DNA of 64,000 nucleotides from NCBI GenBank assembly GCA_020446425.1, contig JAGRES010000008.1:186001-250000 (forward strand). Direction: 5' to 3'. A program made the translations under genes and the position numbers. Below, one piece after another: positions 1 to 64,000 of this stretch. Position 1 is the first letter of the stretch, and every line of letters starts with the position of its first letter. The stretch is from Sphingobium sp. (GTDB taxonomy: Bacteria; Pseudomonadota; Alphaproteobacteria; Sphingomonadales; Sphingomonadaceae). Below the pieces are notes generated by a model. That model was not told where the DNA came from and did not search any database. It saw nothing but the letters and a program-made list of their open reading frames with translations.

Positions 1-493
1 CCTGCTCCAGCGGATCAACGCGGCGAACGCGTACAGCCGCATGGCCATGGCCACTGACACCCAGCTGTTCCGCTGCCCCGCGTGACAGGTCTATGAGGCG
101 CGAGCGCGCATATGGCCCACGATCGTTGATACGCACCAATATCGTACGCCCAGTATCGAGTGAGGTTACTTCGACATAGCTCTGAAACGGCAGGGTCCGG
201 TGCGCGGCGGAGATACCGGTAGGCAGAAAAGGCTCGCCGCTGGCAGTTTTCCTGCCCGCCAGTTCATCGCCATACCAGCTTGCATAGCCGACTTCGTCAT
301 ATTCTTCGGCTTCTTCGGCGGCGGGTGACGCCTGGACTTTTACGTCAACGGGCTCCTCAGCGGCAATCGCCTGAGAAATCGGCGCAGTAAGAAAAGACTG
401 GTTTTCCGCGCCTCCAGCGAACGCCGCATACAGCCCGGCCAGCGCCATCAAAGATGCGCCAAGCAGGCCTTTTTGCTCAATCGTCAACCGCAT
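1..493 (-). CDS. rlpA: RlpA-like septal ring lytic transglycosylase, C-terminus cut by window edge
   Basis: RlpA proteins cleave denuded glycan strands of peptidoglycan at the septum. The visible 164 codons start at ATG 493 with a hydrophobic leader (about residues 8-26) and an acidic low-complexity linker. The double-psi beta-barrel then begins at ASWYGDELAG and continues through GEPFLPTG, AAHRTLP, INDRGPYARSR and LIDLS; the conserved His (AAHRT) and Asp (NDRGP) are present. The start codon overlaps the end of the upstream transglycosylase gene by 17 bp, which suggests translational coupling. Any C-terminal SPOR domain would lie outside the window. The family call is firm; catalytic activity is inferred. 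Confidence 0.88.
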   Translation of the reverse strand, partial: MRLTIEQKGLLGASLMALAGLYAAFAGGAENQSFLTAPISQAIAAEEPVDVKVQASPAAEEAEEYDEVGYASWYGDELAGRKTASGEPFLPTGISAAHRTLPFQSYVEVTSLDTGRTILVRINDRGPYARSRLIDLSRGAAEQLGVSGHGHAAVRVRRVDPLEQ

Positions 494-1559
494 TCGCCAA
501 TAACCCCACCGAAAGTGCGTAGAAATTCGAGCAGTTATAATCGAGAATTGCTTGATAATTGCTTGTCAGCAGATAGGCGGTCTTGCCCGGCCCATCGGGC
601 TCCAGCAAGGTGGCAAGCACGTCGCTGCGCAGGCTTTCCCCGCCCAGCGGCATGACGCCGAGCCTGCGCCATTCGGTCATGGTCATCCATTTGCTGTGCC
701 GCTCGAACACGCGCGGGCAGCGCGGCGGAATAGTGTGATTGGCGATGGCTGCGCGGTCGATCGTGCTGGGCACGGCCACCGCAATTCCCCATGGGATGCC
801 CTTGCGCCAACCGGCGTCGACGAAATAATTGGCTATGGAAGCCAGCGCATCTGCCTGGCTGCTCCATATATCGGCCTTGCCGTCGCCATCCCCATCGCGC
901 GCGACACGCAAATAGACAGATGGCAGGAACTGCGGATAGCCCATGGCCCCTGCCCAGCTGCCCACCAGCTTTTCACGTGGTATGCCATTGTCGAGAATTT
1001 TCAGCGCGGCGAGAAATTCCGGTTCGAACAATGTGCGGCGGCGCCCTTCATAGGCGAGCGTCGCCAGCGATCGCAGCAGGTCGAAATCACCGGTAAAGCG
1101 GCCATAATTGGTTTCATGCCCGAAAATTGCGACCATGATGGATTCCGGCACACCGGTTTCGCGCTCGATCTGCATCAGCTTGGAACGGTTGGCGCGATAG
1201 GCCACCTGCCCGCCCCGGATGCGTGAAGCATCGACATGCTTGCGGCGATAGGGTTCGAAAGGTGGAATAGGAGAGTCGAACGATCCTCCCGGTTGAGACT
1301 GGTCAAGCTGTATGACGCGTGGATTATAGCTGAGCGTCGGGAATACCTGGTTCATCGTCGCCGCGCTGATGCCCATCGCGGCGGCCTTGCCGCGCAGGCT
1401 GTCGAGATAGCGGTGAAACCCGCTTTCCATATCGCTGCTTTGTTGTGGAATGGGCTGCACGATTTCCTGCGCGCTCGCCTGAAACGGTGCGAGAGAGGAC
1501 ATCAGGGCTATGACACATGCTATGGAGCGCAGGAACGGCTGCAAATATAGGCTACTCAT
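477..1559 (-). CDS. Lytic murein transglycosylase, MltB/SLT_2 family
   Basis: This periplasmic enzyme cuts the MurNAc-GlcNAc bond to give 1,6-anhydro-muropeptides. The 360-residue protein has an N-terminal signal peptide (hydrophobic core near residues 10-30, ending ASA-Q) without a lipobox, so it is probably soluble rather than a lipoprotein. The family motif FGHETNYG carries the catalytic Glu at about residue 149. WAGAMGYPQFLPSVY and a DGDGDGKADIW calcium-loop-like segment follow, both typical of MltB. It lies directly upstream of rlpA in a cell-wall remodelling pair. ATG 1559 is the only start that leaves an intact signal peptide. Confidence 0.9.
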   Translation of the reverse strand: MSSLYLQPFLRSIACVIALMSSLAPFQASAQEIVQPIPQQSSDMESGFHRYLDSLRGKAAAMGISAATMNQVFPTLSYNPRVIQLDQSQPGGSFDSPIPPFEPYRRKHVDASRIRGGQVAYRANRSKLMQIERETGVPESIMVAIFGHETNYGRFTGDFDLLRSLATLAYEGRRRTLFEPEFLAALKILDNGIPREKLVGSWAGAMGYPQFLPSVYLRVARDGDGDGKADIWSSQADALASIANYFVDAGWRKGIPWGIAVAVPSTIDRAAIANHTIPPRCPRVFERHSKWMTMTEWRRLGVMPLGGESLRSDVLATLLEPDGPGKTAYLLTSNYQAILDYNCSNFYALSVGLLANAVDD

Positions 1560-1627
1560 AACGCCATAGTGGCAGATTGCATGTTCGCCGTGAATTCCTG
1601 TCGTCCGAATTATCCATCGTTATGACG

Positions 1628-1655
1628 AAAAAAGGGGTGGCGAAACCGCCACCCC
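1628..1655 (-). terminator. Rho-independent terminator of the porin-transporter operon
   Basis: GGGGTGGCG at 1634-1642 pairs with CGCCACCCC at 1647-1655 around a 4-base loop. On the minus strand the hairpin is followed by six T residues (1628-1633). It lies about 30 bp past the transporter stop codon, so it should end the DcaP porin/MHS transporter transcript. Confidence 0.85.
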
Positions 1656-1687
1656 AAGACCTTCCCGGGGGAAGTGCCGGCTGGTTA

Positions 1688-3355
1688 TTATTGGTCGATG
1701 TTCCGGCGGAAGGTTTCCGGCAGGAACAGCAGGCCGACGACCACTGTCATCGCCGCCACAAGCACCGGATACCACAGGCCATAGTAGATATTGCCGGTGG
1801 CTGCGACCATTGCGAAGGCCGTGGTGGGCAGGAAGCCGCCGAACCAGCCGTTGCCGATATGATAGGGCAGCGACATGGATGTGTAGCGGATCCGGCTGGG
1901 GAACAGCTCGACCAGCATGGCGGCTATCGGGCCGTAGACCATGGTGACCAGCAGAACGAGCGCGACCAATATGGCGACCACGCGGGTCTTGTCGATCTGA
2001 TCCGGATCAGCCTTCGCCGGATATCCGGCACCCGCCAGCCCCGCCTTGAGTTCATCCTGGAAAGCGGTGATCGCCGCCTTCTTGTCGTCACCCGATAGGG
2101 TCGCGACCGCAGGGACGGTAAAGACGGTCTCACCTACCTTTACCTGAGCCTGCGTACCCGACGGAACATCGGCATTTTCATAGCTGATGCCGGTCTTGGC
2201 CATATAAGCCTTGGCGACGTCACAGCCATTGCTGTCGAACTTGTTCTTGCCGACCGGGTCGAACTGGAACGAGCATTCGTCCTGATGGGCGACGATCGTC
2301 ACTGGTGCCGCCGCCTGCGCCTTGGCGAGAGCGGGGTTAGCCGCCGTCGTAAGTGCGGAGAACAGCGGAAAATAGGCCAGCGCCGCAATCGCACAGCCGC
2401 CAATGATCAGCGGTTTGCGGCCGATCTTGTCGCTGAGCCAGCCGAAGAACACGAAGAACGGCGTGCCGATGGCAAGTGCGATGGCGATCAGTATGTTCGC
2501 CGTTGCGCCATCTACCTTCATTGTCTTCTCAAGGAAGAACAGCGCGTAGAACTGGCCCGTGTACCAGACGACAGCCTGCCCCGCGACCGCGCCGAGCAGC
2601 GCAACCAGCACCCAGCGGAAATTCTTCCACTGGCCGAAGGCTTCGGTGAGCGGCGCTTTGGACGTCTTGCCCTCTTCCTTCATCTTCTGGAAAACCGGGC
2701 TCTCGTTGAGCTGCATGCGGATCCACATGGAAACCGCCAGCAGGATGATCGAGATCAGGAATGGCACGCGCCAGCCCCATTCACCGAACACATCCTCACC
2801 CATCACTGTGCGCAGGCCGATAACCACCAGCAGGGCAGCAAACAGGCCGAAGGTGGCCGTGGTCTGAATCCAGCTGGTGTAGAGGCCACGCTTATGGTCG
2901 GGCGCATGTTCCGCGACATAGGTCGCCGCGCCGCCATATTCGCCGCCCAGAGCCAGGCCCTGAAGCAAGCGCATGATGATGAGGATGACCGGAGCCGCCA
3001 TGCCGATACTGTCATAGCTGGGCAGCAAACCGACCGAGAAGGTTGACAGGCCCATGATCGCCATCGTCACCAGGAATGTATTCTTGCGTCCGACAATGTC
3101 GCCGATCCGCCCGAATACCAGCGCGCCGAAGGGACGCACCGCAAAACCGGCGGCAAAAGCCGCGAGTGCGAATATGAAGCCCGTCGTTTCATTGACGCCC
3201 GAGAAGAAATTGGCGGAGATATAACTCGCCAGTAGTCCGTAAAGATAGAAATCATACCATTCAAAAACCGTACCGAGCGATGACGCCCCGATGACCATTT
3301 TTTCGTTCTGGGTCGCGGCGTGATGCTTTGGAATGTCGTCATATGCCGTAGCCAT
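1688..3355 (-). CDS. MFS transporter of the metabolite:H+ symporter (MHS) type with a periplasmic insert
   Basis: This is an inner-membrane proton symporter, probably for a small carboxylate because it faces acs and follows a porin gene. The 555-residue protein shows 12 membrane segments and the two MFS signature loops (FGRIGDIVGRK after helix 2, FGWLSDKIGRKP after helix 8). Helix 1 contains FEWYDFYLYG, typical of the MHS group (ProP, KgtP, ShiA). About 115 residues (roughly 340-453) are inserted between helices 9 and 10, on the periplasmic side, and carry two Cys (DECSF, NGCDV). The start at 3355 has a strong AAGGAGAGG ribosome site; an in-frame extension to 3535 would overlap the porin gene and is not used. 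The substrate is not proven. Confidence 0.85.
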   Translation of the reverse strand: MATAYDDIPKHHAATQNEKMVIGASSLGTVFEWYDFYLYGLLASYISANFFSGVNETTGFIFALAAFAAGFAVRPFGALVFGRIGDIVGRKNTFLVTMAIMGLSTFSVGLLPSYDSIGMAAPVILIIMRLLQGLALGGEYGGAATYVAEHAPDHKRGLYTSWIQTTATFGLFAALLVVIGLRTVMGEDVFGEWGWRVPFLISIILLAVSMWIRMQLNESPVFQKMKEEGKTSKAPLTEAFGQWKNFRWVLVALLGAVAGQAVVWYTGQFYALFFLEKTMKVDGATANILIAIALAIGTPFFVFFGWLSDKIGRKPLIIGGCAIAALAYFPLFSALTTAANPALAKAQAAAPVTIVAHQDECSFQFDPVGKNKFDSNGCDVAKAYMAKTGISYENADVPSGTQAQVKVGETVFTVPAVATLSGDDKKAAITAFQDELKAGLAGAGYPAKADPDQIDKTRVVAILVALVLLVTMVYGPIAAMLVELFPSRIRYTSMSLPYHIGNGWFGGFLPTTAFAMVAATGNIYYGLWYPVLVAAMTVVVGLLFLPETFRRNIDQ

Positions 3356-3380
3356 AACCCCTCTCCTTTCGTTGATATCG

Positions 3381-4778
3381 TTAGAATGAATATTTCGCAG
3401 CAAATTCAAAGCGGTCAAGCTGCCCTTTGGCGCCGCTAACCAGTTCACGTTCACCGTGACGATATTCGACCCCAAGGTCGAAGCCCTTGGCCGGTGACCA
3501 GAAGATATTACCGGCATAGCTGATGGCTTGCGCATTCAGGCCATCGAGAACGCCCGGTGCGAAACCGCCCGGATAATTGACATCCTGATACCCCACCATC
3601 CAGTTTGTGCGGACCGATGGCGAAAGGCCGATTTTGACGGCAGCAAGCCCGGCGAAGACTTTGGGCGTTTGCAGATGACCTGCGGCGTCAATGACCACGT
3701 CCGGCGAGAAGTTGAGGCCGACATAGCGGCCCACGCCTTCGCCATATGTGAGCATCAGGCGGATATCGTGGCGCTTGTCTGCACCAAAGCTAATCTTGCC
3801 CGATCCGCTGACGCCCCAGCCAAAAGCGGTGTCCTTGACGACACCGTTGTCGACGCGAAGCTGCCGGGTGACGCCGGCCAGCGCCAGATCGGCATTGCCT
3901 GAGGTCATGTTGATACGCGCGGCGAAGTCCGGCATCTTGTCCTGATCATTTTCGACGGCGGCGGAACCGGGAACCACTGACTGTGTCTCGCCATTTTCCG
4001 CTGCCAGATGCAGGGTCGCCGCTCCCAGCTTCTTGCTGAAACGGATAAGCGGCTGACGCACGAACACCGTGCCTTCTGTCGGGCCGACAAAGTCGGTGCT
4101 TTCCGGCAATACCGCGACGTTCTGGAATGTCGACCAGTCCTGACCGACTGTCAGGTTATCGAACTGAACATATGCACGGCGTAGCGCCAGATTATAGCCG
4201 TTGGTTGTGCGTTCCGATCCCTGGGTGCCCGACGAAGTTTGGAAATCGGTCTCGACATAGCCTTTGAGCGTATGGCCCGCGACACTAGTATCGAGGTTCA
4301 GCCACAGGCGCGTCTGCTTGGCCGAGAAATCATTATTGGTTGTCGATGTACCGCCCACCGGAATGGTCTGCGGCAAATAGAAATCGCGACCGAGCGAATT
4401 GGCCGCGACGGTGCCGTCATCCCAGTGGCTGAATGTGGCGACGGTTTTCAGGAAGCCGCCAATCTTGATGCGCGTGCTGCCATTCCCGACTGTAAAACCG
4501 TCCTGGCTTGCAGCGGCGAGCGCCGGTTTTGCGTTTTCAACCGCAGCGCTTGCCTCAGCCGACTTTGCTTCCGCGCTGGCGACTGCTTCACGCAGCTGTG
4601 CGTTTTCGGCCTTCGCGGTGTCCAATTGTCCCTGCAGCGACCCGAAGGCTTTTTCCAGCGCTTCGATTCTGGCTTCAAGTTCCTGTTCCTTCTGCGTCGC
4701 CGCCAAAGCGTCACTTGCGGAAACGGCCAGCATTGCCGCGCCGGACATCAAGCCAATCAGCATCCTCTGTTTTCGCAT
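3381..4778 (-). CDS. DcaP-like outer-membrane porin
   Basis: This is an outer-membrane beta-barrel channel, likely trimeric. The 465-residue precursor has a signal peptide ending at DALA (residue 26) and a predicted coiled coil at about residues 30-75 (ELEARIEALEKAFGSLQ), as in DcaP proteins. The barrel begins at about residue 95 (RIKIGGFLKT) and ends with aromatic Phe (AAKYSF). A purine-rich AAGGGAGAGGG precedes ATG 4778. The stop lies 25 bp before the MHS transporter start, so both are likely on one mRNA and form an uptake route across both membranes. DcaP homologues pass dicarboxylates and related anions; the actual solute here is unknown. Confidence 0.82.
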   Translation of the reverse strand: MRKQRMLIGLMSGAAMLAVSASDALAATQKEQELEARIEALEKAFGSLQGQLDTAKAENAQLREAVASAEAKSAEASAAVENAKPALAAASQDGFTVGNGSTRIKIGGFLKTVATFSHWDDGTVAANSLGRDFYLPQTIPVGGTSTTNNDFSAKQTRLWLNLDTSVAGHTLKGYVETDFQTSSGTQGSERTTNGYNLALRRAYVQFDNLTVGQDWSTFQNVAVLPESTDFVGPTEGTVFVRQPLIRFSKKLGAATLHLAAENGETQSVVPGSAAVENDQDKMPDFAARINMTSGNADLALAGVTRQLRVDNGVVKDTAFGWGVSGSGKISFGADKRHDIRLMLTYGEGVGRYVGLNFSPDVVIDAAGHLQTPKVFAGLAAVKIGLSPSVRTNWMVGYQDVNYPGGFAPGVLDGLNAQAISYAGNIFWSPAKGFDLGVEYRHGERELVSGAKGQLDRFEFAAKYSF

Positions 4779-4856
4779 TTACCCTCTCCCTTGCCGGGCG
4801 TTATGCCCATCCTCTTGTCCACGGAGATTTTCTGCGATTGAACTCTGTATGAATAC

Positions 4857-4891
4857 TTAGACCTTGGTCGAAACGCAGTTAGACCTTAGTC
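4857..4891. promoter_or_regulatory. Two 13-bp direct repeats between the porin and acs genes
   Basis: TTAGACCTTGGTC (4857-4869) and TTAGACCTTAGTC (4879-4891) differ at one base, and their starts are 22 bp apart, about two helical turns. They lie about 70 bp upstream of acs and 80 bp upstream of the divergent porin gene. This is a suitable place for the LuxR-type regulator encoded just downstream of acs to bind and activate one or both promoters. The binding protein is inferred. Confidence 0.55.
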
Positions 4892-4962
4892 TATAGTGAA
4901 AAGCAGGTGGGTCGCCGCTAGACTAGGGTCACGCATGAGATGGAAAGTTTAGGAGAAGCGCG

Positions 4963-6900
4963 ATGTCGAATGTTTATCCGGTCCCCGCAGAATGGGCCGC
5001 CAAGGCGAAGATCAACGCCGAGCGCTATGAAGACATGTATGCGCGTTCGGTCAGTGATCCCGATGGGTTCTGGCGTCAGGAGGCTCAGCGGCTCGATTGG
5101 ATGAGGCCTTTCACCAAGGTGAAAAATACGAGCTTCAATGAGGCCGATTTCGGCATCAAATGGTTCGAGGATGGCGCGCTTAACGTCTCTGCCAACTGCA
5201 TCGACCGGCATCTGGCCGAGCGCGGAGACAAAGTGGCAATCCTGTGGGAAGGCGACTCTCCCGGGGAAGGGCGGCGTATCACCTATAAGGAACTGCATGC
5301 CGAAGTCTGCCGTCTCGCTAATGCGCTTAAAGCCAATGGCGTGCGTAAAGGCGACCGGGTGACAATCTATCTGCCAATGATACCCGAAGCCGCCTTCTCC
5401 ATGCTGGCTTGCGCGCGTATCGGCGCGATCCATTCCGTCGTGTTCGGCGGCTTTTCACCCGACAGCCTGGCCGGACGCATAGAGGATTGCGACTCATCGC
5501 TGGTTATCACTGCCGATGAGGGGTTGCGTGGTGGCAAGACGGTGCCCTTAAAAGCCAATGTCGATGCTGCTCTGGAACATTGCACGAGCGTCAACAGGGT
5601 TGTCGTGGTGCGCCGCACGGGTGGCGACATCAAGATGAAGGATGGGCGCGACATCTGGTATCATGAAGCCACGGCGCGCGCCGATGCCGATTGCCCGCCA
5701 GAGGTCATGAATGCGGAAGATCCGTTGTTCATTCTCTACACTTCAGGTTCGACCGGAAAGCCCAAGGGGGTCCTGCATACCAGTGGGGGATATTTGCTGT
5801 GGGTATCAATGACCCATGAATATACGTTCGACTATCGCCCGGGCGAAATTTTCTGGTGCGCGGCCGATGTCGGATGGGTCACAGGCCACAGCTATACGGT
5901 CTATGGCTCGCTGGCCAACGGCGCCACCACGCTGATGTTCGAAGGCGTTCCCAACTATCCCGACCACAGCCGTTTTTGGCAGATCGTCGATAAATATCAG
6001 GTCGATATCTTCTATGGCGCGCCCACTGCCATCCGCGCCCTGATGCGTGAGGGCGATGAATGGGTGAAGAAAACCAGCCGCAAGTCGCTCAGGCTGCTGG
6101 GCAGTGTGGGCGAACCGATCAATCCCGAAGCCTGGGAATGGTATTATAATGTGGTTGGCGAAGGGCGGTGCCCGATTGTCGACACATGGTGGCAGACAGA
6201 AACTGGCGGACATATGATCACGCCAATGCCCGGCGCGCACGCGCTCAAGCCCGGTTCGGCCTCCATGCCCATGTTTGGCGTTCAGCCACAGTTGGTAGAT
6301 GGCGATGGCAAGGTTCTCGATGGCGCGATTGACGGAAACCTGTGCATCACCGACAGCTGGCCGGGCCAAATGCGCACTGTCTGGGGCGATCATGAACGCT
6401 TTTTCCAGACATATTTCAGTACTTATCCGGGCAAATATTTCACCGGCGACGGATGCCGCCGTGACGAGGACGGCTATTACTGGATTACCGGCCGCGTCGA
6501 CGACGTGATCAACGTGTCCGGGCATCGCATGGGGACCGCCGAAATCGAGAGTGCGCTGGTCGCGCATGCGAAAGTCGCGGAGTCCGCGGTGGTGGGATAT
6601 CCGCATGACCTTAAAGGCCAGGGCATTTATGCCTATGTCACGCTCAACGCCAATGAAGTGGAATCGCCCGATGTTCGCGCCGAACTGATCAAATGGGTGC
6701 GGCAGGAAATCGGCCCGATCGCAACGCCCGATGTCATCCACTTCACGCCCGGCCTGCCTAAGACACGCTCCGGCAAGATCATGCGCCGCATCCTGCGCAA
6801 AATCGCGGAAGGCGACACGTCCAATCTGGGCGACATATCGACATTGGCCGATCCCTCCGTCGTGGACAGCTTGGTCAACTCACGCGCGGTAGACGCCTGA
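4963..6900 (+). CDS. acs: Acetyl-coenzyme A synthetase (AMP-forming)
   Basis: The enzyme converts acetate, ATP and CoA to acetyl-CoA through acetyl-AMP in the cytoplasm. At 645 residues it is full length. It has the ANL adenylation loop [11 protein letters not shown] at about residue 258, the WWQTETGG motif, the hinge region ([16 protein letters not shown]) and the C-terminal [11 protein letters not shown], where Lys605 is the residue usually acetylated by Pat-type enzymes. AGGAGAAG precedes ATG 4963. The gene is followed 9 bp later by a LuxR-type response regulator, and is divergent from a porin/transporter operon. Neighbours support acetate assimilation under CrbS/CrbR-type control. Confidence 0.97.
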
Positions 6901-6909
6901 GGCGAGAAT

Positions 6910-7536
6910 ATGCCCGGCACGATATTGATCGCGGATGACCACCCCCTGTTCCGTCAGGCTATGGCCATGGCGGCGCAGGCCGCGGCGCCCGATGCGCGCA
7001 TTGTTGAAAGCGCCAATTTACCCACCGCTCTCAATGAAGCCGGTGCGGCAGATGATTTGATATTGATCCTGCTTGATCTCAAAATGCCGGGCGCCGAGGG
7101 ATATTCCGGTGTTGCCCTGCTGCATGCCGAAAAGCCCACCGTGCCGATACTGGTCGTTTCCAGCGCGGATGCGGCGCAGACTGCGCGCGATGCGGTACGT
7201 TTCGGCGCGGTTGGATTCTTGAGTAAAAACTCTGAACTTGACGCCATAGAAAATGCCATTCGCGATGCACTCGCCGGAAAGCGAATAGAAGCGCCCAGGG
7301 ACGAAGCCATAGATCCTGTGGCGGAGCAGATCGCGTCACTCACGCCGACCCAGCTCAAGGTATTGCTGGGCGTTATGGAGGGCCGGTTGAACAAGCAGAT
7401 CGCCTATGATCTGGGCATCAGCGAGGCGACCGTGAAGGCGCATATGACGGCGATCCTGAAAAAGCTGGATGTTCAGAACCGGACGCAGGCCGTGCTTGCC
7501 GCCAAGGCGCTAGGCCTCTCCATACAGCATCACTGA
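6910..7536 (+). CDS. crbR: LuxR-family response regulator, CrbR-like
   Basis: This is a 208-residue DNA-binding regulator. The receiver domain (about 3-120) has the acidic pocket ADDHP and a phosphorylatable Asp at about residue 56 (LLDLKMPG). The C-terminal LuxR helix-turn-helix spans about 140-202 (SLTPTQLKVL, LNKQIAYDLGISEATVKAHM). It is 9 bp from acs and convergent with a kinase of CrbS architecture, the pair known in Pseudomonas and Vibrio to activate acs. The DNA target may be the repeats at 4857-4891. The symbol rests on neighbourhood and architecture, not on a sequence search. Confidence 0.85.
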   Translation: MPGTILIADDHPLFRQAMAMAAQAAAPDARIVESANLPTALNEAGAADDLILILLDLKMPGAEGYSGVALLHAEKPTVPILVVSSADAAQTARDAVRFGAVGFLSKNSELDAIENAIRDALAGKRIEAPRDEAIDPVAEQIASLTPTQLKVLLGVMEGRLNKQIAYDLGISEATVKAHMTAILKKLDVQNRTQAVLAAKALGLSIQHH

Positions 7537-7540
7537 GATT

Positions 7541-10500
7541 TTATTCCGCTGCTGAATGCAGCACGGTGCCCGATAGCCAGCCATTCAACACCGCTGGTGT
7601 GGCCGGCTTGCGCAGAACCGTTACACCCATTTGCCCGGCGCGGCTCATATAATCCTTTGCGCGCGCTGCCGTGACCAGCGCATAATGGGCATTGGGATGA
7701 CGCTCTCGTAATTTTTCGATCAGCATCAGGCCGTCCATACCTTCTCCCAGATTGAAATCGGCCAGTACCACGTCGAGGGATTGGGCGTGGCTCAGTGCTT
7801 CCTCCACCGATGTGGCTATCGTGACGCTATGTCCGAGAGAGTGGAGGAACTCGCGTAGCGCTTCGCAATTGGCTTCATTGTCATCGACGACCAGGACTGA
7901 ATATGCCGAATGTGAAGCCGCCTGTATTCTGGGCGCGGCCACTGCATTTTCCGGCCTCAATGTTGAGATGGGCAGCGCAAAACTGAAACGGCTTCCCTTG
8001 TCCAGGCGTGAATTGACCGATACCCGGCCGCCCAGCAAACGCGCCGTGCGCTCCACTATCGCGAGGCCAAGGCCAATCCCGCCACCACCCGCATTGGGCA
8101 GGCGTTCGAATTCGCGGAATATGATCGCCCGTTTATCTTCGGCGATGCCCGGCCCGCTGTCGATCACGTCGATACGGGCGTGGCTGCCCCGTTTGCGCAC
8201 ACCAATCACAATGCCGCCGCTGTCGGTGTAACGGATCGCATTAGACAGGAAATTCTGGACGATGGAGCGCAGCAGACCGGGATCGCTTTCCACCAGCGCA
8301 TCGCCGGGGCCAACCTTCAGTTTCAGCCCTTTCTCATGCGCCAGCGGCATCATTGTGTCTGCCAGTTCGACCAACATGGAGCGCAGATGGATTGGCCCGA
8401 TGTTGGGGGTAATCCCCCCGGCATCCAGCTTGGAAATATCCAGCAGCGATTGCAGCAGCATGTCGGCGGATTCGATGGACCGGTCCAGCCGTTTCAATAT
8501 CTCGCCCTGTTTTTCGGGGAGATCCCGCGCCAGCGCGGCAGAGAACAGCCTGGCCGCATGAAGTGGCTGCAACAGATCGTGGCTTGCTGCCGCCAGAAAC
8601 CGCGTTTTCTCCTGATCGGCCATGGCCAGCGCATGATTGGCGCTGCGCAGTTCGGCGGTGCGCTCTTCAACCCGGTGCTCCAGTTCCACGCGCGCGCGCT
8701 CAAGCCCGGTCATCGCGTTTTCCTCTGCCGTCACATCGCTGAACGACATGACATAGCCCCCGCTCGGCATAGGGCCACCGACGGTTTTAACGACGCGGCC
8801 GTCGGGCCGGACACGTTTGAAACTATGGGGTTGGGCGCGGTGCATATGTTCCAGCCGCTTTTCTACGTGGGCGTCGACTTCACCCGGCCCGCACTCGCCA
8901 CGTTCGGCATTATACCGGATCAGATCGGCTATCGGCGCGCCGATGCGGATCATGTCGGCGGGATAGTCGAACAGATCGAGATAGCGCTGGTTCCACGCCA
9001 CCAGATTGAGGTCGCGGTCGATCACGCAAACGCCATGGTCGATATTCTCAAGTGCCGCTGCCAGCAGCCCCTTCGAGAAGCGCAGGCTTTGCCCTGTATC
9101 GTCGAGTATACGGGCAACTTCTTCGTGGTTGAGCTGTGACCCATAGAGTGCGGAACTGATGAACGCGCGGGCGGATGGTATACCCACTACGCTCGCAATG
9201 ATACGCTCCGCCTTGCTGCGGTTGACCCGGTCGATTACCCGATTTTCGTCGATCCCGACGAAAGCGTCGGCAGTTATTTCCGGTCCGACAAAGCGCGCAA
9301 CAAGACGCTTGAGATCGCCAATTGTCGAAATCGCATTAGGAACTGCTCCCGTATCCCGCAGCAATATCGGCAACGCACCCGGCTTCACGCGACGCATCGT
9401 CACTAGCGCGAATACCGCCAGATTGGCCCCGAGGCTCCAGAATGTCCCGTGACTGATAGGGCTCAAGCCGTCGATGCCGAGCAATGCATTGGGATCGAAC
9501 AATGTACCCTTCAGCGCCAATAGCATGGCTTGATCGGCCACCTGAGGCATGGCCAGCGTATAGCACCACAGCACTATGCCCGCGCCCAGCCCCGCTTTCG
9601 CCGCCAGTGCGTCCCTGTTGCTGCCGAGTACGGCAAGGATCAGCGCGGGCGCGAATTGCGCCATGGCCGCAAATGCGACCAGCCCGATAGAAGCCAACCG
9701 TTCATTTTCATTGATCCCCAGCGCCCACAGCAAGGCTGCACTCAGGATCAGCATGATCGCGGCACGACGAATGAGCAGCAATATGCGCCCTAATTGCCCC
9801 TCGCCCGAGAAACGATCCGACGCGACAAGGAATGGCGCGACAAGATCATTGGAAACCATCGTGGAGAGTGCGATGCTCTCCACCAGCACCATTGCCGTTG
9901 CCGCCGAAAACCCGCCCAGAAAAATCAGCAGCGCCACGATATCCATATTATGTGCGAGCGGCAGTTGTAGGACGAAGAAGTCGGGAGCGCCGCTGCCGGG
10001 CAATATGGCGAGACCCGCTGCCGATATCGGCAGCACCACCAGCAATATGACCAATATATAGGCTATGAAAGGCCAGCGGGCGCGGTCGATATCATCGCTG
10101 GAATGCGCCTCGATAACGCCGATGTAGAACTGTCGGGGAAGGCAAATGATCGCCGCCATCGACAGGATAGTGATAACGAAGAAATCCATGCCTATGTTGC
10201 TAGGAGCGAAATTGCTGGCGAGGTGATCAATCCCCTGCGCGGCGTCGGCTTGCGGCAGTCCTGTAAGTAGCAAAACGGCCAACACACCCGCAACCATGAA
10301 GGCGGCAAGTTTGACGATGGACTCGACCCCCACCGCGAACAGGATGCTGTCGTTGCGGCTGCCTGCCTCGTAGCGCCGCGTGCCATAGATCATAGCGAAG
10401 GCGGCGAGCCATATCGCAGCGGCAATCGTCGTCACCGATCGGGATTCCACACCGCTCACCAGCGCATAGGTAGTACCGAGCGAGCGAAGCTGAAGCGCGA

Positions 10501-10891
10501 TATAGGGGATGCTGCCCAACAGCGCGAGTATCGTTACCAGTGCCGCCACGCCTTGGCTGTTGCCGAAACGGCCGCCAATGAATTCGGATATCGAGTTGGC
10601 GCCGTCCGCTTTTACCGCATCGACGAGCCGCTTGAGAAAACGGTGCCCCAGCGCAAACATCAGGATGGGGCCAAGATATATCGGCAGATAGGACCAGCCG
10701 TCGGCCACCGCGCTGCCGACCGCGCCATAATAGGTCCAGCTTGTGCAATAGACAGCGAGCGCCAGCGCATAGGCCGGGGGGCGAATACGCTGCTTGAGCG
10801 CTACATTGCCATCTCCTTCCGCCCAGGAAGCGAAGGCGAACAGAAGTATGGCATAAACAAGCGCAAAGCCGAGTGGCAGCACCTCCAGCAT
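7541..10891 (-). CDS. crbS: CrbS-like hybrid histidine kinase with sodium:solute symporter domain
   Basis: This 1116-residue inner-membrane sensor fuses a complete SLC5-like symporter module (about 1-500, 12-13 helices) to a PAS region (about 620-740, DHGVCVIDRDLNLVAWN), a phosphoacceptor domain (ASHDLLQPLHAARLF, His near 771), an ATPase domain (VQNFLSNAIRYTDSGG, GGGGIGLGLAIVER) and a C-terminal receiver with Asp near 1045 (VVLADFNLGEGMDG). This matches CrbS/MxtR, which controls acetate use. It converges on the response regulator with only 4 bp between stops. SD AGGGG precedes ATG 10891. Whether the symporter part transports or only senses is unknown. Confidence 0.9.
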   Translation of the reverse strand: MLEVLPLGFALVYAILLFAFASWAEGDGNVALKQRIRPPAYALALAVYCTSWTYYGAVGSAVADGWSYLPIYLGPILMFALGHRFLKRLVDAVKADGANSISEFIGGRFGNSQGVAALVTILALLGSIPYIALQLRSLGTTYALVSGVESRSVTTIAAAIWLAAFAMIYGTRRYEAGSRNDSILFAVGVESIVKLAAFMVAGVLAVLLLTGLPQADAAQGIDHLASNFAPSNIGMDFFVITILSMAAIICLPRQFYIGVIEAHSSDDIDRARWPFIAYILVILLVVLPISAAGLAILPGSGAPDFFVLQLPLAHNMDIVALLIFLGGFSAATAMVLVESIALSTMVSNDLVAPFLVASDRFSGEGQLGRILLLIRRAAIMLILSAALLWALGINENERLASIGLVAFAAMAQFAPALILAVLGSNRDALAAKAGLGAGIVLWCYTLAMPQVADQAMLLALKGTLFDPNALLGIDGLSPISHGTFWSLGANLAVFALVTMRRVKPGALPILLRDTGAVPNAISTIGDLKRLVARFVGPEITADAFVGIDENRVIDRVNRSKAERIIASVVGIPSARAFISSALYGSQLNHEEVARILDDTGQSLRFSKGLLAAALENIDHGVCVIDRDLNLVAWNQRYLDLFDYPADMIRIGAPIADLIRYNAERGECGPGEVDAHVEKRLEHMHRAQPHSFKRVRPDGRVVKTVGGPMPSGGYVMSFSDVTAEENAMTGLERARVELEHRVEERTAELRSANHALAMADQEKTRFLAAASHDLLQPLHAARLFSAALARDLPEKQGEILKRLDRSIESADMLLQSLLDISKLDAGGITPNIGPIHLRSMLVELADTMMPLAHEKGLKLKVGPGDALVESDPGLLRSIVQNFLSNAIRYTDSGGIVIGVRKRGSHARIDVIDSGPGIAEDKRAIIFREFERLPNAGGGGIGLGLAIVERTARLLGGRVSVNSRLDKGSRFSFALPISTLRPENAVAAPRIQAASHSAYSVLVVDDNEANCEALREFLHSLGHSVTIATSVEEALSHAQSLDVVLADFNLGEGMDGLMLIEKLRERHPNAHYALVTAARAKDYMSRAGQMGVTVLRKPATPAVLNGWLSGTVLHSAAE

Positions 10892-10983
10892 ACATCCCCT
10901 GACTTCATTGTCTTTATTCGGGTATCATGCGGTCATGCCGCACAGAAGGCAATCTTCTTTGACGGCCTGCCTGTTCGATTACG

Positions 10984-11466
10984 CTACGATTTCTGCAGGA
11001 GGGCGGCCAGAGCCAGTGCCGCTTCGCTCACCTCATGCCATGTGTCGTCAAAACCGCTGTCATCGCCATAATAGGGATCGGCGACGGCCTGCCCTTCCCA
11101 GCCCTCCACGAGATCGAGCAGCAGCATGATATGGGCGCGGCTGCCCTCTGGTGCGCGGGCGCGAATATCGGCAAGATTGTCATGATCGAGCGCGAAAATA
11201 TGCGTGAAGCGATGAAAGTCAGCGTCTTCCAGCTGCCGCGCCTGATAGTGGCTTGTTTCTATCCCATGCTTGCGCGCTACGGATTGCGCGCGCGGATCGG
11301 GCGGGTTGCCGATATGCCAGCGCCCTGTGCCCGCAGAGTCGATTTCGACGTCGAGCCCCGCCAGTTCCGCATGATGACGAAACGCCGCTTCGGCTAGCGG
11401 CGAGCGACAGATATTGCCGAGACATACGAAGAGTATCGCTGCCTCTGTCTGCTCTTTCATGACCAT
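10984..11466 (-). CDS. Low-molecular-weight protein-tyrosine phosphatase
   Basis: The 160-residue phosphatase has the P-loop VCLGNICRSP (CX5R) close to the N-terminus and the general-acid loop DPYY near the C-terminus, both intact. The start at 11466 (MVMKEQ) is chosen because GGAG lies 9 nt upstream; an ORF extension to 11619 would run inside the GMC oxidoreductase gene. It is the last gene of the asnB-GMC-phosphatase unit. Wzb-type phosphatases of this family often control polysaccharide export by dephosphorylating a tyrosine kinase, but no such kinase gene is visible here. Confidence 0.9.
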   Translation of the reverse strand: MVMKEQTEAAILFVCLGNICRSPLAEAAFRHHAELAGLDVEIDSAGTGRWHIGNPPDPRAQSVARKHGIETSHYQARQLEDADFHRFTHIFALDHDNLADIRARAPEGSRAHIMLLLDLVEGWEGQAVADPYYGDDSGFDDTWHEVSEAALALAALLQKS

Positions 11467-11480
11467 GATGCGGGACTCCG

Positions 11481-13079
11481 TCAGTCCAGTTTCTGGTGGA
11501 TATGATCCGCAAGCCTGAGCGCCAGCGCCACAAGTGTAAATGTCGGATTGGCCCAGCCTGCGGTCGCGAATGTGGAGCTGCCCGCAATGTGCAGATTGGC
11601 GATCCCATGCACCTTGCAATCAGCATCAACCACGCCGTTGCGCGGATCGCCGCTCATACGCGTGCCACCCATATGGTGATATCCCGCTATGGGGTGATTG
11701 CCGACAGTCGGGTCAACCGGCCAGTCATTGCCGGGCTCGCCAATCCAATCACTGGACGTCACAGAGCCGCGCTCCAATCGGGACATCTCTTCGTCGAAAA
11801 TACGAGTAAAGACTCGCGCCGTGTGCTTGTCGAGAGGGTCGAGTTGCCAGTTGAGATTGGCCTGCCGCATCCCGAGCGCGTCGCGCGTGCCTGAGAGCAC
11901 GATCCGGCTGTTCCGGTTGGGTGCCTGCTCGCCACGGATGATCATGTAGAGACCGGTCATCCCACGATTGGCCATCGTTTTTTCGACCCGCTCGCGCACA
12001 TTCTTGTGAAACCAGGCGCGCAGCCCGCGATAGATATGGTCGAGCGCGCGTCCCTTGCGATCCGGATTCAGCGAATGCTTGAGGTCATGATAGAGCTTGT
12101 TGCCAAGAGCGACGCCTTTTTCGGGCGGCCGCTGCAACTTGAAGGTAACGATAGAATTAAGCGCGCCTTCCGCTTCCTGCACGCTATCAGCAAGGCGCAG
12201 CACAGGAGCGAGCGGCGGACCGGAGGGCATGAAGCGCTTCTGATAAGCGGCCCACAGGTCGAACGGGCGGTCCGTTTCGACCTTCCCAATGCGCCCTGTT
12301 GGGTGCTCCATGAAGAAGCGGCCAAGCTGGTCGTGCGCATTGCCAATCCCGCCTTGCATCACATCGTCTGAGGCGAGCAGCAGGCGGACATTCTCGATAG
12401 CTCCGCAAGCGAGCACATACTGTTGAGCCTTTATCGTAGCGCTCGCGCCATCGAGCGTCCTGACGTCTAAGCCATCAATCTGAGCGCCATTCTCACTCAA
12501 CCTGAGTTTCACCGCGTTGGCGTGAAGCAAGATGGTGAGGTTCGTCGCGTCGATCAGGTCCTTGGCGCGAGAGGCCGCGAAGCGTTCGGTCGCCTCATCG
12601 AAGCGCCAAAGGTCTGTCGCCAGTTTATCGGGATCGAAACCATGATCCGGAATGCCGCAAAGGCGATAGGCGTCGTCCCAGGCGAACTCGCCGATTTCGA
12701 ATATCTCCTGGGCTTTGCGATACCAGGGCATCACGTCGTCGCGGTCGATTGGCCAGCCCGAATGCGGAACCCAGGCGCGCTTGCGAAAGTCAATCTCGTC
12801 GAGCAGCGCGCAACGCCCACCCCAGATCGACACCGTGCCGCCGAAGAAGCGCAGCCGCGACTCCTCAAGGTCATAATATTCGTGGCCGATATTCTCGCCC
12901 TTGTAGAGCGCCTGTGTGCGTTCTTCGAAATCGAGCCCGCCGCTCTCGGCAAGACACACCTTGTGCCCTGCGCGGGTCAGTTCCCGCGCCATCGACACAC
13001 CGGCTGCGCCGGCCCCGATAATCGCGACGTCAAAATGCTGTGCGGCGGCCTGGGGTTCTTTTGCTAGGTCAGCGAGCAT
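11481..13079 (-). CDS. GMC-family FAD-dependent oxidoreductase
   Basis: The 532-residue flavoenzyme oxidises an alcohol group on an unknown substrate. The N-terminal FAD-binding motif is VAIIGAGAAGVSMA. The substrate/FAD region has FFGGTVSIWGGR, and the C-terminal GMC domain has the conserved active-site His in GYHHMGGTRM and an Asn in AGWANPTF. MLADLAKEP at 13079 is the natural start: it overlaps asnB by 11 bp, whereas the ORF extension to 13352 is not membrane- or domain-like and lies inside asnB. Gene order suggests co-translation with asnB and a shared substrate, perhaps a polysaccharide or peptide-like metabolite. Confidence 0.88.
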   Translation of the reverse strand: MLADLAKEPQAAAQHFDVAIIGAGAAGVSMARELTRAGHKVCLAESGGLDFEERTQALYKGENIGHEYYDLEESRLRFFGGTVSIWGGRCALLDEIDFRKRAWVPHSGWPIDRDDVMPWYRKAQEIFEIGEFAWDDAYRLCGIPDHGFDPDKLATDLWRFDEATERFAASRAKDLIDATNLTILLHANAVKLRLSENGAQIDGLDVRTLDGASATIKAQQYVLACGAIENVRLLLASDDVMQGGIGNAHDQLGRFFMEHPTGRIGKVETDRPFDLWAAYQKRFMPSGPPLAPVLRLADSVQEAEGALNSIVTFKLQRPPEKGVALGNKLYHDLKHSLNPDRKGRALDHIYRGLRAWFHKNVRERVEKTMANRGMTGLYMIIRGEQAPNRNSRIVLSGTRDALGMRQANLNWQLDPLDKHTARVFTRIFDEEMSRLERGSVTSSDWIGEPGNDWPVDPTVGNHPIAGYHHMGGTRMSGDPRNGVVDADCKVHGIANLHIAGSSTFATAGWANPTFTLVALALRLADHIHQKLD

Positions 13080-14970
13080 GAATATTCTGGTCCCACCAGA
13101 TTGAGAACATGGCGATCGCATAGAGGATGCGCCCGTGATTGGCGAGACCCGCGCTATGCTCCTCGAACAATTTATCGACTGCCGGTCTATCGAGATAACC
13201 CGCCTTGGAAGCCCCGCTATAGTTCCAGGCTTCTTGCGCGAAACGACTGAAGCCGCCGCTGAACCATTCGGCAAAGGGCAACTGGAAGCCGAGCTTGCGA
13301 TTGTCGATAGCGCCCTCGAACAGCCACGGCCCGATCGCCTTGCGCAATGCATATTTCCCGACCTTGCCGTGCAGCTTCATCTCGCGCGGCATGGTAAGCG
13401 ACCAATCCACGAATTTGTGACTGAGGAAGGGGACGCGCGCCTCGAGCGAATGCGCCATACTGCCGCGGTCGGTGCGATTGAGCAGCGACGAGGGCATGTG
13501 AACGGTAATGTCTGCGAGCATGAACTGGTCGAGCGCATGCATGTCACGCGCGCCGGGCCAACCGAAATATTCCGCCTCCAGCGCGGCGAAGGGCGCATCA
13601 GGCTCCTGTCTGTCATAAAAGTCCGATTGGTAGAGCGCTTCGCGCACCCAGGGTGTCGAAATCTGCGTACCCTGAAAAAAACGCTGAAAATTGCTTCCGA
13701 GCTGGGCCGACATGCGGAAGCGGCGCGCGTTTTGGCGCAGGTAGTTCAGGCGCTTTGAACTGAATGGAATGCGCTCCAGACCTGCAATCAGCGGCGCGAG
13801 CGCACGCAGATAGGGCGCGCTACGCGCGGCGGCGAGCGCGGTGCGCTGGCGCTTGTAACCGGCGAATATCTCATCCGATCCTTCTCCACACAGAACCACC
13901 TTCACATGTTCGGAGGCGAGCTTCGAGAGATGCCACACAGGCACAGCGGCGGTCGCGGCGCAGGGCTCGTCATGGCTTGCCTGCACTTGGGGCAGCATAA
14001 CGCCCGCATCCTGCGGCTCGAGCGGCAGGATGATATGTTCACACCCCAGATGTTCGGCGATGCGCGCCGCTGCACCGGTCTCGTCGATCGAGGTCCCGGG
14101 GAAGCCCATGGTGAAAGCCTTGATCGGCGCACTGGCATGTTTGGCCATAGCAGCGACGATTGCGCTCGAGTCCACGCCGCCCGAGAGGAATGCGCCCACT
14201 GTAACATCTGCTAGCATGTGACGCTTGACCGTCGCCATCAATTGTTCGCGGGTGGCCTCTATCCACTGGTCTTCGGTCAGATCGTGATGCGGATTGAATT
14301 GCGGAAACCAGAAACGCCTGATATCCGGCGCGCCCTCGGCTCCGATATGGAGCACATGCCCCGGCTCAAGGCTCTGAACCTCATTCCATATCGTACGCGG
14401 CTTGCCGACATGGCCAAACATGAAGAAGTCATGCACGCCGCGCTCGCGAACGCTGAATTCATGCTTGGGAAGTGTCCGGATCGTGCGGATTTCGCTGCCC
14501 CACGAAATTCCGCCATCCTGTAGTGAATAATAGAGCGGCTTGATCCCAAGCGGATCGCGCGCCAGCACCAGCCGCCGTTCCTTCGCGTCCCAAATGGCAA
14601 CCCCATACATGCCTTCAAGCCTGAGCCAGGCATCGTCGCCCCAGCGTACATAGGCGGCGAGCAGAGTTTCGGTGTCGCTATGAGTACGGAACCGCCACCC
14701 CCACGCCTCAAGCTCGGTACGCAACTCGGGGTGGTTGTATATTTCGCCATTGAAGGTGATCGCCCAGCGGCCATCTTCCGAGAATACAGGCTGGTGGCCG
14801 CCTTCAAGGTCGATGATCGACAAACGCCGCATGCCAAAACCGAAATCGCCATCGACATGCACCCCGGAATCATCGGGGCCACGATGGATGATCGTATCGC
14901 ATGCGCGGATAATGTCTGATTTGGTAACTGGTCTACCTTGTCGTCGGTACCAGCCTGCTATGCCACACAT
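13069..14970 (-). CDS. asnB: Glutamine-hydrolysing asparagine synthase-type amidotransferase
   Basis: The protein transfers ammonia from glutamine to a carboxylate activated by ATP. The start is taken at 14970 (MCGIAGW) because the Ntn-type glutaminase needs Cys2 exposed after Met removal; an ATG two codons upstream exists. The glutaminase domain (about 1-190) shows HRGPDDSG and TFNGEIYNH. The synthetase domain follows, with the SGGVDSS pyrophosphate loop and GEGSDEIFAGY. At 633 residues it is of the AsnB type also found in exopolysaccharide and natural-product clusters. It is first in a unit with the GMC oxidoreductase and phosphatase, so a role in modifying a surface or secondary metabolite is as plausible as asparagine supply. 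Confidence 0.88.
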   Translation of the reverse strand: MCGIAGWYRRQGRPVTKSDIIRACDTIIHRGPDDSGVHVDGDFGFGMRRLSIIDLEGGHQPVFSEDGRWAITFNGEIYNHPELRTELEAWGWRFRTHSDTETLLAAYVRWGDDAWLRLEGMYGVAIWDAKERRLVLARDPLGIKPLYYSLQDGGISWGSEIRTIRTLPKHEFSVRERGVHDFFMFGHVGKPRTIWNEVQSLEPGHVLHIGAEGAPDIRRFWFPQFNPHHDLTEDQWIEATREQLMATVKRHMLADVTVGAFLSGGVDSSAIVAAMAKHASAPIKAFTMGFPGTSIDETGAAARIAEHLGCEHIILPLEPQDAGVMLPQVQASHDEPCAATAAVPVWHLSKLASEHVKVVLCGEGSDEIFAGYKRQRTALAAARSAPYLRALAPLIAGLERIPFSSKRLNYLRQNARRFRMSAQLGSNFQRFFQGTQISTPWVREALYQSDFYDRQEPDAPFAALEAEYFGWPGARDMHALDQFMLADITVHMPSSLLNRTDRGSMAHSLEARVPFLSHKFVDWSLTMPREMKLHGKVGKYALRKAIGPWLFEGAIDNRKLGFQLPFAEWFSGGFSRFAQEAWNYSGASKAGYLDRPAVDKLFEEHSAGLANHGRILYAIAMFSIWWDQNIHAR

Positions 14971-15106
14971 GGACATGTGTTCGGAGATAGCCGGTCGAAT
15001 GGCAAGCCTTTTCTGGCCTCAGCGGCCCTCGTCTTCTTATTTGATGGGAGATAAGAATCCATACCCGCTTGTGATGAAGTATCGGGGCATCACGGAAATA
15101 AAAGGC

Positions 15107-15196
15107 TGGCGGAAGAGGTGGGATTCGAACCCACGATAGGCTTGCACCTATGCCGGTTTTCAAGACCGGTGCATTCAACCACTCTGCCACTCTTCC
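15107..15196 (-). tRNA. tRNA-Ser (anticodon TGA), CCA encoded
   Basis: Read on the minus strand, this is a 90-nt class II tRNA. The acceptor arm GGAAGAG pairs with CTCTTCC, and the discriminator G is followed by an encoded CCA. The anticodon stem-loop CCGGTCTTGAAAACCGG gives TGA. A long variable arm (GCATAGGTGCAAGCCTATC) and the T-arm GTGGGTTCGAATCCCAC are present. It lies between the RNase gene and asnB. Confidence 0.97.
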
Positions 15197-15313
15197 AGCA
15201 CATGATATGCACACAGCCGGGTGGTCAGGGCGGCGTGCGGCGGTCTACATATCGAGGCATGTGCGAAAACCCAAGCCTTTCTTTCAGGGGATACGCAAAG
15301 CGCCAGATTGTAA

Positions 15314-16702
15314 TTACAGCTTTGCTTGTTCAAATGTGATGCGCCGTTTCACCGTGTCGACTTTGATAAGGCGTACCTTGATCGCCGCTCCGGGCTCCAG
15401 CCCGTCTACTCCGATACGATCCACCACTGGCGCATCGCATAATTGTATCCGCGCGCCGCGTTCATCGACATCCGTCACCAGAGCATCGAAAACCTCGCCA
15501 GTATGGCCTTGCAACATCAATGCTTCGGCCAGGCCGATTACAGCGCGTTCAATCCGCCCGCCCAGACCATTCGCGCGGTCCATAACAGGTTGCAGGCGCT
15601 GAAACGCTTCGCTGACGTCGAGCGGAACAGGCCGACCGTTGGCGACCGCCAGCGCCGCCTGTATGACATAGCGGTCCGCCAGCCGGCGCAGCGGTGCGGT
15701 CGCATGCACATAGGGCGCCGCAATCGCTGCATGCCATGGCATCAAGCCATCCTCATAGGGGGCATAGGTGGCGCGCTCCCCTGCCCGCCGTATCGCCATC
15801 ATGAAAGCAGCCTGCTTCGGGTCGGACGGATCGAGCGTGCGCTCATATTGAGTAAGGCTTGCCATACAGGGCCATTGCAGTCCGAAGGCGCGCGCCGTCT
15901 GCCGCAGCCGCTCAATCGCCCTGGCGTCTGGCTCCGGCATGATGCGGAAGAAACCCGCATGATGATCAAGCAAGGCTTTGGCGATGGCCAGATTGGTGGC
16001 AAGCGATAGCGAAGCGTTCTGGTCCTCGCTGGCGTAGCGCTGCCGGAACCTCAGCGTATAACCGCCATTGCCGAGCGGTTCCACTTCCTGCTCCGGCGGG
16101 TCGACGCGCGATGCGCCCCGCTTATATTCCGCCAGGCGGATACGCTCCGAGATTTCGGCAAGACCCTCCGGTAAATCCGCATCATCCACAGTGGAATAAG
16201 CCAGCTTGGCGCGGCTGTGGATCAGTGCACGTTCGACGCCTTGTAATATCGCGTCGCCTTCCGGTCTGATACGGCTTGTGAAGATGATGGCAGGGCGCGG
16301 CCCATCGGGCAGCAAACTGGCGGCGGCCTCCCCTATTGCCGCCGGATAAAGCGAAACCTTGCCATCGGGGAGATACTGGCTCGCGCCACGTTTCCAAGCC
16401 TCCTCATCCAGTGGGTCGCCGTCGCGCACGAACCATGCGACATCGGCGATGGCATAGTGCAACAGGAAATCATGGCCGCTACGCTCAATCGCAAAGGCTT
16501 GGTCAAGATCGGTAGATGTCGCGGGATCGAGCGTTACGAAATCGCGCGCTGTGCGATCCACATGCTCGGATGGGACTCTGTCTTTTGCCGCCGCCGCTGC
16601 CGCGAGAGCGTCATCGGGAAAACTGCCGGGAATCTGGAACTGCTGTCTGATCTCTGCCAGGCCCGCACCTAGCGCGTGCCCCGGGTCGCGTAATGTCTTC
16701 AT
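15314..16702 (-). CDS. RNB-domain (RNase II/R family) exoribonuclease
   Basis: This 462-residue protein is a short RNB-type 3'-to-5' exonuclease. The catalytic metal-binding motif is TLDPATSTDLDQAFAI near residue 58, followed by LLHYAIADVAWFV. The later family motif HATAPLRRLADRYV is present, and a C-terminal S1-like strand segment ends at ITFEQAKL. It lacks the N-terminal cold-shock domains of RNase R, as do many alphaproteobacterial homologues. It sits between tRNA-Arg and tRNA-Ser on the same strand, so it may be transcribed together with them. Confidence 0.88.
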   Translation of the reverse strand: MKTLRDPGHALGAGLAEIRQQFQIPGSFPDDALAAAAAAKDRVPSEHVDRTARDFVTLDPATSTDLDQAFAIERSGHDFLLHYAIADVAWFVRDGDPLDEEAWKRGASQYLPDGKVSLYPAAIGEAAASLLPDGPRPAIIFTSRIRPEGDAILQGVERALIHSRAKLAYSTVDDADLPEGLAEISERIRLAEYKRGASRVDPPEQEVEPLGNGGYTLRFRQRYASEDQNASLSLATNLAIAKALLDHHAGFFRIMPEPDARAIERLRQTARAFGLQWPCMASLTQYERTLDPSDPKQAAFMMAIRRAGERATYAPYEDGLMPWHAAIAAPYVHATAPLRRLADRYVIQAALAVANGRPVPLDVSEAFQRLQPVMDRANGLGGRIERAVIGLAEALMLQGHTGEVFDALVTDVDERGARIQLCDAPVVDRIGVDGLEPGAAIKVRLIKVDTVKRRITFEQAKL

Positions 16703-16741
16703 CCCGCTGGTATATCATGGCGCACGCATTGCGAAAGGCCG

Positions 16742-16781
16742 CCATATGATAGGAGCCGCATAAAGCGGCTTTATCATATGG
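16742..16781 (-). repeat. 16-bp-stem inverted repeat starting at the tRNA-Arg CCA end
   Basis: CCATATGATA and AGCCGC on the left pair with GCGGCT and TATCATATGG on the right, around a 5-base loop (ATAAA) and a small bulge. On the minus-strand RNA the hairpin begins with the CCA of tRNA-Arg and lies between the tRNA and the RNase start. There is no T-tract after it, so it is more likely a processing or mRNA-leader structure than a classical terminator. Confidence 0.7.
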
Positions 16782-16855
16782 TGCGCCCGACAGGATTCGA
16801 ACCTGTGGCCCTCAGATTAGGAATCTGATGCTCTATCCTGCTGAGCTACGGGCGC
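16779..16855 (-). tRNA. tRNA-Arg (anticodon CCT), CCA encoded
   Basis: Minus-strand 77-nt tRNA: the acceptor GCGCCCG pairs with CGGGCGC, D-arm AGCTCAGCAGGATAGAGC, anticodon arm TCAGATTCCTAATCTGA with anticodon CCT, and T-arm ACAGGTTCGAATCCTGT. An encoded CCA forms the start of the hairpin at 16742-16781. Confidence 0.97.
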
Positions 16856-16932
16856 GTACCGGGTGAGCGGCAATGATAAGCCCTCTATCCGGCATTTGTT
16901 GCGGGTTCAACTGCTCAGGCGCTTAGCTGCGC

Positions 16933-17424
16933 TCAATTCTGCGCTTCGGGCGGGACTACCGGAAATAGCAGGGGCGCGACTTCGACCCCTTCGTCAATCA
17001 GGTTACGGGCTTCTTCAGGCGCTACTTCGCCATGAATGGCCTTCTTGTCTTCCTCGCCATAGTGCATGGCGCGCGCTTTGTCGGCGAATTTGCGGCCTAC
17101 CCATTCGCTGCTTGAGAGCGCTTCGGCTTGCGCCTTGGCCAGCATGTTCATCATTTCCGCCGCCTTCTGGCTGTCCATGCCGGTCGTCATCGGTACCGTA
17201 TCCGCGCCGCTCCCTTGCGCTATCGTCGCTATAGGTTGCTCGGTGCGCTGATTACCCTTGGCCGGAACCGCAGGCGCCATTACTGCCTTTTCGATGTCAG
17301 TGTCTCCGCACATCGGGCATGAAAGAAGACCACGCTCCTTTTGCTGGGCATAGTCGTCGCTGGATGCGAACCATCCTTCGAATACATGGCCTGCGTGTGC
17401 GCATTTCAAATCGAATATGATCAC
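16933..17424 (-). CDS. DUF1178 family protein
   Basis: This is a 163-residue cytoplasmic protein of unknown function. The N-terminus is typical of the family: MIIFDLKCAHAGHVFEGWF followed by a zinc-ribbon-like CPMCGD pair near residues 36-39, and a C-terminal half rich in Glu/Ala ending in PVVPPEAQN. It starts with GTG at 17424, sharing the four bases GTGA with the nitrilase stop, so translation is coupled. It ends the grxC-nitrilase-DUF1178 unit, a common alphaproteobacterial arrangement. Confidence 0.85.
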   Translation of the reverse strand: MIIFDLKCAHAGHVFEGWFASSDDYAQQKERGLLSCPMCGDTDIEKAVMAPAVPAKGNQRTEQPIATIAQGSGADTVPMTTGMDSQKAAEMMNMLAKAQAEALSSSEWVGRKFADKARAMHYGEEDKKAIHGEVAPEEARNLIDEGVEVAPLLFPVVPPEAQN

Positions 17425-18248
17425 GTGCGTTCAATCTCTGGCAATGGGCGCCTGTGGCGCAACACAGGTATGCGCGCCCTTACAGCGTCGACCTGCGTAA
17501 AATCAATATCGGCAAATCCAAGCGCTTCTTTACTGCCCATGTCGAGCAAGACCGTGCCCCAGGGGTCGATCACCATGCTGTGGCCGTATGTTTCGCGGCC
17601 GTCTTCGTGCGTTCCGGTCTGCGCGGGAGCGATAACGAAGCACGCATTCTCAATCGCTCTGGCCCGCAGCAAAATCTCCCAATGATCGCGCCCGGTCGGA
17701 ACCGTGAAAGCCGCCGGTATGAGCAGCATATGTGCCCCTGCATCGCTCAGGCGGCGATACAGCTCGGCAAAGCGCAGATCATAACAGACGGACAGTCCCA
17801 CACGCCCCCATGGCGTATCGGTGATAGCCAGCCGGTCACCCGGTCCGTAAACGGCAGATTCACGCCAGCTTATGCCGTCCGGCAAATCCACATCGAACAG
17901 GTGGATCTTGTCATAGCGCGCCTGCACCTCGCCTTGCGGATTGATGATGAAGCTGCGGTTGGTCCAGCGGTCGTCTGCACGTTCGCTCTTCAGGCCCAGC
18001 GAACCTATATGCACCCACATGCCAGTACGCTTGGCCGCATCCTTCACGGCAGCGAGAGCCACGTCATCGGCTTCATTTCTCAATGCTTGCGCCGCGCGCT
18101 TCCGGTTGCGGTCCAGGCACCCGACCATTTCTGGAGTGAACAGCATATCCGCACCGCCCGCTTTGGCTCGCTCGATGGCATCGACAAGCATCCGTGCATT
18201 CTCTGTCGGATCAATGCCGCTGGTGGATTGCAGGATCGCCGCACGCAT
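17421..18248 (-). CDS. Carbon-nitrogen hydrolase (nitrilase superfamily, Nit1/NitB-like amidase)
   Basis: This 275-residue cytoplasmic amidase has the full nitrilase triad: Glu40 (FTPEMVG), Lys114 (RYDKIHLFDVDLP) and Cys155 (GLSVCYDLRF). The HLFDVD and DLRFAELYR patterns are those of Nit1/YbeM enzymes, which hydrolyse deaminated glutathione. That fits its position 17 bp downstream of a glutaredoxin gene. The specific substrate is inferred from family and neighbour. Confidence 0.88.
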   Translation of the reverse strand: MRAAILQSTSGIDPTENARMLVDAIERAKAGGADMLFTPEMVGCLDRNRKRAAQALRNEADDVALAAVKDAAKRTGMWVHIGSLGLKSERADDRWTNRSFIINPQGEVQARYDKIHLFDVDLPDGISWRESAVYGPGDRLAITDTPWGRVGLSVCYDLRFAELYRRLSDAGAHMLLIPAAFTVPTGRDHWEILLRARAIENACFVIAPAQTGTHEDGRETYGHSMVIDPWGTVLLDMGSKEALGFADIDFTQVDAVRARIPVLRHRRPLPEIERT

Positions 18249-18265
18249 GGGTTGGATGGCTCCGC

Positions 18266-18523
18266 TCAGCGCCCTAGCAGGGCGTTGAGCTTGCCTTGCG
18301 CTTCCAGCACGGCAAGATCATCGGATCCGCCGACATGCTGTCCGTCGATAAAGATTTGTGGGACCGTTATGCCCCCATTGGCGCGCTCCAGCATTTCCAG
18401 ACGCTTGGGTCCGCCCATCGTGATGTCATATTCCTCAAATTCCACGCCCTTGCTGTTGAGCAACGCTTTGGCCCTCGAGCAATAGCCGCAGAATGCCTTG
18501 GTGTAGATTTCGACATGGGTCAT
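18266..18523 (-). CDS. grxC: Glutaredoxin 3
   Basis: This is an 85-residue glutathione-dependent thiol-disulfide oxidoreductase. The dithiol active site CGYC is at residues 12-15. The cis-Pro motif TVPQIFIDGQHVGGSDDL, which forms the glutathione site, is present. The size and compact fold match GrxC. It heads the operon with the nitrilase and DUF1178 genes. Confidence 0.95.
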   Translation of the reverse strand: MTHVEIYTKAFCGYCSRAKALLNSKGVEFEEYDITMGGPKRLEMLERANGGITVPQIFIDGQHVGGSDDLAVLEAQGKLNALLGR

Positions 18524-18576
18524 AGATGCATATTCTCCTCAGTTCCCATAGATTGGGATTGAGGGACCGAAGTCAA

Positions 18577-19335
18577 TCAAACATTGTGATTTTCGAGAAC
18601 CCGCGCCCAACAGAGCAAATGGACGGAGCGCGCTCCTGCTTTGAGCAATACTCGCGTGCATGCCCGAGCCGTGGCGCCGCTGGTATGTACGTCATCGACG
18701 AGTATGACAATTTTCCCCGATATACGATTTTCATATCTCGCATCGACGGCGAAGGCCTTGCCGACGGTTTTTTCGCGTTGCCTGTGGCTCATGTCCTGCA
18801 GAGGGCGCGTAGCAACAATGCGGCGAAGCGCGAATGGCTCAACCTCGATTGCGCTAGCCTTGCCGATATGGCCGGCAATCAACTGGGACTGGTTGAAGCC
18901 CCGCCCCCACAACCGCCACCGATGCAGAGGGACGGGAATGATGACGGCCTCACTTCTGGCTGACAATATCGCCTCGTCGATATGTGGTTGCATATAGCGC
19001 GCCATGAACCGCGCCAGCCCCGTACGCCGCCCATATTTGAGACGCAGGGCTATAGTGCGGCTATACTCGCCATATTGTACGGCGGCGCGGGCGCTATCCC
19101 ATGGCGGAGGATCGGCCAGGCAGGCTCCGCACCATACCTCATCGTTCACTACATGGTCGAAGGGCGCTCCGCATCGCGCGCAGCAGGGCTCGCCAAGAAA
19201 TTCAATCTCGTCCCAACAGTTGTGACAGAACCGGTCGTCCTCAGCGACGATCTCACCGCAACAAGGACAGCGCGGCGGCAAGGCATAGTCGAGCACATGT
19301 CGTACTATTCTCCGCATTCCATCCGATAAGGCCAT
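18577..19335 (-). CDS. comF: ComF family phosphoribosyltransferase-like protein
   Basis: The 252-residue ComF homologue has an N-terminal zinc-binding region with repeated cysteine pairs (RCPCCGE, FCHNCWDE, CCARCGAPF, WCGAC). A type I phosphoribosyltransferase domain follows, with PVPLHRWRLWGRGFNQS and the PRPP loop VILVDDVHTSGATARA. ComF proteins are linked to DNA uptake in competent bacteria, but they are widespread without proven competence. Start 19335 (MALSDGMRR) is preferred over the ORF extension to 19386, which would overlap the divergent methyltransferase gene. It is divergent from that gene across about 43 bp. Confidence 0.87.
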   Translation of the reverse strand: MALSDGMRRIVRHVLDYALPPRCPCCGEIVAEDDRFCHNCWDEIEFLGEPCCARCGAPFDHVVNDEVWCGACLADPPPWDSARAAVQYGEYSRTIALRLKYGRRTGLARFMARYMQPHIDEAILSARSEAVIIPVPLHRWRLWGRGFNQSQLIAGHIGKASAIEVEPFALRRIVATRPLQDMSHRQREKTVGKAFAVDARYENRISGKIVILVDDVHTSGATARACTRVLLKAGARSVHLLCWARVLENHNV

Positions 19336-19378
19336 AGAATGCTTGTCGAATGGTCCACGTCCCGGCACAAGCGCGACA

Positions 19379-20242
19379 ATGACCAAAATGGCTGGACCTC
19401 CGAAGATATTCGATCCGCAGCGCCGCAGGCTGGCGCGTGACCGTGCCCATGCCGCGTTTGCGGGTCATGACTTCCTGTATCGCTACATGCTGGACGGCCT
19501 GATTGAGCGCATAGAGGATGTGCAGCGCCCACTTGGGCATGTGCTGGTCATCGGATGTCCGGATGACAGCGCGCGGCGACAACTGGAAGCCAAAGGGAAA
19601 ACTGTAACCTGTTGCGACTCCGGCAACCGGAATGCATCGTTCAATGCCGGAATACAGGCTGAAGAAGATGCCTTGCCATTCGCCGACAACAGCTTCGATC
19701 TGGTGCTGGCGTGTGGGACGCTGGATAGCGTCAATGATCTGCCCGGCGCCCTTATTCACATCCGACGCGTTTTGAAGCCTGACGGCCTGTTATTGGCCAG
19801 CCTGACTGGCGCGGGCAGCCTGCCTCGGTTGAAGGCGGCTTTGCTGGAGGGGGAAGGAGATAAGGCACGGCCCCATGTTCATCCGCAAATCGAAGTGCGC
19901 GCGGCGGGCGATCTGCTGGCGCGCGCTGGCTTCGCCATGCCGGTCGCCGATGTGGAAACCCTCAATGTACGCTATCCCTCGCTGCTTCATCTGATGCGCG
20001 ACCTGCGTGGTATGGGGCATGGCAATATCATGATGCTCGACAGAACTGGGCCGCTCTCACGGGAAGCTGTCGCCCGCGCCGCCGCTCACTTTCAGTCTTT
20101 TGCTGACAATGATGGCAAGACCACAGAGCAATTCGCCGTTCTTTACCTGAGCGGATGGAAGCCAGACGCTTCACAGCCAAAACCCGCACGCCGTGGATCG
20201 GCCACCGTCTCGCTGACGGAAGCGCTCAAAACCAAAAATTAG
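19379..20242 (+). CDS. SAM-dependent methyltransferase, BioC/NDUFAF5-like
   Basis: This 287-residue class I methyltransferase-fold protein opens with FDPQRRRLARDRA, like alphaproteobacterial homologues of mitochondrial NDUFAF5. The SAM-binding strand is HVLVIGCPDD. The later motifs DALPFADNSFDLVLACGTLD and LKPDGLLLAS are clear. ATG 19379 or 19388 could be the start; there is no strong ribosome site at either. NDUFAF5 relatives hydroxylate an Arg of a complex I subunit, so the reaction may not be methylation. The gene overlaps the convergent mutT by 4 bp. Confidence 0.82.
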   Translation: MTKMAGPPKIFDPQRRRLARDRAHAAFAGHDFLYRYMLDGLIERIEDVQRPLGHVLVIGCPDDSARRQLEAKGKTVTCCDSGNRNASFNAGIQAEEDALPFADNSFDLVLACGTLDSVNDLPGALIHIRRVLKPDGLLLASLTGAGSLPRLKAALLEGEGDKARPHVHPQIEVRAAGDLLARAGFAMPVADVETLNVRYPSLLHLMRDLRGMGHGNIMMLDRTGPLSREAVARAAAHFQSFADNDGKTTEQFAVLYLSGWKPDASQPKPARRGSATVSLTEALKTKN

Positions 20243-20679
20243 AGCAGCGAATCCAGTATGCCGATCATGGGCAGGTCGGCAGGCGGCATAGGCAGGCTGA
20301 ACATTTCCACTGGCCGGACCCATTTCAACGCGGCGGCATGTTTCAGGCTGGGGACGCCTTCCCATTTCCGGCACACATAGAGCAACAGGATCAGCTCCCT
20401 GTCCCCTAAAGGCTCGCTGGCGAATGTCGCAGGCGCGAGGCAGCTTTCCCATGTTTCGATGCCAAGTTCCTCATGCAATTCGCGAATGAGGGCCGCCTGT
20501 GGCGTTTCTCCGGGTTCGACCTTGCCGCCGGGAAACTCCCACAGGCCAGCCATGGGTTTTCCTTCAGGGCGCTGCTGCAACAGCACCCGGCCGTCAGAGT
20601 CGACGAGCGCGGCAGCGGAGACGAACAGCGGGGCAGCCGAATCGCTTCGATCAGCGGTTTTGCAAGTTTCAGACTTCAT
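20239..20679 (-). CDS. mutT: MutT-like Nudix hydrolase (8-oxo-dGTP diphosphatase)
   Basis: This 146-residue hydrolase removes oxidised guanine nucleotides from the pool. The complete Nudix box reads GGKVEPGETPQAALIRE followed by LHEELGI, preceded by GLWEFPGG as in MutT. A hydrophilic tail of about 18 residues precedes the fold (VSAAALVDSDGRVLLQQRP). It converges on the methyltransferase gene with a 4-bp overlap at 20239-20242. The start at 20679 is unambiguous. Confidence 0.93.
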   Translation of the reverse strand: MKSETCKTADRSDSAAPLFVSAAALVDSDGRVLLQQRPEGKPMAGLWEFPGGKVEPGETPQAALIRELHEELGIETWESCLAPATFASEPLGDRELILLLYVCRKWEGVPSLKHAAALKWVRPVEMFSLPMPPADLPMIGILDSLL

Positions 20680-20693
20680 AAACCTTTGTTAAC
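20678..20693 (+). promoter_or_regulatory. CtrA-like box upstream of the first flp gene
   Basis: ATAA-N7-TTAAC at 20678-20693 matches the CtrA consensus TTAA-N7-TTAAC with one change. It overlaps the mutT start codon and ends 49 bp before the first flp ATG. CtrA controls pilA in Caulobacter; use of the site here is inferred. Confidence 0.35.
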
Positions 20694-20742
20694 TCCGGCC
20701 AGATAATTTCTCCACCGGGTCAAGTTTAAATGGAGGAGACAC

Positions 20743-20937
20743 ATGCTGGATCGTCACAGCACTATAGGCGCATTCCCTTGCGCGCACCTCGGTAAATGTC
20801 AACGCGGCGCGACGGCCATTGAATATGGTCTGATCGTCGCCCTTATTGCCCTAACTGTAATGGGAGCGATGACCGCCACGGCAAGTAAAACGATCAATAT
20901 GTGGGGTAATGTTTCAAACGAGGTAAATAAGCATTAA
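20743..20937 (+). CDS. Flp family type IVb pilin
   Basis: This 64-residue prepilin builds Flp/Tad adhesive pili after CpaA/TadV cleavage. The leader of 22 residues is longer than usual (MLDRHSTIGAFPCAHLGKCQ RG), followed by the cleavage and core motif G-ATAIEYGLIVALIAL and a short C-terminal tail. GGAGGAGA precedes the ATG. A paralogue follows 126 bp later. No other tad/cpa genes are in the window. Confidence 0.9.
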   Translation: MLDRHSTIGAFPCAHLGKCQRGATAIEYGLIVALIALTVMGAMTATASKTINMWGNVSNEVNKH

Positions 20938-20938
20938 C
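20923..20938 (+). promoter_or_regulatory. CtrA-like box upstream of the second flp gene
   Basis: GTAA-N7-TTAAC at 20923-20938 has one mismatch to the CtrA consensus and overlaps the stop codon of the first flp gene. It is about 125 bp upstream of the second flp gene, farther than usual, so its role is uncertain. Confidence 0.3.
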
Positions 20939-21001
20939 TTTCTTTTCATATTTTTCTGGGTCGCTGTTAGGAATTTATCAACCAGAGAAGTCTAAATCTT
21001 A

Positions 21002-21013
21002 ACTCAGCTGAGT
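21002..21013. promoter_or_regulatory. Perfect 12-bp palindrome between the flp genes
   Basis: ACTCAGCTGAGT is an exact palindrome 50 bp upstream of the second flp ATG, in a 126-bp AT-rich gap. It could be an operator for a dimeric regulator of pilin expression. A 12-bp palindrome can also arise by chance. Confidence 0.3.
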
Positions 21014-21063
21014 GGGAAACCATTAGGCCGGGTAGTATGAGAAAGCTTTCAAGGAGACATAAC

Positions 21064-21222
21064 ATGCAGTATTTCCGTAAAATGCTGAAGGACAACAAAG
21101 GCGCGACCGCCATCGAATATGGTCTGATCGCTGCTCTGATCGCTGTTGCCGCCATCACCGCGATGGGCACTGTTGGCAACAAGCTGACCAACACCTTCAA
21201 CAACGTTTCGAGCGAGCTCTAA
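21064..21222 (+). CDS. Flp family type IVb pilin, second copy
   Basis: This 52-residue prepilin has a short leader (MQYFRKMLKDNKG) and the canonical segment ATAIEYGLIAALIAVAAITA, the form typical of a major Flp pilin. AAGGAGACATAAC precedes ATG 21064; the in-frame ATG at 21037 lacks such a site. It is followed by a strong terminator. Compared with the first copy it has the normal leader length, so it is the better candidate for the main pilin. Confidence 0.93.
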   Translation: MQYFRKMLKDNKGATAIEYGLIAALIAVAAITAMGTVGNKLTNTFNNVSSEL

Positions 21223-21250
21223 TAAGAGTTAGACGAAATACGAAAAGAGA

Positions 21251-21280
21251 GGCGGCGGGAGCGATCCCGCCGCCTTTTTT
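21251..21280 (+). terminator. Rho-independent terminator after the flp genes
   Basis: GGCGGCGGGA and TCCCGCCGCC form a 10-bp GC-rich stem around GCGA, followed by TTTTTT at 21275-21280. The reverse strand also ends in a T-rich run (CTCTTTTCG), so it may serve the convergent metalloprotease gene as well. Confidence 0.93.
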
Positions 21281-21304
21281 CATGCCCAATCCGGATCGCA
21301 GAAT

Positions 21305-22780
21305 TCAGTAAGTAACGATCTTCACCTTCTGGCCCGCCGTCAACGCCGAGTTGGCGTTCAACGCGTTAAGCGTCAGGAAACGCTCCTGCTTATAATTGTC
21401 ATAGGCCATGCGTGAAGACAGCGAGGCGATCGTATCACCGGATTGGACCGTGACGACGCTCACTTTGCGCGCCTTGACCGCCGAGGCTTCCTGCGCGCTG
21501 ATCTTGCGATAGGACTGCACCATCGCGTTGAATGGGCCAAAGCCCTGCCCTGCCGGCGTGATCATCAGAAAGTGAAACGCGGAAGTCGGCGACATTTCAT
21601 AGGCGATTACCGACACATCGACCTGCCCCGACTGGGTGTTGGCGCGCGCCATACCATAGGCAGCCGGGATGCTGTTCATGCTGGTGCGCTGAATATTGCC
21701 TGGCGATACACTGCCGTCCTTGGACAGCGCCTTGAATACCGAGGCGACATAATCGTTCAGATTGCCCGAATAGGAACCGCCCGAAAACTGCGCCTGGCCA
21801 CCTGAACCCGTAATCGTGACAGCCCGCGTGCCATTGACCATGGCATAGCCGCTCGGTGCGGTGAAGCCGATACGCAGTTCAGGGTGAATGAAACGGCTGC
21901 CGTCAACGACGCCCTGTTTCGGATCATCGCCATACACAACACCGTTCAGCGCATTCAGAAATGTATTGCGATTACGCACAGTGCTGGTCGAGCCGGTTTC
22001 CTGCGCGCGCTGAAGAGCGCGGCCAACGCGGGCCTGCGGGTCCGGGTGCGTGCTCGCCCATTCCGGCACCGTATTGGACTTGCCCGCCACCCGTGCATCG
22101 AGCGCGCTTTGAGCCGCCAGCGAAGCCAGCATGGAAGACAAAGCCTTGGTGTCATAACCCGCCGTGTTCAGATACCGGATACCAAGATCGTCGGCCTCAT
22201 ATTCCTGGCTGCGCGAAAATTTCAGGGTCAGCAGCTGCGTTCCGGTGCCGATGCCGCGCTGGAGCACATCGCCAAGCGCCGAATTGCCCAGAACAACGCC
22301 CGTCAGAATCTGCAACAAAGCACCGCCGACGGCATTGCGCGTCGCTGCCTTCTGCCGCCGTTGGCTGTGTAGAGCGGCAACATGGCCGACCTCATGCCCC
22401 AGAACACCGGCGAGTTCTGCCTCGTCGTTCATCAGCGCCATCAACTGGCGGGTCACGTACACATAGCCACCGGGGATAGCGAAAGCGTTATTGACCGGCG
22501 AATTGAGCAATGTGATCGTGAAGTCGCTTTGTGCGTTGGAGAGGCTGGATTGAACGGCGATTTTACGTCCGACGCTGGTGACATAGGCCGCCTGAGAACC
22601 GCTATAGGCACCGCCAAATTCCGCCATCAGTTCCGGATGCGCCTTCGCACCCTGCTCCTTGTCGGCCTGGCTGATCGAAGTAGCGAGCGGAATGCTGTTG
22701 GCGTCGCCGCTTCCCTCAGCACCGCAGGCAACAAGGGTAGCTATCAGGCTGCCGGTGAACATCAGGCGTATCTTGTGCAT
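21305..22780 (-). CDS. M48 family metalloprotease lipoprotein with C-terminal LysM-like domain
   Basis: This 491-residue periplasmic lipoprotein is probably involved in outer-membrane protein quality control (BepA/LoiP type). The lipobox LVAC lies at about residue 20. The zinc-protease motif HEVGH is followed by the third ligand in EYEADDLGIRYL. The C-terminus has a LysM-like segment (VQSGDTIASLSSRM, LNALN, LTAGQKVKIV) that could hold it at peptidoglycan. Start 22780 is chosen because GGGAGAG precedes it; the ORF extends to 22813. It is 75 bp downstream of accA, so it probably has its own promoter, and converges on the flp terminator. Confidence 0.9.
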   Translation of the reverse strand: MHKIRLMFTGSLIATLVACGAEGSGDANSIPLATSISQADKEQGAKAHPELMAEFGGAYSGSQAAYVTSVGRKIAVQSSLSNAQSDFTITLLNSPVNNAFAIPGGYVYVTRQLMALMNDEAELAGVLGHEVGHVAALHSQRRQKAATRNAVGGALLQILTGVVLGNSALGDVLQRGIGTGTQLLTLKFSRSQEYEADDLGIRYLNTAGYDTKALSSMLASLAAQSALDARVAGKSNTVPEWASTHPDPQARVGRALQRAQETGSTSTVRNRNTFLNALNGVVYGDDPKQGVVDGSRFIHPELRIGFTAPSGYAMVNGTRAVTITGSGGQAQFSGGSYSGNLNDYVASVFKALSKDGSVSPGNIQRTSMNSIPAAYGMARANTQSGQVDVSVIAYEMSPTSAFHFLMITPAGQGFGPFNAMVQSYRKISAQEASAVKARKVSVVTVQSGDTIASLSSRMAYDNYKQERFLTLNALNANSALTAGQKVKIVTY

Positions 22781-22855
22781 ATCCGTTCTCTCCCACTTCG
22801 TTCGGATTAACAACTGACCCGTGGCCTTATCGTTCCCCTTTTAAGGCAGAGGACA

Positions 22856-23800
22856 TTAACCGCCCATAGCCAGAAATTTATCAGCCCGGTCATTGCGAAG
22901 GGTGACAGCATCCATTTTGACGAGACTGTTCAGCTCTTCGGTAATGGCGCTACTCAGCGATGAAATCGCCGCCGCGTGGTTGCGATGCGCACCGCCTACA
23001 GGCTCCTTAACGATCCTGTCGATAACCTTCAGAGCCTTCAGATCCTGCGCCGTCACTTGCATCGCCGTTGCGGCATCAGCGGCCTTTTCCGCCGTGCGCC
23101 ATAAAATGGATGCGCAACCCTCAGGCGAAATCACGCTGTAAACTGCATGCTCGAACATCAGCACGCGATTGGCGGCAGCCAGAGCGATGGCTCCGCCCGA
23201 GCCCCCCTCCCCCACGATTGCAGCCACCATCGGCACGCCCAGCGCAAGGCATTGCTCTGTCGAGCGGGCTATCGCCTCGGCCTGACCGCGCTCTTCAGCC
23301 TGTACGCCCGGGAATGCGCCGGACGTGTCCACCAGTGTCACCACGGGTAGACCGAAACGGTCGGCCATCTGCATCAGGCGGATCGCCTTGCGATAGCCTT
23401 CGGGCTTTCCCATGCCGAAATTATGCTTGAGGCGGCTCTGGGTATCATCGCCTTTCTCGTGACCGATCACCATGACCTTGCGCTTGCCCAGCTTGGCAAA
23501 GCCGCCCAGGATCGCCTGATCGTCGGCAAAGGCCCGATCGCCAGCCAACGGGATGAATTCGTCGAATATGCCCGCGACATAATGCTTGAAATGCGGGCGT
23601 TCCGGGTGCCGCGCAATCTGTGTCTTCTGCCATGGCGACAGCTTAGCATATGTATCTTTGAGCAGTTTTTCCGAGCGCTGTTGTAGCTTGGCGATCTCCG
23701 CATCAATGTCGATGTCGCCGGATTCAGCCGTTTCGCGAAGTTCGGAGATGCGCGCTTCCAGCGCTGCTATCGGTTTTTCAAAATCAAGAAAACTTACCAT
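22856..23800 (-). CDS. accA: Acetyl-CoA carboxylase carboxyltransferase subunit alpha
   Basis: AccA joins AccD to transfer the carboxyl group from biotin to acetyl-CoA, giving malonyl-CoA for fatty-acid synthesis. The 314-residue length and the blocks FEKPIAALEARI, ARHPERPHFKHY, GHEKGDDTQSRLKHNFGM, PEGYRKAIRLM and VDTSGAFPGV are typical, with GEGGSGGAIAL and SVISPEGCASILWR in the oxyanion region. It lies 9 bp behind xerD. Confidence 0.97.
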   Translation of the reverse strand: MVSFLDFEKPIAALEARISELRETAESGDIDIDAEIAKLQQRSEKLLKDTYAKLSPWQKTQIARHPERPHFKHYVAGIFDEFIPLAGDRAFADDQAILGGFAKLGKRKVMVIGHEKGDDTQSRLKHNFGMGKPEGYRKAIRLMQMADRFGLPVVTLVDTSGAFPGVQAEERGQAEAIARSTEQCLALGVPMVAAIVGEGGSGGAIALAAANRVLMFEHAVYSVISPEGCASILWRTAEKAADAATAMQVTAQDLKALKVIDRIVKEPVGGAHRNHAAAISSLSSAITEELNSLVKMDAVTLRNDRADKFLAMGG

Positions 23801-23809
23801 AGTCTGGCG

Positions 23810-24736
23810 TTAAGCCGACCCGCGCTTCAGGTCAACGAGGGGATGACGGCGATTGACCAATTCCACCAGATGCGCACTGTCGACATGTGTGTAAATCTGC
23901 GTGGTGCCGATGTCGGCATGACCGAGCATGGTTTGCAATGCGCGTAAATCCGCCCCGCCGGAGAGCAGGTGCGTGGCAAAGGCATGACGCAGCACGTGTG
24001 GGCTGAGCCGTTCCGGCTCGATACCCGCCGCCGCGCCCAGTTCACGCACCATCTGGAACAGACGCACGCGGCTGAGATGCGATTTGCCGGAGGGAAAGAG
24101 CCAGAGCGATTCGCGGGGTACATATGCCGTCCAGCGCGATACGGCCTCGCGCGCGCGGTCCGAAACCGGAACAAGTCGTTCGCGTCCTCCTTTGCCTTTC
24201 AAAATCAGGAAAGGCCGGTCCGGGTGCACCGCGTTGCGCGGCAGGGACACCAGCTCGGTCGCGCGCAACCCCGAGCCATAGAGCAGTTCCAGCAACGCCA
24301 GCATCCGCATATGGCGATGCGCCGCGCCTTCTCTCGCTGCACTTTCCTCGGCAACGGAAAAAAGAGCCTCCACCTCCTCACGCGAAAGAATTTTCGGCAA
24401 GGGACGGCGCAATGAGGGCCGCTCCAGCTTCTGCGCCGGGTTATCGGCCCGCCAGCCTTCTTCCTCCAGAAATCCATAGAAGCGCTTGAGCGCCGATAAT
24501 TTGCGCGCAACGGTTGACGACGCCAGAGACGCCCAGGATTGACTGAGCTGCTGTAACGCGCCGATATCGGCCATAACCAGCCCGCCGGTCGCGACGCTCG
24601 CCCCTTCCAGATCCGTCCGGTAAGCCAGCAAGGTATTGCGTGAAGCGCCACGTTCTACGCCCAACATTTCGATAAAGGCGTCGATGGCGCCTTTGTCGCC
24701 GGAAGCCGCACCCGGTTTGGGGGAAGCGGCAGCCAT
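23810..24736 (-). CDS. xerD: Tyrosine site-specific recombinase XerD
   Basis: This is the XerD subunit of the chromosome-dimer resolvase acting at dif near the divisome. The 308-residue protein has the N-terminal SAM-like domain (FIEMLGVERGASRNTLLAY) and the catalytic set: Arg in YGSGLRATEL, Lys in KGKGGRERLVP, HVLRH, His in LGHADIGTTQ and the nucleophile Tyr in IYTHVD. It sits among housekeeping genes (621-residue membrane protein upstream by 3 bp, accA downstream by 9 bp), so it is not a mobile-element integrase. Confidence 0.93.
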   Translation of the reverse strand: MAAASPKPGAASGDKGAIDAFIEMLGVERGASRNTLLAYRTDLEGASVATGGLVMADIGALQQLSQSWASLASSTVARKLSALKRFYGFLEEEGWRADNPAQKLERPSLRRPLPKILSREEVEALFSVAEESAAREGAAHRHMRMLALLELLYGSGLRATELVSLPRNAVHPDRPFLILKGKGGRERLVPVSDRAREAVSRWTAYVPRESLWLFPSGKSHLSRVRLFQMVRELGAAAGIEPERLSPHVLRHAFATHLLSGGADLRALQTMLGHADIGTTQIYTHVDSAHLVELVNRRHPLVDLKRGSA

Positions 24737-24739
24737 GGC

Positions 24740-26605
24740 TCAGGTCCGCATCAGGGCTTCGGCGGCAATCATGCGCGCCTCGGCATTCAGGCCCACACGG
24801 TTGAGCGCGGAAACGATATGATAGAGATGCTCGGGCGGCATCTTGCTCCAGTTTGATACCTGCATGCCGACTGCCGCCAGCAACGCGACTGTGCCTTTTT
24901 CCTTGCGCCGTGCCGCAGTTTCGATGGAGCGGGCCCAGCGGGTATCAGCGCGGAAGGACAGTCTTGCCTGTTCATTGGCCTGCGACAGGTTTTCCACGCC
25001 GATACGCCCGAGCGCAGCTAGCCCGGCGAGAAACATCCTGCCGCGCAGGCCATTGGAGCCGACATAATTACCCAGGCGCTCACTATCCAGCGCTACGGCC
25101 TGGGTCGGAGAACCAACCGCCAGCATCGCCCAGCCATCCGCTCCATCACTGCTGGCCAGCGCTTCCGAGGCCTTGCTCCAGCGCATGGCGCTCTTGTCGT
25201 AACCCGCCGTCATCATGGCCGCGAGCAGGTTGCTGACGTCCTCGCCATCGGCATCTATCACTGGCAATGCGGCGGCTGCGCGCGATATGGCAAGCAGCGG
25301 CACAATGTCCGAACGCTCCCGGTCTGCCCAGATGCTCTGCATCGCTTCCAGACGGTCGCCGGCTGCTGGCCCGCTATATGCAGCCTGTATGGTTTCGGCA
25401 CGATCGACAAAAGTGGCCGGGATCTGATCCGATGACCAGAGCTGCCCATAATAATCCATCAGGGCCGCGCTGGAGAAAACGCCGAGGCGGGCGGCTGTTT
25501 CCACAGCCTCAAAGCGATTACCCAGAGTCAATGCGGGTGCGCGGGCCTGCCACGCCCAGACATGCGGCCCTGCCTTGTTCATCAAGGACACGGGAATATC
25601 GACATTGAGCGCGGTTGCGAGACCGAACCGCCATGCCGTCAGTTGGTCGACGCCGTCCCACTCGATCTTCACGGAACGACGGGCGCTGGTCCCTGCCCCA
25701 ACCATTTTCTCTGTAAGCCGGTAGTCGATTCCGCGTATCCGTCCCCGCCTCTCGGTCTGGTTGAGGATCGCACTGGCGCGCCCCTGCTCGGCGGCGAAAG
25801 AGGCGCATATCGCTTCGGCCATCTGCCAGCTCGGCGACTGGCTGTTTTTCTGGGCATTCCGATATATGGTGCACAGCCCGACAGGGTCGGCGCTGGCGAG
25901 ATAGGCCTGCATGGCGACCGAATGAAGGCGGTCGGTATAGCGGTTGGCGTCCACGCTCTGGACCATCATGCGGGCAGAATCCGCTTCGCCCATGCGTACC
26001 AGCATCCATGCGCGCTCGGCTGCCCAGTCCGCCCCGTTGATATCGGCTGGCGTGTCGGTGGCAGACAGCAACGTACGTCGCAGCAATATGGAGCCCCAGC
26101 GCGATACCAAGGGCGCGCGGGTGTTGCGCATCAATGTGGCAAGAAACTGGCCCGAGGTATTGCCGAACGCATCTTCCGCCAAACCGCCGGTCGGTGGGGT
26201 CAACGGCCCTATCCGCTCAAGCGAGCGGGCCGAGCGTGGCGGCAGGTCATATTTGCGCCGCTGCTCCTCCAACTCCTCTTCAGAGAGTTCTTCCGCTTCG
26301 GAAACATTATCTCCAGCCGTCAGTGCTGTTCCATCCAGTCCGCCGACATCACTGAGGTCTAGCTGCAGGCCTGGCCTGGCGTCGCCAGCCGGTGCGGTTG
26401 GTCTACCGGGCTCGGTAGTATCGGGAGTGGCGGGCTCTTCCGCGGGAGCGTCACCGCCAAAGCCTGGGGGAAGCAGCGACGTCGGGCTACGCGCAACAAG
26501 GGGTGAAGCGGCGACAGCGATAAGTGCAGCGCACCCTGCCCCGGCCAGAAGAAGCTTGCTTCCACGAGCCTTATGCCGATTCTTCTCCCCGCCGGGCATG
26601 ATCAT
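24740..26605 (-). CDS. Uncharacterised membrane-anchored helical protein
   Basis: I do not recognise this 621-residue protein. An N-terminal hydrophobic segment (about residues 18-38) preceded by basic residues suggests a signal anchor. A Pro/Ala/Glu-rich linker and an acidic stretch (EAEELSEEELEEQRR) follow, then some 450 residues of Ala-rich helices resembling TPR- or SLT-type superhelices, with no catalytic motif I can name. ATG 26605 begins one base after the stop of a 60-residue single-helix protein, and the stop lies 3 bp before xerD. Coupling to xerD and accA suggests a constitutive envelope role. The upstream ORF extension to 26668 would overlap the small gene. Confidence 0.75.
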   Translation of the reverse strand: MIMPGGEKNRHKARGSKLLLAGAGCAALIAVAASPLVARSPTSLLPPGFGGDAPAEEPATPDTTEPGRPTAPAGDARPGLQLDLSDVGGLDGTALTAGDNVSEAEELSEEELEEQRRKYDLPPRSARSLERIGPLTPPTGGLAEDAFGNTSGQFLATLMRNTRAPLVSRWGSILLRRTLLSATDTPADINGADWAAERAWMLVRMGEADSARMMVQSVDANRYTDRLHSVAMQAYLASADPVGLCTIYRNAQKNSQSPSWQMAEAICASFAAEQGRASAILNQTERRGRIRGIDYRLTEKMVGAGTSARRSVKIEWDGVDQLTAWRFGLATALNVDIPVSLMNKAGPHVWAWQARAPALTLGNRFEAVETAARLGVFSSAALMDYYGQLWSSDQIPATFVDRAETIQAAYSGPAAGDRLEAMQSIWADRERSDIVPLLAISRAAAALPVIDADGEDVSNLLAAMMTAGYDKSAMRWSKASEALASSDGADGWAMLAVGSPTQAVALDSERLGNYVGSNGLRGRMFLAGLAALGRIGVENLSQANEQARLSFRADTRWARSIETAARRKEKGTVALLAAVGMQVSNWSKMPPEHLYHIVSALNRVGLNAEARMIAAEALMRT

Positions 26606-26606
26606 C

Positions 26607-26789
26607 TCACTGGCCCAGTTTTTCGGCGGGAATCGGTTTTTCGACCGGCGCCTGCGGCTGTTCGCCACCCCGCTGCCACACCAGAAGCAGAAAGGCGAAG
26701 AAAGCCAGAACCAGCACGATACGGATAACCGGCAACCTTCTGCGGCGGCGTGGCGCTTCGAAAACGGAATTGCTGCGTTTGATTTTCAT
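26607..26789 (-). CDS. Small single-helix membrane protein, unknown function
   Basis: The 60-residue protein has a basic N-terminus (MKIKRSNSVFEAPRRRRR), one hydrophobic helix (VIRIVLVLAFFAFLLLVW) and a Pro/Gln/Glu-rich periplasmic tail. It is the first gene before the 621-residue membrane protein, whose start codon is one base downstream. The ORF can be read back to 26906 but those residues cover the divergent aroK start and are not protein-like. It may be an accessory of its neighbour; function unknown. Confidence 0.7.
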   Translation of the reverse strand: MKIKRSNSVFEAPRRRRRLPVIRIVLVLAFFAFLLLVWQRGGEQPQAPVEKPIPAEKLGQ

Positions 26790-26881
26790 GGATCGAGAAA
26801 CAGTCCCAAATGATATTGCGGCGCGCACGCGGCAAATTGCCTTTTGCCTGTCGCGCGTGGCGCTGTATAGCCGCAGGCAGC

Positions 26882-27421
26882 ATGCAACAAAACCACAAAT
26901 CCGCACAAGTCCCCAAAGACCGTTCGATCATTCTCATTGGCATGATGGGTGTCGGCAAATCGACAATCGGTCGCCGTCTTGCCGCCCGGCTGGGCATGAA
27001 CTTTGTCGACGCGGACGAGGAAATCGTTGCGGCGGCAGGCATGAGCATTCCCGATATATTCGAAACCTATGGCGAGCAGGAGTTTCGCGATGGCGAGCGC
27101 CGTGTCATTGCGCGCCTGATCGAGGAACAGCCGCGCATCATCGCGACAGGCGGCGGTGCATTTATGAACGACGAAACGCGCCAGCTCATTCTGGATAAAG
27201 CCACCGCCATATGGCTCGACGCCGATATCGACATATTGGTGGAACGCGTATCGCGCCGTGAGGGCCGCCCACTGCTCAAGGACAAGGACCCGCGAACGGT
27301 GCTGACCGAACTGGCCAAGGTGCGCAATCCGGTCTATGCGCTCGCGCCGTTGCACATAAAAAGCGCGGATGGTCCGCATGAGCTGACCGTCGAGCGCATT
27401 GTGGAGGCGCTGCAGCAATGA
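26882..27421 (+). CDS. aroK: Shikimate kinase
   Basis: The enzyme phosphorylates shikimate with ATP in aromatic amino-acid synthesis. The 179-residue protein has the P-loop GMMGVGKSTIGR, the shikimate-binding DADEEI, FRDGERRVI, and ATGGGAF, and the lid region VSRREGRPLL. ATG 26882 (MQQNHKS) is the start; the ORF extension to 26810 overlaps the divergent small-protein promoter. It shares ATGA with aroB. Confidence 0.96.
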   Translation: MQQNHKSAQVPKDRSIILIGMMGVGKSTIGRRLAARLGMNFVDADEEIVAAAGMSIPDIFETYGEQEFRDGERRVIARLIEEQPRIIATGGGAFMNDETRQLILDKATAIWLDADIDILVERVSRREGRPLLKDKDPRTVLTELAKVRNPVYALAPLHIKSADGPHELTVERIVEALQQ

Positions 27422-28524
27422 AGACGGTTCAGGTCGCGCTGGGCAAGCGCAGCTACGACATACTTATCGAAGACGGCCTGCTATCGCGGTCCGGTGAGCG
27501 TCTGTCGAGCCTCGCACGCGGCGGCAAGCTCGTCGTGATCACCGATGAAAATGTGTCCAGGCACCAATTGCCTCGACTGGCCGCCGCTTTGCAACAGGCC
27601 AATCTGAGCATTGAACCGGTCATCCTGCCTGCCGGCGAAGGCACCAAGGGCTGGGATAGTCTGTCCACCCTCATGAACCGCCTGCTCGCGCTGGAGGTAG
27701 AGCGCAGCGACCATATCATCGCGCTGGGTGGCGGTGTGATCGGCGATCTGGTTGGATTCGCTGCGGCCATATTGAAACGTGGATGCGCCTTTGTGCAGAT
27801 ACCCACGACCCTGTTGTCCCAGGTGGACAGCTCGGTCGGCGGCAAGACGGCGATCAATACCGAAGCGGGCAAGAATCTGGTCGGCGCCTTTCACCAGCCC
27901 TCGCTGGTGCTCATCGACCCGCTCAGCCTTGACACCCTGCCCGCGCGTGAAGTGTGCGCTGGTTATGCCGAAGTCGTCAAATATGGCCTGATCGACGATC
28001 CCGATTTCTTCGCCTGGTGTGAAAGCGACGGGCATCGCCTGCTTGCCGGAGAGAGCGACGCGCGCAGCTATGCCATCGAAACGAGCGTGCGCGCCAAAGC
28101 CGCAATCGTCGCTGACGATGAAACCGAGCGCAGCGGCCGCCGTGCCCTCCTCAATCTAGGGCACACATTCGGCCACGCTCTGGAGGCGGAAACCGGATAT
28201 TCCGACAAGCTGCTTCATGGCGAAGCCGTTGCCGCCGGTATGGCGCTGGCATTTCGCTATTCAGCAACGCAAGGCCTGTGCCCCGACGAGGATGCGCAGC
28301 GCGTGACCAGTCATTTGCGTGCGGCAGGCCTTCCTACCAGCCTTCAGGACGCCGGAGTCTCCGCCAGCGGGCAGGCTCTGGCCGCCCATATGATGCACGA
28401 CAAGAAGATGGAGAGCGGCACCCTGCCTTTCCTGCTGGCGCGCGGGATTGGCCAGACCTATCTCGACCGCAATGTCAGCCTTGATGACGTCGCCGCTTTT
28501 CTCGATGCAGAGCTGGCAGGCTGA
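27418..28524 (+). CDS. aroB: 3-Dehydroquinate synthase
   Basis: The NAD- and metal-dependent enzyme converts DAHP to 3-dehydroquinate. The 368-residue protein contains IALGGGVIGDLVGF (NAD site), PTTLLSQVDSSVGGKTAIN, AGYAEVVKYGLI, and the metal ligands in LLNLGHTFGHALE and HGEAVAAGM. The start overlaps the aroK stop by 4 bp, forming the common aroKB unit. Confidence 0.97.
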   Translation: MKTVQVALGKRSYDILIEDGLLSRSGERLSSLARGGKLVVITDENVSRHQLPRLAAALQQANLSIEPVILPAGEGTKGWDSLSTLMNRLLALEVERSDHIIALGGGVIGDLVGFAAAILKRGCAFVQIPTTLLSQVDSSVGGKTAINTEAGKNLVGAFHQPSLVLIDPLSLDTLPAREVCAGYAEVVKYGLIDDPDFFAWCESDGHRLLAGESDARSYAIETSVRAKAAIVADDETERSGRRALLNLGHTFGHALEAETGYSDKLLHGEAVAAGMALAFRYSATQGLCPDEDAQRVTSHLRAAGLPTSLQDAGVSASGQALAAHMMHDKKMESGTLPFLLARGIGQTYLDRNVSLDDVAAFLDAELAG

Positions 28525-28527
28525 CCT

Positions 28528-28863
28528 TCACGCCTGAGTACGAACGAAGATCCACGCCGCCCACATCCATGCGACAATCAGCAAGCTGCCACCGATAGGT
28601 GTAACCGCGCCCAATTTGGTGCTGGCTCCCATTGCCATCGCATAAAGTGTGAACGCGAATATCGCCGCACCGATCAGCATCAATGCAGCAGGCGTACGCG
28701 CCGTGTTCATCAGCACCAGCGCGGCGACTGCATGAACCAGTTGATACATGCCACCGGTGCGCAGCCATTCGGCGGCTTGAGGCGATGACGCGCCATGCGC
28801 GCCGAATGCCCCTGCGGCGATGGCGATGGCGGCGCTCAGGGCCGCACAGGCTGCCAATATCAT
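28528..28863 (-). CDS. DUF423 family small membrane protein
   Basis: This 111-residue inner-membrane protein is predicted to have four helices. It has the family signature AGAFGAHG near residue 18 and a conserved central region (GGMYQLVHAVAAL). The function of DUF423 is unknown. ATG 28863 overlaps the end of the CPA2 antiporter gene by 4 bp and its stop faces the aroB stop 3 bp away. Confidence 0.88.
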   Translation of the reverse strand: MILAACAALSAAIAIAAGAFGAHGASSPQAAEWLRTGGMYQLVHAVAALVLMNTARTPAALMLIGAAIFAFTLYAMAMGASTKLGAVTPIGGSLLIVAWMWAAWIFVRTQA

Positions 28864-30644
28864 CCGCTTTCTCCTTCGATTTTCTCATCCACGGCAACAA
28901 TAGGCCTTCCCGGGCGATACATCAGATGCATGCCGGCCATCATGTCGTCTTCGGCAACCTGCTGGTCGAAACGCTGGCGGTCTGTCTCACGGAAACGAAG
29001 CTCCATATCGTCGATCCGCGACGGTTCCATCCCAAGCAATTCCAGCCCCCGTCTTCCCATGACGATGGCGGAGTCGAACAGTTCCCGCACCACTCCGGCC
29101 AGCTCCAGCTTTTGCAGCCGGATCGCCTGCCTGCGGTCGAACGCGCGCACCAGCACGGCTGCCTGAGGGAAGCTGCTCAACACAGGTTCCAGCGTCTTGG
29201 CGTCGAGATTCGCATCATCAATGCAGAAGGCGATCAACTGGGCGTCCTCCGCGCCCGCGCTGCGCAGCAAATCAATGCGCGTCCCATCGCCATAATAGAC
29301 CTTTACATCGAAACGGCTGCTGAGTTCGATTTGCGCGGGTTTGCGGTCGATCAATGTCACGGCATAGCCTGCGCCTGCCAACATCTGCGCGACGGTCTGA
29401 CCGAAACGGCCATATCCGACAATGATGGCGCTGGCCTGTTCCGCATATTCCGGCCCTTCGGGCGTATCGACCGAAGAACGCGCGAATTCCAGCCTGCGGG
29501 CGAACAGCATCAGGAAAGGCGTGGTGGCCATGGATATGGTAACTATGGCCGCGAACAGGCTGGCGGCTTCCGGCGCGATCAGCATCGCATTGCGTGCCTG
29601 ATCGAACAGCACGAAGCCAAACTCGCCGCCCTGACTGAGCAGCAGGCCGAGACCCAGCGCCGCCTTGGTGTTCATGCCGAACAGCCGCGCGAGCAGGAAT
29701 AGGATCAGGGTCTTGGTGGCGACCAGTATGACCGCCATCGCCAATACGAACAGCGGGCGTTCGATAACGCTCTGTATATCCAGCACCATGCCGACGGCCA
29801 GAAAGAACAGTCCCAATAATATCGAGCGGAACGGCTCGACATCGCTTTCGATTTCGTGGCGATAGGGCGAGTCCGCCAGCATAACACCCGCGATGAACGC
29901 GCCCAAAGCGGTCGAAAGATGCAACGAATGCATCAGGGCCGCGCTGGCCACCACGGTGAACAGGCCGACAACGACGAACAGCTCCCGCTCACCATGTTGC
30001 CCCACGAAATTGAGCAACGGGCGCAACAGAAAACGGCCCGCCAGAACCAGCCCGATGATTGCGCCAACCGTATATAGCGCGAGCTGCCACCCCGGCGGCC
30101 CAACGGCATCGGCAGGGTTGCGCGAGAGCGCCGCAATGATCGTGATCAGGGGAACGATGGAAAGGTCCTGAAACAGCAGGATCGAGAATGCTTTCTCACC
30201 AAATGGCGAGTTGATACGTCCGCTGCTTTTCAGTCCCGGCAAAACCTGCGCGGTTGATGACAGCGCAAGCGGCAGACCAAGAGCGATGGCCGCGCCAAGC
30301 GTAAACAGCGTACCGAAATAGAGAATACCCGCCAGAACCAGCCCGGAGATAACGACCTGCGCCAGCCCCAGCGCGAATATGTCGCGCTTCAAGCGCCATA
30401 ACCGCCCCGGATTGAGTTCCAGCCCAACGAGAAACATCAGCAGGATGATGCCGATTTCGGCGATATCGAGCTTGGATTCGCCGCCACCTACCAAGCCAAG
30501 GCCTTGCGGCCCGACCAGCGCACCGGCGATAAGATAACCGAGTACCGCACCCAACCCGAACCGGCGGAAAACCAATACGAACAGCGTCGCGAACCCCAGC
30601 AGGATAACGCCTTCGCTGAGCAGGACTTCCGTCGGGTTGGTCAT
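28860..30644 (-). CDS. Monovalent cation:proton antiporter of the CPA2 (KefB/C) family
   Basis: This 594-residue inner-membrane K+/H+ (or Na+/H+) antiporter has about 12 helices in the first 385 residues, including FLVGLELNPGRLW and LPLALSSTAQVL. A cytoplasmic RCK/TrkA-N nucleotide-binding domain follows, with the Rossmann motif IIVGYGRFGQTVAQML. Homologues are gated by glutathione or NADH. It is flanked by overlaps of 4 bp with both neighbours (NifU-like upstream, DUF423 downstream), so the three genes form one operon. Confidence 0.92.
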   Translation of the reverse strand: MTNPTEVLLSEGVILLGFATLFVLVFRRFGLGAVLGYLIAGALVGPQGLGLVGGGESKLDIAEIGIILLMFLVGLELNPGRLWRLKRDIFALGLAQVVISGLVLAGILYFGTLFTLGAAIALGLPLALSSTAQVLPGLKSSGRINSPFGEKAFSILLFQDLSIVPLITIIAALSRNPADAVGPPGWQLALYTVGAIIGLVLAGRFLLRPLLNFVGQHGERELFVVVGLFTVVASAALMHSLHLSTALGAFIAGVMLADSPYRHEIESDVEPFRSILLGLFFLAVGMVLDIQSVIERPLFVLAMAVILVATKTLILFLLARLFGMNTKAALGLGLLLSQGGEFGFVLFDQARNAMLIAPEAASLFAAIVTISMATTPFLMLFARRLEFARSSVDTPEGPEYAEQASAIIVGYGRFGQTVAQMLAGAGYAVTLIDRKPAQIELSSRFDVKVYYGDGTRIDLLRSAGAEDAQLIAFCIDDANLDAKTLEPVLSSFPQAAVLVRAFDRRQAIRLQKLELAGVVRELFDSAIVMGRRGLELLGMEPSRIDDMELRFRETDRQRFDQQVAEDDMMAGMHLMYRPGRPIVAVDEKIEGESG

Positions 30645-31075
30645 GACATTGCGTCCTGCGCCTGATGCGCGGCCTGCGCTGCCGCCTCGAACGCCAGCAG
30701 GATCGAGGGGTGGCGCGCAGGATAAGCGCGGGCGGCCTCGAACACCTCGATTCCCGGCCAGATATCGCCAGCGTCCCGCTCGCCAGCCAGAAATGCGCGC
30801 ATCGCCGTAGAAGCGTCGAGCAATTCTGCCGGACTCTTGCCTTTTACATGCCCGATGACCAGCGCCGCCGATGCCTGTCCCAATGCGCAGGCCCGCGCGT
30901 CGATGCCACAGGCGCTGACAGCTCCCTCAGTATCGAGGAGTATATCAACAATAACGCGGCTGCCGCATGTTGGAGAGCGCAGGTCTGCGGAACCATTCGA
31001 GCTATCTAGACGCTTTTTTCCCGCCAGCGAAGCAGCAAGGCGCAGAATTTCACGGGAATAGAGCGGCGATGACAT
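30641..31075 (-). CDS. NifU/IscU-like iron-sulfur scaffold homologue with altered ligands
   Basis: The 144-residue protein aligns with IscU through SPTCGSRVIVDI, ACALGQASAALVIGHVKGKS and ARHPSILLAFEAA. Of the three cluster-ligand Cys of IscU, the first (PTCGS) and second (RACALG) are present. At the third site IscU has HCS and this protein has HPS, and the Asp after the first Cys is Ser. It may still bind a cluster with His help, or may have another role. It starts the operon with the CPA2 antiporter and DUF423 genes, overlapping the antiporter by 4 bp. Confidence 0.75.
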   Translation of the reverse strand: MSSPLYSREILRLAASLAGKKRLDSSNGSADLRSPTCGSRVIVDILLDTEGAVSACGIDARACALGQASAALVIGHVKGKSPAELLDASTAMRAFLAGERDAGDIWPGIEVFEAARAYPARHPSILLAFEAAAQAAHQAQDAMS

Positions 31076-31116
31076 AAATGTGATGTAGGGCAGGACGCGG
31101 CAGTGCGAAAGGGGCG

Positions 31117-31653
31117 CTATTCGTCAATTGCGTCAAATGCGTTGTCGGCGTCTTCCCTGCTGCGGCGTCTCTCCGCCACGAACTGGCTCATCGCATCGCC
31201 GCTGGCCTTGAGTAGCGGATAACTGCGCGACTGCGTCATCCATTCGGGCCGCTTCTCGGTAATGCCGAACAGACTGTTGTAAGCGAGGTTGAACGCCAGA
31301 AACGCCAAAGTCGCTACAACCAGCGCCTTGAGCGCGCCGAAGCCCAGGCCTAGCACACGGTCGATTGGCCCCAGCAAGGATGTGCGCGTGCGCTCCCCCA
31401 TCCAGCGGGCAATCAGCTTGCCACAGTAGAAGGTGATGACGAACAGGCCCGCGAAGGACACGATGGACGCCGTAGTTCCCGGCCCCAGCCATACACTGAC
31501 CAGATCGGTGATCGGCGCAAGGAACAGCCGAACCGCAATCACGGCCACTACCCATGCCAGCAAGGATAGGGATTCCTGCACGAAACCGCGCATGAAACCC
31601 GTAACGGACATGGTCCCCACCATAAGCAGCAAGATTATATCGAGCGCGGCCAT
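31117..31653 (-). CDS. cvpA: CvpA family membrane protein
   Basis: This 178-residue inner-membrane protein has four helices (LDIILLLMVGTMSVTGFMRG at the N-terminus) and an acidic C-terminal tail, as in CvpA. Homologues are required for colicin V export in E. coli and for envelope stress resistance; the molecular role is unclear. ATG 31653 lies 9 bp after the radA stop; an upstream TTG at 31659 is less likely. The radA-cvpA order is common in alphaproteobacteria. Confidence 0.87.
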   Translation of the reverse strand: MAALDIILLLMVGTMSVTGFMRGFVQESLSLLAWVVAVIAVRLFLAPITDLVSVWLGPGTTASIVSFAGLFVITFYCGKLIARWMGERTRTSLLGPIDRVLGLGFGALKALVVATLAFLAFNLAYNSLFGITEKRPEWMTQSRSYPLLKASGDAMSQFVAERRRSREDADNAFDAIDE

Positions 31654-31662
31654 GGCCAAGCG

Positions 31663-33030
31663 CTACCCCCGGCCCAGCATCTGGTCAACATATTGTGACA
31701 AGGTGCGATAGCTGTTGAGCGTCATGCCGCCGCTCTCACCGGATATGGCGGCCGGGACGCCAGCCTGCGTGAAACCCAGCTTGGCCGCCTCGCGCAATCG
31801 CAATGGGCTATGCGCAACCGGTCTGATTTCACCGGATAATGCGACCTCGCCGAAGAAAACCGCACCGCTTGGCACCGGACGCTCGGCCAGCGCGGAAACC
31901 AGCGCGGCGGCAACCGCCAGATCCGCCGCAGGGTCGGAAATACGATACCCGCCCGCCACATTGAGATAGACCTCGCAATTGGCGAAGCTGAGCCCGCATC
32001 GCGCCTCCAGTACGGCGAGGATCATCGCCAGCCTGCCACTATCCCACCCTACGACGGCGCGGCGCGGCGTCGCCCCGCTCGCAAGGCGCACGGTCAGGGC
32101 CTGTATCTCGACCAGCACCGGGCGCGTTCCTTCCAGTGCGGGAAACACGGTCGCGCCGGTCACATTTTCATCCCGGTCGGTCAGGAACAGCGCGGAAGGA
32201 TTGGCGACTTCCTCCAGCCCCTGCTCGACCATCGCGAACACGCCGATCTCGTCCGTGCCGCCAAAGCGGTTCTTGATCGCGCGCAGGATGCGATATTGGT
32301 GGCTGCGCTCGCCCTCGAAGCTCAGCACCGTGTCAACCATATGTTCCAGCACGCGTGGGCCGGCGATACTGCCATCCTTGGTGACATGGCCGACCAGCAC
32401 CACCGCAGTGCCCTGTTCCTTGGCAAAGCGGATCAGCTCCTGCGCGGAGGCGCGCACCTGGCTGACCGTTCCCGGCGCGCTTTCGATCAGGTCGCTATGC
32501 ATGGTCTGGATCGAATCGATGATGAGGAAATCGGGGGGGCGCCCCTCCCCCAAAGTCGTCAATATATCGCGCACCGAAGTCGCACTCGCCAGCTGTACCG
32601 GCGCATCGCCCAGCCCCAGCCGCCGCGCGCGCAGGCGTACCTGATCGGATGCCTCCTCGCCGCTGATATAGGCAACCGACAGGCCACGTCGCGCCATCAT
32701 GGCGGCAGCCTGGAGCAGCAATGTCGATTTGCCGATACCCGGATCGCCGCCGATCAGCGTCGCGCTGCCCGCGACAAGCCCGCCGCCCAGCGCTCGGTCG
32801 AATTCGGCAATGCCGGTCGTCTCCCGCTCCGGCAGGGCGATATCGCTGTTAAGGCCACTGAGGTTGAGCGCCCGTCCACCCTTGTGCAGGTCATGCTTGG
32901 CGGCGAACACCGTCTCACCCGCTTCCTCAGCCAGCGTGTTCCAGCCACCGCAATCGTCGCACTGTCCCTGCCAACGTGGCGACGATGCTCCGCATTGCTG
33001 GCAGACATATTTCTTTTTTAGCTTGGCCAT
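31663..33030 (-). CDS. radA: DNA repair protein RadA
   Basis: RadA is a RecA-like ATPase that promotes branch migration during recombination repair. The 455-residue protein has the N-terminal zinc finger CQQCGASSPRWQGQCDDCG, the Walker A GGDPGIGKSTLLL, the RadA-specific KNRFG motif (AIKNRFGGTDEIG) and a C-terminal Lon-like domain (GGYRISDPAADLAVAAALVS). A GAAC-N7-GAAC box 15 bp upstream suggests LexA control. An IS1595-type element lies just beyond the promoter. Confidence 0.96.
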   Translation of the reverse strand: MAKLKKKYVCQQCGASSPRWQGQCDDCGGWNTLAEEAGETVFAAKHDLHKGGRALNLSGLNSDIALPERETTGIAEFDRALGGGLVAGSATLIGGDPGIGKSTLLLQAAAMMARRGLSVAYISGEEASDQVRLRARRLGLGDAPVQLASATSVRDILTTLGEGRPPDFLIIDSIQTMHSDLIESAPGTVSQVRASAQELIRFAKEQGTAVVLVGHVTKDGSIAGPRVLEHMVDTVLSFEGERSHQYRILRAIKNRFGGTDEIGVFAMVEQGLEEVANPSALFLTDRDENVTGATVFPALEGTRPVLVEIQALTVRLASGATPRRAVVGWDSGRLAMILAVLEARCGLSFANCEVYLNVAGGYRISDPAADLAVAAALVSALAERPVPSGAVFFGEVALSGEIRPVAHSPLRLREAAKLGFTQAGVPAAISGESGGMTLNSYRTLSQYVDQMLGRG

Positions 33031-33044
33031 GGCTTCTTTATGCA

Positions 33045-33064
33045 GAACAAATATAGAACATCAA
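33045..33064 (-). promoter_or_regulatory. LexA-type SOS box inside the radA promoter
   Basis: GAACAAATATAGAAC at 33045-33059 is a perfect GAAC-N7-GAAC, the alphaproteobacterial LexA operator. On the minus strand a -35-like TTGATG (33059-33064) precedes it, with a weak -10 about 16-17 bases on, so the operator would lie between the two hexamers. It is 15-29 bp upstream of the radA start. Confidence 0.7.
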
Positions 33065-33072
33065 GGTATAAA
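33065..33072. repeat. Left target-site duplication of the IS element
   Basis: GGTATAAA directly precedes the left inverted end and is repeated exactly at 35123-35130, directly after the right end. An 8-bp duplication is the norm for IS1595-family transposition. Confidence 0.93.
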
Positions 33073-33121
33073 GGTGATTATCCCCTTCCCATACGTAAGA
33101 ATTGGTGCTATATAATGGCTC

Positions 33122-34015
33122 ATGAGCAAGAAACCCCAGACGATAGCGCAGTTCTTCAAGCAGTTTCCCGATGACGAAACCTGTTTGCAGCATCTTTTCG
33201 ATGTTCGTTTCGGACAGGGATTCGAGTGCCCCGCATGTGAGCGACCTTCGAACTGGTACCGGATCAAGGCTGAACGCGCCTATTCCTGCCAGTGGTGCGG
33301 CCATCACCTTCACCCGACCGTGGGAACGCCGTTCGAGCAGACCCGCACTCCGCTGCAAATGTGGTTTTATGCGATCTACCTGTTCACGACGACGCGCAAC
33401 GGTGTCGCAGCGAAGGAACTGGAACGCCAGCTAGGCGTGACCTACAAGACGGCGTGGCGCATGGCGCACCTTATCCGCAAGCATATGGCTGAGGTTGACG
33501 GTGACGATCCGGTTGGTGGCTTCACCAAGCAGGTCGAAATCGATGAAACCTTCATTGGTGGTATTCAGGAAGGCCACAAAGGCAAGCTGTCTTCGAAGAC
33601 GGTTGTGTTTGGCATGATGGAGCGTGACGGCGAGATCGTGACCAAGGTTGTCCCCAATCGCCGCCGCAAAACCCTGATGCCGCTCATCAAGGAAAACGTG
33701 AAGCTGCATTCGATTGTCCATACCGACGAACACACGCCTTACATTACGCTAGGCCAAGAAGGCTATTATCACGAGATGACCAACCATGCGGCAGAGCAGT
33801 ATGTCTCGCCCAAGGGATCGAGCGTGAACGGTATCGAGGGTTTCTGGTCGCAGCTAAAGAGGACCATCAACGGCACACACATCCATGTGAGCGGCAAGCA
33901 TCTGTGGGCATATGCAAAGGAAGCGGAGTATCGCTTCAATCGTCGGGATTGCTCCGAGGCGATGCTTTCCGAGTTGCTGGGGACTTTCGGGCCATTGCCT
34001 TCAAAGTCCGATTGA
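33122..34015 (+). CDS. IS1595-family transposase
   Basis: This 297-residue transposase has an N-terminal zinc ribbon (ECPACERPSNWYRI and YSCQWCGHH). The catalytic core has Asp in VEIDETFIGG, Asp in VHTDEHTPY, and the N/E/K region VNGIEGFWSQLKR, as in this family. It begins 49 bp inside the left end. A perfect TATAAT at 33111-33116 lies only six bases before the ATG, so the transcript may be leaderless. No frameshift or stop is visible, so the gene looks intact. Confidence 0.95.
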   Translation: MSKKPQTIAQFFKQFPDDETCLQHLFDVRFGQGFECPACERPSNWYRIKAERAYSCQWCGHHLHPTVGTPFEQTRTPLQMWFYAIYLFTTTRNGVAAKELERQLGVTYKTAWRMAHLIRKHMAEVDGDDPVGGFTKQVEIDETFIGGIQEGHKGKLSSKTVVFGMMERDGEIVTKVVPNRRRKTLMPLIKENVKLHSIVHTDEHTPYITLGQEGYYHEMTNHAAEQYVSPKGSSVNGIEGFWSQLKRTINGTHIHVSGKHLWAYAKEAEYRFNRRDCSEAMLSELLGTFGPLPSKSD

Positions 34016-34112
34016 AGGCTTCCTTGTCACCTTCGGAATCGGCCTCATGTTCCTTGATGAACTTGTCGAGCTTACCTTGATTGCGGGCTTCTTTGAGGTT
34101 CGTCATAGGCAT
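33936..34112 (-). CDS. Small ORF antisense to the transposase 3' end
   Basis: The 58-residue hydrophilic, charged protein begins MPMTNLKEARNQGKLDKFIK and has a basic C-terminal tail (KASPRSNPDD). GAGGTAAG lies about nine bases upstream of the ATG at 34112. The last 80 bases overlap the transposase gene on the opposite strand. I recall similar small ORFs in related IS1595 elements but cannot confirm it here. It may regulate transposition or be cargo. Confidence 0.6.
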   Translation of the reverse strand: MPMTNLKEARNQGKLDKFIKEHEADSEGDKEAFNRTLKAMARKSPATRKASPRSNPDD

Positions 34113-34178
34113 GGACTCTTACCTCATTTTCAATGACAACCCAAGGCATGGCAAATTCACGGCGGTGTTTCTGATACA

Positions 34179-35029
34179 ATGTCTGGAAGAAATTGGGGTA
34201 AACGAACTGCGCTTGTAGAATGGGTCTTCCCCACGCTTGGAATTGTTATGGCAGTAGCGCTTGCATGGGGTATTGGTTACGTCTCTGGCGGATTAAATAA
34301 ATCCGAGGAGCAGGGGTACCAACATTACCGCTATGCCCCCGATGATGAAAAAGCCGCCACCGCTGCGCTTTCCGATTCTACTCAATCCATAGAATACAGA
34401 ACCCCATGCACAAATCCCAAGGGCCACGATGAAAGTGATCTGTGTGCCCAATGGAAGGCAGCCCAAGCCGCCCAAGTAGGCGCAGAATGGACGCAGATTG
34501 CTGGTATCGCTGCCGTTTTTGGTGCCATCGGCCTGATCATTACGCTTGGTTTTAATCTCAAGGCTTGGGAAGCTGGTCGAGAAGCCAACGACATCGCCCG
34601 CAGGGCTCTCGAAGCCCAAGGGCCGGACTTGCGAGTGAAAATGACTACGAGAGATGGAACCGGCTTGGCTAAAGGTTTTATTATTGAAAATCTCGGAGCC
34701 ACAAACCCAGAATCATTGGCGTATGTAGAAAATGGAGCTTTGAACCGGAAATCCCGGCGGTAATAATTCCCGACCCTCAAACCCCACACGCCGACGAGAC
34801 TAAAACGGCAAGCGATATTGTGCCTGCGAATGGAGGGGAATTTCGTTATCCAGCCAAGCTCGACGACAAATACATTCCTAAGTCTCCCGAAGAAAATCCG
34901 CGTGGGTTCTTCTATGGATTCATACGTTACCGGACCGCTTCCGGGTTTCAAGAAAGTGAAACCTTCTGCCTTGAGGGTGAGCTTAGAAACCCGGATCAAT
35001 TCGACAGGCGGGATCAGCCGGGAGCGTGA
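34179..35029 (+). pseudogene. Transposon cargo: membrane protein gene broken by a frameshift
   Basis: The first part (34179-34763, 194 codons) has a hydrophobic helix at about residues 14-36, a region with Cys (RTPCTNPKGHDESDLC), a second helix (IAGIAAVFGAIGLIITLGF) and the start of a soluble domain (GPDLRVKMTTRDG). At about 34735 the protein-like frame shifts: FEPEIPAVIIPDPQTPHADE and then FFYGFIRYRTASGFQESETF continue in another frame to a stop at 35029. Read together, they resemble one two-helix membrane protein of a type also seen as passenger in mobile elements. Its function is unknown. A sequencing error could also explain the shift. Confidence 0.65.
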
Positions 35030-35122
35030 AACATCCGACGCACTTGCCTGACCACTCCATGCAGTAACGACAAATAAAAGCAGTAACCCCACCCATTTAC
35101 ATATGCTAAGGGGATAATCACC

Positions 35123-35130
35123 GGTATAAA
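35123..35130. repeat. Right target-site duplication of the IS element
   Basis: GGTATAAA, identical to 33065-33072, follows the right inverted end directly. Confidence 0.93.
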
Positions 35131-35187
35131 TAACTTATCTGAGAAGGTCACTGGAAACTTCGGCACGCCTGCGCCATTTAGAATGAG

Positions 35188-35892
35188 ATGAGCGCGCAGA
35201 CCATCCGCATAGCCAGCTACAATATCCGCAAAGCCATAGGCACGGACCGCCGCCGCAATCCTGAACGGATAATCGCGGTACTGGCCGAACTCGACGCCGA
35301 TATCATCGCTTTGCAAGAGGCCGACCGCCGTTTTGGCCCGCGCATTGCCGCCATTCCGCCGATGCTGCTCGATCATCATAGCGATTATAAACCCGCGCCG
35401 CTCAATGTGCAGACGGACAGCATTGGCTGGCACGGCAACGCCATTTTGGTGCGCAAATCGGCGCAGATCGTGATGAGCGACATCATCCACCTGCCCTATC
35501 TGGAGCCGCGCGGTGCGGTCGTCGCCCATGTGGACTTTGGCCACGCTGAACTGCGCCTGTTCGGCATGCATCTCGACTTGTCCGGGCTGTGGCGCAGGAA
35601 ACAGGCCGCCGCCGTCATTCATGCCTATGGATTGAACAACGAGATACCGACGCTGCTGGCCGGTGACCTTAACGAATGGAGCGCAGCGCGCGGATGCCTC
35701 GCCGATTTCGGACGTCATTTCCACTTCGCGCCTTGCGGACGCAGCTTCCATGCGCAGCGGCCCGTCGCACAGCTCGACCGTATCATGCATTGCGGTCAGC
35801 TGGAGCTACTCGATTGCGGCGTGCACGACAGCATATTGGCGCGCCGCGCCTCCGATCATCTGCCGATATGGGCGGATGTTCGCCTCAAATAA
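35188..35892 (+). CDS. Endonuclease/exonuclease/phosphatase family protein
   Basis: This 234-residue enzyme has the EEP fold. Motifs in order are RIASYNIRKAIGTDRRRNPE, ALQEADRRFG (Glu metal ligand), FGMHLDLSG, LLAGDLNEWSA and the final SDHLPIWADV with catalytic Asp-His. Family members hydrolyse DNA, RNA or phosphoesters of lipids and sugars; the substrate here cannot be told. No signal peptide is evident, so it is likely cytoplasmic. It starts 57 bp beyond the transposon end, and some of its native promoter may be in or beyond the insertion. Confidence 0.87.
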   Translation: MSAQTIRIASYNIRKAIGTDRRRNPERIIAVLAELDADIIALQEADRRFGPRIAAIPPMLLDHHSDYKPAPLNVQTDSIGWHGNAILVRKSAQIVMSDIIHLPYLEPRGAVVAHVDFGHAELRLFGMHLDLSGLWRRKQAAAVIHAYGLNNEIPTLLAGDLNEWSAARGCLADFGRHFHFAPCGRSFHAQRPVAQLDRIMHCGQLELLDCGVHDSILARRASDHLPIWADVRLK

Positions 35893-35897
35893 GCGGA

Positions 35898-37304
35898 TTA
35901 GTCTCCGGTCAGGATACGATCGACCAGCTGCTTTACCGTCGGCACGAAACCGTTGGAATAGAACGGGTCCTGCTTGAACTTGTACGCGCCATGCCCGGCG
36001 AACATCAGATTCTGGTCCGGGTCGCCGCCATGCACGATATCCTGCAATGTTTTCTGGATGCAGAAGCTGCGCGGGTCGGCCAGACGCCCGGTCGTGTTGT
36101 CGTCATAGTCCTTCCATGACGAAAAGCCGCAATGCGACAGGCAGCCCATGCAATCGGTCTGATCCTTGCGGATCTCTGCTCGCTCTTCGTCGGTCACGAA
36201 CACCAGCGTATTGTCCGGCGTCTTCAGCGCATTGGTGAAGCCCGCACCGACCCATTGCCGCGCGCGTTGCAGGTCATTGGGCGTCACCCAGAAATTCTTG
36301 CCCTTCACACCAACATCGAGCTGGTGCGTATGATCGCCAGCCTGTTCCCTGCTGAAGGCGATCTGGCGTTCCGAACGTGCTTCCAGGCTGCGCAGGAACG
36401 GAGTGCGCACTGCCGACGAGTAAAATCCGGTGGGAGAAAAGCGATGCAGCAGGATATCGCCTTCATCCAGCGTCGTCAGCTTGTCCTTCCAGAGCTGCGG
36501 GATTGGGCTTTCCTGCGTCAGAAGCGGGCGTGTGCCGAATTGAAAGGCGATGCTGCCCAGCTCGGGATTGTCGATCCAGTCGCTCCAGTCGCGCAGATAC
36601 CAGACGCCGCCGGCCATCACGATGGGTACGTCGTCGGAAATCCCGCCCTCGCGCATGGTGTCGCGCAGCGCCTTGACGCGCGGATAGGGGTCTTCCGGCT
36701 TGGTCGGATCCTCGGCGTTTGAAAGGCCATTGTGGCCCCCTGCCAGCCACGGGTCTTCGTAAACGACCGCGGCCAGCCATTCCGCCGCCTTGCTGTATGC
36801 GCGTTTCCACAGCGCACGAAACGCGCGGCCGGAGCTGACGATAGGCAGGTAATAGACGCCATATTGCGCCGCGATCTCGCTCAGCTTGTAGGGCATGCCC
36901 GCGCCGCAGGTAACGCCGTTGATCATTCCCTTGGTGCGTTCCAGCACACCGTGCAGCACCCGCTGCGCGCCGCCCATTTCCCACAGCACATTGATATTGA
37001 TGGCACCCTTGCCGCCCGCGATCTCGAAGGCGCGCTTCACCTGCTCCACCGCACCGTCGATGGCATAGGCGATCAGCTCCTCATGCCGTTCGGCGCGCGT
37101 GCGGCCATGATAGATTTGCGGGATCGGATTGCCCATCGCGTCATAGCTGTCGGCGTTCACGGCAGAAACTGTGCCGATGCCGCCAGCCGCTGCCCATGCG
37201 CCGGAGCTCATATGATTGGAAACCGCTACGCCCTTGCCACCTTCTACCAGCGGCCAGACCTCACGGCCGCCATATATGATGGGTTTTACACCCTTGAATG
37301 TCAT
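35898..37304 (-). CDS. NAD(P)H-dependent flavin oxidoreductase (nitronate monooxygenase-like) with cysteine-rich tail
   Basis: The 468-residue protein has the TIM-barrel fold of 2-nitropropane dioxygenase-like enzymes, with GGIGTVSAVNADSYDAMGNP near the N-terminus, the mid-barrel segments YLPIVSSGRAF and AGGHNGLSN, and VPIVMAGGVW and AFQFGTRPLLTQE as the FMN phosphate site. After the barrel comes a tail of about 130 residues with DCMGCLSHCGFSSW and a further Cys (RSFCIQK), which could bind a metal or iron-sulfur cluster. ATG 37304 has AGGAG upstream. A 13-bp palindrome lies in the promoter region. Confidence 0.83.
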   Translation of the reverse strand: MTFKGVKPIIYGGREVWPLVEGGKGVAVSNHMSSGAWAAAGGIGTVSAVNADSYDAMGNPIPQIYHGRTRAERHEELIAYAIDGAVEQVKRAFEIAGGKGAININVLWEMGGAQRVLHGVLERTKGMINGVTCGAGMPYKLSEIAAQYGVYYLPIVSSGRAFRALWKRAYSKAAEWLAAVVYEDPWLAGGHNGLSNAEDPTKPEDPYPRVKALRDTMREGGISDDVPIVMAGGVWYLRDWSDWIDNPELGSIAFQFGTRPLLTQESPIPQLWKDKLTTLDEGDILLHRFSPTGFYSSAVRTPFLRSLEARSERQIAFSREQAGDHTHQLDVGVKGKNFWVTPNDLQRARQWVGAGFTNALKTPDNTLVFVTDEERAEIRKDQTDCMGCLSHCGFSSWKDYDDNTTGRLADPRSFCIQKTLQDIVHGGDPDQNLMFAGHGAYKFKQDPFYSNGFVPTVKQLVDRILTGD

Positions 37305-37330
37305 TTCTGCTCCTAAAATCCGCGCGATTT

Positions 37331-37343
37331 CGTCAATTTGACG
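37331..37343. promoter_or_regulatory. Palindromic operator candidate upstream of the flavin oxidoreductase
   Basis: CGTCAATTTGACG is a perfect inverted repeat about one central base, 27 bp upstream of ATG 37304. The size and the TCAA/TTGA arms are like MarR- or TetR-type operators. No regulator gene is adjacent. Confidence 0.45.
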
Positions 37344-37409
37344 CAGCCTATAGCAAGTTTTCCGGGGCGCGCATGGAAAATCTGAAACAGGCTTGTAAAG
37401 AACTATGGA

Positions 37410-38561
37410 TCATGGCGTCAAAATATGCGGGCGCCCCATGGCGGAGCCATAGAGCGCAGCATATCGGGCAACCATGTCGGCTTCGCAATAATCACTACGA
37501 GCCCGTTCGCGATTATCCTGCCCGATGGTATGACGCAGCGCTGGATCGGCGATCAGGCTGGAAAACGCATCTGCTATCGCCTGTTCGTCCGTCACAGGAA
37601 CCACGAACGGCACGTTGCTCTTCGCCACCATATTGCGAACATCGCCTACATCGGTCGACACAGCGGGCAGCCCTGCCGCCATGGCTTCGACTAGCGAGAT
37701 CGGAAACTGCTCGCTGTCGGATGACAGTGCGAAGATATCGAACAGACCGATATATTTCCATGGATCAGGCAGGAAACCGGGCATGCAGAGCGCGTCAAAA
37801 CCAACAGCGTGCGCCTGTTGCTCAATCGATTCGCGCTCCGGCCCTTCCCCGACAATGACGAGCTGGACCCGGTCTTTGAATGGCGTCAGCACCCTCACCA
37901 GCCGTGGCAAATTCTTGACCGCGCGCAGCCCGGCCAGCGTGCCGACCACCAGCTTTCCTTCAGCCCGGTGAAAACCGGGGATAGCATCGCTGGCTGGCTG
38001 GCGTGCATAAGCATCGACATCAATGCCATTGAAGATAAGCTGCACCTGACGCTCCGGCCTGCGCCATATATCCTGTGCGATCCGATCCAGATTGCGTGAT
38101 GGCACCACCAGCGCATGCGCGCTGCCCAGCGCCAGACGACGGAAAATGTTGCGCTTGGCCTTGAGGCGATGCGCTTCGTCCTCATTGAATCCGTCTTCAT
38201 GATGAATGAGCGGCGGCAGGTGCATGAAGGGCGAAAATATGCGATGCGCCATGACGGCGTCCATCGCACCCCAATTATAGGTCAGGACAAGGTCGAACTC
38301 CTGCATATATCGCGCCCATTCCCGATAGCGTCGCAATCCGGGCATGCCATGCAGCGATGGCGCGGCTTTCTTGGGGAAATCGCAGGGCACATCGCCCGAT
38401 ATGGCCTTGGCAGCGCCCATGGCGTCATGATCGGCGCTGACGACGGTATGATGTAGTCTGTTACCCCAGATATTCATCAGGCGGACGGCCCGTGCTTCCT
38501 TACCGCCCAGATTAAAGCCGCTATGCAGGTGCAATATGCGCGGCCTGCCTTTTTCAGCCAC
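37410..38561 (-). CDS. GT4-family glycosyltransferase
   Basis: This 383-residue GT-B enzyme transfers a sugar from a nucleotide donor, probably to a surface glycan. The N-terminal half has ILHLHSGFNLGGKEARAV, with a basic loop. The C-terminal half has VVGTLAGLRAVKNLPRLV, VIVGEGPERESIE, and the GT4 donor site EQFPISLVEAMAAGLPAVST. The likely start is GTG 38561, overlapping the hydrolase stop by 8 bp; the ORF extension to 38639 is not protein-like. No other polysaccharide genes lie beside it. Confidence 0.85.
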   Translation of the reverse strand: MAEKGRPRILHLHSGFNLGGKEARAVRLMNIWGNRLHHTVVSADHDAMGAAKAISGDVPCDFPKKAAPSLHGMPGLRRYREWARYMQEFDLVLTYNWGAMDAVMAHRIFSPFMHLPPLIHHEDGFNEDEAHRLKAKRNIFRRLALGSAHALVVPSRNLDRIAQDIWRRPERQVQLIFNGIDVDAYARQPASDAIPGFHRAEGKLVVGTLAGLRAVKNLPRLVRVLTPFKDRVQLVIVGEGPERESIEQQAHAVGFDALCMPGFLPDPWKYIGLFDIFALSSDSEQFPISLVEAMAAGLPAVSTDVGDVRNMVAKSNVPFVVPVTDEQAIADAFSSLIADPALRHTIGQDNRERARSDYCEADMVARYAALYGSAMGRPHILTP

Positions 38562-39432
38562 GCGCCAGTACCCGCTCCAGCAGACGGTCGATCCCGGCGA
38601 TGGCTTCCGGCTCATCGAGGGTCGGCGCATGGCCGACACGCGGTACCGTCACCAGCTCGGCCGAAGCGCCAATATCCTTCACCATCCGCTGCGCGGTCTT
38701 TTCGCTCATCAGGTCGGACAATTCGCCACGGACGATCAGCGTGGGTATCTCCCTGAACGCCGCCAGCACCGGCCACATATCAAACCCTGCCTCATTGCCG
38801 GGAACTTTCAGCGGATCGGCGATGCGCATGTCATAATCGAGCGAGATGCGCCCATTACTGTTCAGTCGGTTCAGCCGCTTGACCATCGCCAGCCAGTCCT
38901 CCAGCTTGTAATCGGGATAGACGTCTCCGGAACTCTCGGCCAGAGCGCGGGCCGCATGCACCCATGTCGGGTGCGAACCGCCGGTGCCGACATAATTACG
39001 GATACGGTCCAGCCCCGCTTCCTCGATATCCGGGCCAATATCGTTGAGCAGCGCGCCCGCCATTCGATTTGTATGTGTCGGTGCCATCAGCATGGTCAAT
39101 ATGCCGCCCAGCGAGGTGCCGATGGCAACGAAGCGCTGTGGCGCCAGATCCGTCAGCAGACGCTCGATATCCTGCGCATAGGTGAGCGGAACATAGGTCA
39201 TGGGGTCCTTAGCGTAAGCGCTTTCGGCACGCCCGCGCAGTTCCAGACAGACGACACGCCACTGCCCGGCATAGCGGTCGGCAAAATTGGCAAAATCGCG
39301 TGCATTACGCGTCAGTCCAGGCAAGCAGAGAAGCATTGGCCTGCTGGTGTTTTCCGCATCGGCTGGATAGTCGCGATAATGCAGGCGCAGTCCATCATTC
39401 GACCACCAATATTTATCTTCATACTGCGCCAT
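38554..39432 (-). CDS. Alpha/beta hydrolase
   Basis: The 292-residue alpha/beta-fold hydrolase has LLCLPGLTRNARDF (oxyanion region), the nucleophile elbow GTSLGGILT with Ser, an acid in LIVRGELSDLM and a C-terminal His in RVGHAPTLDEPEA. The substrate is unknown. ATG 39432 overlaps or abuts the divergent SelO region, and the ORF extension to 39588 lies within that gene. The stop overlaps the glycosyltransferase start by 8 bp, so the two are translated together. Confidence 0.87.
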   Translation of the reverse strand: MAQYEDKYWWSNDGLRLHYRDYPADAENTSRPMLLCLPGLTRNARDFANFADRYAGQWRVVCLELRGRAESAYAKDPMTYVPLTYAQDIERLLTDLAPQRFVAIGTSLGGILTMLMAPTHTNRMAGALLNDIGPDIEEAGLDRIRNYVGTGGSHPTWVHAARALAESSGDVYPDYKLEDWLAMVKRLNRLNSNGRISLDYDMRIADPLKVPGNEAGFDMWPVLAAFREIPTLIVRGELSDLMSEKTAQRMVKDIGASAELVTVPRVGHAPTLDEPEAIAGIDRLLERVLARG

Positions 39433-39469
39433 GCTTGATCCTTTGATACCCGGTACCCCATATTGCCTT

Positions 39470-40885
39470 ATGATGAGCACCCCGCAACCCGCCAAATATA
39501 GTCCCGCCACCGATATTCTCGATATAGAAGATCTCAGCGATGAGGTGATGGCGGCGAAATTTCCGCAGACCGTCTTGCGCTTTCGCAACGACCGGTGGGC
39601 GGCAACCGTCGGGCTGGATCAGCTCACTGACGACCAATGGGCGCGGCATTTTGGCCGTTTCGAGCCGCTTGAGGCCAATTTGAGGCGTCCGCTTGCGCTG
39701 CGCTATCACGGGCATCAGTTCCGCGTATACAACCCGGATATCGGCGATGGGCGCGGATTCCTGTTCGCTCAGATGCGAGACGGCCAGGGACGATTAATGG
39801 ATCTGGGCACCAAGGGGTCGGGGCAAACACCCTTTAGCCGCTTCGGCGATGGCCGCCTCACGCTGAAAGGTGCGGTTCGCGAAATATTGGCGACCGAAAT
39901 GCTGGAAGCGCTTGGCGTCAATACGTCCAAGACCTTTTCCGTTATTGAGACCGGCGAGCAGCTCGATCGCAACGATGAACCCTCCCCCACCCGCTCGGCA
40001 GTGCTGGTGCGGTTGTCTCACTCGCATATTCGCATCGGCAGCTTTCAACGGGCAGCCGCCCTGCAGGACGAAGCCTTATTGCGCAGTCTTGTCGATTATG
40101 CCCTGACCCGGCTCTATGATGTCACACCGGACGAAAATCCGGCGGCGCAGCTGCTCAATCTTGTTGTGGAACGCACCGCTGATCTGGCCGCCAGCTATAT
40201 GATCGCCGGTTTCGTTCATGGCGTGCTCAACAGCGACAACATCAACATCACCGGCGAAAGCTTCGACTATGGTCCCTGGCGTTTCACGCCCTATTGGGAC
40301 GCCGGTTTCACGGCCGCCTATTTCGATCATCAGGGCCTTTACGCCTTTGGGCGGCAGGCCGAGGCCATTCACTGGGATGCGATGCAGCTTGCGCTATCCC
40401 TGCGCGGCATGAGCGAAACCGAGCCTCTGGTCGACGCGCTCAATCGCTTCCCAGAGCTTTACGCCAGTGCAATGCGCCGCCGTTTCTGTTGGCGGTTGGG
40501 CGTCGAACAACCGAAGGATCAGGGAAAAACCACGGAATTGCTGGAATCAGCCGTACGCGCGATGATCGAGAGCGAAACGATGATCGACCGGTTTTTCTTT
40601 GATTGGCGCGGGGGTCAGGTGCGCACAGGCGAAGCGCAGCGGCTTTATTTGAGACCCGAATGGGATCGGTTCAGGGAGCTGGCCGCTTCCTGCGAAGCTA
40701 CAGCCCCCCTCGACCATGACTACTGGGCGCAGCCCGCGCCTTGTTCCATGCATATCGACGAAGTGGAAGCCCTCTGGGCCGCCATAGACGAGCGCGACGA
40801 CTGGGACCCACTTTACAGGAAAATCGAGGCCATTCGCCAGATGGGTGAAGCCTGCTGCATCCCCTTCCATAGCCCCGAAAAATAG
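39470..40885 (+). CDS. selO: SelO/YdiU protein adenylyltransferase
   Basis: SelO is a pseudokinase-fold enzyme that moves AMP onto protein Ser/Thr/Tyr during redox stress. The 471-residue protein has the family blocks LRYHGHQFRVYNP, LMDLGTKGSGQTPFSRFGDG, TLKGAVREILATEM, HGVLNSDNINITGESFDYGP and PYWDAGFT. The length matches bacterial YdiU. Starts at ATG 39470 or 39473; the ORF's first ATG at 39431 overlaps the divergent hydrolase start and is disfavoured. It is followed by astD after 16 bp. Confidence 0.9.
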   Translation: MMSTPQPAKYSPATDILDIEDLSDEVMAAKFPQTVLRFRNDRWAATVGLDQLTDDQWARHFGRFEPLEANLRRPLALRYHGHQFRVYNPDIGDGRGFLFAQMRDGQGRLMDLGTKGSGQTPFSRFGDGRLTLKGAVREILATEMLEALGVNTSKTFSVIETGEQLDRNDEPSPTRSAVLVRLSHSHIRIGSFQRAAALQDEALLRSLVDYALTRLYDVTPDENPAAQLLNLVVERTADLAASYMIAGFVHGVLNSDNINITGESFDYGPWRFTPYWDAGFTAAYFDHQGLYAFGRQAEAIHWDAMQLALSLRGMSETEPLVDALNRFPELYASAMRRRFCWRLGVEQPKDQGKTTELLESAVRAMIESETMIDRFFFDWRGGQVRTGEAQRLYLRPEWDRFRELAASCEATAPLDHDYWAQPAPCSMHIDEVEALWAAIDERDDWDPLYRKIEAIRQMGEACCIPFHSPEK

Positions 40886-40901
40886 GGCATATCAGGCGGC
40901 A

Positions 40902-42335
40902 ATGACAGAAAAACTATTATCATATGAGCCTGCCACAGGGTCGCTTTTGTGGGAGGGGGAGCATAGCGATGTCACCGCCGAGGTTGAACGGGCGGCGTCA
41001 GCGTGGATGCACTGGGCGGCCAAGCCCGCTACCTTCCGTATCGAGACCATGCGGCGCTTCGCCAATGTGGTACGCGCCAAGGAAGAAGAACTCGCAGACA
41101 TTATCGCGCGTGAGACCGGTAAGCCGCTGTGGGAAGCGCATACGGAAGTCACCGCCGTCATTGGCAAGGTCGATATCTCCATCGCCGCCTATTCCGAACG
41201 CACCGGCCAGCGCCGTCTGGAAGGCGCGATGGGCGCGAAACAGAATTTGCGGCACAAACCCCATGGCGTCATGGCCGTTCTGGGCCCCTATAATTTCCCC
41301 GCGCACCTGCCCAATGGCCATATTGTTCCGGCGCTGATCGCCGGTAACGGAATAGTGTTCAAACCCTCGGAAAAAACGCCCGCGACCGCCGCGATGCTGG
41401 TTGATCTCTATCATGAGGCCGGCGTTCCCAGGGATCTGGTGCGCCTGGTTATCGGCGGATCTGATGCGGGCAAGGCTCTGGTGGAGCACCCTCTGGTCAA
41501 CGGCATATTGTTCACCGGATCGGCGCGCACCGGCATCGCCATCAACCGTGCGCTCGCCAGCAACCCCGAAAAGATTGTGGCGCTGGAAATGGGCGGCAAT
41601 AATCCGATTGTGGTGTGGGACACACCTGATCTCGCCACCGCTGCGACGGTCATCGTGCAATCCGCCTTCACCTCAGCCGGGCAGCGCTGCACGGCGGCTA
41701 GGCGCCTCATCCTGCGTGACAGCATGACGAAACCGTTGATGGACGAGCTGACCAAGATCACGGACAGGCTGATTCTCGACCACCCACATGCTGACCCGGC
41801 TCCGTTCATGGGGCCGGTTATCGACGACCAGGCAGCCGATGGCCTGACCGAGAGTTTTCTGACCCTGATGAGCATGGGCGGCAAGCCGGTTCGCCATATG
41901 CAGCGCCCCAAAGGCGAGCTGCCCTTCGTGTCGCCCGCGATCATCGACGTCACCAATGTGGCGGAGCGCCCGGACATCGAGCTGTTTGGCCCGCTTTTGC
42001 AGGTTGTTCAGGTCAGCGACTTCGACAGCGCCATTCGCGAAGCCAATGCCACGCGCTATGGCCTCTCGGCCTCGCTTCTGGGCGGATCGCCGGAGCAATA
42101 TGACCAGTTCTGGGCCAGCGTCCGCGCCGGCATCGTCAACTGGAATGGGCCTACTAACGGCGCGTCTTCGGCCGCACCCTTCGGCGGCGTTGGCGTATCG
42201 GGTAATCATCGGCCAAGCGCCTATTATGCGGCGGATTATTGCGCCTACCCGGTTGCTTCCTCCGAAGCGGAGCAACTCAGGGCATCCATTGGCGTCGGGC
42301 TTGCTGCCGTCGATACCACTGGTATGGGCGACTGA
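40902..42335 (+). CDS. astD: N-succinylglutamate 5-semialdehyde dehydrogenase
   Basis: AstD catalyses step 4 of the arginine succinyltransferase pathway, oxidising the semialdehyde with NAD. The 477-residue protein has VLGPYNFPAHLPNGHIVPAL and GIVFKPSEKTP, the general-base Glu in ALEMGGNNPI, and the nucleophile Cys in SAGQRCTAARRL. The start ATG 40902 has AGG 7 bp upstream; the ORF extension to 40845 lies inside selO. Other ast genes are not in the window. Confidence 0.85.
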   Translation: MTEKLLSYEPATGSLLWEGEHSDVTAEVERAASAWMHWAAKPATFRIETMRRFANVVRAKEEELADIIARETGKPLWEAHTEVTAVIGKVDISIAAYSERTGQRRLEGAMGAKQNLRHKPHGVMAVLGPYNFPAHLPNGHIVPALIAGNGIVFKPSEKTPATAAMLVDLYHEAGVPRDLVRLVIGGSDAGKALVEHPLVNGILFTGSARTGIAINRALASNPEKIVALEMGGNNPIVVWDTPDLATAATVIVQSAFTSAGQRCTAARRLILRDSMTKPLMDELTKITDRLILDHPHADPAPFMGPVIDDQAADGLTESFLTLMSMGGKPVRHMQRPKGELPFVSPAIIDVTNVAERPDIELFGPLLQVVQVSDFDSAIREANATRYGLSASLLGGSPEQYDQFWASVRAGIVNWNGPTNGASSAAPFGGVGVSGNHRPSAYYAADYCAYPVASSEAEQLRASIGVGLAAVDTTGMGD

Positions 42336-42429
42336 CAAAACCGAATTTGGTTGGGCGGAATAGTTTTGCTTGGGTCCGATTAAAGGATTGTGCGTTGCGG
42401 TAGCCGCCCCGTCACGCCATCTGGTCATT

Positions 42430-43233
42430 ATGACCGAAGCTGCACCCTCATCTTTTAACGGTACACGCGTAGGAACCGTCTATCTGGTCGGCGCGGGCCC
42501 CGGCGATCCGGAGCTGCTGACGCTGCGCGCGATACGCCTGATCGGTTCTGCTGCGCTGATCGTGCATGATGGCCTGGTGGATGAGGCCATTATGGCGCTT
42601 GCGCCGGACAATGCGCAACGCGTTTCTGTCGCCAAGAGCCGCTCTCGCCACACCATGCCGCAGGAAGCGATCAACGCGTTGCTCGTGCGCGAGGCTCTGG
42701 CCGGGCGCGATGTTGTGCGCCTTAAAGGGGGCGATCCCTTCATTTTCGGGCGCGGCGGCGAAGAAATGGAATCCTGCCGCGAAGCAGGCGTGCCAGTGGA
42801 AGTGGTTCCGGGCATCAGCGCGGCGATAGGCTGCGCCGCCGAGGCCGGCCTTCCCCTCACCCATCGTGGCCTCTCCAGCGCAGTGACCTTCGTTGCGGGC
42901 CAATGCAAGGGCCTGACGGATCAGAACTGGGCTGGCCTTGCGGGCAAGGATCGCACGCTCGTCATCTATATGGGCGTGGCGACCGCGGCGGATATCGCCG
43001 ATAAGCTGATCGCTGACGGCGTTACCCCTGCCATATCCGTCGCTATATTGGAAAAGGGCACCCGCCGCGACAGCAGGACGCTGGTCACGACGCTGGCCGG
43101 GTTGGGCGAAATGGTCGCCCGCGAAAAAGTTCAGAGCCCATCGCTCATTGTTGTCGGCGAAGTTGCGCGCCATGCCGAGGCGCAGGCGCTCTGGTCGCTG
43201 GCGGCGCATCATCAGGTGGAGAATATTGCGTGA
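42430..43233 (+). CDS. cobA: Uroporphyrinogen-III C-methyltransferase
   Basis: The SAM-dependent enzyme makes precorrin-2, the precursor of siroheme needed by the sulfite reductase two genes downstream. The 267-residue protein has VGAGPGDPELLTLRA, RLKGGDPFIFGRGGEE, PGISAAIG and LPLTHRGLSSAVTF, as in SUMT enzymes. ATG 42430 (MTEAAP) is the start. The stop overlaps the GTG start of the DUF2849 gene, so the two are coupled. Confidence 0.95.
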   Translation: MTEAAPSSFNGTRVGTVYLVGAGPGDPELLTLRAIRLIGSAALIVHDGLVDEAIMALAPDNAQRVSVAKSRSRHTMPQEAINALLVREALAGRDVVRLKGGDPFIFGRGGEEMESCREAGVPVEVVPGISAAIGCAAEAGLPLTHRGLSSAVTFVAGQCKGLTDQNWAGLAGKDRTLVIYMGVATAADIADKLIADGVTPAISVAILEKGTRRDSRTLVTTLAGLGEMVAREKVQSPSLIVVGEVARHAEAQALWSLAAHHQVENIA

Positions 43234-43526
43234 AAATCTTGACTGCGAATGACCTCGCCACGGGCGATGTCGTCTGGTGGGCGGGCGATGGGTGGAGCCG
43301 CCTGATCGTCGAAGCCTATGACGTCGGTGAAAAGGGCGAGGATATTGGCCGCCGCGAAGAGGCCGCACGGCGCGTGATCGGCGCCTATGTGATTGATGGC
43401 GAACAGACGGCGGATGGCCCCCGCCCCGCCCATATCAAGGACCGTATTCGTGGCCTCGGCCCCACTGTTCGCCCCGACCTGACTCTCAAGCCTGCCGATC
43501 CCGATATCGGCAAATGGGTGATTTAA
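43230..43526 (+). CDS. DUF2849 family protein in the sulfate-reduction operon
   Basis: This 98-residue protein of unknown function is found next to sulfite reductase genes in alphaproteobacteria. It starts with GTG 43230, overlapping the cobA stop by 4 bp. No membrane segment or catalytic motif is visible; sequences such as DVVWWAGDGWSRLI and PDLTLKPADPDIGKWVI are typical of the family. It may support CysI. Confidence 0.88.
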   Translation: MKILTANDLATGDVVWWAGDGWSRLIVEAYDVGEKGEDIGRREEAARRVIGAYVIDGEQTADGPRPAHIKDRIRGLGPTVRPDLTLKPADPDIGKWVI

Positions 43527-43527
43527 G

Positions 43528-45159
43528 ATGTACCAGTACGACAATTATGATCAGGCCATGGTCGATGCCCGCGTCGATGAATTCCGCGATCAGGTGAAGC
43601 GCCGCCTTGAGGGCAAGCTGACCGAAGACCAGTTCCGCCCGCTGCGCCTGATGAACGGCCTCTACCTCCAGCTCCACGCCTACATGCTGCGCGTCGCGGT
43701 CCCCTATGGCACGCTGTCGGCCAAGCAGATGCGTATGCTGGGCCATATCGCGCGCAAATATGACAAGGGCTACGGCCATTTCACGACCCGCCAGAACATC
43801 CAGTATAACTGGATCAAGCTCTCTGACGCGCCCGATATTCTCGCCGATCTGGCGAGCGTCGAGATGCATGCGATCCAGACCAGCGGCAACTGCATCCGCA
43901 ATATCAGCTCTGACCAATATGCCGGTGTCGCCGCCGACGAAGTGGTCGATCCGCGCCCCTGGGCCGAGCTGCTGCGCCAATGGTCGAGCTTCCATCCGGA
44001 ATTCAGCTACTTGCCGCGCAAGTTCAAGATCGCGGTAATCGCGTCCGAGCAGGATCGCGCGGCGATGCGCCTGCATGACATTGGACTGGAGCTTGTGAAG
44101 CGTGACGGCGTGGTTGGTGCCCGGGTTTTTGCCGGTGGCGGCATGGGTCGCACACCTATGGTTGCACCTGAAATCAATGATTTCGTCACGGAAGATGAGA
44201 TTGTTTCTTATGTCGAGGCGTGCCTGCGCGTCTATAATCGCTATGGCCGCCGTGACAACAAGTACAAGGCACGCATCAAGATTCTGGTGCATGAGCTCGG
44301 CGTTGAGGAATATCGCCGCCAGGTCGCCGAGGAATTCGCGCATATGAAGACGCTGGGCCTCAATCCGCCGACCGAGGAACTGGCGCGCATCGCGGCCTAT
44401 TTCGCTGATCCGGTCTATGAAACCGGCCTCTCGGACGATCTTGACCGTTCCGATCCGGATTTTGCCTTGTGGCTCGACCGCAACGTCGTGGCACACAAGC
44501 AACCGGGCTATGCCATCGCCAATATCAGCCTGAAGCCTGTAGGCGGCATTCCCGGTGACGCATCGGCAGAACAGATCGAGCTGATGGCCGATCTCGCCGA
44601 GCGCTATTCGATGGACGAGCTGCGCGTCACCCACGCCCAGAATATCGTTCTGCCCTATGTTAAGAAGGCTGACCTCTATACCTTATGGCGTGAGCTGGAA
44701 GCTGCCGGGCTCGGCGAGGCTAATATCGACCAGATCACCGATATCATTGCCTGCCCCGGCCTCGATTATTGCAGTCTGGCCAATGCCCGCTCAATACCGG
44801 TCGCACAGAAGATCGCGCAACGCTTTACGGACAATGGCAAGGAAGCCACGATTGGCGAGCTGAAGCTCAAGATATCAGGCTGCATCAACGCCTGCGGCCA
44901 TCATCACGCCGGCCATATCGGCATATTGGGCGTGGATCGCAAAGGCGTCGAGAATTATCAGCTGTTGCTCGGCGGATCGGGTGCGGAGGATTGCTCGCTC
45001 GGCACGATCACCGGCCCCGGTTTTGACGAGAATGGTATTGTCGATGCGGTTGAGAAGGTCGCAGACCTGTATCTCGCTCAGCGCAACGACGATGAGCGCT
45101 TTCTCGACACCTATCGCCGTCTCGGCATGGCCCCATTCAAGGAGGCGCTTTATGGCTGA
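43528..45159 (+). CDS. cysI: Sulfite reductase hemoprotein (nitrite/sulfite reductase family)
   Basis: The enzyme reduces sulfite to sulfide using a siroheme-[4Fe-4S] centre. The 543-residue protein has two ferredoxin-like and two SiR-type repeats. The ligand Cys are in ACPGLDYC and GCINACGHHH, the usual CX5C and CX3C pattern. No flavoprotein subunit gene (cysJ) is near, so electrons probably come from ferredoxin or an unlinked donor. It starts one base after the DUF2849 stop and overlaps DUF934 by 8 bp. Confidence 0.95.
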   Translation: MYQYDNYDQAMVDARVDEFRDQVKRRLEGKLTEDQFRPLRLMNGLYLQLHAYMLRVAVPYGTLSAKQMRMLGHIARKYDKGYGHFTTRQNIQYNWIKLSDAPDILADLASVEMHAIQTSGNCIRNISSDQYAGVAADEVVDPRPWAELLRQWSSFHPEFSYLPRKFKIAVIASEQDRAAMRLHDIGLELVKRDGVVGARVFAGGGMGRTPMVAPEINDFVTEDEIVSYVEACLRVYNRYGRRDNKYKARIKILVHELGVEEYRRQVAEEFAHMKTLGLNPPTEELARIAAYFADPVYETGLSDDLDRSDPDFALWLDRNVVAHKQPGYAIANISLKPVGGIPGDASAEQIELMADLAERYSMDELRVTHAQNIVLPYVKKADLYTLWRELEAAGLGEANIDQITDIIACPGLDYCSLANARSIPVAQKIAQRFTDNGKEATIGELKLKISGCINACGHHHAGHIGILGVDRKGVENYQLLLGGSGAEDCSLGTITGPGFDENGIVDAVEKVADLYLAQRNDDERFLDTYRRLGMAPFKEALYG

Positions 45160-45583
45160 TTTCCTCTCTTTTCGCGGTGATGAGCCCACCGAAGAACCCG
45201 CAGTCACGCTGGAGTCTTTCGATAGCCAGTCAAATGCCAGCGCAGTGCGCATCGAACCGGGTGAAGACACGCGGGAACTGCTGCCTTTCATCGACCGCCT
45301 TGCCTTGGTTGAGGTGAATTTCCCGGCCTATACCGATGGGCGTGGATATAGCGCCGCGCGGATATTGCGCGAGGCGGGCTATGCGGGTGAATTGCGCGCT
45401 GTTGGCGATGTTCTCGTCGACCAGATCGCCTATATGCGCCGCTGCGGCTTTGACAGTTTCAAGCCCGGTCATCCACTTGATGAAGCCGATGTCGATGCAG
45501 CTCTGGCGCGCTATGAAGACGTCTACCAAAAAACCGTGGACGGCAGCCGCCCGATCTGGGCGAAGCGGCATCAGGCGGCGTAA
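45152..45583 (+). CDS. DUF934 family protein (sulfite-reduction accessory)
   Basis: The 143-residue protein has the DUF934 core VEVNFPAYTDGRGYSAARIL, RAVGDVLVDQIAYMRRCGFD. It is always near cysI/cysH in alphaproteobacteria and is thought to help electron delivery or act with sulfite reductase. The ATG 45152 lies inside the cysI end with GGAGG upstream, so the start is firm. It is 2 bp from cysH. Confidence 0.9.
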   Translation: MADFLSFRGDEPTEEPAVTLESFDSQSNASAVRIEPGEDTRELLPFIDRLALVEVNFPAYTDGRGYSAARILREAGYAGELRAVGDVLVDQIAYMRRCGFDSFKPGHPLDEADVDAALARYEDVYQKTVDGSRPIWAKRHQAA

Positions 45584-45585
45584 TC

Positions 45586-46362
45586 ATGGATACGGCGCGC
45601 AAACTCGATGTGATCGACGCCCGCCCTGCTTTCACGCAGGCGGATGCGGATGCCCTGAACGCGCGGTTCGAAGGGATGGGCACGTTAGAGATGTTGCGCA
45701 CCCTGTTTTCCGAAGACACGCTGGGTGAAGTCGGGGTGGTGTCGTCCTTCGGCACGGAAAGTGCTGTTCTACTGCATCTGGTGGCGCAGGCCGATCCGGC
45801 TATTCCGGTGATCTTTGTCGATACGCTCAAGATGTTCCCGGAAACGCTCGACTATCGCGAAACGTTGGTCAGCGCATTCGGCATAAAGGATAGCCGTGTC
45901 GTCACGCCCAAGCCGGAAACGCTGGCCGCCAAGGACGACAAGGGGCTGCGCTGGTCCTTCGACCCGGACGGATGCTGCGATATTCGCAAGGTGGAGCCGC
46001 TCGCGCGCGCCAAGCACGGCCTCGATACATGGATCTCCGGGCGTAAGGCGTTTCAGTCGGTCACACGCCAGAATCTACCGCGTTTCGAGATTGAGGACGG
46101 TCGCTTGAAGCTCAACCCGCTGGGTGACTGGACCAAGGCCGATCTCGACGCCTATTTTGAGGAGCATGCCCTGCCCCGGCACCCGCTCGAGGCACAGGGA
46201 TATCTCTCCATCGGGTGCGAACCCTGCACTTCCAAGGTCATGCCGGGCGAGGACCCGCGCGCCGGGCGCTGGCGCGGATGGGACAAGGTTGAATGCGGGA
46301 TACATACGACATCCACGCCTCTTGGCGACCCGGATGATCCCGCCAATCAGCCGGTATTCTGA
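45586..46362 (+). CDS. cysH: Adenylyl-sulfate (APS) reductase, [4Fe-4S] type
   Basis: This reduces activated sulfate to sulfite. The 258-residue protein has the P-loop-like SSFGTESAVLL and the catalytic Cys motif ECGIH near the C-terminus. The cluster Cys pairs (DGCCDIRK and GCEPCTSK) are both present. They mark the APS-type, iron-sulfur enzyme rather than the PAPS-type of E. coli. It ends the operon cobA-DUF2849-cysI-DUF934-cysH. Confidence 0.92.
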   Translation: MDTARKLDVIDARPAFTQADADALNARFEGMGTLEMLRTLFSEDTLGEVGVVSSFGTESAVLLHLVAQADPAIPVIFVDTLKMFPETLDYRETLVSAFGIKDSRVVTPKPETLAAKDDKGLRWSFDPDGCCDIRKVEPLARAKHGLDTWISGRKAFQSVTRQNLPRFEIEDGRLKLNPLGDWTKADLDAYFEEHALPRHPLEAQGYLSIGCEPCTSKVMPGEDPRAGRWRGWDKVECGIHTTSTPLGDPDDPANQPVF

Positions 46363-46440
46363 TAAAATAGGCTTTTGTTTTCCGGGTTTCTTTGGCAGCT
46401 TCCCCGCAAGGGTCAGTGATCGACTGATTTGGAGGGGAAA

Positions 46441-46815
46441 ATGATATCATTGCCTATTACAACTATCGTTGCGGCTATCGCAGGTCTCATGCTCGTCATA
46501 TTGGGCCTGACAGCGGGGCTCCGGCGCGCGAAAACGGACATTTCTCTTGGCACGGACGGGGACGCGATCCTGCTTCAGCGTGTTCGCGCCCATGGCAATT
46601 TCACTGAATATACGCCGATAGCGCTCATTCTGCTGGCGCTGGTGGAAATGAGCGGCGGGAGCGCGACGCAAGCATGGACGATCGGCGGATTATTGCTGGT
46701 GGGTCGTGCGCTTCATGCGATTGGGTTGATTTTCAGCGTTTTGCCCGGACGTGTCCTGGGAATGCTGATGACCCTCGCGTCAATTCTCTATGCGGTCTGG
46801 CTGTTGCTCGTCTAA
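46441..46815 (+). CDS. MAPEG-family membrane protein
   Basis: The 124-residue membrane protein has four helices and the family motif RVRAHGNFTEYTPIAL after helix 1. MAPEG members include microsomal glutathione S-transferases and uncharacterised bacterial proteins. GGAGGGG lies just before ATG 46441, and an in-frame ATG at 46429 is inside that site. It converges with dnaB. Confidence 0.86.
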   Translation: MISLPITTIVAAIAGLMLVILGLTAGLRRAKTDISLGTDGDAILLQRVRAHGNFTEYTPIALILLALVEMSGGSATQAWTIGGLLLVGRALHAIGLIFSVLPGRVLGMLMTLASILYAVWLLLV

Positions 46816-46841
46816 GCAAATCTTGGCATAATCATAATGCC

Positions 46842-48353
46842 TTAATCATAGCCATAGTCGGCAAATTCGCCCTCGGCCAGGTCGCTGAATTTGGTGATCT
46901 TCGCATCGAATTTCATGCGCACCTTGCCGGTGGCGCCGTGGCGCTGCTTGGCGACGATCAGCTCCGCAAGGCCATAGACACGTTCCATCTCCATCGCCCA
47001 TTTGGCATGGTCTTCATGGATTTTCGCCTCGTCACCCTCAACCGGGCGCTTCGGCTCCTTCGCCTGGATATAATAATCCTCACGATAGACGAACCACACC
47101 ATGTCGGCATCTTGTTCGATCGAGCCGGATTCGCGCAAGTCCGATAACTGCGGGCGCTTGTCCTCGCGCTGTTCCACCGCGCGGCTGAGCTGAGACAGCG
47201 CCAGCACCGGAACATTGAGTTCCTTGGCGAGAGTCTTGAGGCCGCGGCTGATTTCCGAGATCTCCTGTACGCGGTTATCGCCTGATTTGCTCGAGCCCTG
47301 CAAAAGCTGGAGGTAGTCGATGACGATGAAACCGATGTCATGGCGACGCTTGAGGCGACGGGCACGCGTGCGCAGCGCGGCAATCGTCAGGCCGGGTGTG
47401 TCATCAATATAAAGCGGCAGTTCTTGCAGCTCCCGCGCCGCCCGGGATAGATTCTGAAATTCGCTGCGGGCGATCTTGCCCATACGCAGCGCTTCGCCGG
47501 AAATGCCCGATTGTTCGGCCAAAATACGCGTGGCGAGCTGGTCCGCCGACATTTCGAGGCTGAAGAAGGCCGTCCTGGCGCCCATATTCTTGGCCGGTTC
47601 AATCCCGTCCGCTTCATCGCGCAGCCAGCGCGCGGCCGCATTATAGGCGATGTTGGTCGCCAATGACGTCTTACCCATGCCCGGGCGCCCGGCAAGGATC
47701 ATAAGGTCGCTGTTGTGCAGGCCGCCGATCTTCTCATTGAGGCTGGTAATGCCTGTGGTGATGCCTGAGAGATGGCCGCCACTGTTGAGCGCCCTTTCCG
47801 CCACCTGTACCGCCATGGTGCTAGCCTGCAGGAAGTTTTTGACCGAACCGACCTCACCCTCGCCCTCCGAAACGCGGTAAAGCGCGACTTCTGCGGCTTC
47901 GATCTGGCTCTTAGGGTCGACATCCTCGCTAGTGTCGAGGGCATTGTCGACCAGTTCGCGGCCAACGCCGACTAATTCACGCAGCAAGGCCAGGTCATAA
48001 ATCTGCTGCGCAAAGTCGCGTGCACCGATCAGCGACGCGCCGCTCGATGCAAGCTGCACCAGATAGGCCGAGCCGCCATGCTCTTTCAGCGCGGCATCCT
48101 GATCCAGCATCGGTTTCAGCGTCACCGGGCTGGCGACCATATTGCGATCGAGCAGTTTCAGGATCGTTTCATAGATGCGGCCGTGCACCGGCTCGAAGAA
48201 ATGCTCCGGCCGCAGCTTCATCTGCACGTCTTCCGCGACTCGATTGTCTATCATCAGGGCACCTAGAAGCGCCGCCTCCGCCTCGATATTGCGCGGAAGT
48301 TCGCGAGTCGCGCCCTCGGCGGATTCGCCGACCAGTTTCAGTGCCTCTGCCAT
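46842..48353 (-). CDS. dnaB: Replicative DNA helicase
   Basis: DnaB is the hexameric helicase that unwinds DNA ahead of the replication fork. The 503-residue protein has the N-terminal collar domain (NIEAEAALLGALMID), a linker, and the RecA-like motor with Walker A GRPGMGKTSLATN, Walker B (GFIVIDYLQLLQG) and DLRESGSIEQDADMVWFVYR. No intein is present at the usual sites. ATG 48353 is preferred to the upstream GTG at 48368. Confidence 0.96.
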   Translation of the reverse strand: MAEALKLVGESAEGATRELPRNIEAEAALLGALMIDNRVAEDVQMKLRPEHFFEPVHGRIYETILKLLDRNMVASPVTLKPMLDQDAALKEHGGSAYLVQLASSGASLIGARDFAQQIYDLALLRELVGVGRELVDNALDTSEDVDPKSQIEAAEVALYRVSEGEGEVGSVKNFLQASTMAVQVAERALNSGGHLSGITTGITSLNEKIGGLHNSDLMILAGRPGMGKTSLATNIAYNAAARWLRDEADGIEPAKNMGARTAFFSLEMSADQLATRILAEQSGISGEALRMGKIARSEFQNLSRAARELQELPLYIDDTPGLTIAALRTRARRLKRRHDIGFIVIDYLQLLQGSSKSGDNRVQEISEISRGLKTLAKELNVPVLALSQLSRAVEQREDKRPQLSDLRESGSIEQDADMVWFVYREDYYIQAKEPKRPVEGDEAKIHEDHAKWAMEMERVYGLAELIVAKQRHGATGKVRMKFDAKITKFSDLAEGEFADYGYD

Positions 48354-48502
48354 GACGCCATTGTTCACCCAAGCCCTTCCGGTTGCAAGCCCGTGGTGGC
48401 CTTAATGACGAACAGATGTGGGTGACTTCTGTATAGCTGTGGGTAACTCACCCCCTATTCGCTATTCTTTCCTTGATATTTCTACTGCGTCGCAGCACTG
48501 CT

Positions 48503-48991
48503 ATGCCAATGGCCGATCCGCGCATCATAGATATCCAGCTCGATCAGGAGAGCATCATCTGGCGCAGCGCGGATGTCGAGCAGGAACGCCGGATCGCCAT
48601 TTTCGATCTGCTCGAGGAAAATTATTTCAAACCCGCGCGAGAGCATGATGATGGCTACGCCGGGCCCTATAAGGTGCGGCTCAGTACGCAGGAAGGCCGC
48701 CTCGTCATCGAAATCGACCGGGAAGACGGCACGCCGCTTGAAGCAGTCATTCTCGGCCTTGGACGTTTTCGCCGCCCTATCCGTGAATATTTTGCGATCT
48801 GCGACAGCTATTTTCAGGCCATTCGTCAGGCGACGGCGCAACAGATCGAAACCGTCGATATGGCGCGGCGCGGCATCCATAATGACGCCGCCGAGCTGTT
48901 GATGGAGCGGCTTGACGGCAAGGTCGAGGTCGATTTCGATACGGCCCGCAGGCTGTTCACCCTGATCTGTGTGCTTCACATCAAACAATGA
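48503..48991 (+). CDS. UPF0262 family protein
   Basis: This 162-residue cytoplasmic protein of unknown function occurs in alphaproteobacteria. The N-terminal block IIDIQLDQESIIWRSADVEQ and the later EYFAICDSYFQAIRQAT and RRGIHNDAAELLMERL are characteristic. The ATG at 48503 or 48509 is the start; an upstream ORF to 48473 has no support. The stop overlaps the GH25-like gene by 4 bp. Confidence 0.87.
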   Translation: MPMADPRIIDIQLDQESIIWRSADVEQERRIAIFDLLEENYFKPAREHDDGYAGPYKVRLSTQEGRLVIEIDREDGTPLEAVILGLGRFRRPIREYFAICDSYFQAIRQATAQQIETVDMARRGIHNDAAELLMERLDGKVEVDFDTARRLFTLICVLHIKQ

Positions 48992-49701
48992 GCGTTGGTT
49001 TACGCAAGAACGCCCTGCCCTTGGGCACGAAGCTGCGTATCGTGGTCATTGCGCTGCTGTGCATTGCGTTACTGCTGTCCGGGCTCTGGTGGATCTGGAC
49101 CGGATGGAGCCCGGCACGCAGCGAATACCCGCTGCAGGGCATATCGGTTTCCGCAAGGCACGGTGCCATAGATTGGCCGGGCTTGCGTCTTCAGAACGTG
49201 GATTTCGTCTATATCCTCGCCGTATCGGCGGCGCAGGAGCGCGATGCACAGTTCAGCGAGAACTGGAGCGGTGCCCGCAGCGCCGGGCTGCGCTATGGAG
49301 CCGAGCTGGACTATGATCCCTGCAAACCGGCCGGTGATCAGGCGACGTTGTTCATCACCACTGTACCGCGCGATAACGCCGCCTTGCCACCGTCCGTTCA
49401 TTTGGACTGGCGCGGGGATTGCAAGGGGCAAACGCCAGGGCGTGATGCGATTTTGTCGGAACTGAACACGCTCATCAACTTGATCGAGGCGCACAGTGGC
49501 AAGCCGGTGCTGCTGCACATCACTGAGGCATTCGAGGATCGCTATGATATCAGCCGCGGCATCAACCGCACGCTGTGGCTAGATCGCAATTATTTTGAAC
49601 CGGATTACGCTACGCGCCCGTGGGTGATGTGGACAGCCAACGATACGCGTTTGATATCCGGTATATCAGGCACTGCGGCATGGGATGTGGTGGCTCCATG
49701 A
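48988..49701 (+). CDS. GH25 (lysozyme)-like membrane protein lacking catalytic residues
   Basis: The 237-residue protein has an N-terminal helix (about 17-40) and a GH25-like domain. GISVSARHGAIDWPGL at residue 51 aligns with the family GIDVSxHQGxIDW, where the catalytic Asp is here Ser53. FVYILAVSAA replaces FAYIKATEG. PPSVHLDW at residue 134 replaces PPVVDLEF, changing Asp to His138 and the catalytic Glu to Asp140. The rest (ENWSGARSAGLRYG, RPWVMWTAND) still fits. It is probably a peptidoglycan-binding or structural protein rather than a lysozyme. The gene overlaps UPF0262 and cdd by 4 bp on each side. Confidence 0.8.
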   Translation: MSVGLRKNALPLGTKLRIVVIALLCIALLLSGLWWIWTGWSPARSEYPLQGISVSARHGAIDWPGLRLQNVDFVYILAVSAAQERDAQFSENWSGARSAGLRYGAELDYDPCKPAGDQATLFITTVPRDNAALPPSVHLDWRGDCKGQTPGRDAILSELNTLINLIEAHSGKPVLLHITEAFEDRYDISRGINRTLWLDRNYFEPDYATRPWVMWTANDTRLISGISGTAAWDVVAP

Positions 49702-50159
49702 CGGAAGCGGTGACCTTGGACGATGCTCTCATGGCCGCCGCCCGCGCAGCAAGAAACAATGCCTATGCGCCCTATAGCCGCTTCGCAGTAGGAGCAGCAC
49801 TGCGTTTGACGGACGGCAGCATCATTAGAGGCTCGAACTTTGAAAATGCGAGCTATGGCCTGTCGCTCTGCGCCGAGACGGTCGCTGTTGCGACGGCCAA
49901 CAGCATGGGCAAATTGGGTGACATCGTCGCCATCGCCATATCGGGTAGCCCCGAAACAAGCGATGATGATAGCTACGGGTCACCCGTTACGCCCTGCGGG
50001 CGATGCCGCCAGATATTGGCCGAAGTCGTGCAACTTGCGGGGCGGGATATTCCCGTTTACTGCGATGGCGGGACTGAGGGGCAGCACGCGATTTTCACGG
50101 TAGCGCAGCTCCTGCCCCATGCCTTTTCCATCACGGCGCCTGCCGGAAACACAGAATAA
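49698..50159 (+). CDS. cdd: Cytidine deaminase
   Basis: The zinc enzyme converts cytidine and deoxycytidine to uridine forms in pyrimidine salvage. The 153-residue protein has NFENASYGLSLCAETVA (Cys and Glu of the zinc site) and TPCGRCRQ (second Cys pair). ATG 49698 shares ATGA with the GH25-like stop; the ORF extension to 49620 is within that gene. dcd follows 16 bp later, so two routes that deaminate cytosine nucleotides are encoded together. Confidence 0.94.
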   Translation: MTEAVTLDDALMAAARAARNNAYAPYSRFAVGAALRLTDGSIIRGSNFENASYGLSLCAETVAVATANSMGKLGDIVAIAISGSPETSDDDSYGSPVTPCGRCRQILAEVVQLAGRDIPVYCDGGTEGQHAIFTVAQLLPHAFSITAPAGNTE

Positions 50160-50175
50160 GCGAGGATTTTAGCCG

Positions 50176-50730
50176 ATGTCGATCCTGTCCGATCGCTGGA
50201 TACGCGAACAAGCGCAGACAAATGGCATGATCGAGCCGTTCGTGGATGGGCAAAAGCGTGAAGGCTGCATCAGCTATGGCCTGTCCTCCTATGGCTATGA
50301 CGCGCGCGTGGCCGATGAATTCAAGATATTCACCAATGTCGACAGTGCCGTGGTTGACCCGAAGAATTTCGACGGCAAAAGCCTTGTCGACCGCCAGACC
50401 GACGTGTGCATCATCCCGCCCAACAGCTTCGCCTTGGCGCGCACCGTGGAATATTTCCGCGTCCCCAAGGATGTGCTCGTCATCTGCCTGGGTAAGTCCA
50501 CCTATGCGCGCTGTGGCATCATCGTGAACGTCACGCCGCTGGAACCGGGCTGGGAAGGCCATGTGACGCTGGAATTCTCCAACACCACACCCTTGCCCGC
50601 CAAGATCTACGCCAATGAGGGCGCCTGCCAGTTCCTGTTCCTGCAGGGCAATGAACCATGCGAGACCAGCTATGCCGATCGCGCAGGCAAATATATGGGC
50701 CAGCGCGGAGTTACGCTGCCCAAGCTCTGA
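50176..50730 (+). CDS. dcd: dCTP deaminase
   Basis: The enzyme makes dUTP from dCTP as a source for thymidylate. The 184-residue protein matches the Dcd family: [56 protein letters not shown] with the catalytic Glu in [10 protein letters not shown], and [20 protein letters not shown]. It is 16 bp downstream of cdd. Confidence 0.97.
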
Positions 50731-50767
50731 AGGTTGGCTGCGTAGTAAAGGAAACGTCACATAATAA

Positions 50768-50871
50768 CCGTTCGTTTCGAGCGAAGGGTCGAGCATAGTC
50801 GAGACCCGAAGTCGAGAAATGGTTCTCGACGGACTTTCTCGACAAGCTCGAAAGCCGCTCGAACCGAACGG
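50768..50871. repeat. Imperfect 104-bp palindromic intergenic repeat
   Basis: The outer arms CCGTTCG plus TTTCGAGCG (left) match CGCTCGAA plus CCGAACGG (right) in inverted order. Inside are further hairpins: GGGTC with GACCC, and TCGAGAA with TTCTCGA. The gap 50731-50966 has no gene. Such TCGAGA-rich REP-like elements are common between genes in sphingomonads; here it could end dcd transcription or stabilise its mRNA. Confidence 0.7.
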
Positions 50872-50913
50872 AACCGGGTTAGGTACATTGCCATCCCCCT
50901 GCGCCAATCCGCA

Positions 50914-50942
50914 CGAAAAAGGGCGCCTCAAGCGGGCGCCCT
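50914..50942 (-). terminator. Rho-independent terminator of rpmE
   Basis: On the minus strand, AAGGGCGCCC and GGCGCCCTT form a stem of about nine base pairs around a six-base loop, followed by TTTTT and CG at 50914-50920. It lies 24 bp after the rpmE stop. Confidence 0.85.
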
Positions 50943-50966
50943 TCCTGTTTACGTTTGCCGTAAAAC

Positions 50967-51191
50967 TTACTTCTTGAGCCTAAGACCGCCGAAGCGCTTG
51001 TTGAAGCGGGCCACCTGACCACCCTGGTCGATGTTGCGCTGGCCACCGACCCATGCCGGATGCGACTTGGGGTCGATATCGAGAGCGAGCGTGTCGCCCT
51101 CCGCGCCCCAGGTCGAACGGGTCTGGAAGGTGGTGCCGTCGGTCATCTGCACCGTGATGAAATGGTAATCCGGGTGTGTATCCTGCTTCAT
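50967..51191 (-). CDS. rpmE: 50S ribosomal protein L31
   Basis: L31 bridges the ribosomal subunits. The 74-residue protein begins [20 protein letters not shown] and contains [10 protein letters not shown], the HPAWVGGQ segment and [10 protein letters not shown]. It lacks the CXXC zinc-binding pairs, so it is the zinc-independent form. ATG 51191 has GGAG about 8 bases upstream; the ORF extension to 51236 is not L31-like. Confidence 0.94.
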
Positions 51192-51320
51192 GTCATGCTC
51201 CGTACGTGGCCGGTTCCGACCGGCCTCAAGCTGCAAAAAATTCGCGAAGCGCCGCCCTTAACGGGCAACGCCTCAAAAGGCAAGGGAATAAGCGGCCCTC
51301 ACCTGTGCCCTATGAAGTGC

Positions 51321-51803
51321 TCAATCCGACGGCGGATCGGCGATCATGGCGACGCAATGCGCCTCAGCGCAGAGCTTGCCGTCAACCATCGCCTTGCCGG
51401 AAAATTTGCAGATCGCACCGCGCACCTGCGTTAATTCGATATGAAAATCAATCAGGCAGCCCGGTTCGATGGGGTTGCGGAATTTTGCCCCTTCAATGCC
51501 CATGAAATAGACCAGCTTGCCCGTACCCGCCAAGCCGAGAGATTCCACCGCCAATATGCCCGCAGCCTGCGCGATCGCCTCGACGATCAGCACGCCGGGC
51601 ATGATCGGGCGCGACGGAAAATGCCCCTGGAAAAAGGGTTCATTGACCGACACGGCCTTTACGGCGTGAATTGATTTGCTCAGCTCCATTGATACGACAC
51701 GGTCGATCAACAGCATCGGATACCGATGCGGCAGCGCATTCATGACGGCGCGAATATCCATCGGACCCCGCGCCGTCTCCTGAGTATCAGCCCCTTCGCT
51801 CAT
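51321..51803 (-). CDS. fabZ: 3-Hydroxyacyl-ACP dehydratase FabZ
   Basis: The enzyme removes water from 3-hydroxyacyl-ACP in fatty-acid elongation and supplies chains for lipid A. The 160-residue protein has [14 protein letters not shown], the hot-dog catalytic His in [12 protein letters not shown] and Glu in [12 protein letters not shown] 51803 is chosen over an upstream TTG. It follows the skp-like gene by 9 bp and is the last gene of the bamA operon. Confidence 0.95.
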
Positions 51804-51812
51804 CAATAAGCC

Positions 51813-52505
51813 TCAGCGTCCTGTGGGCTGCTGTGCGGCGGGCTGCTGCTGGGCAGCGCGCGCGGCCTGAATCTGCGCGGCGGTGGCGATCAGCTGTTGA
51901 ACCTGCTGATAGATATTGGCCGATTGCTGCGTCGGCTTCCACTCGGCGGGCGGCGTAACATTCGCAGCCGGGATCAGCTTGTCGATCTCGGCCGTAATGT
52001 CCGACGTCACATTGATCGAGTCCGGGGCCCAGACAAAAGCATCGGGCGCGAGTATATAGTTGAGCTTCTTGGATTTAACGACCGCCTGCTGGGCAGCGCT
52101 ATATTTCTGCGCGATCTGCTCGACCACATAGATCTGCGCCTTCATGATCGGTTCGCGCAGCGTGTTGATTTCTTTCTCTTTTTGATCAATCTGGGCCAGC
52201 ACCGGGTTTTTGGCAGCGGTTGCCGCGTCCATTTCGGCCTGATCGACTTCCTTGTCGCCATTCTTGTCCAGCTTCGCGAGCATGCCGTTCATTTCCTGAC
52301 GCTTGCTCTGCATCTGGGTGTAATAAGACGCATAGGTCGTGTCGATCTGCTTATAGGCTTCGCCCAGTGCTTTGGCCTGCGCGATGGCGACGACACTGTT
52401 CGCGGTGGCCACACCGCCAACCTGAGCCTGCGCCGGGGCCGCGATGGATATGGCCGCCAGCGCGGACGCGCCTGCAAGTGCCAGTGATTTCGATAATATA
52501 GTCAT
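51813..52505 (-). CDS. OmpH/Skp family periplasmic chaperone
   Basis: This periplasmic holdase carries unfolded outer-membrane proteins to BamA. The 230-residue precursor has a signal peptide (cleavage near APAQA-Q), a region of predicted coiled coil in the middle, an EVDQAEMDAAT segment, and a Gln/Ala-rich C-terminal tail (QQPAAQQPTGR). The start overlaps the bamA stop by one base. Confidence 0.9.
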   Translation of the reverse strand: MTILSKSLALAGASALAAISIAAPAQAQVGGVATANSVVAIAQAKALGEAYKQIDTTYASYYTQMQSKRQEMNGMLAKLDKNGDKEVDQAEMDAATAAKNPVLAQIDQKEKEINTLREPIMKAQIYVVEQIAQKYSAAQQAVVKSKKLNYILAPDAFVWAPDSINVTSDITAEIDKLIPAANVTPPAEWKPTQQSANIYQQVQQLIATAAQIQAARAAQQQPAAQQPTGR

Positions 52506-55201
52506 TAGAATTGCGTTCCTATGTTGAAGGTGATGAGTTTGGTATCGTCCCCTGGTTCCTTGAGCAGAGCCTTGGCGATATCAATACGGAACGGCCCGAA
52601 CGGCGAGTTCCAGTTAATGCCAAAGCCTACAGAAAGTCGTGGTGCGAGTGTGTCACCGACATATTGCTCTTCGAATGGAGGGATCACGAGTGTGTGCGTC
52701 GTGCTGCCACCGGTAGTAGAGTCGTAGTTCGGACATTGACCTGTAGCTGGCGCCTCAGCTCGAGCACCAGTCGTATTATCCTGACAAAGTCCATTAAAAT
52801 GGGGAATTGTCGAAGGCCTTTTTACCTTGCCCACTGCACCAGCATCGACAAAAATAGATGGCCTCAAACCCAATTCACGGGCTCCGCTTCCCAAAGGAAT
52901 TTCTACCTCGGCGTGTGCCAAGTAATAAAGCTTACCTCCCAAAGCGTCGTCGGTATTGTTTCTGCTACCACTACTTGTTCTAATATAATTGCCGCTACCG
53001 TCATCCTGTAGATAATATCGCAGAACGCGAGGACCAACCCCTCGAATATCGAAACCGCGAAGTTGGGGTTCGCCCAGGAAAAAGCGGTCAGTCAACCGGA
53101 CTTTTTCAATGGCGTAACTATTTCCATTGAAATCAATACCATAGCGTTGTTTTTCTAGGCCAAATATATAGCCGGCTTCACCCTTTAAGCTAAATATAAA
53201 TCCACCGCCCAACGGAAACCATTGGCCGCCGTTAATGCGTGAACGAAGATATTTCACACTTCCGCCAAGCCCAGCAAAGTCCTGACTGAAGACTGCATTG
53301 CGACCACGGGTTGGGCGCAGACGGTTATCTCGCGTGTCATAAATGAAGGAATAACCGATGGACGAAGTTGTACGCTTACCAATAGCGTCACAGAGATAGC
53401 GACCGGCCAGCAAAGGGCTACACTCGCTCGTACCGTCGCCATCCAGATCAAGGAAGTACGTGCTGCGATCCAGCGTCACATCGTCGAAATTGAGCGAATA
53501 GCGCAAGGCCAACGATGTGAATTCGGTCAATGGCACGCCCGCCCGGATCTGGAAACCCGTAGTGGTCTGCTCATAGGTCGTATCGCGGTCGCGGCTGCTG
53601 TTCAGATAGCGGAAGCTGTTGAGATCGCGGCGGTAGATATCGCCGCCAAGGGCGATATTCTTGTCCATGAAATAGGGTTCGGTGAAGCCGACCTCTACCG
53701 ACTTGGAATAGTTGGACCAGTTGACACTTGTGCGCAGCTCCTGCCCCTTACCGCGGAAATTGCGCTGCGTCACCGAAGCCGAGAAGATGAACCGCTCAAG
53801 GCTCGAAAAACCAGCTGAGAGCGAGAGCTCACCTGTCGATTTTTCCTCGACATTGGTTTCCAGCACGATGCGGTCCGGTGCGGAACCCGGTTTCTGCTCA
53901 ATCTCAAGCTTTTCCTGGAAGAAGCCGAGCGAATTGATGCGGTCTTTCGAGCGGCGCACCTGGAAGCTGTTGAACGCATCTCCTTCGGCCAGACGGAACT
54001 CACGGCGGACGACCTTGTCCTGCGTCAGCGTATTGCCGTTGATATCAATACGCTCCACATAAACGCGCGGCGCATCGGCGATGCGGAAGGTAATGCCCAT
54101 GGTGAGGCTGCCCTTGTCGCGCGCAAAGTCCGGCTGGACGTTGGAGAAGGCATAGCCGAACAGACCTGCCGTCTCGCTGAGCTGGTCAACCGTATCCTCG
54201 ACCTGCTTGGCGTCATACCAGTCGCCCTTATCCATCGGCAGCATCTTGGTGAGGCGTTCGCCCGACAGGTCGCGGATTTCGCTCTCCACCTTCACATCGC
54301 CGAACTTATAGCGGTCGCCTTCCTCCACCACATAGGTGATGATGAAGTCCTGCTTGTCCGGCGTAAGCTCAGCCACCGCCGACACGACGCGGAAATCGGC
54401 ATAGCCTTCGGTCAGGTAGAATTGCCGCAGCTTCTGCTGGTCATAGGCCAGACGATCCGGATCATAGCTGGTTCCCGAAGAAAAGATGCGGTACCAGCGT
54501 GCCGCCTTGGTCGCCATTTCACCGCGCAGCTTGCCGTCCGAGAATTTCTCGTTGCCGATGATGTTGATCTGGCGAACCTTGGATTTCGGCCCTTCAGTGA
54601 TTTCAAAGATGATATCGACGCGGTTCTGGTCCAGCTCGACCATCTTGGGTTCGACGATGGCGGCAAACCGGCCCTTGCGCCGATATAGCTCAATGATGCG
54701 GGCAACATCGGCGCGCACTTTGGAACGCGTGTAAATCTGGCGTGGCGCCATGCGGATTTCAGGGCGAATCTTGTCGTCCTTCAGGCGCTTGTTGCCCTCC
54801 AGAACAATACGGTTGATAACCGGGTTTTCCTTGACCGAAATGGTGAGTGCGCCCGCATTATCGCGGATCTGCACATTGGCAAAGAGCTCAGTTTCATAGA
54901 GATCGCGCAACGCGCTATCGAGCGTTTCACGCGTATAGGCGTTGCCGACGCGCAGCTTGGTATAGGAGAGGATGGTTTCCGCCTCCAGCCGCTGCTCCCC
55001 CTCGATTGCAATCGACTTGACGGTCATGGCCGGGGCTGGCGCCGCCGGAGCAGCGTCAGACACCGTGTTTCCGCCGCTTTGCTGCGCATAGGCCGGCGTG
55101 CCCAGAGCAACGCCCCCCAATATCGTGCCCGCCAGCAGGGCCACCGCCCAGCCGGATTTCGGGAGGCTACCGGCCTTGATGCTTGTCTGTGTCACGCTCA
55201 C
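52505..55201 (-). CDS. bamA: Outer-membrane protein assembly factor BamA
   Basis: BamA is the essential outer-membrane insertase. The 898-residue precursor has a signal peptide ending at AYAQQ, five POTRA domains (VKSIAIEGEQRLEAETI first) and a C-terminal barrel ending in GTQF, with the FIYDTRDNRLRPTRG and GGQWFPLGGGF segments. GTG 55201 (or 55195) is the likely start, because AGGGG precedes it and the ATG at 55303 would add a non-signal-like 34 residues. Lines such as 53101-53160 are only 35% GC within the barrel, unlike the 5' half. The gene sits between rseP and ompH, the normal order. Confidence 0.95.
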   Translation of the reverse strand: MSVTQTSIKAGSLPKSGWAVALLAGTILGGVALGTPAYAQQSGGNTVSDAAPAAPAPAMTVKSIAIEGEQRLEAETILSYTKLRVGNAYTRETLDSALRDLYETELFANVQIRDNAGALTISVKENPVINRIVLEGNKRLKDDKIRPEIRMAPRQIYTRSKVRADVARIIELYRRKGRFAAIVEPKMVELDQNRVDIIFEITEGPKSKVRQINIIGNEKFSDGKLRGEMATKAARWYRIFSSGTSYDPDRLAYDQQKLRQFYLTEGYADFRVVSAVAELTPDKQDFIITYVVEEGDRYKFGDVKVESEIRDLSGERLTKMLPMDKGDWYDAKQVEDTVDQLSETAGLFGYAFSNVQPDFARDKGSLTMGITFRIADAPRVYVERIDINGNTLTQDKVVRREFRLAEGDAFNSFQVRRSKDRINSLGFFQEKLEIEQKPGSAPDRIVLETNVEEKSTGELSLSAGFSSLERFIFSASVTQRNFRGKGQELRTSVNWSNYSKSVEVGFTEPYFMDKNIALGGDIYRRDLNSFRYLNSSRDRDTTYEQTTTGFQIRAGVPLTEFTSLALRYSLNFDDVTLDRSTYFLDLDGDGTSECSPLLAGRYLCDAIGKRTTSSIGYSFIYDTRDNRLRPTRGRNAVFSQDFAGLGGSVKYLRSRINGGQWFPLGGGFIFSLKGEAGYIFGLEKQRYGIDFNGNSYAIEKVRLTDRFFLGEPQLRGFDIRGVGPRVLRYYLQDDGSGNYIRTSSGSRNNTDDALGGKLYYLAHAEVEIPLGSGARELGLRPSIFVDAGAVGKVKRPSTIPHFNGLCQDNTTGARAEAPATGQCPNYDSTTGGSTTHTLVIPPFEEQYVGDTLAPRLSVGFGINWNSPFGPFRIDIAKALLKEPGDDTKLITFNIGTQF

Positions 55202-55295
55202 CCCTAATCCTCGCCTTTCATCGCGACAGCCAGCCGGGAATCCGCCATTGCCATGCCGCTCATAGAAAACTCCAACGCCTCCTGCCCCACTATGC

Positions 55296-56426
55296 TTATC
55301 CAATCAAGCCGGAGAGACTGCGCCACAGGCCAAAAGAGCCCAGATCGTTGAATGTTACCAGCACCATCAGCGTCAGCAGCAGCGCCAGCCCTGAACGATA
55401 GGCCCATTCCTGCACTTGCGGGCTGACCGGGCGGCGCTGAATGGCTTCCAGCGCATAGAAAAGCAAATGACCTCCATCCAGCATGGGAATTGGCAAGAGG
55501 TTGATGAACCCCAAGTTAATCGAGATCAACGCCATGAAAAATATGAAGCTGGCGATACCAAGCGACGCCGCTTGCCCCGAGATATCGGCAATTTTGAGCG
55601 GTCCGCCCAGTTCCTTCACGGAACGGCGGCCTGTGATGATCTGTCCCATGCCATCAATAGCTGTGCGGGTGATGTCGACCGCCTGGTTGAAGCCGACTAC
55701 CGGCGCCTGCAGCAGCGAAACCGGGCGCAGGGTCAGCTCACCCGACGCCACACCAAGCTGGCCAACGCGGTAGATATTGCCGAAACGATCCTCTTCGATC
55801 CGCGTGCCCGCAGCGATGACCGCCTCGATTGTCTCCCCGTCACGGTCGATCACATAGTCCAGCGGTTCAGCGGGCCTCAGGCTGACAATAGTGGAGATGT
55901 CCCTGAAACCTTCGATATCACGGCCCATGATGCGCACGATACGGTCGCCCTCGCGCAAACCGGCGTCTTCTGCGGCGCTACCCTGCGCAACATGGCCAAT
56001 TACCGGTTCGGTCACGGCTTCGCCGCGCACATAGGCCAGGCCAGCCAGCAGCAGGACAGCAAAAGCCAGATTGACGAACGGCCCGGCCGCGACGATCGCT
56101 GCGCGCTGCCATAGCGGTTTGCCGGGGAAGCTCTGCTCCCGTTCCGCTGGTGACAGTTTCAGCCATTCAGGATCGGTCTGGCTGGCGGCATTCATGTCGC
56201 CCTTGAACCGCACATATCCACCGAGCGGCAGCGCAGCGACGCGCCAGCGCGTGCCACGACGGTCCACCCAGGCGAACAGTTCCGGCCCGAAGCCGATGGA
56301 GAAAGTCTCAGCTTTCACGCCGCACCAGCGGCCAACGAGATAATGTCCCATTTCATGGACGAATACGAGCGGCCCGAGAACCGCCACAAAGGCGAGCACC
56401 GTCATGAAAAAACCGGGGGAGTTCAT
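55296..56426 (-). CDS. rseP: RIP metalloprotease RseP
   Basis: The intramembrane zinc protease releases anti-sigma factors and cleaves remnant signal peptides. The 376-residue protein has FVHEMGHYLVGRW in helix 1, a periplasmic PDZ region (GSAAEDAGLREGDRIVRI) and the third ligand in LLPIPMLDGGHLLF. It shares one base with dxr at 56426 and is 94 bp upstream of the bamA start. Confidence 0.95.
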   Translation of the reverse strand: MNSPGFFMTVLAFVAVLGPLVFVHEMGHYLVGRWCGVKAETFSIGFGPELFAWVDRRGTRWRVAALPLGGYVRFKGDMNAASQTDPEWLKLSPAEREQSFPGKPLWQRAAIVAAGPFVNLAFAVLLLAGLAYVRGEAVTEPVIGHVAQGSAAEDAGLREGDRIVRIMGRDIEGFRDISTIVSLRPAEPLDYVIDRDGETIEAVIAAGTRIEEDRFGNIYRVGQLGVASGELTLRPVSLLQAPVVGFNQAVDITRTAIDGMGQIITGRRSVKELGGPLKIADISGQAASLGIASFIFFMALISINLGFINLLPIPMLDGGHLLFYALEAIQRRPVSPQVQEWAYRSGLALLLTLMVLVTFNDLGSFGLWRSLSGLIG

Positions 56427-57604
56427 CAGGCTCTTACACTTTCCATCATGGGACCGATCATACGGTCTGCCGCGTCGCGCGCCGTGCGGTCGGCGTCCAG
56501 CACATCGCCGATAGTGGCGGGTCGCGGCCCGCTATAGCCGCTGAGGCATCGTTCAACAATGGCGATGATGTCGAGAAAACCGATGCGCCGGTCAAGGAAC
56601 GCGGCGACCGCCTGTTCATTAGCCGCATTGAGGATTGCAGGCATCGCTCCGCCTGCTTCTCCGGCCTGCCGCGCCAGCCTGAGCGCCGGGAAACGGTCTT
56701 CGTCGGGCGTTTCAAAATCGAGACGTCCAATTGTCGCCAGATCGAGCGGCGTACACGGGCTAGCCATACGCTGCGGCCATGCGAGTGTATGGGCGATGGG
56801 AATACGCATATCGGGCGAACCGAGCTGGGCCAATGTCGAACAATCGCGATATTCGACCATGCTGTGAATGACGGACTGCGGATGAACTAATATCTCTATG
56901 TGGTCGAGGCCGATTGGAAACAGGTGGCCCGCCTCGATCAGCTCCAGCCCCTTGTTCATCATCGTCGCGCTGTCGATGCTGATCTTCGCGCCCATTGACC
57001 AGTTGGGGTGGCGCACCGCCTCTTCGGGCGTAACCCGCGCCATCTCCTCGCGGCTTTTGGTGCGGAACGGGCCACCGCTGGCCGTCAGGATGATGCGGTT
57101 GACCTCGCTCAGGTCAGCTCCGGCAAGGCATTGGAAGATGGCGTTATGCTCGCTGTCCACAGGCAGCAGGGTCGCGCCCGAGCTACGCACGGCATCCATC
57201 ATCAGGTCGCCCGCTGAAACCAGCGATTCCTTGTTGGCGAGCGCAACCGTCTTGCCACATTCGATGGCCGCGAGCGTGGGCTCCAGACCGGCACAGCCGA
57301 CAATCGCCGCCATTGTCCAGTCCGCGCCCATGCGCGCAGCATCGAGCAGTGCCTGTAGCCCAGCGGCAGCCTCTACTCCTGAACCGGCCAGCGCGGCTTT
57401 CAAAGCATCATAGTGCACCTCGTCCGCCACAACGGCGAGCTGAGCGCGATGTTCGATGGCAAGCTGTGCCAATGCTTGTGGGTCGCTGTTGCCTGTAAGC
57501 GCCAGCACTTCATACTCACCGGCATTGCGCCCAATCAGGTCGAGCGTCGATGCGCCGATGGACCCGGTCGCGCCGAATATGGATATGGTGCGAGGCGCTT
57601 TCAT
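56426..57604 (-). CDS. dxr: 1-Deoxy-D-xylulose-5-phosphate reductoisomerase
   Basis: The NADPH enzyme makes methylerythritol phosphate in isoprenoid synthesis. The 392-residue protein begins with the nucleotide site SIFGATGSIGASTLDLI. The metal and substrate motifs PVDSEHNAIFQCL, LTASGGPFR and KISIDSATMMNKGLELIEA are present. It overlaps cdsA by 4 bp. Confidence 0.96.
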   Translation of the reverse strand: MKAPRTISIFGATGSIGASTLDLIGRNAGEYEVLALTGNSDPQALAQLAIEHRAQLAVVADEVHYDALKAALAGSGVEAAAGLQALLDAARMGADWTMAAIVGCAGLEPTLAAIECGKTVALANKESLVSAGDLMMDAVRSSGATLLPVDSEHNAIFQCLAGADLSEVNRIILTASGGPFRTKSREEMARVTPEEAVRHPNWSMGAKISIDSATMMNKGLELIEAGHLFPIGLDHIEILVHPQSVIHSMVEYRDCSTLAQLGSPDMRIPIAHTLAWPQRMASPCTPLDLATIGRLDFETPDEDRFPALRLARQAGEAGGAMPAILNAANEQAVAAFLDRRIGFLDIIAIVERCLSGYSGPRPATIGDVLDADRTARDAADRMIGPMMESVRA

Positions 57605-58323
57605 AGGGTCACTCGTGACAAGAGCCAGAAGGCTATACTCACTGGCAGCAGGCCGTCCACGCGGTCAAACAGACCGCCATGACCCGGAATGAGTTTGCCG
57701 CTGTCCTTCACACCGGCTCGCCGCTTCATCCAGCTTTCGAAAAAATCGCCAGCCTGCGCCAATATGGCCAGCAGGGCTCCCAGCCCTATAGCCGCGAGCA
57801 GGGCAAGCGGATGTTCTGTCATGATGGCTCCCGGCGATTGCGGCTTTGAGGCGAAAGCAGAAATCGCAGATGCGATAAGCAGCCAAGTCAGCACCATGAC
57901 CAGTCCGGCACCCGCCATACCGCCATAGAGGCCCGCCCAGGTCTTGGAGGGGCTGATCGACGGTGCGATTTTCTTGTTGCCGAAGCGGCGCCCAGCAAAA
58001 TAGGCACCAGTATCGACAGCGATCACGGTCACTATCGCCAACAGGCGCAGCGGCCCTGGCATGGCAATAAGCGCAAAACAGGCGAAGGCGATATAGAGCG
58101 CCCCGGCTATCAACCAGAGAAATTTCGCAGGCGCGCTTTGGGCGAAACGAAGTGCGAGCTGTGACCATTCCCACAGCAGGCCGAGACCGATCAGTACAAC
58201 AAATATGATAAATGCCGTTCCGGCCATCCACAGGGCCGTTCCGGCGACCGCCAGCATGACGATGGCGGAAAGCACACGTATGCCCAGATCGGATTTCTGG
58301 GTAGCCGAGGCGGTATCAGCCAT
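57601..58323 (-). CDS. cdsA: Phosphatidate cytidylyltransferase
   Basis: The membrane enzyme makes CDP-diacylglycerol for phospholipids. The 240-residue protein has about seven helices and the CTP-transferase signature ISPSKTWAGLYGG and GHGGLFDRVDGLLP. ATG 58323 shares a base with the uppS stop; an upstream TTG at 58326 is less likely. It feeds pssA later in the window. Confidence 0.95.
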   Translation of the reverse strand: MADTASATQKSDLGIRVLSAIVMLAVAGTALWMAGTAFIIFVVLIGLGLLWEWSQLALRFAQSAPAKFLWLIAGALYIAFACFALIAMPGPLRLLAIVTVIAVDTGAYFAGRRFGNKKIAPSISPSKTWAGLYGGMAGAGLVMVLTWLLIASAISAFASKPQSPGAIMTEHPLALLAAIGLGALLAILAQAGDFFESWMKRRAGVKDSGKLIPGHGGLFDRVDGLLPVSIAFWLLSRVTL

Positions 58324-59039
58324 CAAAGCCCGCCATAGCGGCGTTCGCGCCCGGCAAAACTCTCCAGCGCAGTTGCCAGCGCCTTACCGTCAAAATCCGG
58401 CCACAGCATGTCCGTGAAGTAAAGCTCGGCATAGGCCGCTTGCCACAGCAGAAAGTTGGACAGGCGTATCTCACCCGATGTGCGGATCAGAAGGTCAAGT
58501 GGCGGCAAATCTGCCGTATCCAGCTCGGTTTCCAGAGCCTCCAGCGTGATCTCACCTTTCTGGGCCGCCCTATTCGCCGCGCGCACCAGCTCGTCCTGAG
58601 ACCCATAATTCAGCGCAATAACGAGTGTGCAGCCCGTATTATTGGCCGTCTTGGCAAGTGCGCCCTCGATCAGCTCCACCGCTTCCGGTTCAAACGCTGT
58701 ATAATTGCCAATGATGCGCAGACGTACATTGTTGCTGTGAAACTCATCGAGATCGGCCTTGATGAACCGCTTCATCAGGCCGGTCAGCTCCATGATTTCC
58801 TGTTCCGGGCGTTTCCAGTTTTCCGAGGAAAACGCATAGAGCGTCAGACATTCCAGCCCCATATCCTGAGCCGCGCGCACGGTCTTGCGTACTGCATCGA
58901 CGCCCGCCTTGTGCCCCGCAGCGCGCGGCAGCAGGCGCTTCTTCGCCCAGCGGCCATTGCCATCCATGATGATAGCGACATGACGCGCGCCACGCGCGGC
59001 GCCTGAGCCGGATTGAAGAGGCGCCGCTTTACTGGCCAA
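58323..59039 (-). CDS. uppS: Isoprenyl transferase (undecaprenyl diphosphate synthase)
   Basis: The cytoplasmic cis-prenyltransferase makes the C55 lipid carrier of peptidoglycan. The 238-residue protein has [16 protein letters not shown] with the catalytic Asp, [32 protein letters not shown] and [18 protein letters not shown] (Glu/Arg region). TTG 59039 gives a normal N-terminal length and overlaps the frr end by 11 bp; ATG 59084 would overlap frr by 56 bp. Confidence 0.92.
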
Positions 59040-59586
59040 GGATTTCTTTTTCCTTCTGCGCCACTGCAGCGTCGATATCGGCAATAGTGCTGTCGGTCAG
59101 CTTCTGAACCTCGGTCTCGTGGCGTTTGCGTTCGTCCTCGCTGAGCTCGCCCTTTTTTTCGTCCGTTTTCAGGCTGTCCATGCCATCGCGGCGGACATTA
59201 CGGGCTGCGACGCGGGCCTTTTCCGCATATTGCCCTGCCAGCTTCGCCAGTTCCTTGCGGCGTTCTTCGGTCAGGTCGGGGATCGGCAGCCGCAGCGTCT
59301 GGCCATCAGCAACCGGATTGAGACCGAGACCTGCGGAACGAATGGCTTTTTCAACCGGCGTCACATTGCTGCGGTCCCACACCTGCACGGTCAGCATGCG
59401 CGGCTCGGGCGCGGAAACGGTCGCCACCTGGTTGAGCGGCATCTGCGCGCCGTAAACCTCGACAGTGACAGGGTCGAGCAAAGTCACATTGGCGCGCCCG
59501 GTGCGCAGGCCGGAAAGGTCACCTTTCAGCGATTCCACAGAGCCCTTCATGCGGCGCTCAAGATCGTCCTTGTCATACTGGGCCAT
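59029..59586 (-). CDS. frr: Ribosome recycling factor
   Basis: With EF-G, RRF splits ribosomes after termination. The 185-residue protein has [38 protein letters not shown], and [16 protein letters not shown], plus a C-terminal helix ending [10 protein letters not shown]. It lies 24 bp behind pyrH. Confidence 0.97.
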
Positions 59587-59610
59587 ATATTTCTCCTTAT
59601 GCCAGATGGA

Positions 59611-60345
59611 TCATGCTGCGTCGGCCATATCTCCGCCGACAATGGTCGCCACGCCCTCTCCGCTCAGAACGCGCGTCAAATTACCCGTTTCGCGAATGTT
59701 GAACACGACAATCGGAATATTGTTTTCCCGGCACAGCGCAACGGCGCTGGCGTCCATAACTTTAAGATTATCATTCAACACACGGTCAAAAGATACTGAT
59801 TCATAACGCTTTGCTGTCGCCACCTTCTTGGGGTCAGCATCATAAACGCCGTCAACGCTCGTGCCCTTGTACAGCGCATCACAACCCATTTCGGCAGCAC
59901 GCAGGGCGGCGGCGGTATCGGTGGTGAAAAACGGGTTGCCTGTGCCGGCAGCGAAGATGACGATCCGGCCCTTCTCCATATGCCGGACGGCGCGGCGGCG
60001 AATATAGGGCTCACATACCGTTTCCATCGGGATCGCCGATTGCACGCGGGTGGCGTGCCCCATGCGTTCCAGCGCGTTTTGTACCGCCAGCGCATTCATC
60101 ACAGTGGCCAGCATACCCATATAGTCGGCGCTGGTGCGGTCGAAGCCCTTGGCGGCAGCCGCCAAGCCACGGAAGATGTTGCCACCGCCGACGACCATGC
60201 AGATCTCAAAGCCAGCAGCCTTGGCAGCCGCGACTTCACCAGCGATACGGTCGACTGTGGCGGGATCGATGCCGAACGCCCCTTCCCCCATCAGCACCTC
60301 GCCCGAGAGTTTCAGGAGAATGCGTTTGGCGGGAGGGTGTGTCAT
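59611..60345 (-). CDS. pyrH: Uridylate kinase
   Basis: UMP kinase makes UDP in pyrimidine synthesis. The 244-residue protein has [40 protein letters not shown] and [20 protein letters not shown] 60345 (MTHPPAKR) gives the usual N-terminus; the ORF can be read to 60435. It is between tsf and frr as in most bacteria. Confidence 0.96.
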
Positions 60346-60450
60346 AGGGCGTGAATCCGCTTCAATCATGGAAATGGCGCGCACCTTAATCAGCACGCGC
60401 CACCCTGCCAAGCGCCGTGCGACGCCTGACGTCAATTTATTTTACGGCGA

Positions 60451-61377
60451 TCAGGCGCCTGCGGCAGCGGCAACTTCGGCCGCGAAGTCCGTTTCTTCCT
60501 TCTCGATGCCTTCACCGAGCTGGAAGCGGACATAATTCTTCAGCGTGATGGACGCACCGGCTTCCTTCGCCGCCTTGGCAACGACATCCGCGATCGGGGT
60601 CTTGTTGTCGATCACGAAAGGCTGGCTGAGCAGCGCGTTTTCCTTCGCGAACTTGGCGACCGCGCCATCGACCATCTTGGCGACGATTTCGGCAGGCTTG
60701 CCGCTTTCAGCAGCCTTTTCGGCGGCAACAGCGCGTTCACGCTCCAGCAGCGCCGGGTCGATATCGTCAGCCGACAGCGCCAGCGGGAAGGCAGCAGCGA
60801 TGTGCATGGCGATCTGCTTGCCCAGCGGCTGCATCACATCGGCAGGGGCATCGCCCTCCAGCGCGACAAGAACGCCGATCTTGCCGAGGCCGGGGGCCTG
60901 CGCATTATGCATATAATCGACAACCACACCTTTCTCGACCGACACATGGCCAACACGGCGCAGGCTCTGGTTCTCGCCGATGGTGGCGATGTTGCTGACC
61001 AGCTTCTCAGCGACCGTGCCGCCGCTCGGGAAAGCAGCGTTCGACAGCGCTTCAGCGTCCGCCGCATCGGTTTCCAGCGCAACAGCGGTGACGCTGCGCA
61101 CGAAATCCTGGAACTGTTCGTTCTTGGCGACGAAATCGGTTTCGCTGTTGACTTCGACCGCAACGCCCTTGGTGCCGGAAACGGCGGTTCCGACCAGACC
61201 TTCGGCGGCAGTGCGGCTCGACTTCTTCTGCGCGGCGGCAAGGCCCTTGGCGCGCAGCCAGTCGACAGCGGCTTCGATGTCGCCATTGGATTCGGCCAGC
61301 GCCTTCTTGCAGTCCATCATGCCTGCGCCGGAGCGCTCACGCAGCTCTTTCACAGCTGCCGCAGTAATCTCTGCCAT
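60451..61377 (-). CDS. tsf: Translation elongation factor Ts
   Basis: EF-Ts exchanges GDP for GTP on EF-Tu. The 308-residue protein has the UBA-like N-terminal domain and [35 protein letters not shown] and [14 protein letters not shown]. The ATG 61377 lies 7 bases after AAGGAA; an ATG two codons earlier exists. It follows rpsB with a 99-bp gap containing a hairpin. Confidence 0.97.
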
Positions 61378-61416
61378 GATCATTTCCTTTGAAAGTGAGT
61401 GTTTATGAAAACAGGC

Positions 61417-61446
61417 GGGCGCTCAGCGGTTTCCCCGTAAGCGCCC
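61417..61446 (-). promoter_or_regulatory. Hairpin between rpsB and tsf
   Basis: GGGCGCT (61417-61423) and AGCGCCC (61440-61446) form a seven-pair stem. On the minus strand it is followed by GCCTGTTTT, so it may be a weak attenuator that lowers tsf relative to rpsB. Evidence is limited to the base pairing. Confidence 0.45.
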
Positions 61447-61476
61447 TGCCCTGAAAATATTGCAGTCTTGCGAAAC

Positions 61477-62238
61477 TCAGGCTTCGGCGGCGACGGCTTC
61501 CTCGGCGGGCGGCTCATCCATCGCACCGACATCGACACCGGCAGCAGCCTGTGCATCGTTGCCGCCACGGGTCGCGGCCTGGGCGATGGCGTCGCAATAC
61601 AGGCGGATCGCGCGGCTAGCGTCGTCATTGGCCGGAACCGGGAACGCGATGCCGCTCGGGTCAACGTTCGAATCGAGGATCGCAACGACCGGAATACCCA
61701 GAACATTGGCTTCCTTGATCGCCAGCTCTTCCTTGTTCGCGTCGATCACGAACATCACGTCGGGAATGCCGCCCATGTCGCGGATGCCGCCAAGGCTGAG
61801 CTCCAGTTTGTCGCGCTCACGCGTCATCTGCAGCACTTCCTTCTTGGTGAGGCCGTGCGTGTCACCCGACAGGCGCTCTTCCAGAGTCTTGAGGCGCTTA
61901 ATCGACTGCGAAATGGTCTTCCAGTTGGTGAGCATGCCGCCCAGCCAGCGGTGGTTGACGAAATGCTGGCCCGAACGGCGCGCCGCATCAGCAATCGGTT
62001 CCTGCGCCTGGCGCTTGGTACCGACGAACAGCACTTTGCCGCCGGCGGCGACGGTGGCCGAGACGAATTCCAGAGCACGCGCGAACAGCGGCACGGACTG
62101 GCTGAGGTCAAGGATGTGAACGCCGTTCCGCTGCCCGAAGATATAGGGCTTCATGCGGGGGTTCCAGCGGTGGGTCTGGTGGCCGAAATGCGCGCCGGCC
62201 TCAATCAATTGCTGCATGGTGACGACAGGTGCCGCCAT
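61477..62238 (-). CDS. rpsB: 30S ribosomal protein S2
   Basis: S2 stabilises the head-body junction of the small subunit. The 253-residue protein has [20 protein letters not shown] and [35 protein letters not shown], and [12 protein letters not shown], plus an acidic Ala/Glu-rich tail. AAGGAG precedes ATG 62238. It heads the long operon that continues to fabZ. Confidence 0.98.
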
Positions 62239-62252
62239 AGTCTTTCTCCTTC

Positions 62253-62280
62253 CGGTTACACCTCTGGGATTCAGTAACCG
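62253..62280 (-). promoter_or_regulatory. Hairpin in the rpsB leader
   Basis: CGGTTAC (62253-62259) and GTAACCG (62274-62280) form a perfect seven-pair stem over a 14-base loop. It is right next to the rpsB ribosome binding site. S2 can regulate its own mRNA in other bacteria, so this may be the binding structure, though this is unproven here. Confidence 0.45.
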
Positions 62281-62374
62281 AACCTATGGTCCAGCACCGG
62301 TATGTGCGAATCCCATGTGGAATGGTGCGGCGCTTAGCGGCGAAACCCGCGCAAGGCAAGCCCAAACATGCCTG

Positions 62375-62409
62375 TTGACATGCGGATAAAATTAGAACAA
62401 ATAGAGAAC
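62375..62409 (+). promoter_or_regulatory. Promoter with consensus -35 and LexA-type box
   Basis: TTGACA at 62375-62380 is a perfect -35. GAACAAATAGAGAAC at 62395-62409 is a perfect GAAC-N7-GAAC (LexA consensus), overlapping the place where a -10 element would be. It lies 72 bp before the small membrane-protein gene at 62481 and faces it. The box closely resembles the one at radA (33045-33059). Confidence 0.65.
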
Positions 62410-62480
62410 ATGGAAACAAAACAGCGGTAGGTCGTTATCGGGATATTAGGCCCGCCGCCTGGAATTTGGAAGGAAAAACG

Positions 62481-62708
62481 ATGGTTGCGATACTGACTGC
62501 AGCGCTGTTTTCTGTGGCACTAGTCGTGGCGATATTGTCGATAGCCTGGATGCTGTACAGCGACGGCCACAAAATGATCGCAGCCCTGCGATTGGAACAT
62601 CGGATAGCGGCACCTTCCCCTGCCCCGCATAAAGCCTTTCGCCGCACGCCTTATACTCACGGAGCTGTATCGCGTCCTCGCCCAGCCCAAGCGTTGCGCG
62701 CGGCCTGA
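62481..62708 (+). CDS. Small single-helix membrane protein under a LexA-type box
   Basis: I do not recognise a named family. The 75-residue protein has one N-terminal membrane helix (residues 1-25: MVAILTAALFSVALVVAILS...), then WMLYSDGHKMIAALRLEHRI and a basic Arg/Pro/Ala-rich tail. GGAAGGAAA lies just before ATG 62481. A consensus -35 and an SOS box are upstream, so expression may rise with DNA damage. Small SOS-induced membrane proteins such as SidA of Caulobacter stop cell division; a similar role is a guess from size, topology and promoter. Confidence 0.75.
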   Translation: MVAILTAALFSVALVVAILSIAWMLYSDGHKMIAALRLEHRIAAPSPAPHKAFRRTPYTHGAVSRPRPAQALRAA

Positions 62709-62718
62709 CCTTACAGTG

Positions 62719-63483
62719 TCAGGCAGCGGCAATGCGTGCCTTACGATAGCTCATCATGCCGAAAGGTATCAGGACCACATAGAATGCCGATATCGCCAAT
62801 AGAGTGAGCCAGGGAATGGTGAGCAACATGGCGGCAAGCAGACCCGCCACCGCAATAGCCTCCAGCCTGACCGAGCGGCGAATACGCAAGGCCCGCCAGC
62901 TATAGGTGGCAATATTGGAAATCATCAGGAACGCGACGAAAGCTGTCCAGGGCGCCACCACATACCATTCGCGGAATATCGGCTGATCGGTGACGAACCA
63001 GCAATAGAGCGGCACGAAGGCCAGCCCCGCTCCCGTGGGCGCCGGAACGCCGGTCAGGAAACCTGCAGATTTGTGCGGCTGGTCATCGGTGTCGATCTGG
63101 GCGTTGAACCGCGCGAGCCGCAATGCGCACATCAGCGCATGAGCCAGTGCAATCACCCATCCGAATTTAGGCATATATTGCAGCGACCAGAGGTAGAGGA
63201 TCAGCGCCGGAGCCACACCAAAGGCGATATTGTCCGACAGCGAGTCCAGTTCCGCCCCGAAGCGGCTTTCCCCTTTCAGCATGCGGGCGATACGGCCATC
63301 CAGCCCATCGAGCACCCCGGCCAGAATGACGCACCCGACCGCCATTTCCCATACGCCTGTCAGAGCGTAGCGCACACCGGTCAGGCCAAAGCACAAAGCC
63401 ATGGCCGTCACGGCATTGGGTGCAATCTGCCGTATTGAAATTCCCCTGCGCAGCCTGCGCGGTATCGTGCGGCGGCGTCTCAC
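62719..63483 (-). CDS. pssA: CDP-diacylglycerol-serine O-phosphatidyltransferase
   Basis: The membrane enzyme joins serine to CDP-diacylglycerol to make phosphatidylserine. The 254-residue protein has about eight helices and the CDP-alcohol motif [15 protein letters not shown] followed by AELDSLSD. The start is GTG 63483, which overlaps the psd stop by 4 bp (GTGA), so the two genes are translated in turn. Confidence 0.95.
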
Positions 63484-64000
63484 TGAAAGATTCCAGTGAC
63501 GGTCCCGGTTTCGCCAAGACGCGCAATCACCGTTTCCCCCGCTATCGTCCGCTGCCCCAACGCAACCCGCGGCATCGTTCCTGCGGGCAGATATATGTCC
63601 ACACGGCTGCCAAAGCGGATCAGGCCGATGCGCTGCCCCGCCGCAACGACATCACCGGGTTTGACGAACGGTACAATACGCCGCGCCACCAGCCCCGCTA
63701 TCTGCGTGAAACCGATACGCAGACCGTCGTTGCGCTCCACGACAATATGCTGCCGCTCATTATCTTCGCTCGCCTTGTCGAGATCGGCGTTGATGAACTT
63801 CCCCGATATATAAACGACAGATTTGACGGTTCCGGCAATCGGCGTGCGATTGATGTGGACATCGAACACGCTCATGAAGATCGACACGCGCATCATGGGT
63901 GCATCGCCGATGCCGTCTGCCGCCCCCGCAATCTCGCGTGGCGGCTGGACTTCCTGTATCAGGGTGATCAGGCCATCGGCGGGTGCGACGAGAAGGTTGG
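63480..64000 (-). CDS. psd: Phosphatidylserine decarboxylase, N-terminus beyond window edge
   Basis: The enzyme makes phosphatidylethanolamine from phosphatidylserine. The visible C-terminal 173 codons read from [16 protein letters not shown] through [28 protein letters not shown] and the self-cleavage region [11 protein letters not shown], where the Ser becomes the pyruvoyl group. It ends in GTVTGIFQ. The 5' part and start lie beyond 64000. It precedes pssA with a 4-bp overlap. Confidence 0.94.

What the first reader, a model, noticed from the sequence alone, without database searches (positions are those of the whole stretch)
62375..62708. Candidate SOS-induced 75-residue membrane protein
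A consensus -35 (TTGACA), an overlapping perfect GAAC-N7-GAAC box like that of radA, a good ribosome site and a one-helix protein with a basic tail make a damage-inducible membrane peptide likely. In Caulobacter the SOS-induced small membrane protein SidA blocks division. This gene could be a sphingomonad counterpart with no shared sequence, located by rpsB and pssA.
Basis: partly seen in the sequence, partly recalled or inferred. Interest (0 to 1): 0.72.

Follow-up and report, generated by a model that had tools for sequence, protein, structure and literature searches.

The report
Sphingomonad SOS-induced membrane checkpoint peptide
A small, unnamed membrane protein gene next to a ribosomal gene carries a DNA-damage switch in most of the sphingomonad genomes examined, and probably halts cell division during DNA repair before being destroyed through a built-in tail signal.

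Summary
ORF 62481-62708(+) (75 aa, one membrane helix, basic tail) lies between rpsB and pssA behind a perfect GAAC-N7-GAAC box (62395-62409). The box alone is at chance level (61 in the genome, 55 for a reversed control), but it scores best of the 61 against seven repair/SOS boxes of this genome and is conserved. Of 110 rpsB loci fetched without using this gene, 95 keep pssA close: 95/95 have a one-helix ORF there and 92/95 a perfect box (shuffled mean 0.63). None of 56 loci outside the family has one. Members share one conserved helix face and mostly end in Ala-Ala: 112/129, against 8/450, 6/120 and 2/49 in three background sets, like the host's SsrA tag ANDNEALALAA. Best reading: a LexA-repressed, membrane-anchored division checkpoint protein with a C-terminal degradation signal, a counterpart (no homology shown) of SidA/SosA/YneA. 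LexA control is well supported; division block and proteolysis are inferred. No credible Pfam, NCBIfam, PHROG or PDB match.

The parts
62375..62380 (+). -35 element TTGACA
   Evidence: Sequence; TTGAC invariant in the 29 aligned homologue loci
62395..62409 (+). LexA box GAACAAATAGAGAAC
   Evidence: present in 29/29 syntenic homologue loci and 92/95 unselected rpsB-pssA gaps; best of 61 boxes in the genome by matrix score
62398..62403 (+). -10-like CAAATA inside the LexA box, 17 bp from the -35; weak match to consensus
   Evidence: no consensus promoter found by scan; many relatives have CATAAA/CATATA here
62468..62474 (+). ribosome-binding site GGAAGGA
   Evidence: Sequence
62481..62708 (+). 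75-aa one-helix membrane protein gene
   Evidence: homologues or positional equivalents across the family; dN/dS 0.07-0.67 in the 26 closest independent pairs
62490..62558 (+). transmembrane helix, residues about 4-26, conserved face F10, A13, A17, I21
   Evidence: helical periodicity of conservation reached by 51 of 5000 shuffles
62694..62705 (+). C-terminal LRAA, proposed degradation signal
   Evidence: 112/129 unique members end in AA against 8/450, 2/49 and 6/120 in background sets; own tmRNA tag ends ALAA
61477..62238 (-). rpsB, divergent neighbour (not part of the system; anchor for synteny)
   Evidence: used as query
62719..63483 (-). pssA, convergent neighbour (anchor for synteny)
   Evidence: found 200-1300 bp from rpsB in 95 of 110 unselected loci

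Best explanation
A dedicated SOS gene of the Sphingomonadaceae (GTDB sense). LexA sits on the -10 region and keeps the gene off; RecA-triggered LexA cleavage turns it on. The 75-aa product inserts in the inner membrane by one helix. One conserved helix face (F10, A13, A17, I21) docks onto a membrane partner, most likely a late divisome protein such as FtsW or FtsN, and delays septation. By the positive-inside rule the basic tail is cytoplasmic, so its Ala-Ala end can be taken by ClpXP (or ClpAP) as an SsrA-like degron. The block therefore ends soon after repair stops transcription. Shown: gene, box, conservation, purifying selection among close relatives, helix face, Ala-Ala end. Inferred: LexA binding, partner, division arrest, topology, protease.
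For: 92/95 unselected rpsB-pssA gaps hold a perfect box on the ORF's strand (base-shuffled mean 0.63, max 4 of 95 in 200 rounds; other spacings 1-23 of 95; other strand 3 of 95), and the 3 exceptions have one-mismatch boxes. 95/95 hold a one-helix ORF; a near-identical filter finds 5/95 on the opposite strand and 3/56 upstream of rpsB outside the family. The 92 first boxes include 60 different sequences that share the GAAC halves and an A/T-rich left core. The same box stands at the 5' end of lexA, recA, uvrA, uvrD, rmuC and a Y-family polymerase in this genome. dN/dS is 0.07-0.67 in the 26 closest independent pairs. C-terminal AA: 112/129 against 8/450, 2/49 and 6/120; 55/64 after clustering the unselected set. 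Net charge before the helix is 0 in 120/129 and averages +6.2 after it. SidA, DidA, SosA and YneA are one-helix damage-induced division inhibitors; YneA is degraded by membrane proteases, and SosA's last residues appear to be needed for its turnover (passages).
Against: No expression, LexA-binding or phenotype data were found for this gene; the passages seen of a Sphingopyxis paper list induced SOS genes without it, though an unannotated ORF would be missed. The window's -10 is weak. Fourteen of the 110 unselected loci show no perfect box near rpsB (3 with one-mismatch boxes, 11 without close pssA). Ala-Ala is not proof of ClpXP recognition, and a membrane-tethered substrate is a harder case; the main background set holds in part a few gene families repeated across genomes. 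The cytoplasmic tail rests on a charge rule; SosA has its tail outside. Over distant pairs dN/dS is uninformative (median 0.86 over 2643 pairs).
Confidence: 0.62

Rival explanations
1. SOS-induced membrane-depolarising peptide of the TisB kind: it lowers the proton-motive force and makes damaged cells dormant rather than blocking septation.
For: Small, one helix, basic, behind a LexA box.
Against: A long basic tail ending in Ala-Ala and one conserved helix face point to a specific partner and turnover; TisB is 29 aa without such a tail (recalled).
Confidence: 0.17
2. SOS-controlled modulator of the envelope or of a neighbour (PssA phospholipid synthesis, or another membrane enzyme), not of the divisome.
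For: Beside pssA in 95 of 110 unselected loci, and two loci keep it beside pssA with a box although rpsB is not in the fetched stretch (L064, L074).
Against: Convergent with pssA, so not in one operon; 4 loci keep box and ORF beside rpsB with no pssA found in the fetched stretch (L096, L100, L122, L146).
Confidence: 0.12
3. The box regulates rpsB, and the ORF is incidental.
For: The box lies 153-159 bp from the rpsB start in the 29 homologue loci.
Against: That distance is not kept in the unselected loci (129 to 697 bp); the box is on the ORF's strand in 92 and on the other in 3 of 95 gaps; the ORF is under purifying selection in close pairs; rpsB outside the family has no box (0/56).
Confidence: 0.03
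4. Chance: a chance box in front of a spurious ORF.
For: Perfect boxes occur in this genome at about the chance rate (61 against 55).
Confidence: 0.01

Closest known systems
SosA of Staphylococcus aureus
   Same: 77 aa, one N-terminal helix, SOS-induced, same chromosomal location with 25-60% identity among relatives, C-terminal residues that appear to set turnover (PMC6851548, passages)
   Different: SosA's tail is extracellular and linked to CtpA; here the tail is strongly basic (predicted cytoplasmic) and ends in Ala-Ala. Direct sequence comparison was not made.
SidA of Caulobacter crescentus
   Same: SOS-induced inner-membrane peptide in an alphaproteobacterium with the operator GTTC-N7-GTTC, which reads GAAC-N7-GAAC on the other strand (PMC4211646 and PMC9578287, passages)
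   Different: 29 aa, no long tail. In 11 of the 30 dnaE loci fetched from the class (the best DnaE matches) a box plus a small one-helix ORF lies just before dnaE; in sphingomonads 0 of 29 usable dnaE loci has a box. That these dnaE-linked ORFs are SidA itself rests on my recall that sidA adjoins dnaE.
DidA of Caulobacter crescentus
   Same: 71 aa, single helix, damage-induced division inhibitor (PMC4211646, passages)
   Different: SOS-independent, activated by DriD; here a LexA box is conserved
YneA of Bacillus subtilis
   Same: SOS-induced, one helix that interacts with FtsW, rapidly degraded (PMC13396833, passages)
   Different: Carries a LysM domain; no Pfam LysM match here
SsrA-tagged ClpXP substrates
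   Same: C-terminal ...AA; own tmRNA tag ANDNEALALAA; the partial ssrA degron used with ClpXP ends Tyr-Ala-Leu-Ala-Ala (PMC6677533, passage)
   Different: Here the ending is gene-encoded, with A, L or V at the third-last place in 105 of 129; recognition untested

Membership tests
Alphaproteobacterial LexA regulon | GTTC-N7-GTTC operator at the promoter | tested here: met
Alphaproteobacterial LexA regulon | genome encodes LexA with a box at its own gene | tested here: met
   LexA found and box GAACGAATGAGGAAC at its 5' end
Alphaproteobacterial LexA regulon | RecA-dependent induction and LexA binding | not testable with these tools
   Needs bench work
SidA | about 29-aa inner-membrane peptide | tested here: not met
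   75 aa here; family mean 77 aa, range 58-109 as read
SidA | sequence similarity to SidA | not tested
   SidA's sequence was not held (paper not held)
SidA | binds FtsW and blocks constriction | not testable with these tools
   Needs bench work
YneA/ChiZ type | LysM domain after the helix | tested here: not met
   No LysM match in the window protein or 16 relatives
SosA | extracellular C-terminus | tested here: inconclusive
   Charge distribution predicts the opposite; topology not measured
C-terminal Ala-Ala (SsrA-like) degron | nonpolar ...AA-COOH end conserved beyond background | tested here: met
   112/129 against 8/450, 2/49 and 6/120
C-terminal Ala-Ala (SsrA-like) degron | ClpXP/ClpAP-dependent turnover | not testable with these tools
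   Needs bench work

The most novel reading that the evidence does not exclude
The Sphingomonadaceae share a self-timed DNA-damage checkpoint that evolved separately from SidA: a LexA-repressed one-helix protein that stops septation through a conserved helix face and carries its own SsrA-like Ala-Ala degron on a cytoplasmic tail, so arrest lasts only as long as LexA is cleaved. It takes the place of the dnaE-linked SidA-type peptide that some other Alphaproteobacteria keep and that the sphingomonads examined seem to lack.
Probability: 0.45. Interest if true: 0.8.

Novelty: new variant of a known kind. Interest (0 to 1): 0.7.

Why it matters
How sphingomonads, a large group of environmental and pollutant-degrading bacteria, couple DNA damage to division did not come up in the listings of my searches (two searches showed only the top 20 of 32 and 12 of 228, and only openly licensed PMC papers are held). 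This names one gene, at one address, in nearly all genomes examined that keep the synteny, with clear predictions for its switch, its contact face and its removal. The frequent Ala-Ala end in an otherwise fast-changing tail suggests a rule for SOS division inhibitors: each lineage has its own sequence, but keeps a membrane helix plus a destruction signal.

Tried and rejected
Protein search alone looked genus-limited: with the window protein 80 of 100 genomes had some match at E up to 1, mostly noise, and the hits with E below 0.005 were all in genus g1; a profile found 16 of 199 family genomes at E up to 0.01. Anchoring on rpsB showed that this was a limit of sequence search: the 30 family genomes were all without a profile hit, yet 20 keep pssA near rpsB, all 20 have the small ORF and 18 the box.

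The 15 of 110 unselected loci left out of the 95: in 14 pssA was not found in the stretch held, in one (L182) the gap was 1450 bp. Four of them have box and ORF beside rpsB (L096, L100, L122, L146). The other 11 show no box on the ORF's strand within 450 bp of rpsB; L104 has a hydrophobic ORF without a box, and several stretches are cut by contig ends.

The gene upstream of rpsB in other families: not found. Positional descent from SidA was considered because dnaE lies 3.5-9.5 kb upstream of rpsB in 11 of 20 hand-picked genomes of other families by a peptide motif; but there the small ORF and rpsB point the same way, and in sphingomonads opposite ways, so I do not claim it.

Weak family hits, all below the curated cut-offs or in one member only: DUF4307 E 0.16 and a NADH dehydrogenase part E 0.27, BPD_transp_1 0.049, EmrD 0.024, two PHROGs 0.015 and 0.099 without function; no PDB sequence at E up to 1.

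dN/dS: of 61 independent pairs only the 26 with dS below 0.57 are used; the other 35 range from 0.21 to 1.77 and rest on alignments too divergent to trust. No control was run for the one-helix filter used on the dnaE loci.

Full report
1. The observation. The window is G000:C2:186001-250000 of a 2.73 Mb draft genome. Between rpsB (61477-62238, minus) and pssA (62719-63483, minus) lies an ORF on the plus strand, 62481-62708, 75 aa, with GGAAGGA six bases before ATG. TTGACA is at 62375-62380 and GAACAAATAGAGAAC at 62395-62409. The box starts 14 bp after the -35 and covers the expected -10, which is poor in this genome (CAAATA; the consensus scan found 0 promoters).

2. Chance. A perfect GAAC-N7-GAAC is expected about once per window (2 found, 1.18 expected) and 61 occur in the genome against 55 for the reversed pattern. 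So the box alone proves nothing. Boxes in this genome stand at the 5' ends of genes for LexA, RecA, UvrA, UvrD, RmuC and a Y-family polymerase (16 box regions were fetched and read; Pfam matches), and of radA (by eye). A matrix of these seven cores, with each training box left out when it was itself scored, ranks the candidate first of all 61.

3. Conservation. A search of 100 relatives with the protein gave hits with E below 0.005 only in the same genus. Of the 30 loci fetched, 29 including our own lie between rpsB and pssA (L058 does not); all 29 have one box on the ORF's strand, 153-159 bp from the rpsB start, and TTGAC and the two GAAC halves are invariant while the spacer and core vary. 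A profile search of 199 family genomes found 16 with a match, in 11 of 96 genera. Of the 15 further loci, 12 show a box upstream with the match as read; L062 and L069 could not be read that way but have a box in the rpsB-pssA gap; L075, with neither neighbour, has none and may be a false hit.

4. An unselected test. I then fetched loci by rpsB alone: 30 genomes of 30 genera in the family, all without a profile hit, and the 80 best named records, mainly Sphingomonas, Sphingobium and Novosphingobium. Some genomes may be in both sets. Of these 110, 95 have pssA 200-1300 bp beyond rpsB. In 95/95 the gap encodes a small ORF with an N-terminal hydrophobic helix, and 92/95 hold a perfect box on that strand; the other three have boxes with one mismatch. 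By set: 18/20 of the unnamed and 74/75 of the named loci have the box. Controls on the same gaps: base-shuffled mean 0.63 and at most 4 of 95; box on the other strand 3; reversed pattern 0; spacings N5 23, N6 6, N8 1, N9 2, N10 7; the high N5 figure I did not explain. A near-identical ORF filter finds 5/95 on the opposite strand, none ending AA. Upstream of rpsB in 56 loci from other families of the order and class (28 and 28 of those fetched, leaving out our own and L233) there are 0/56 boxes within 450 bp on either strand and 3/56 ORFs by that filter, none ending AA. L233, which belongs to the same family, has both box and ORF. The 15 of 110 loci left out are described under Tried and rejected.

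5. The protein. Members average 77 aa. In the two alignments made, relatives are at most 49% identical to the window protein. In the 26 independent pairs with dS under 0.57, dN/dS is 0.07-0.67; more distant pairs are not informative. AlphaFold2 on 17 sequences gives one helix, residues 2-42, mean pLDDT 92-99 by block over the first 30 residues, 53-59 in the tail, and 74.7 overall. Over all members the least variable positions in the helix are F10, A13, A17 and I21, a stripe on one face; the 100-degree periodicity is reached by 51 of 5000 shuffles. Residues before the helix carry no net charge in 120 of 129 unique members; those after it average +6.2, which predicts a cytoplasmic tail.

6. The C-terminus. 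126 of 129 unique members end in Ala and 112 in Ala-Ala. Background: 8 of 450 non-redundant ORFs of at least 150 aa from the named loci and the window end in Ala-Ala; 2 of 49 in the window alone; 6 of 120 in other stretches of this genome. The first set is made in part of a few gene families repeated across genomes. In the unselected set the figure is 82 of 94, and 55 of 64 after clustering. Much of the rest of the tail diverges quickly. The genome's own tmRNA tag is ANDNEALALAA, and the partial ssrA degron used with ClpXP ends Ala-Leu-Ala-Ala (PMC6677533, passage). I read this as a degradation signal.

7. Comparison with SidA-type genes. In 11 of 20 hand-picked genomes of other families a DnaE motif lies within 16 kb upstream of rpsB. 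In 11 of the 30 best-matching dnaE loci of the class (128 of 142 genomes matched; 30 loci were fetched) a box, on the ORF's strand in ten, and a one-helix ORF of about 31-48 aa stand before dnaE. From memory, Caulobacter sidA adjoins dnaE; no call confirms it. In sphingomonads none of 29 usable dnaE loci (30 fetched from hand-picked genomes, one cut by its contig end) has a box in the 700 bp upstream. The two arrangements are thus complementary in the genomes looked at.

8. Mechanism. Known damage-induced inhibitors SidA (29 aa, FtsW), DidA (71 aa), YneA (FtsW, degraded by CtpA and DdcP) and SosA (77 aa, last ten residues linked to turnover) are one-helix proteins (passages of PMC4211646, PMC13396833, PMC6851548). 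The size, helix, control and removable end found here match that design best. LexA control I hold at about 0.95, a division block at about 0.65, turnover by a cytoplasmic Clp protease at about 0.6. No experiment bears on the last two.

9. Literature. Searches for LexA or SOS with Novosphingobium, Sphingomonas, Sphingobium or sphingomonads listed no paper that by title or abstract start is about this gene; two searches showed only part of their hits, and only openly licensed PMC papers are held, so this is not proof of absence in print. The Sphingopyxis granuli paper lists lexA, recA, radA, dinG, imuAB-dnaE2 and SRAP genes as induced in anoxia (PMC6472365, passages).

Noticed in passing
L262, L265, L272, L274, L277; also L315-L318, L322, L326, L337: In other Alphaproteobacteria a GAAC-N7-GAAC box and a one-helix ORF of about 31-48 aa lie directly before dnaE (11 of 30 dnaE loci fetched in the class; L274): perhaps the wider SidA family.
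   Followed up: partly
L186 (G000:C14:39971) and L188 (G000:C17:67821): High-scoring LexA-type boxes (ranks 2 and 4 of 61) stand before a hemerythrin-domain protein and a radical SAM protein, possible further SOS genes.
   Followed up: no
window 33045-33059: Second perfect box, GAACAAATATAGAAC, between radA (minus strand) and a plus-strand ORF starting near 33122 that looks like a transposase with a zinc-finger start (both by eye).
   Followed up: no
rpsB-pssA gaps of 95 unselected loci: GAAC-N5-GAAC occurs in 23 of 95 gaps, well above the other wrong spacings tried; possibly a further half-site or a leader feature.
   Followed up: no
L077, L090, L112, L125, L131, L148, L156 and others: A number of loci carry two perfect boxes before the gene, which could mean tighter LexA control there.
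   Followed up: no
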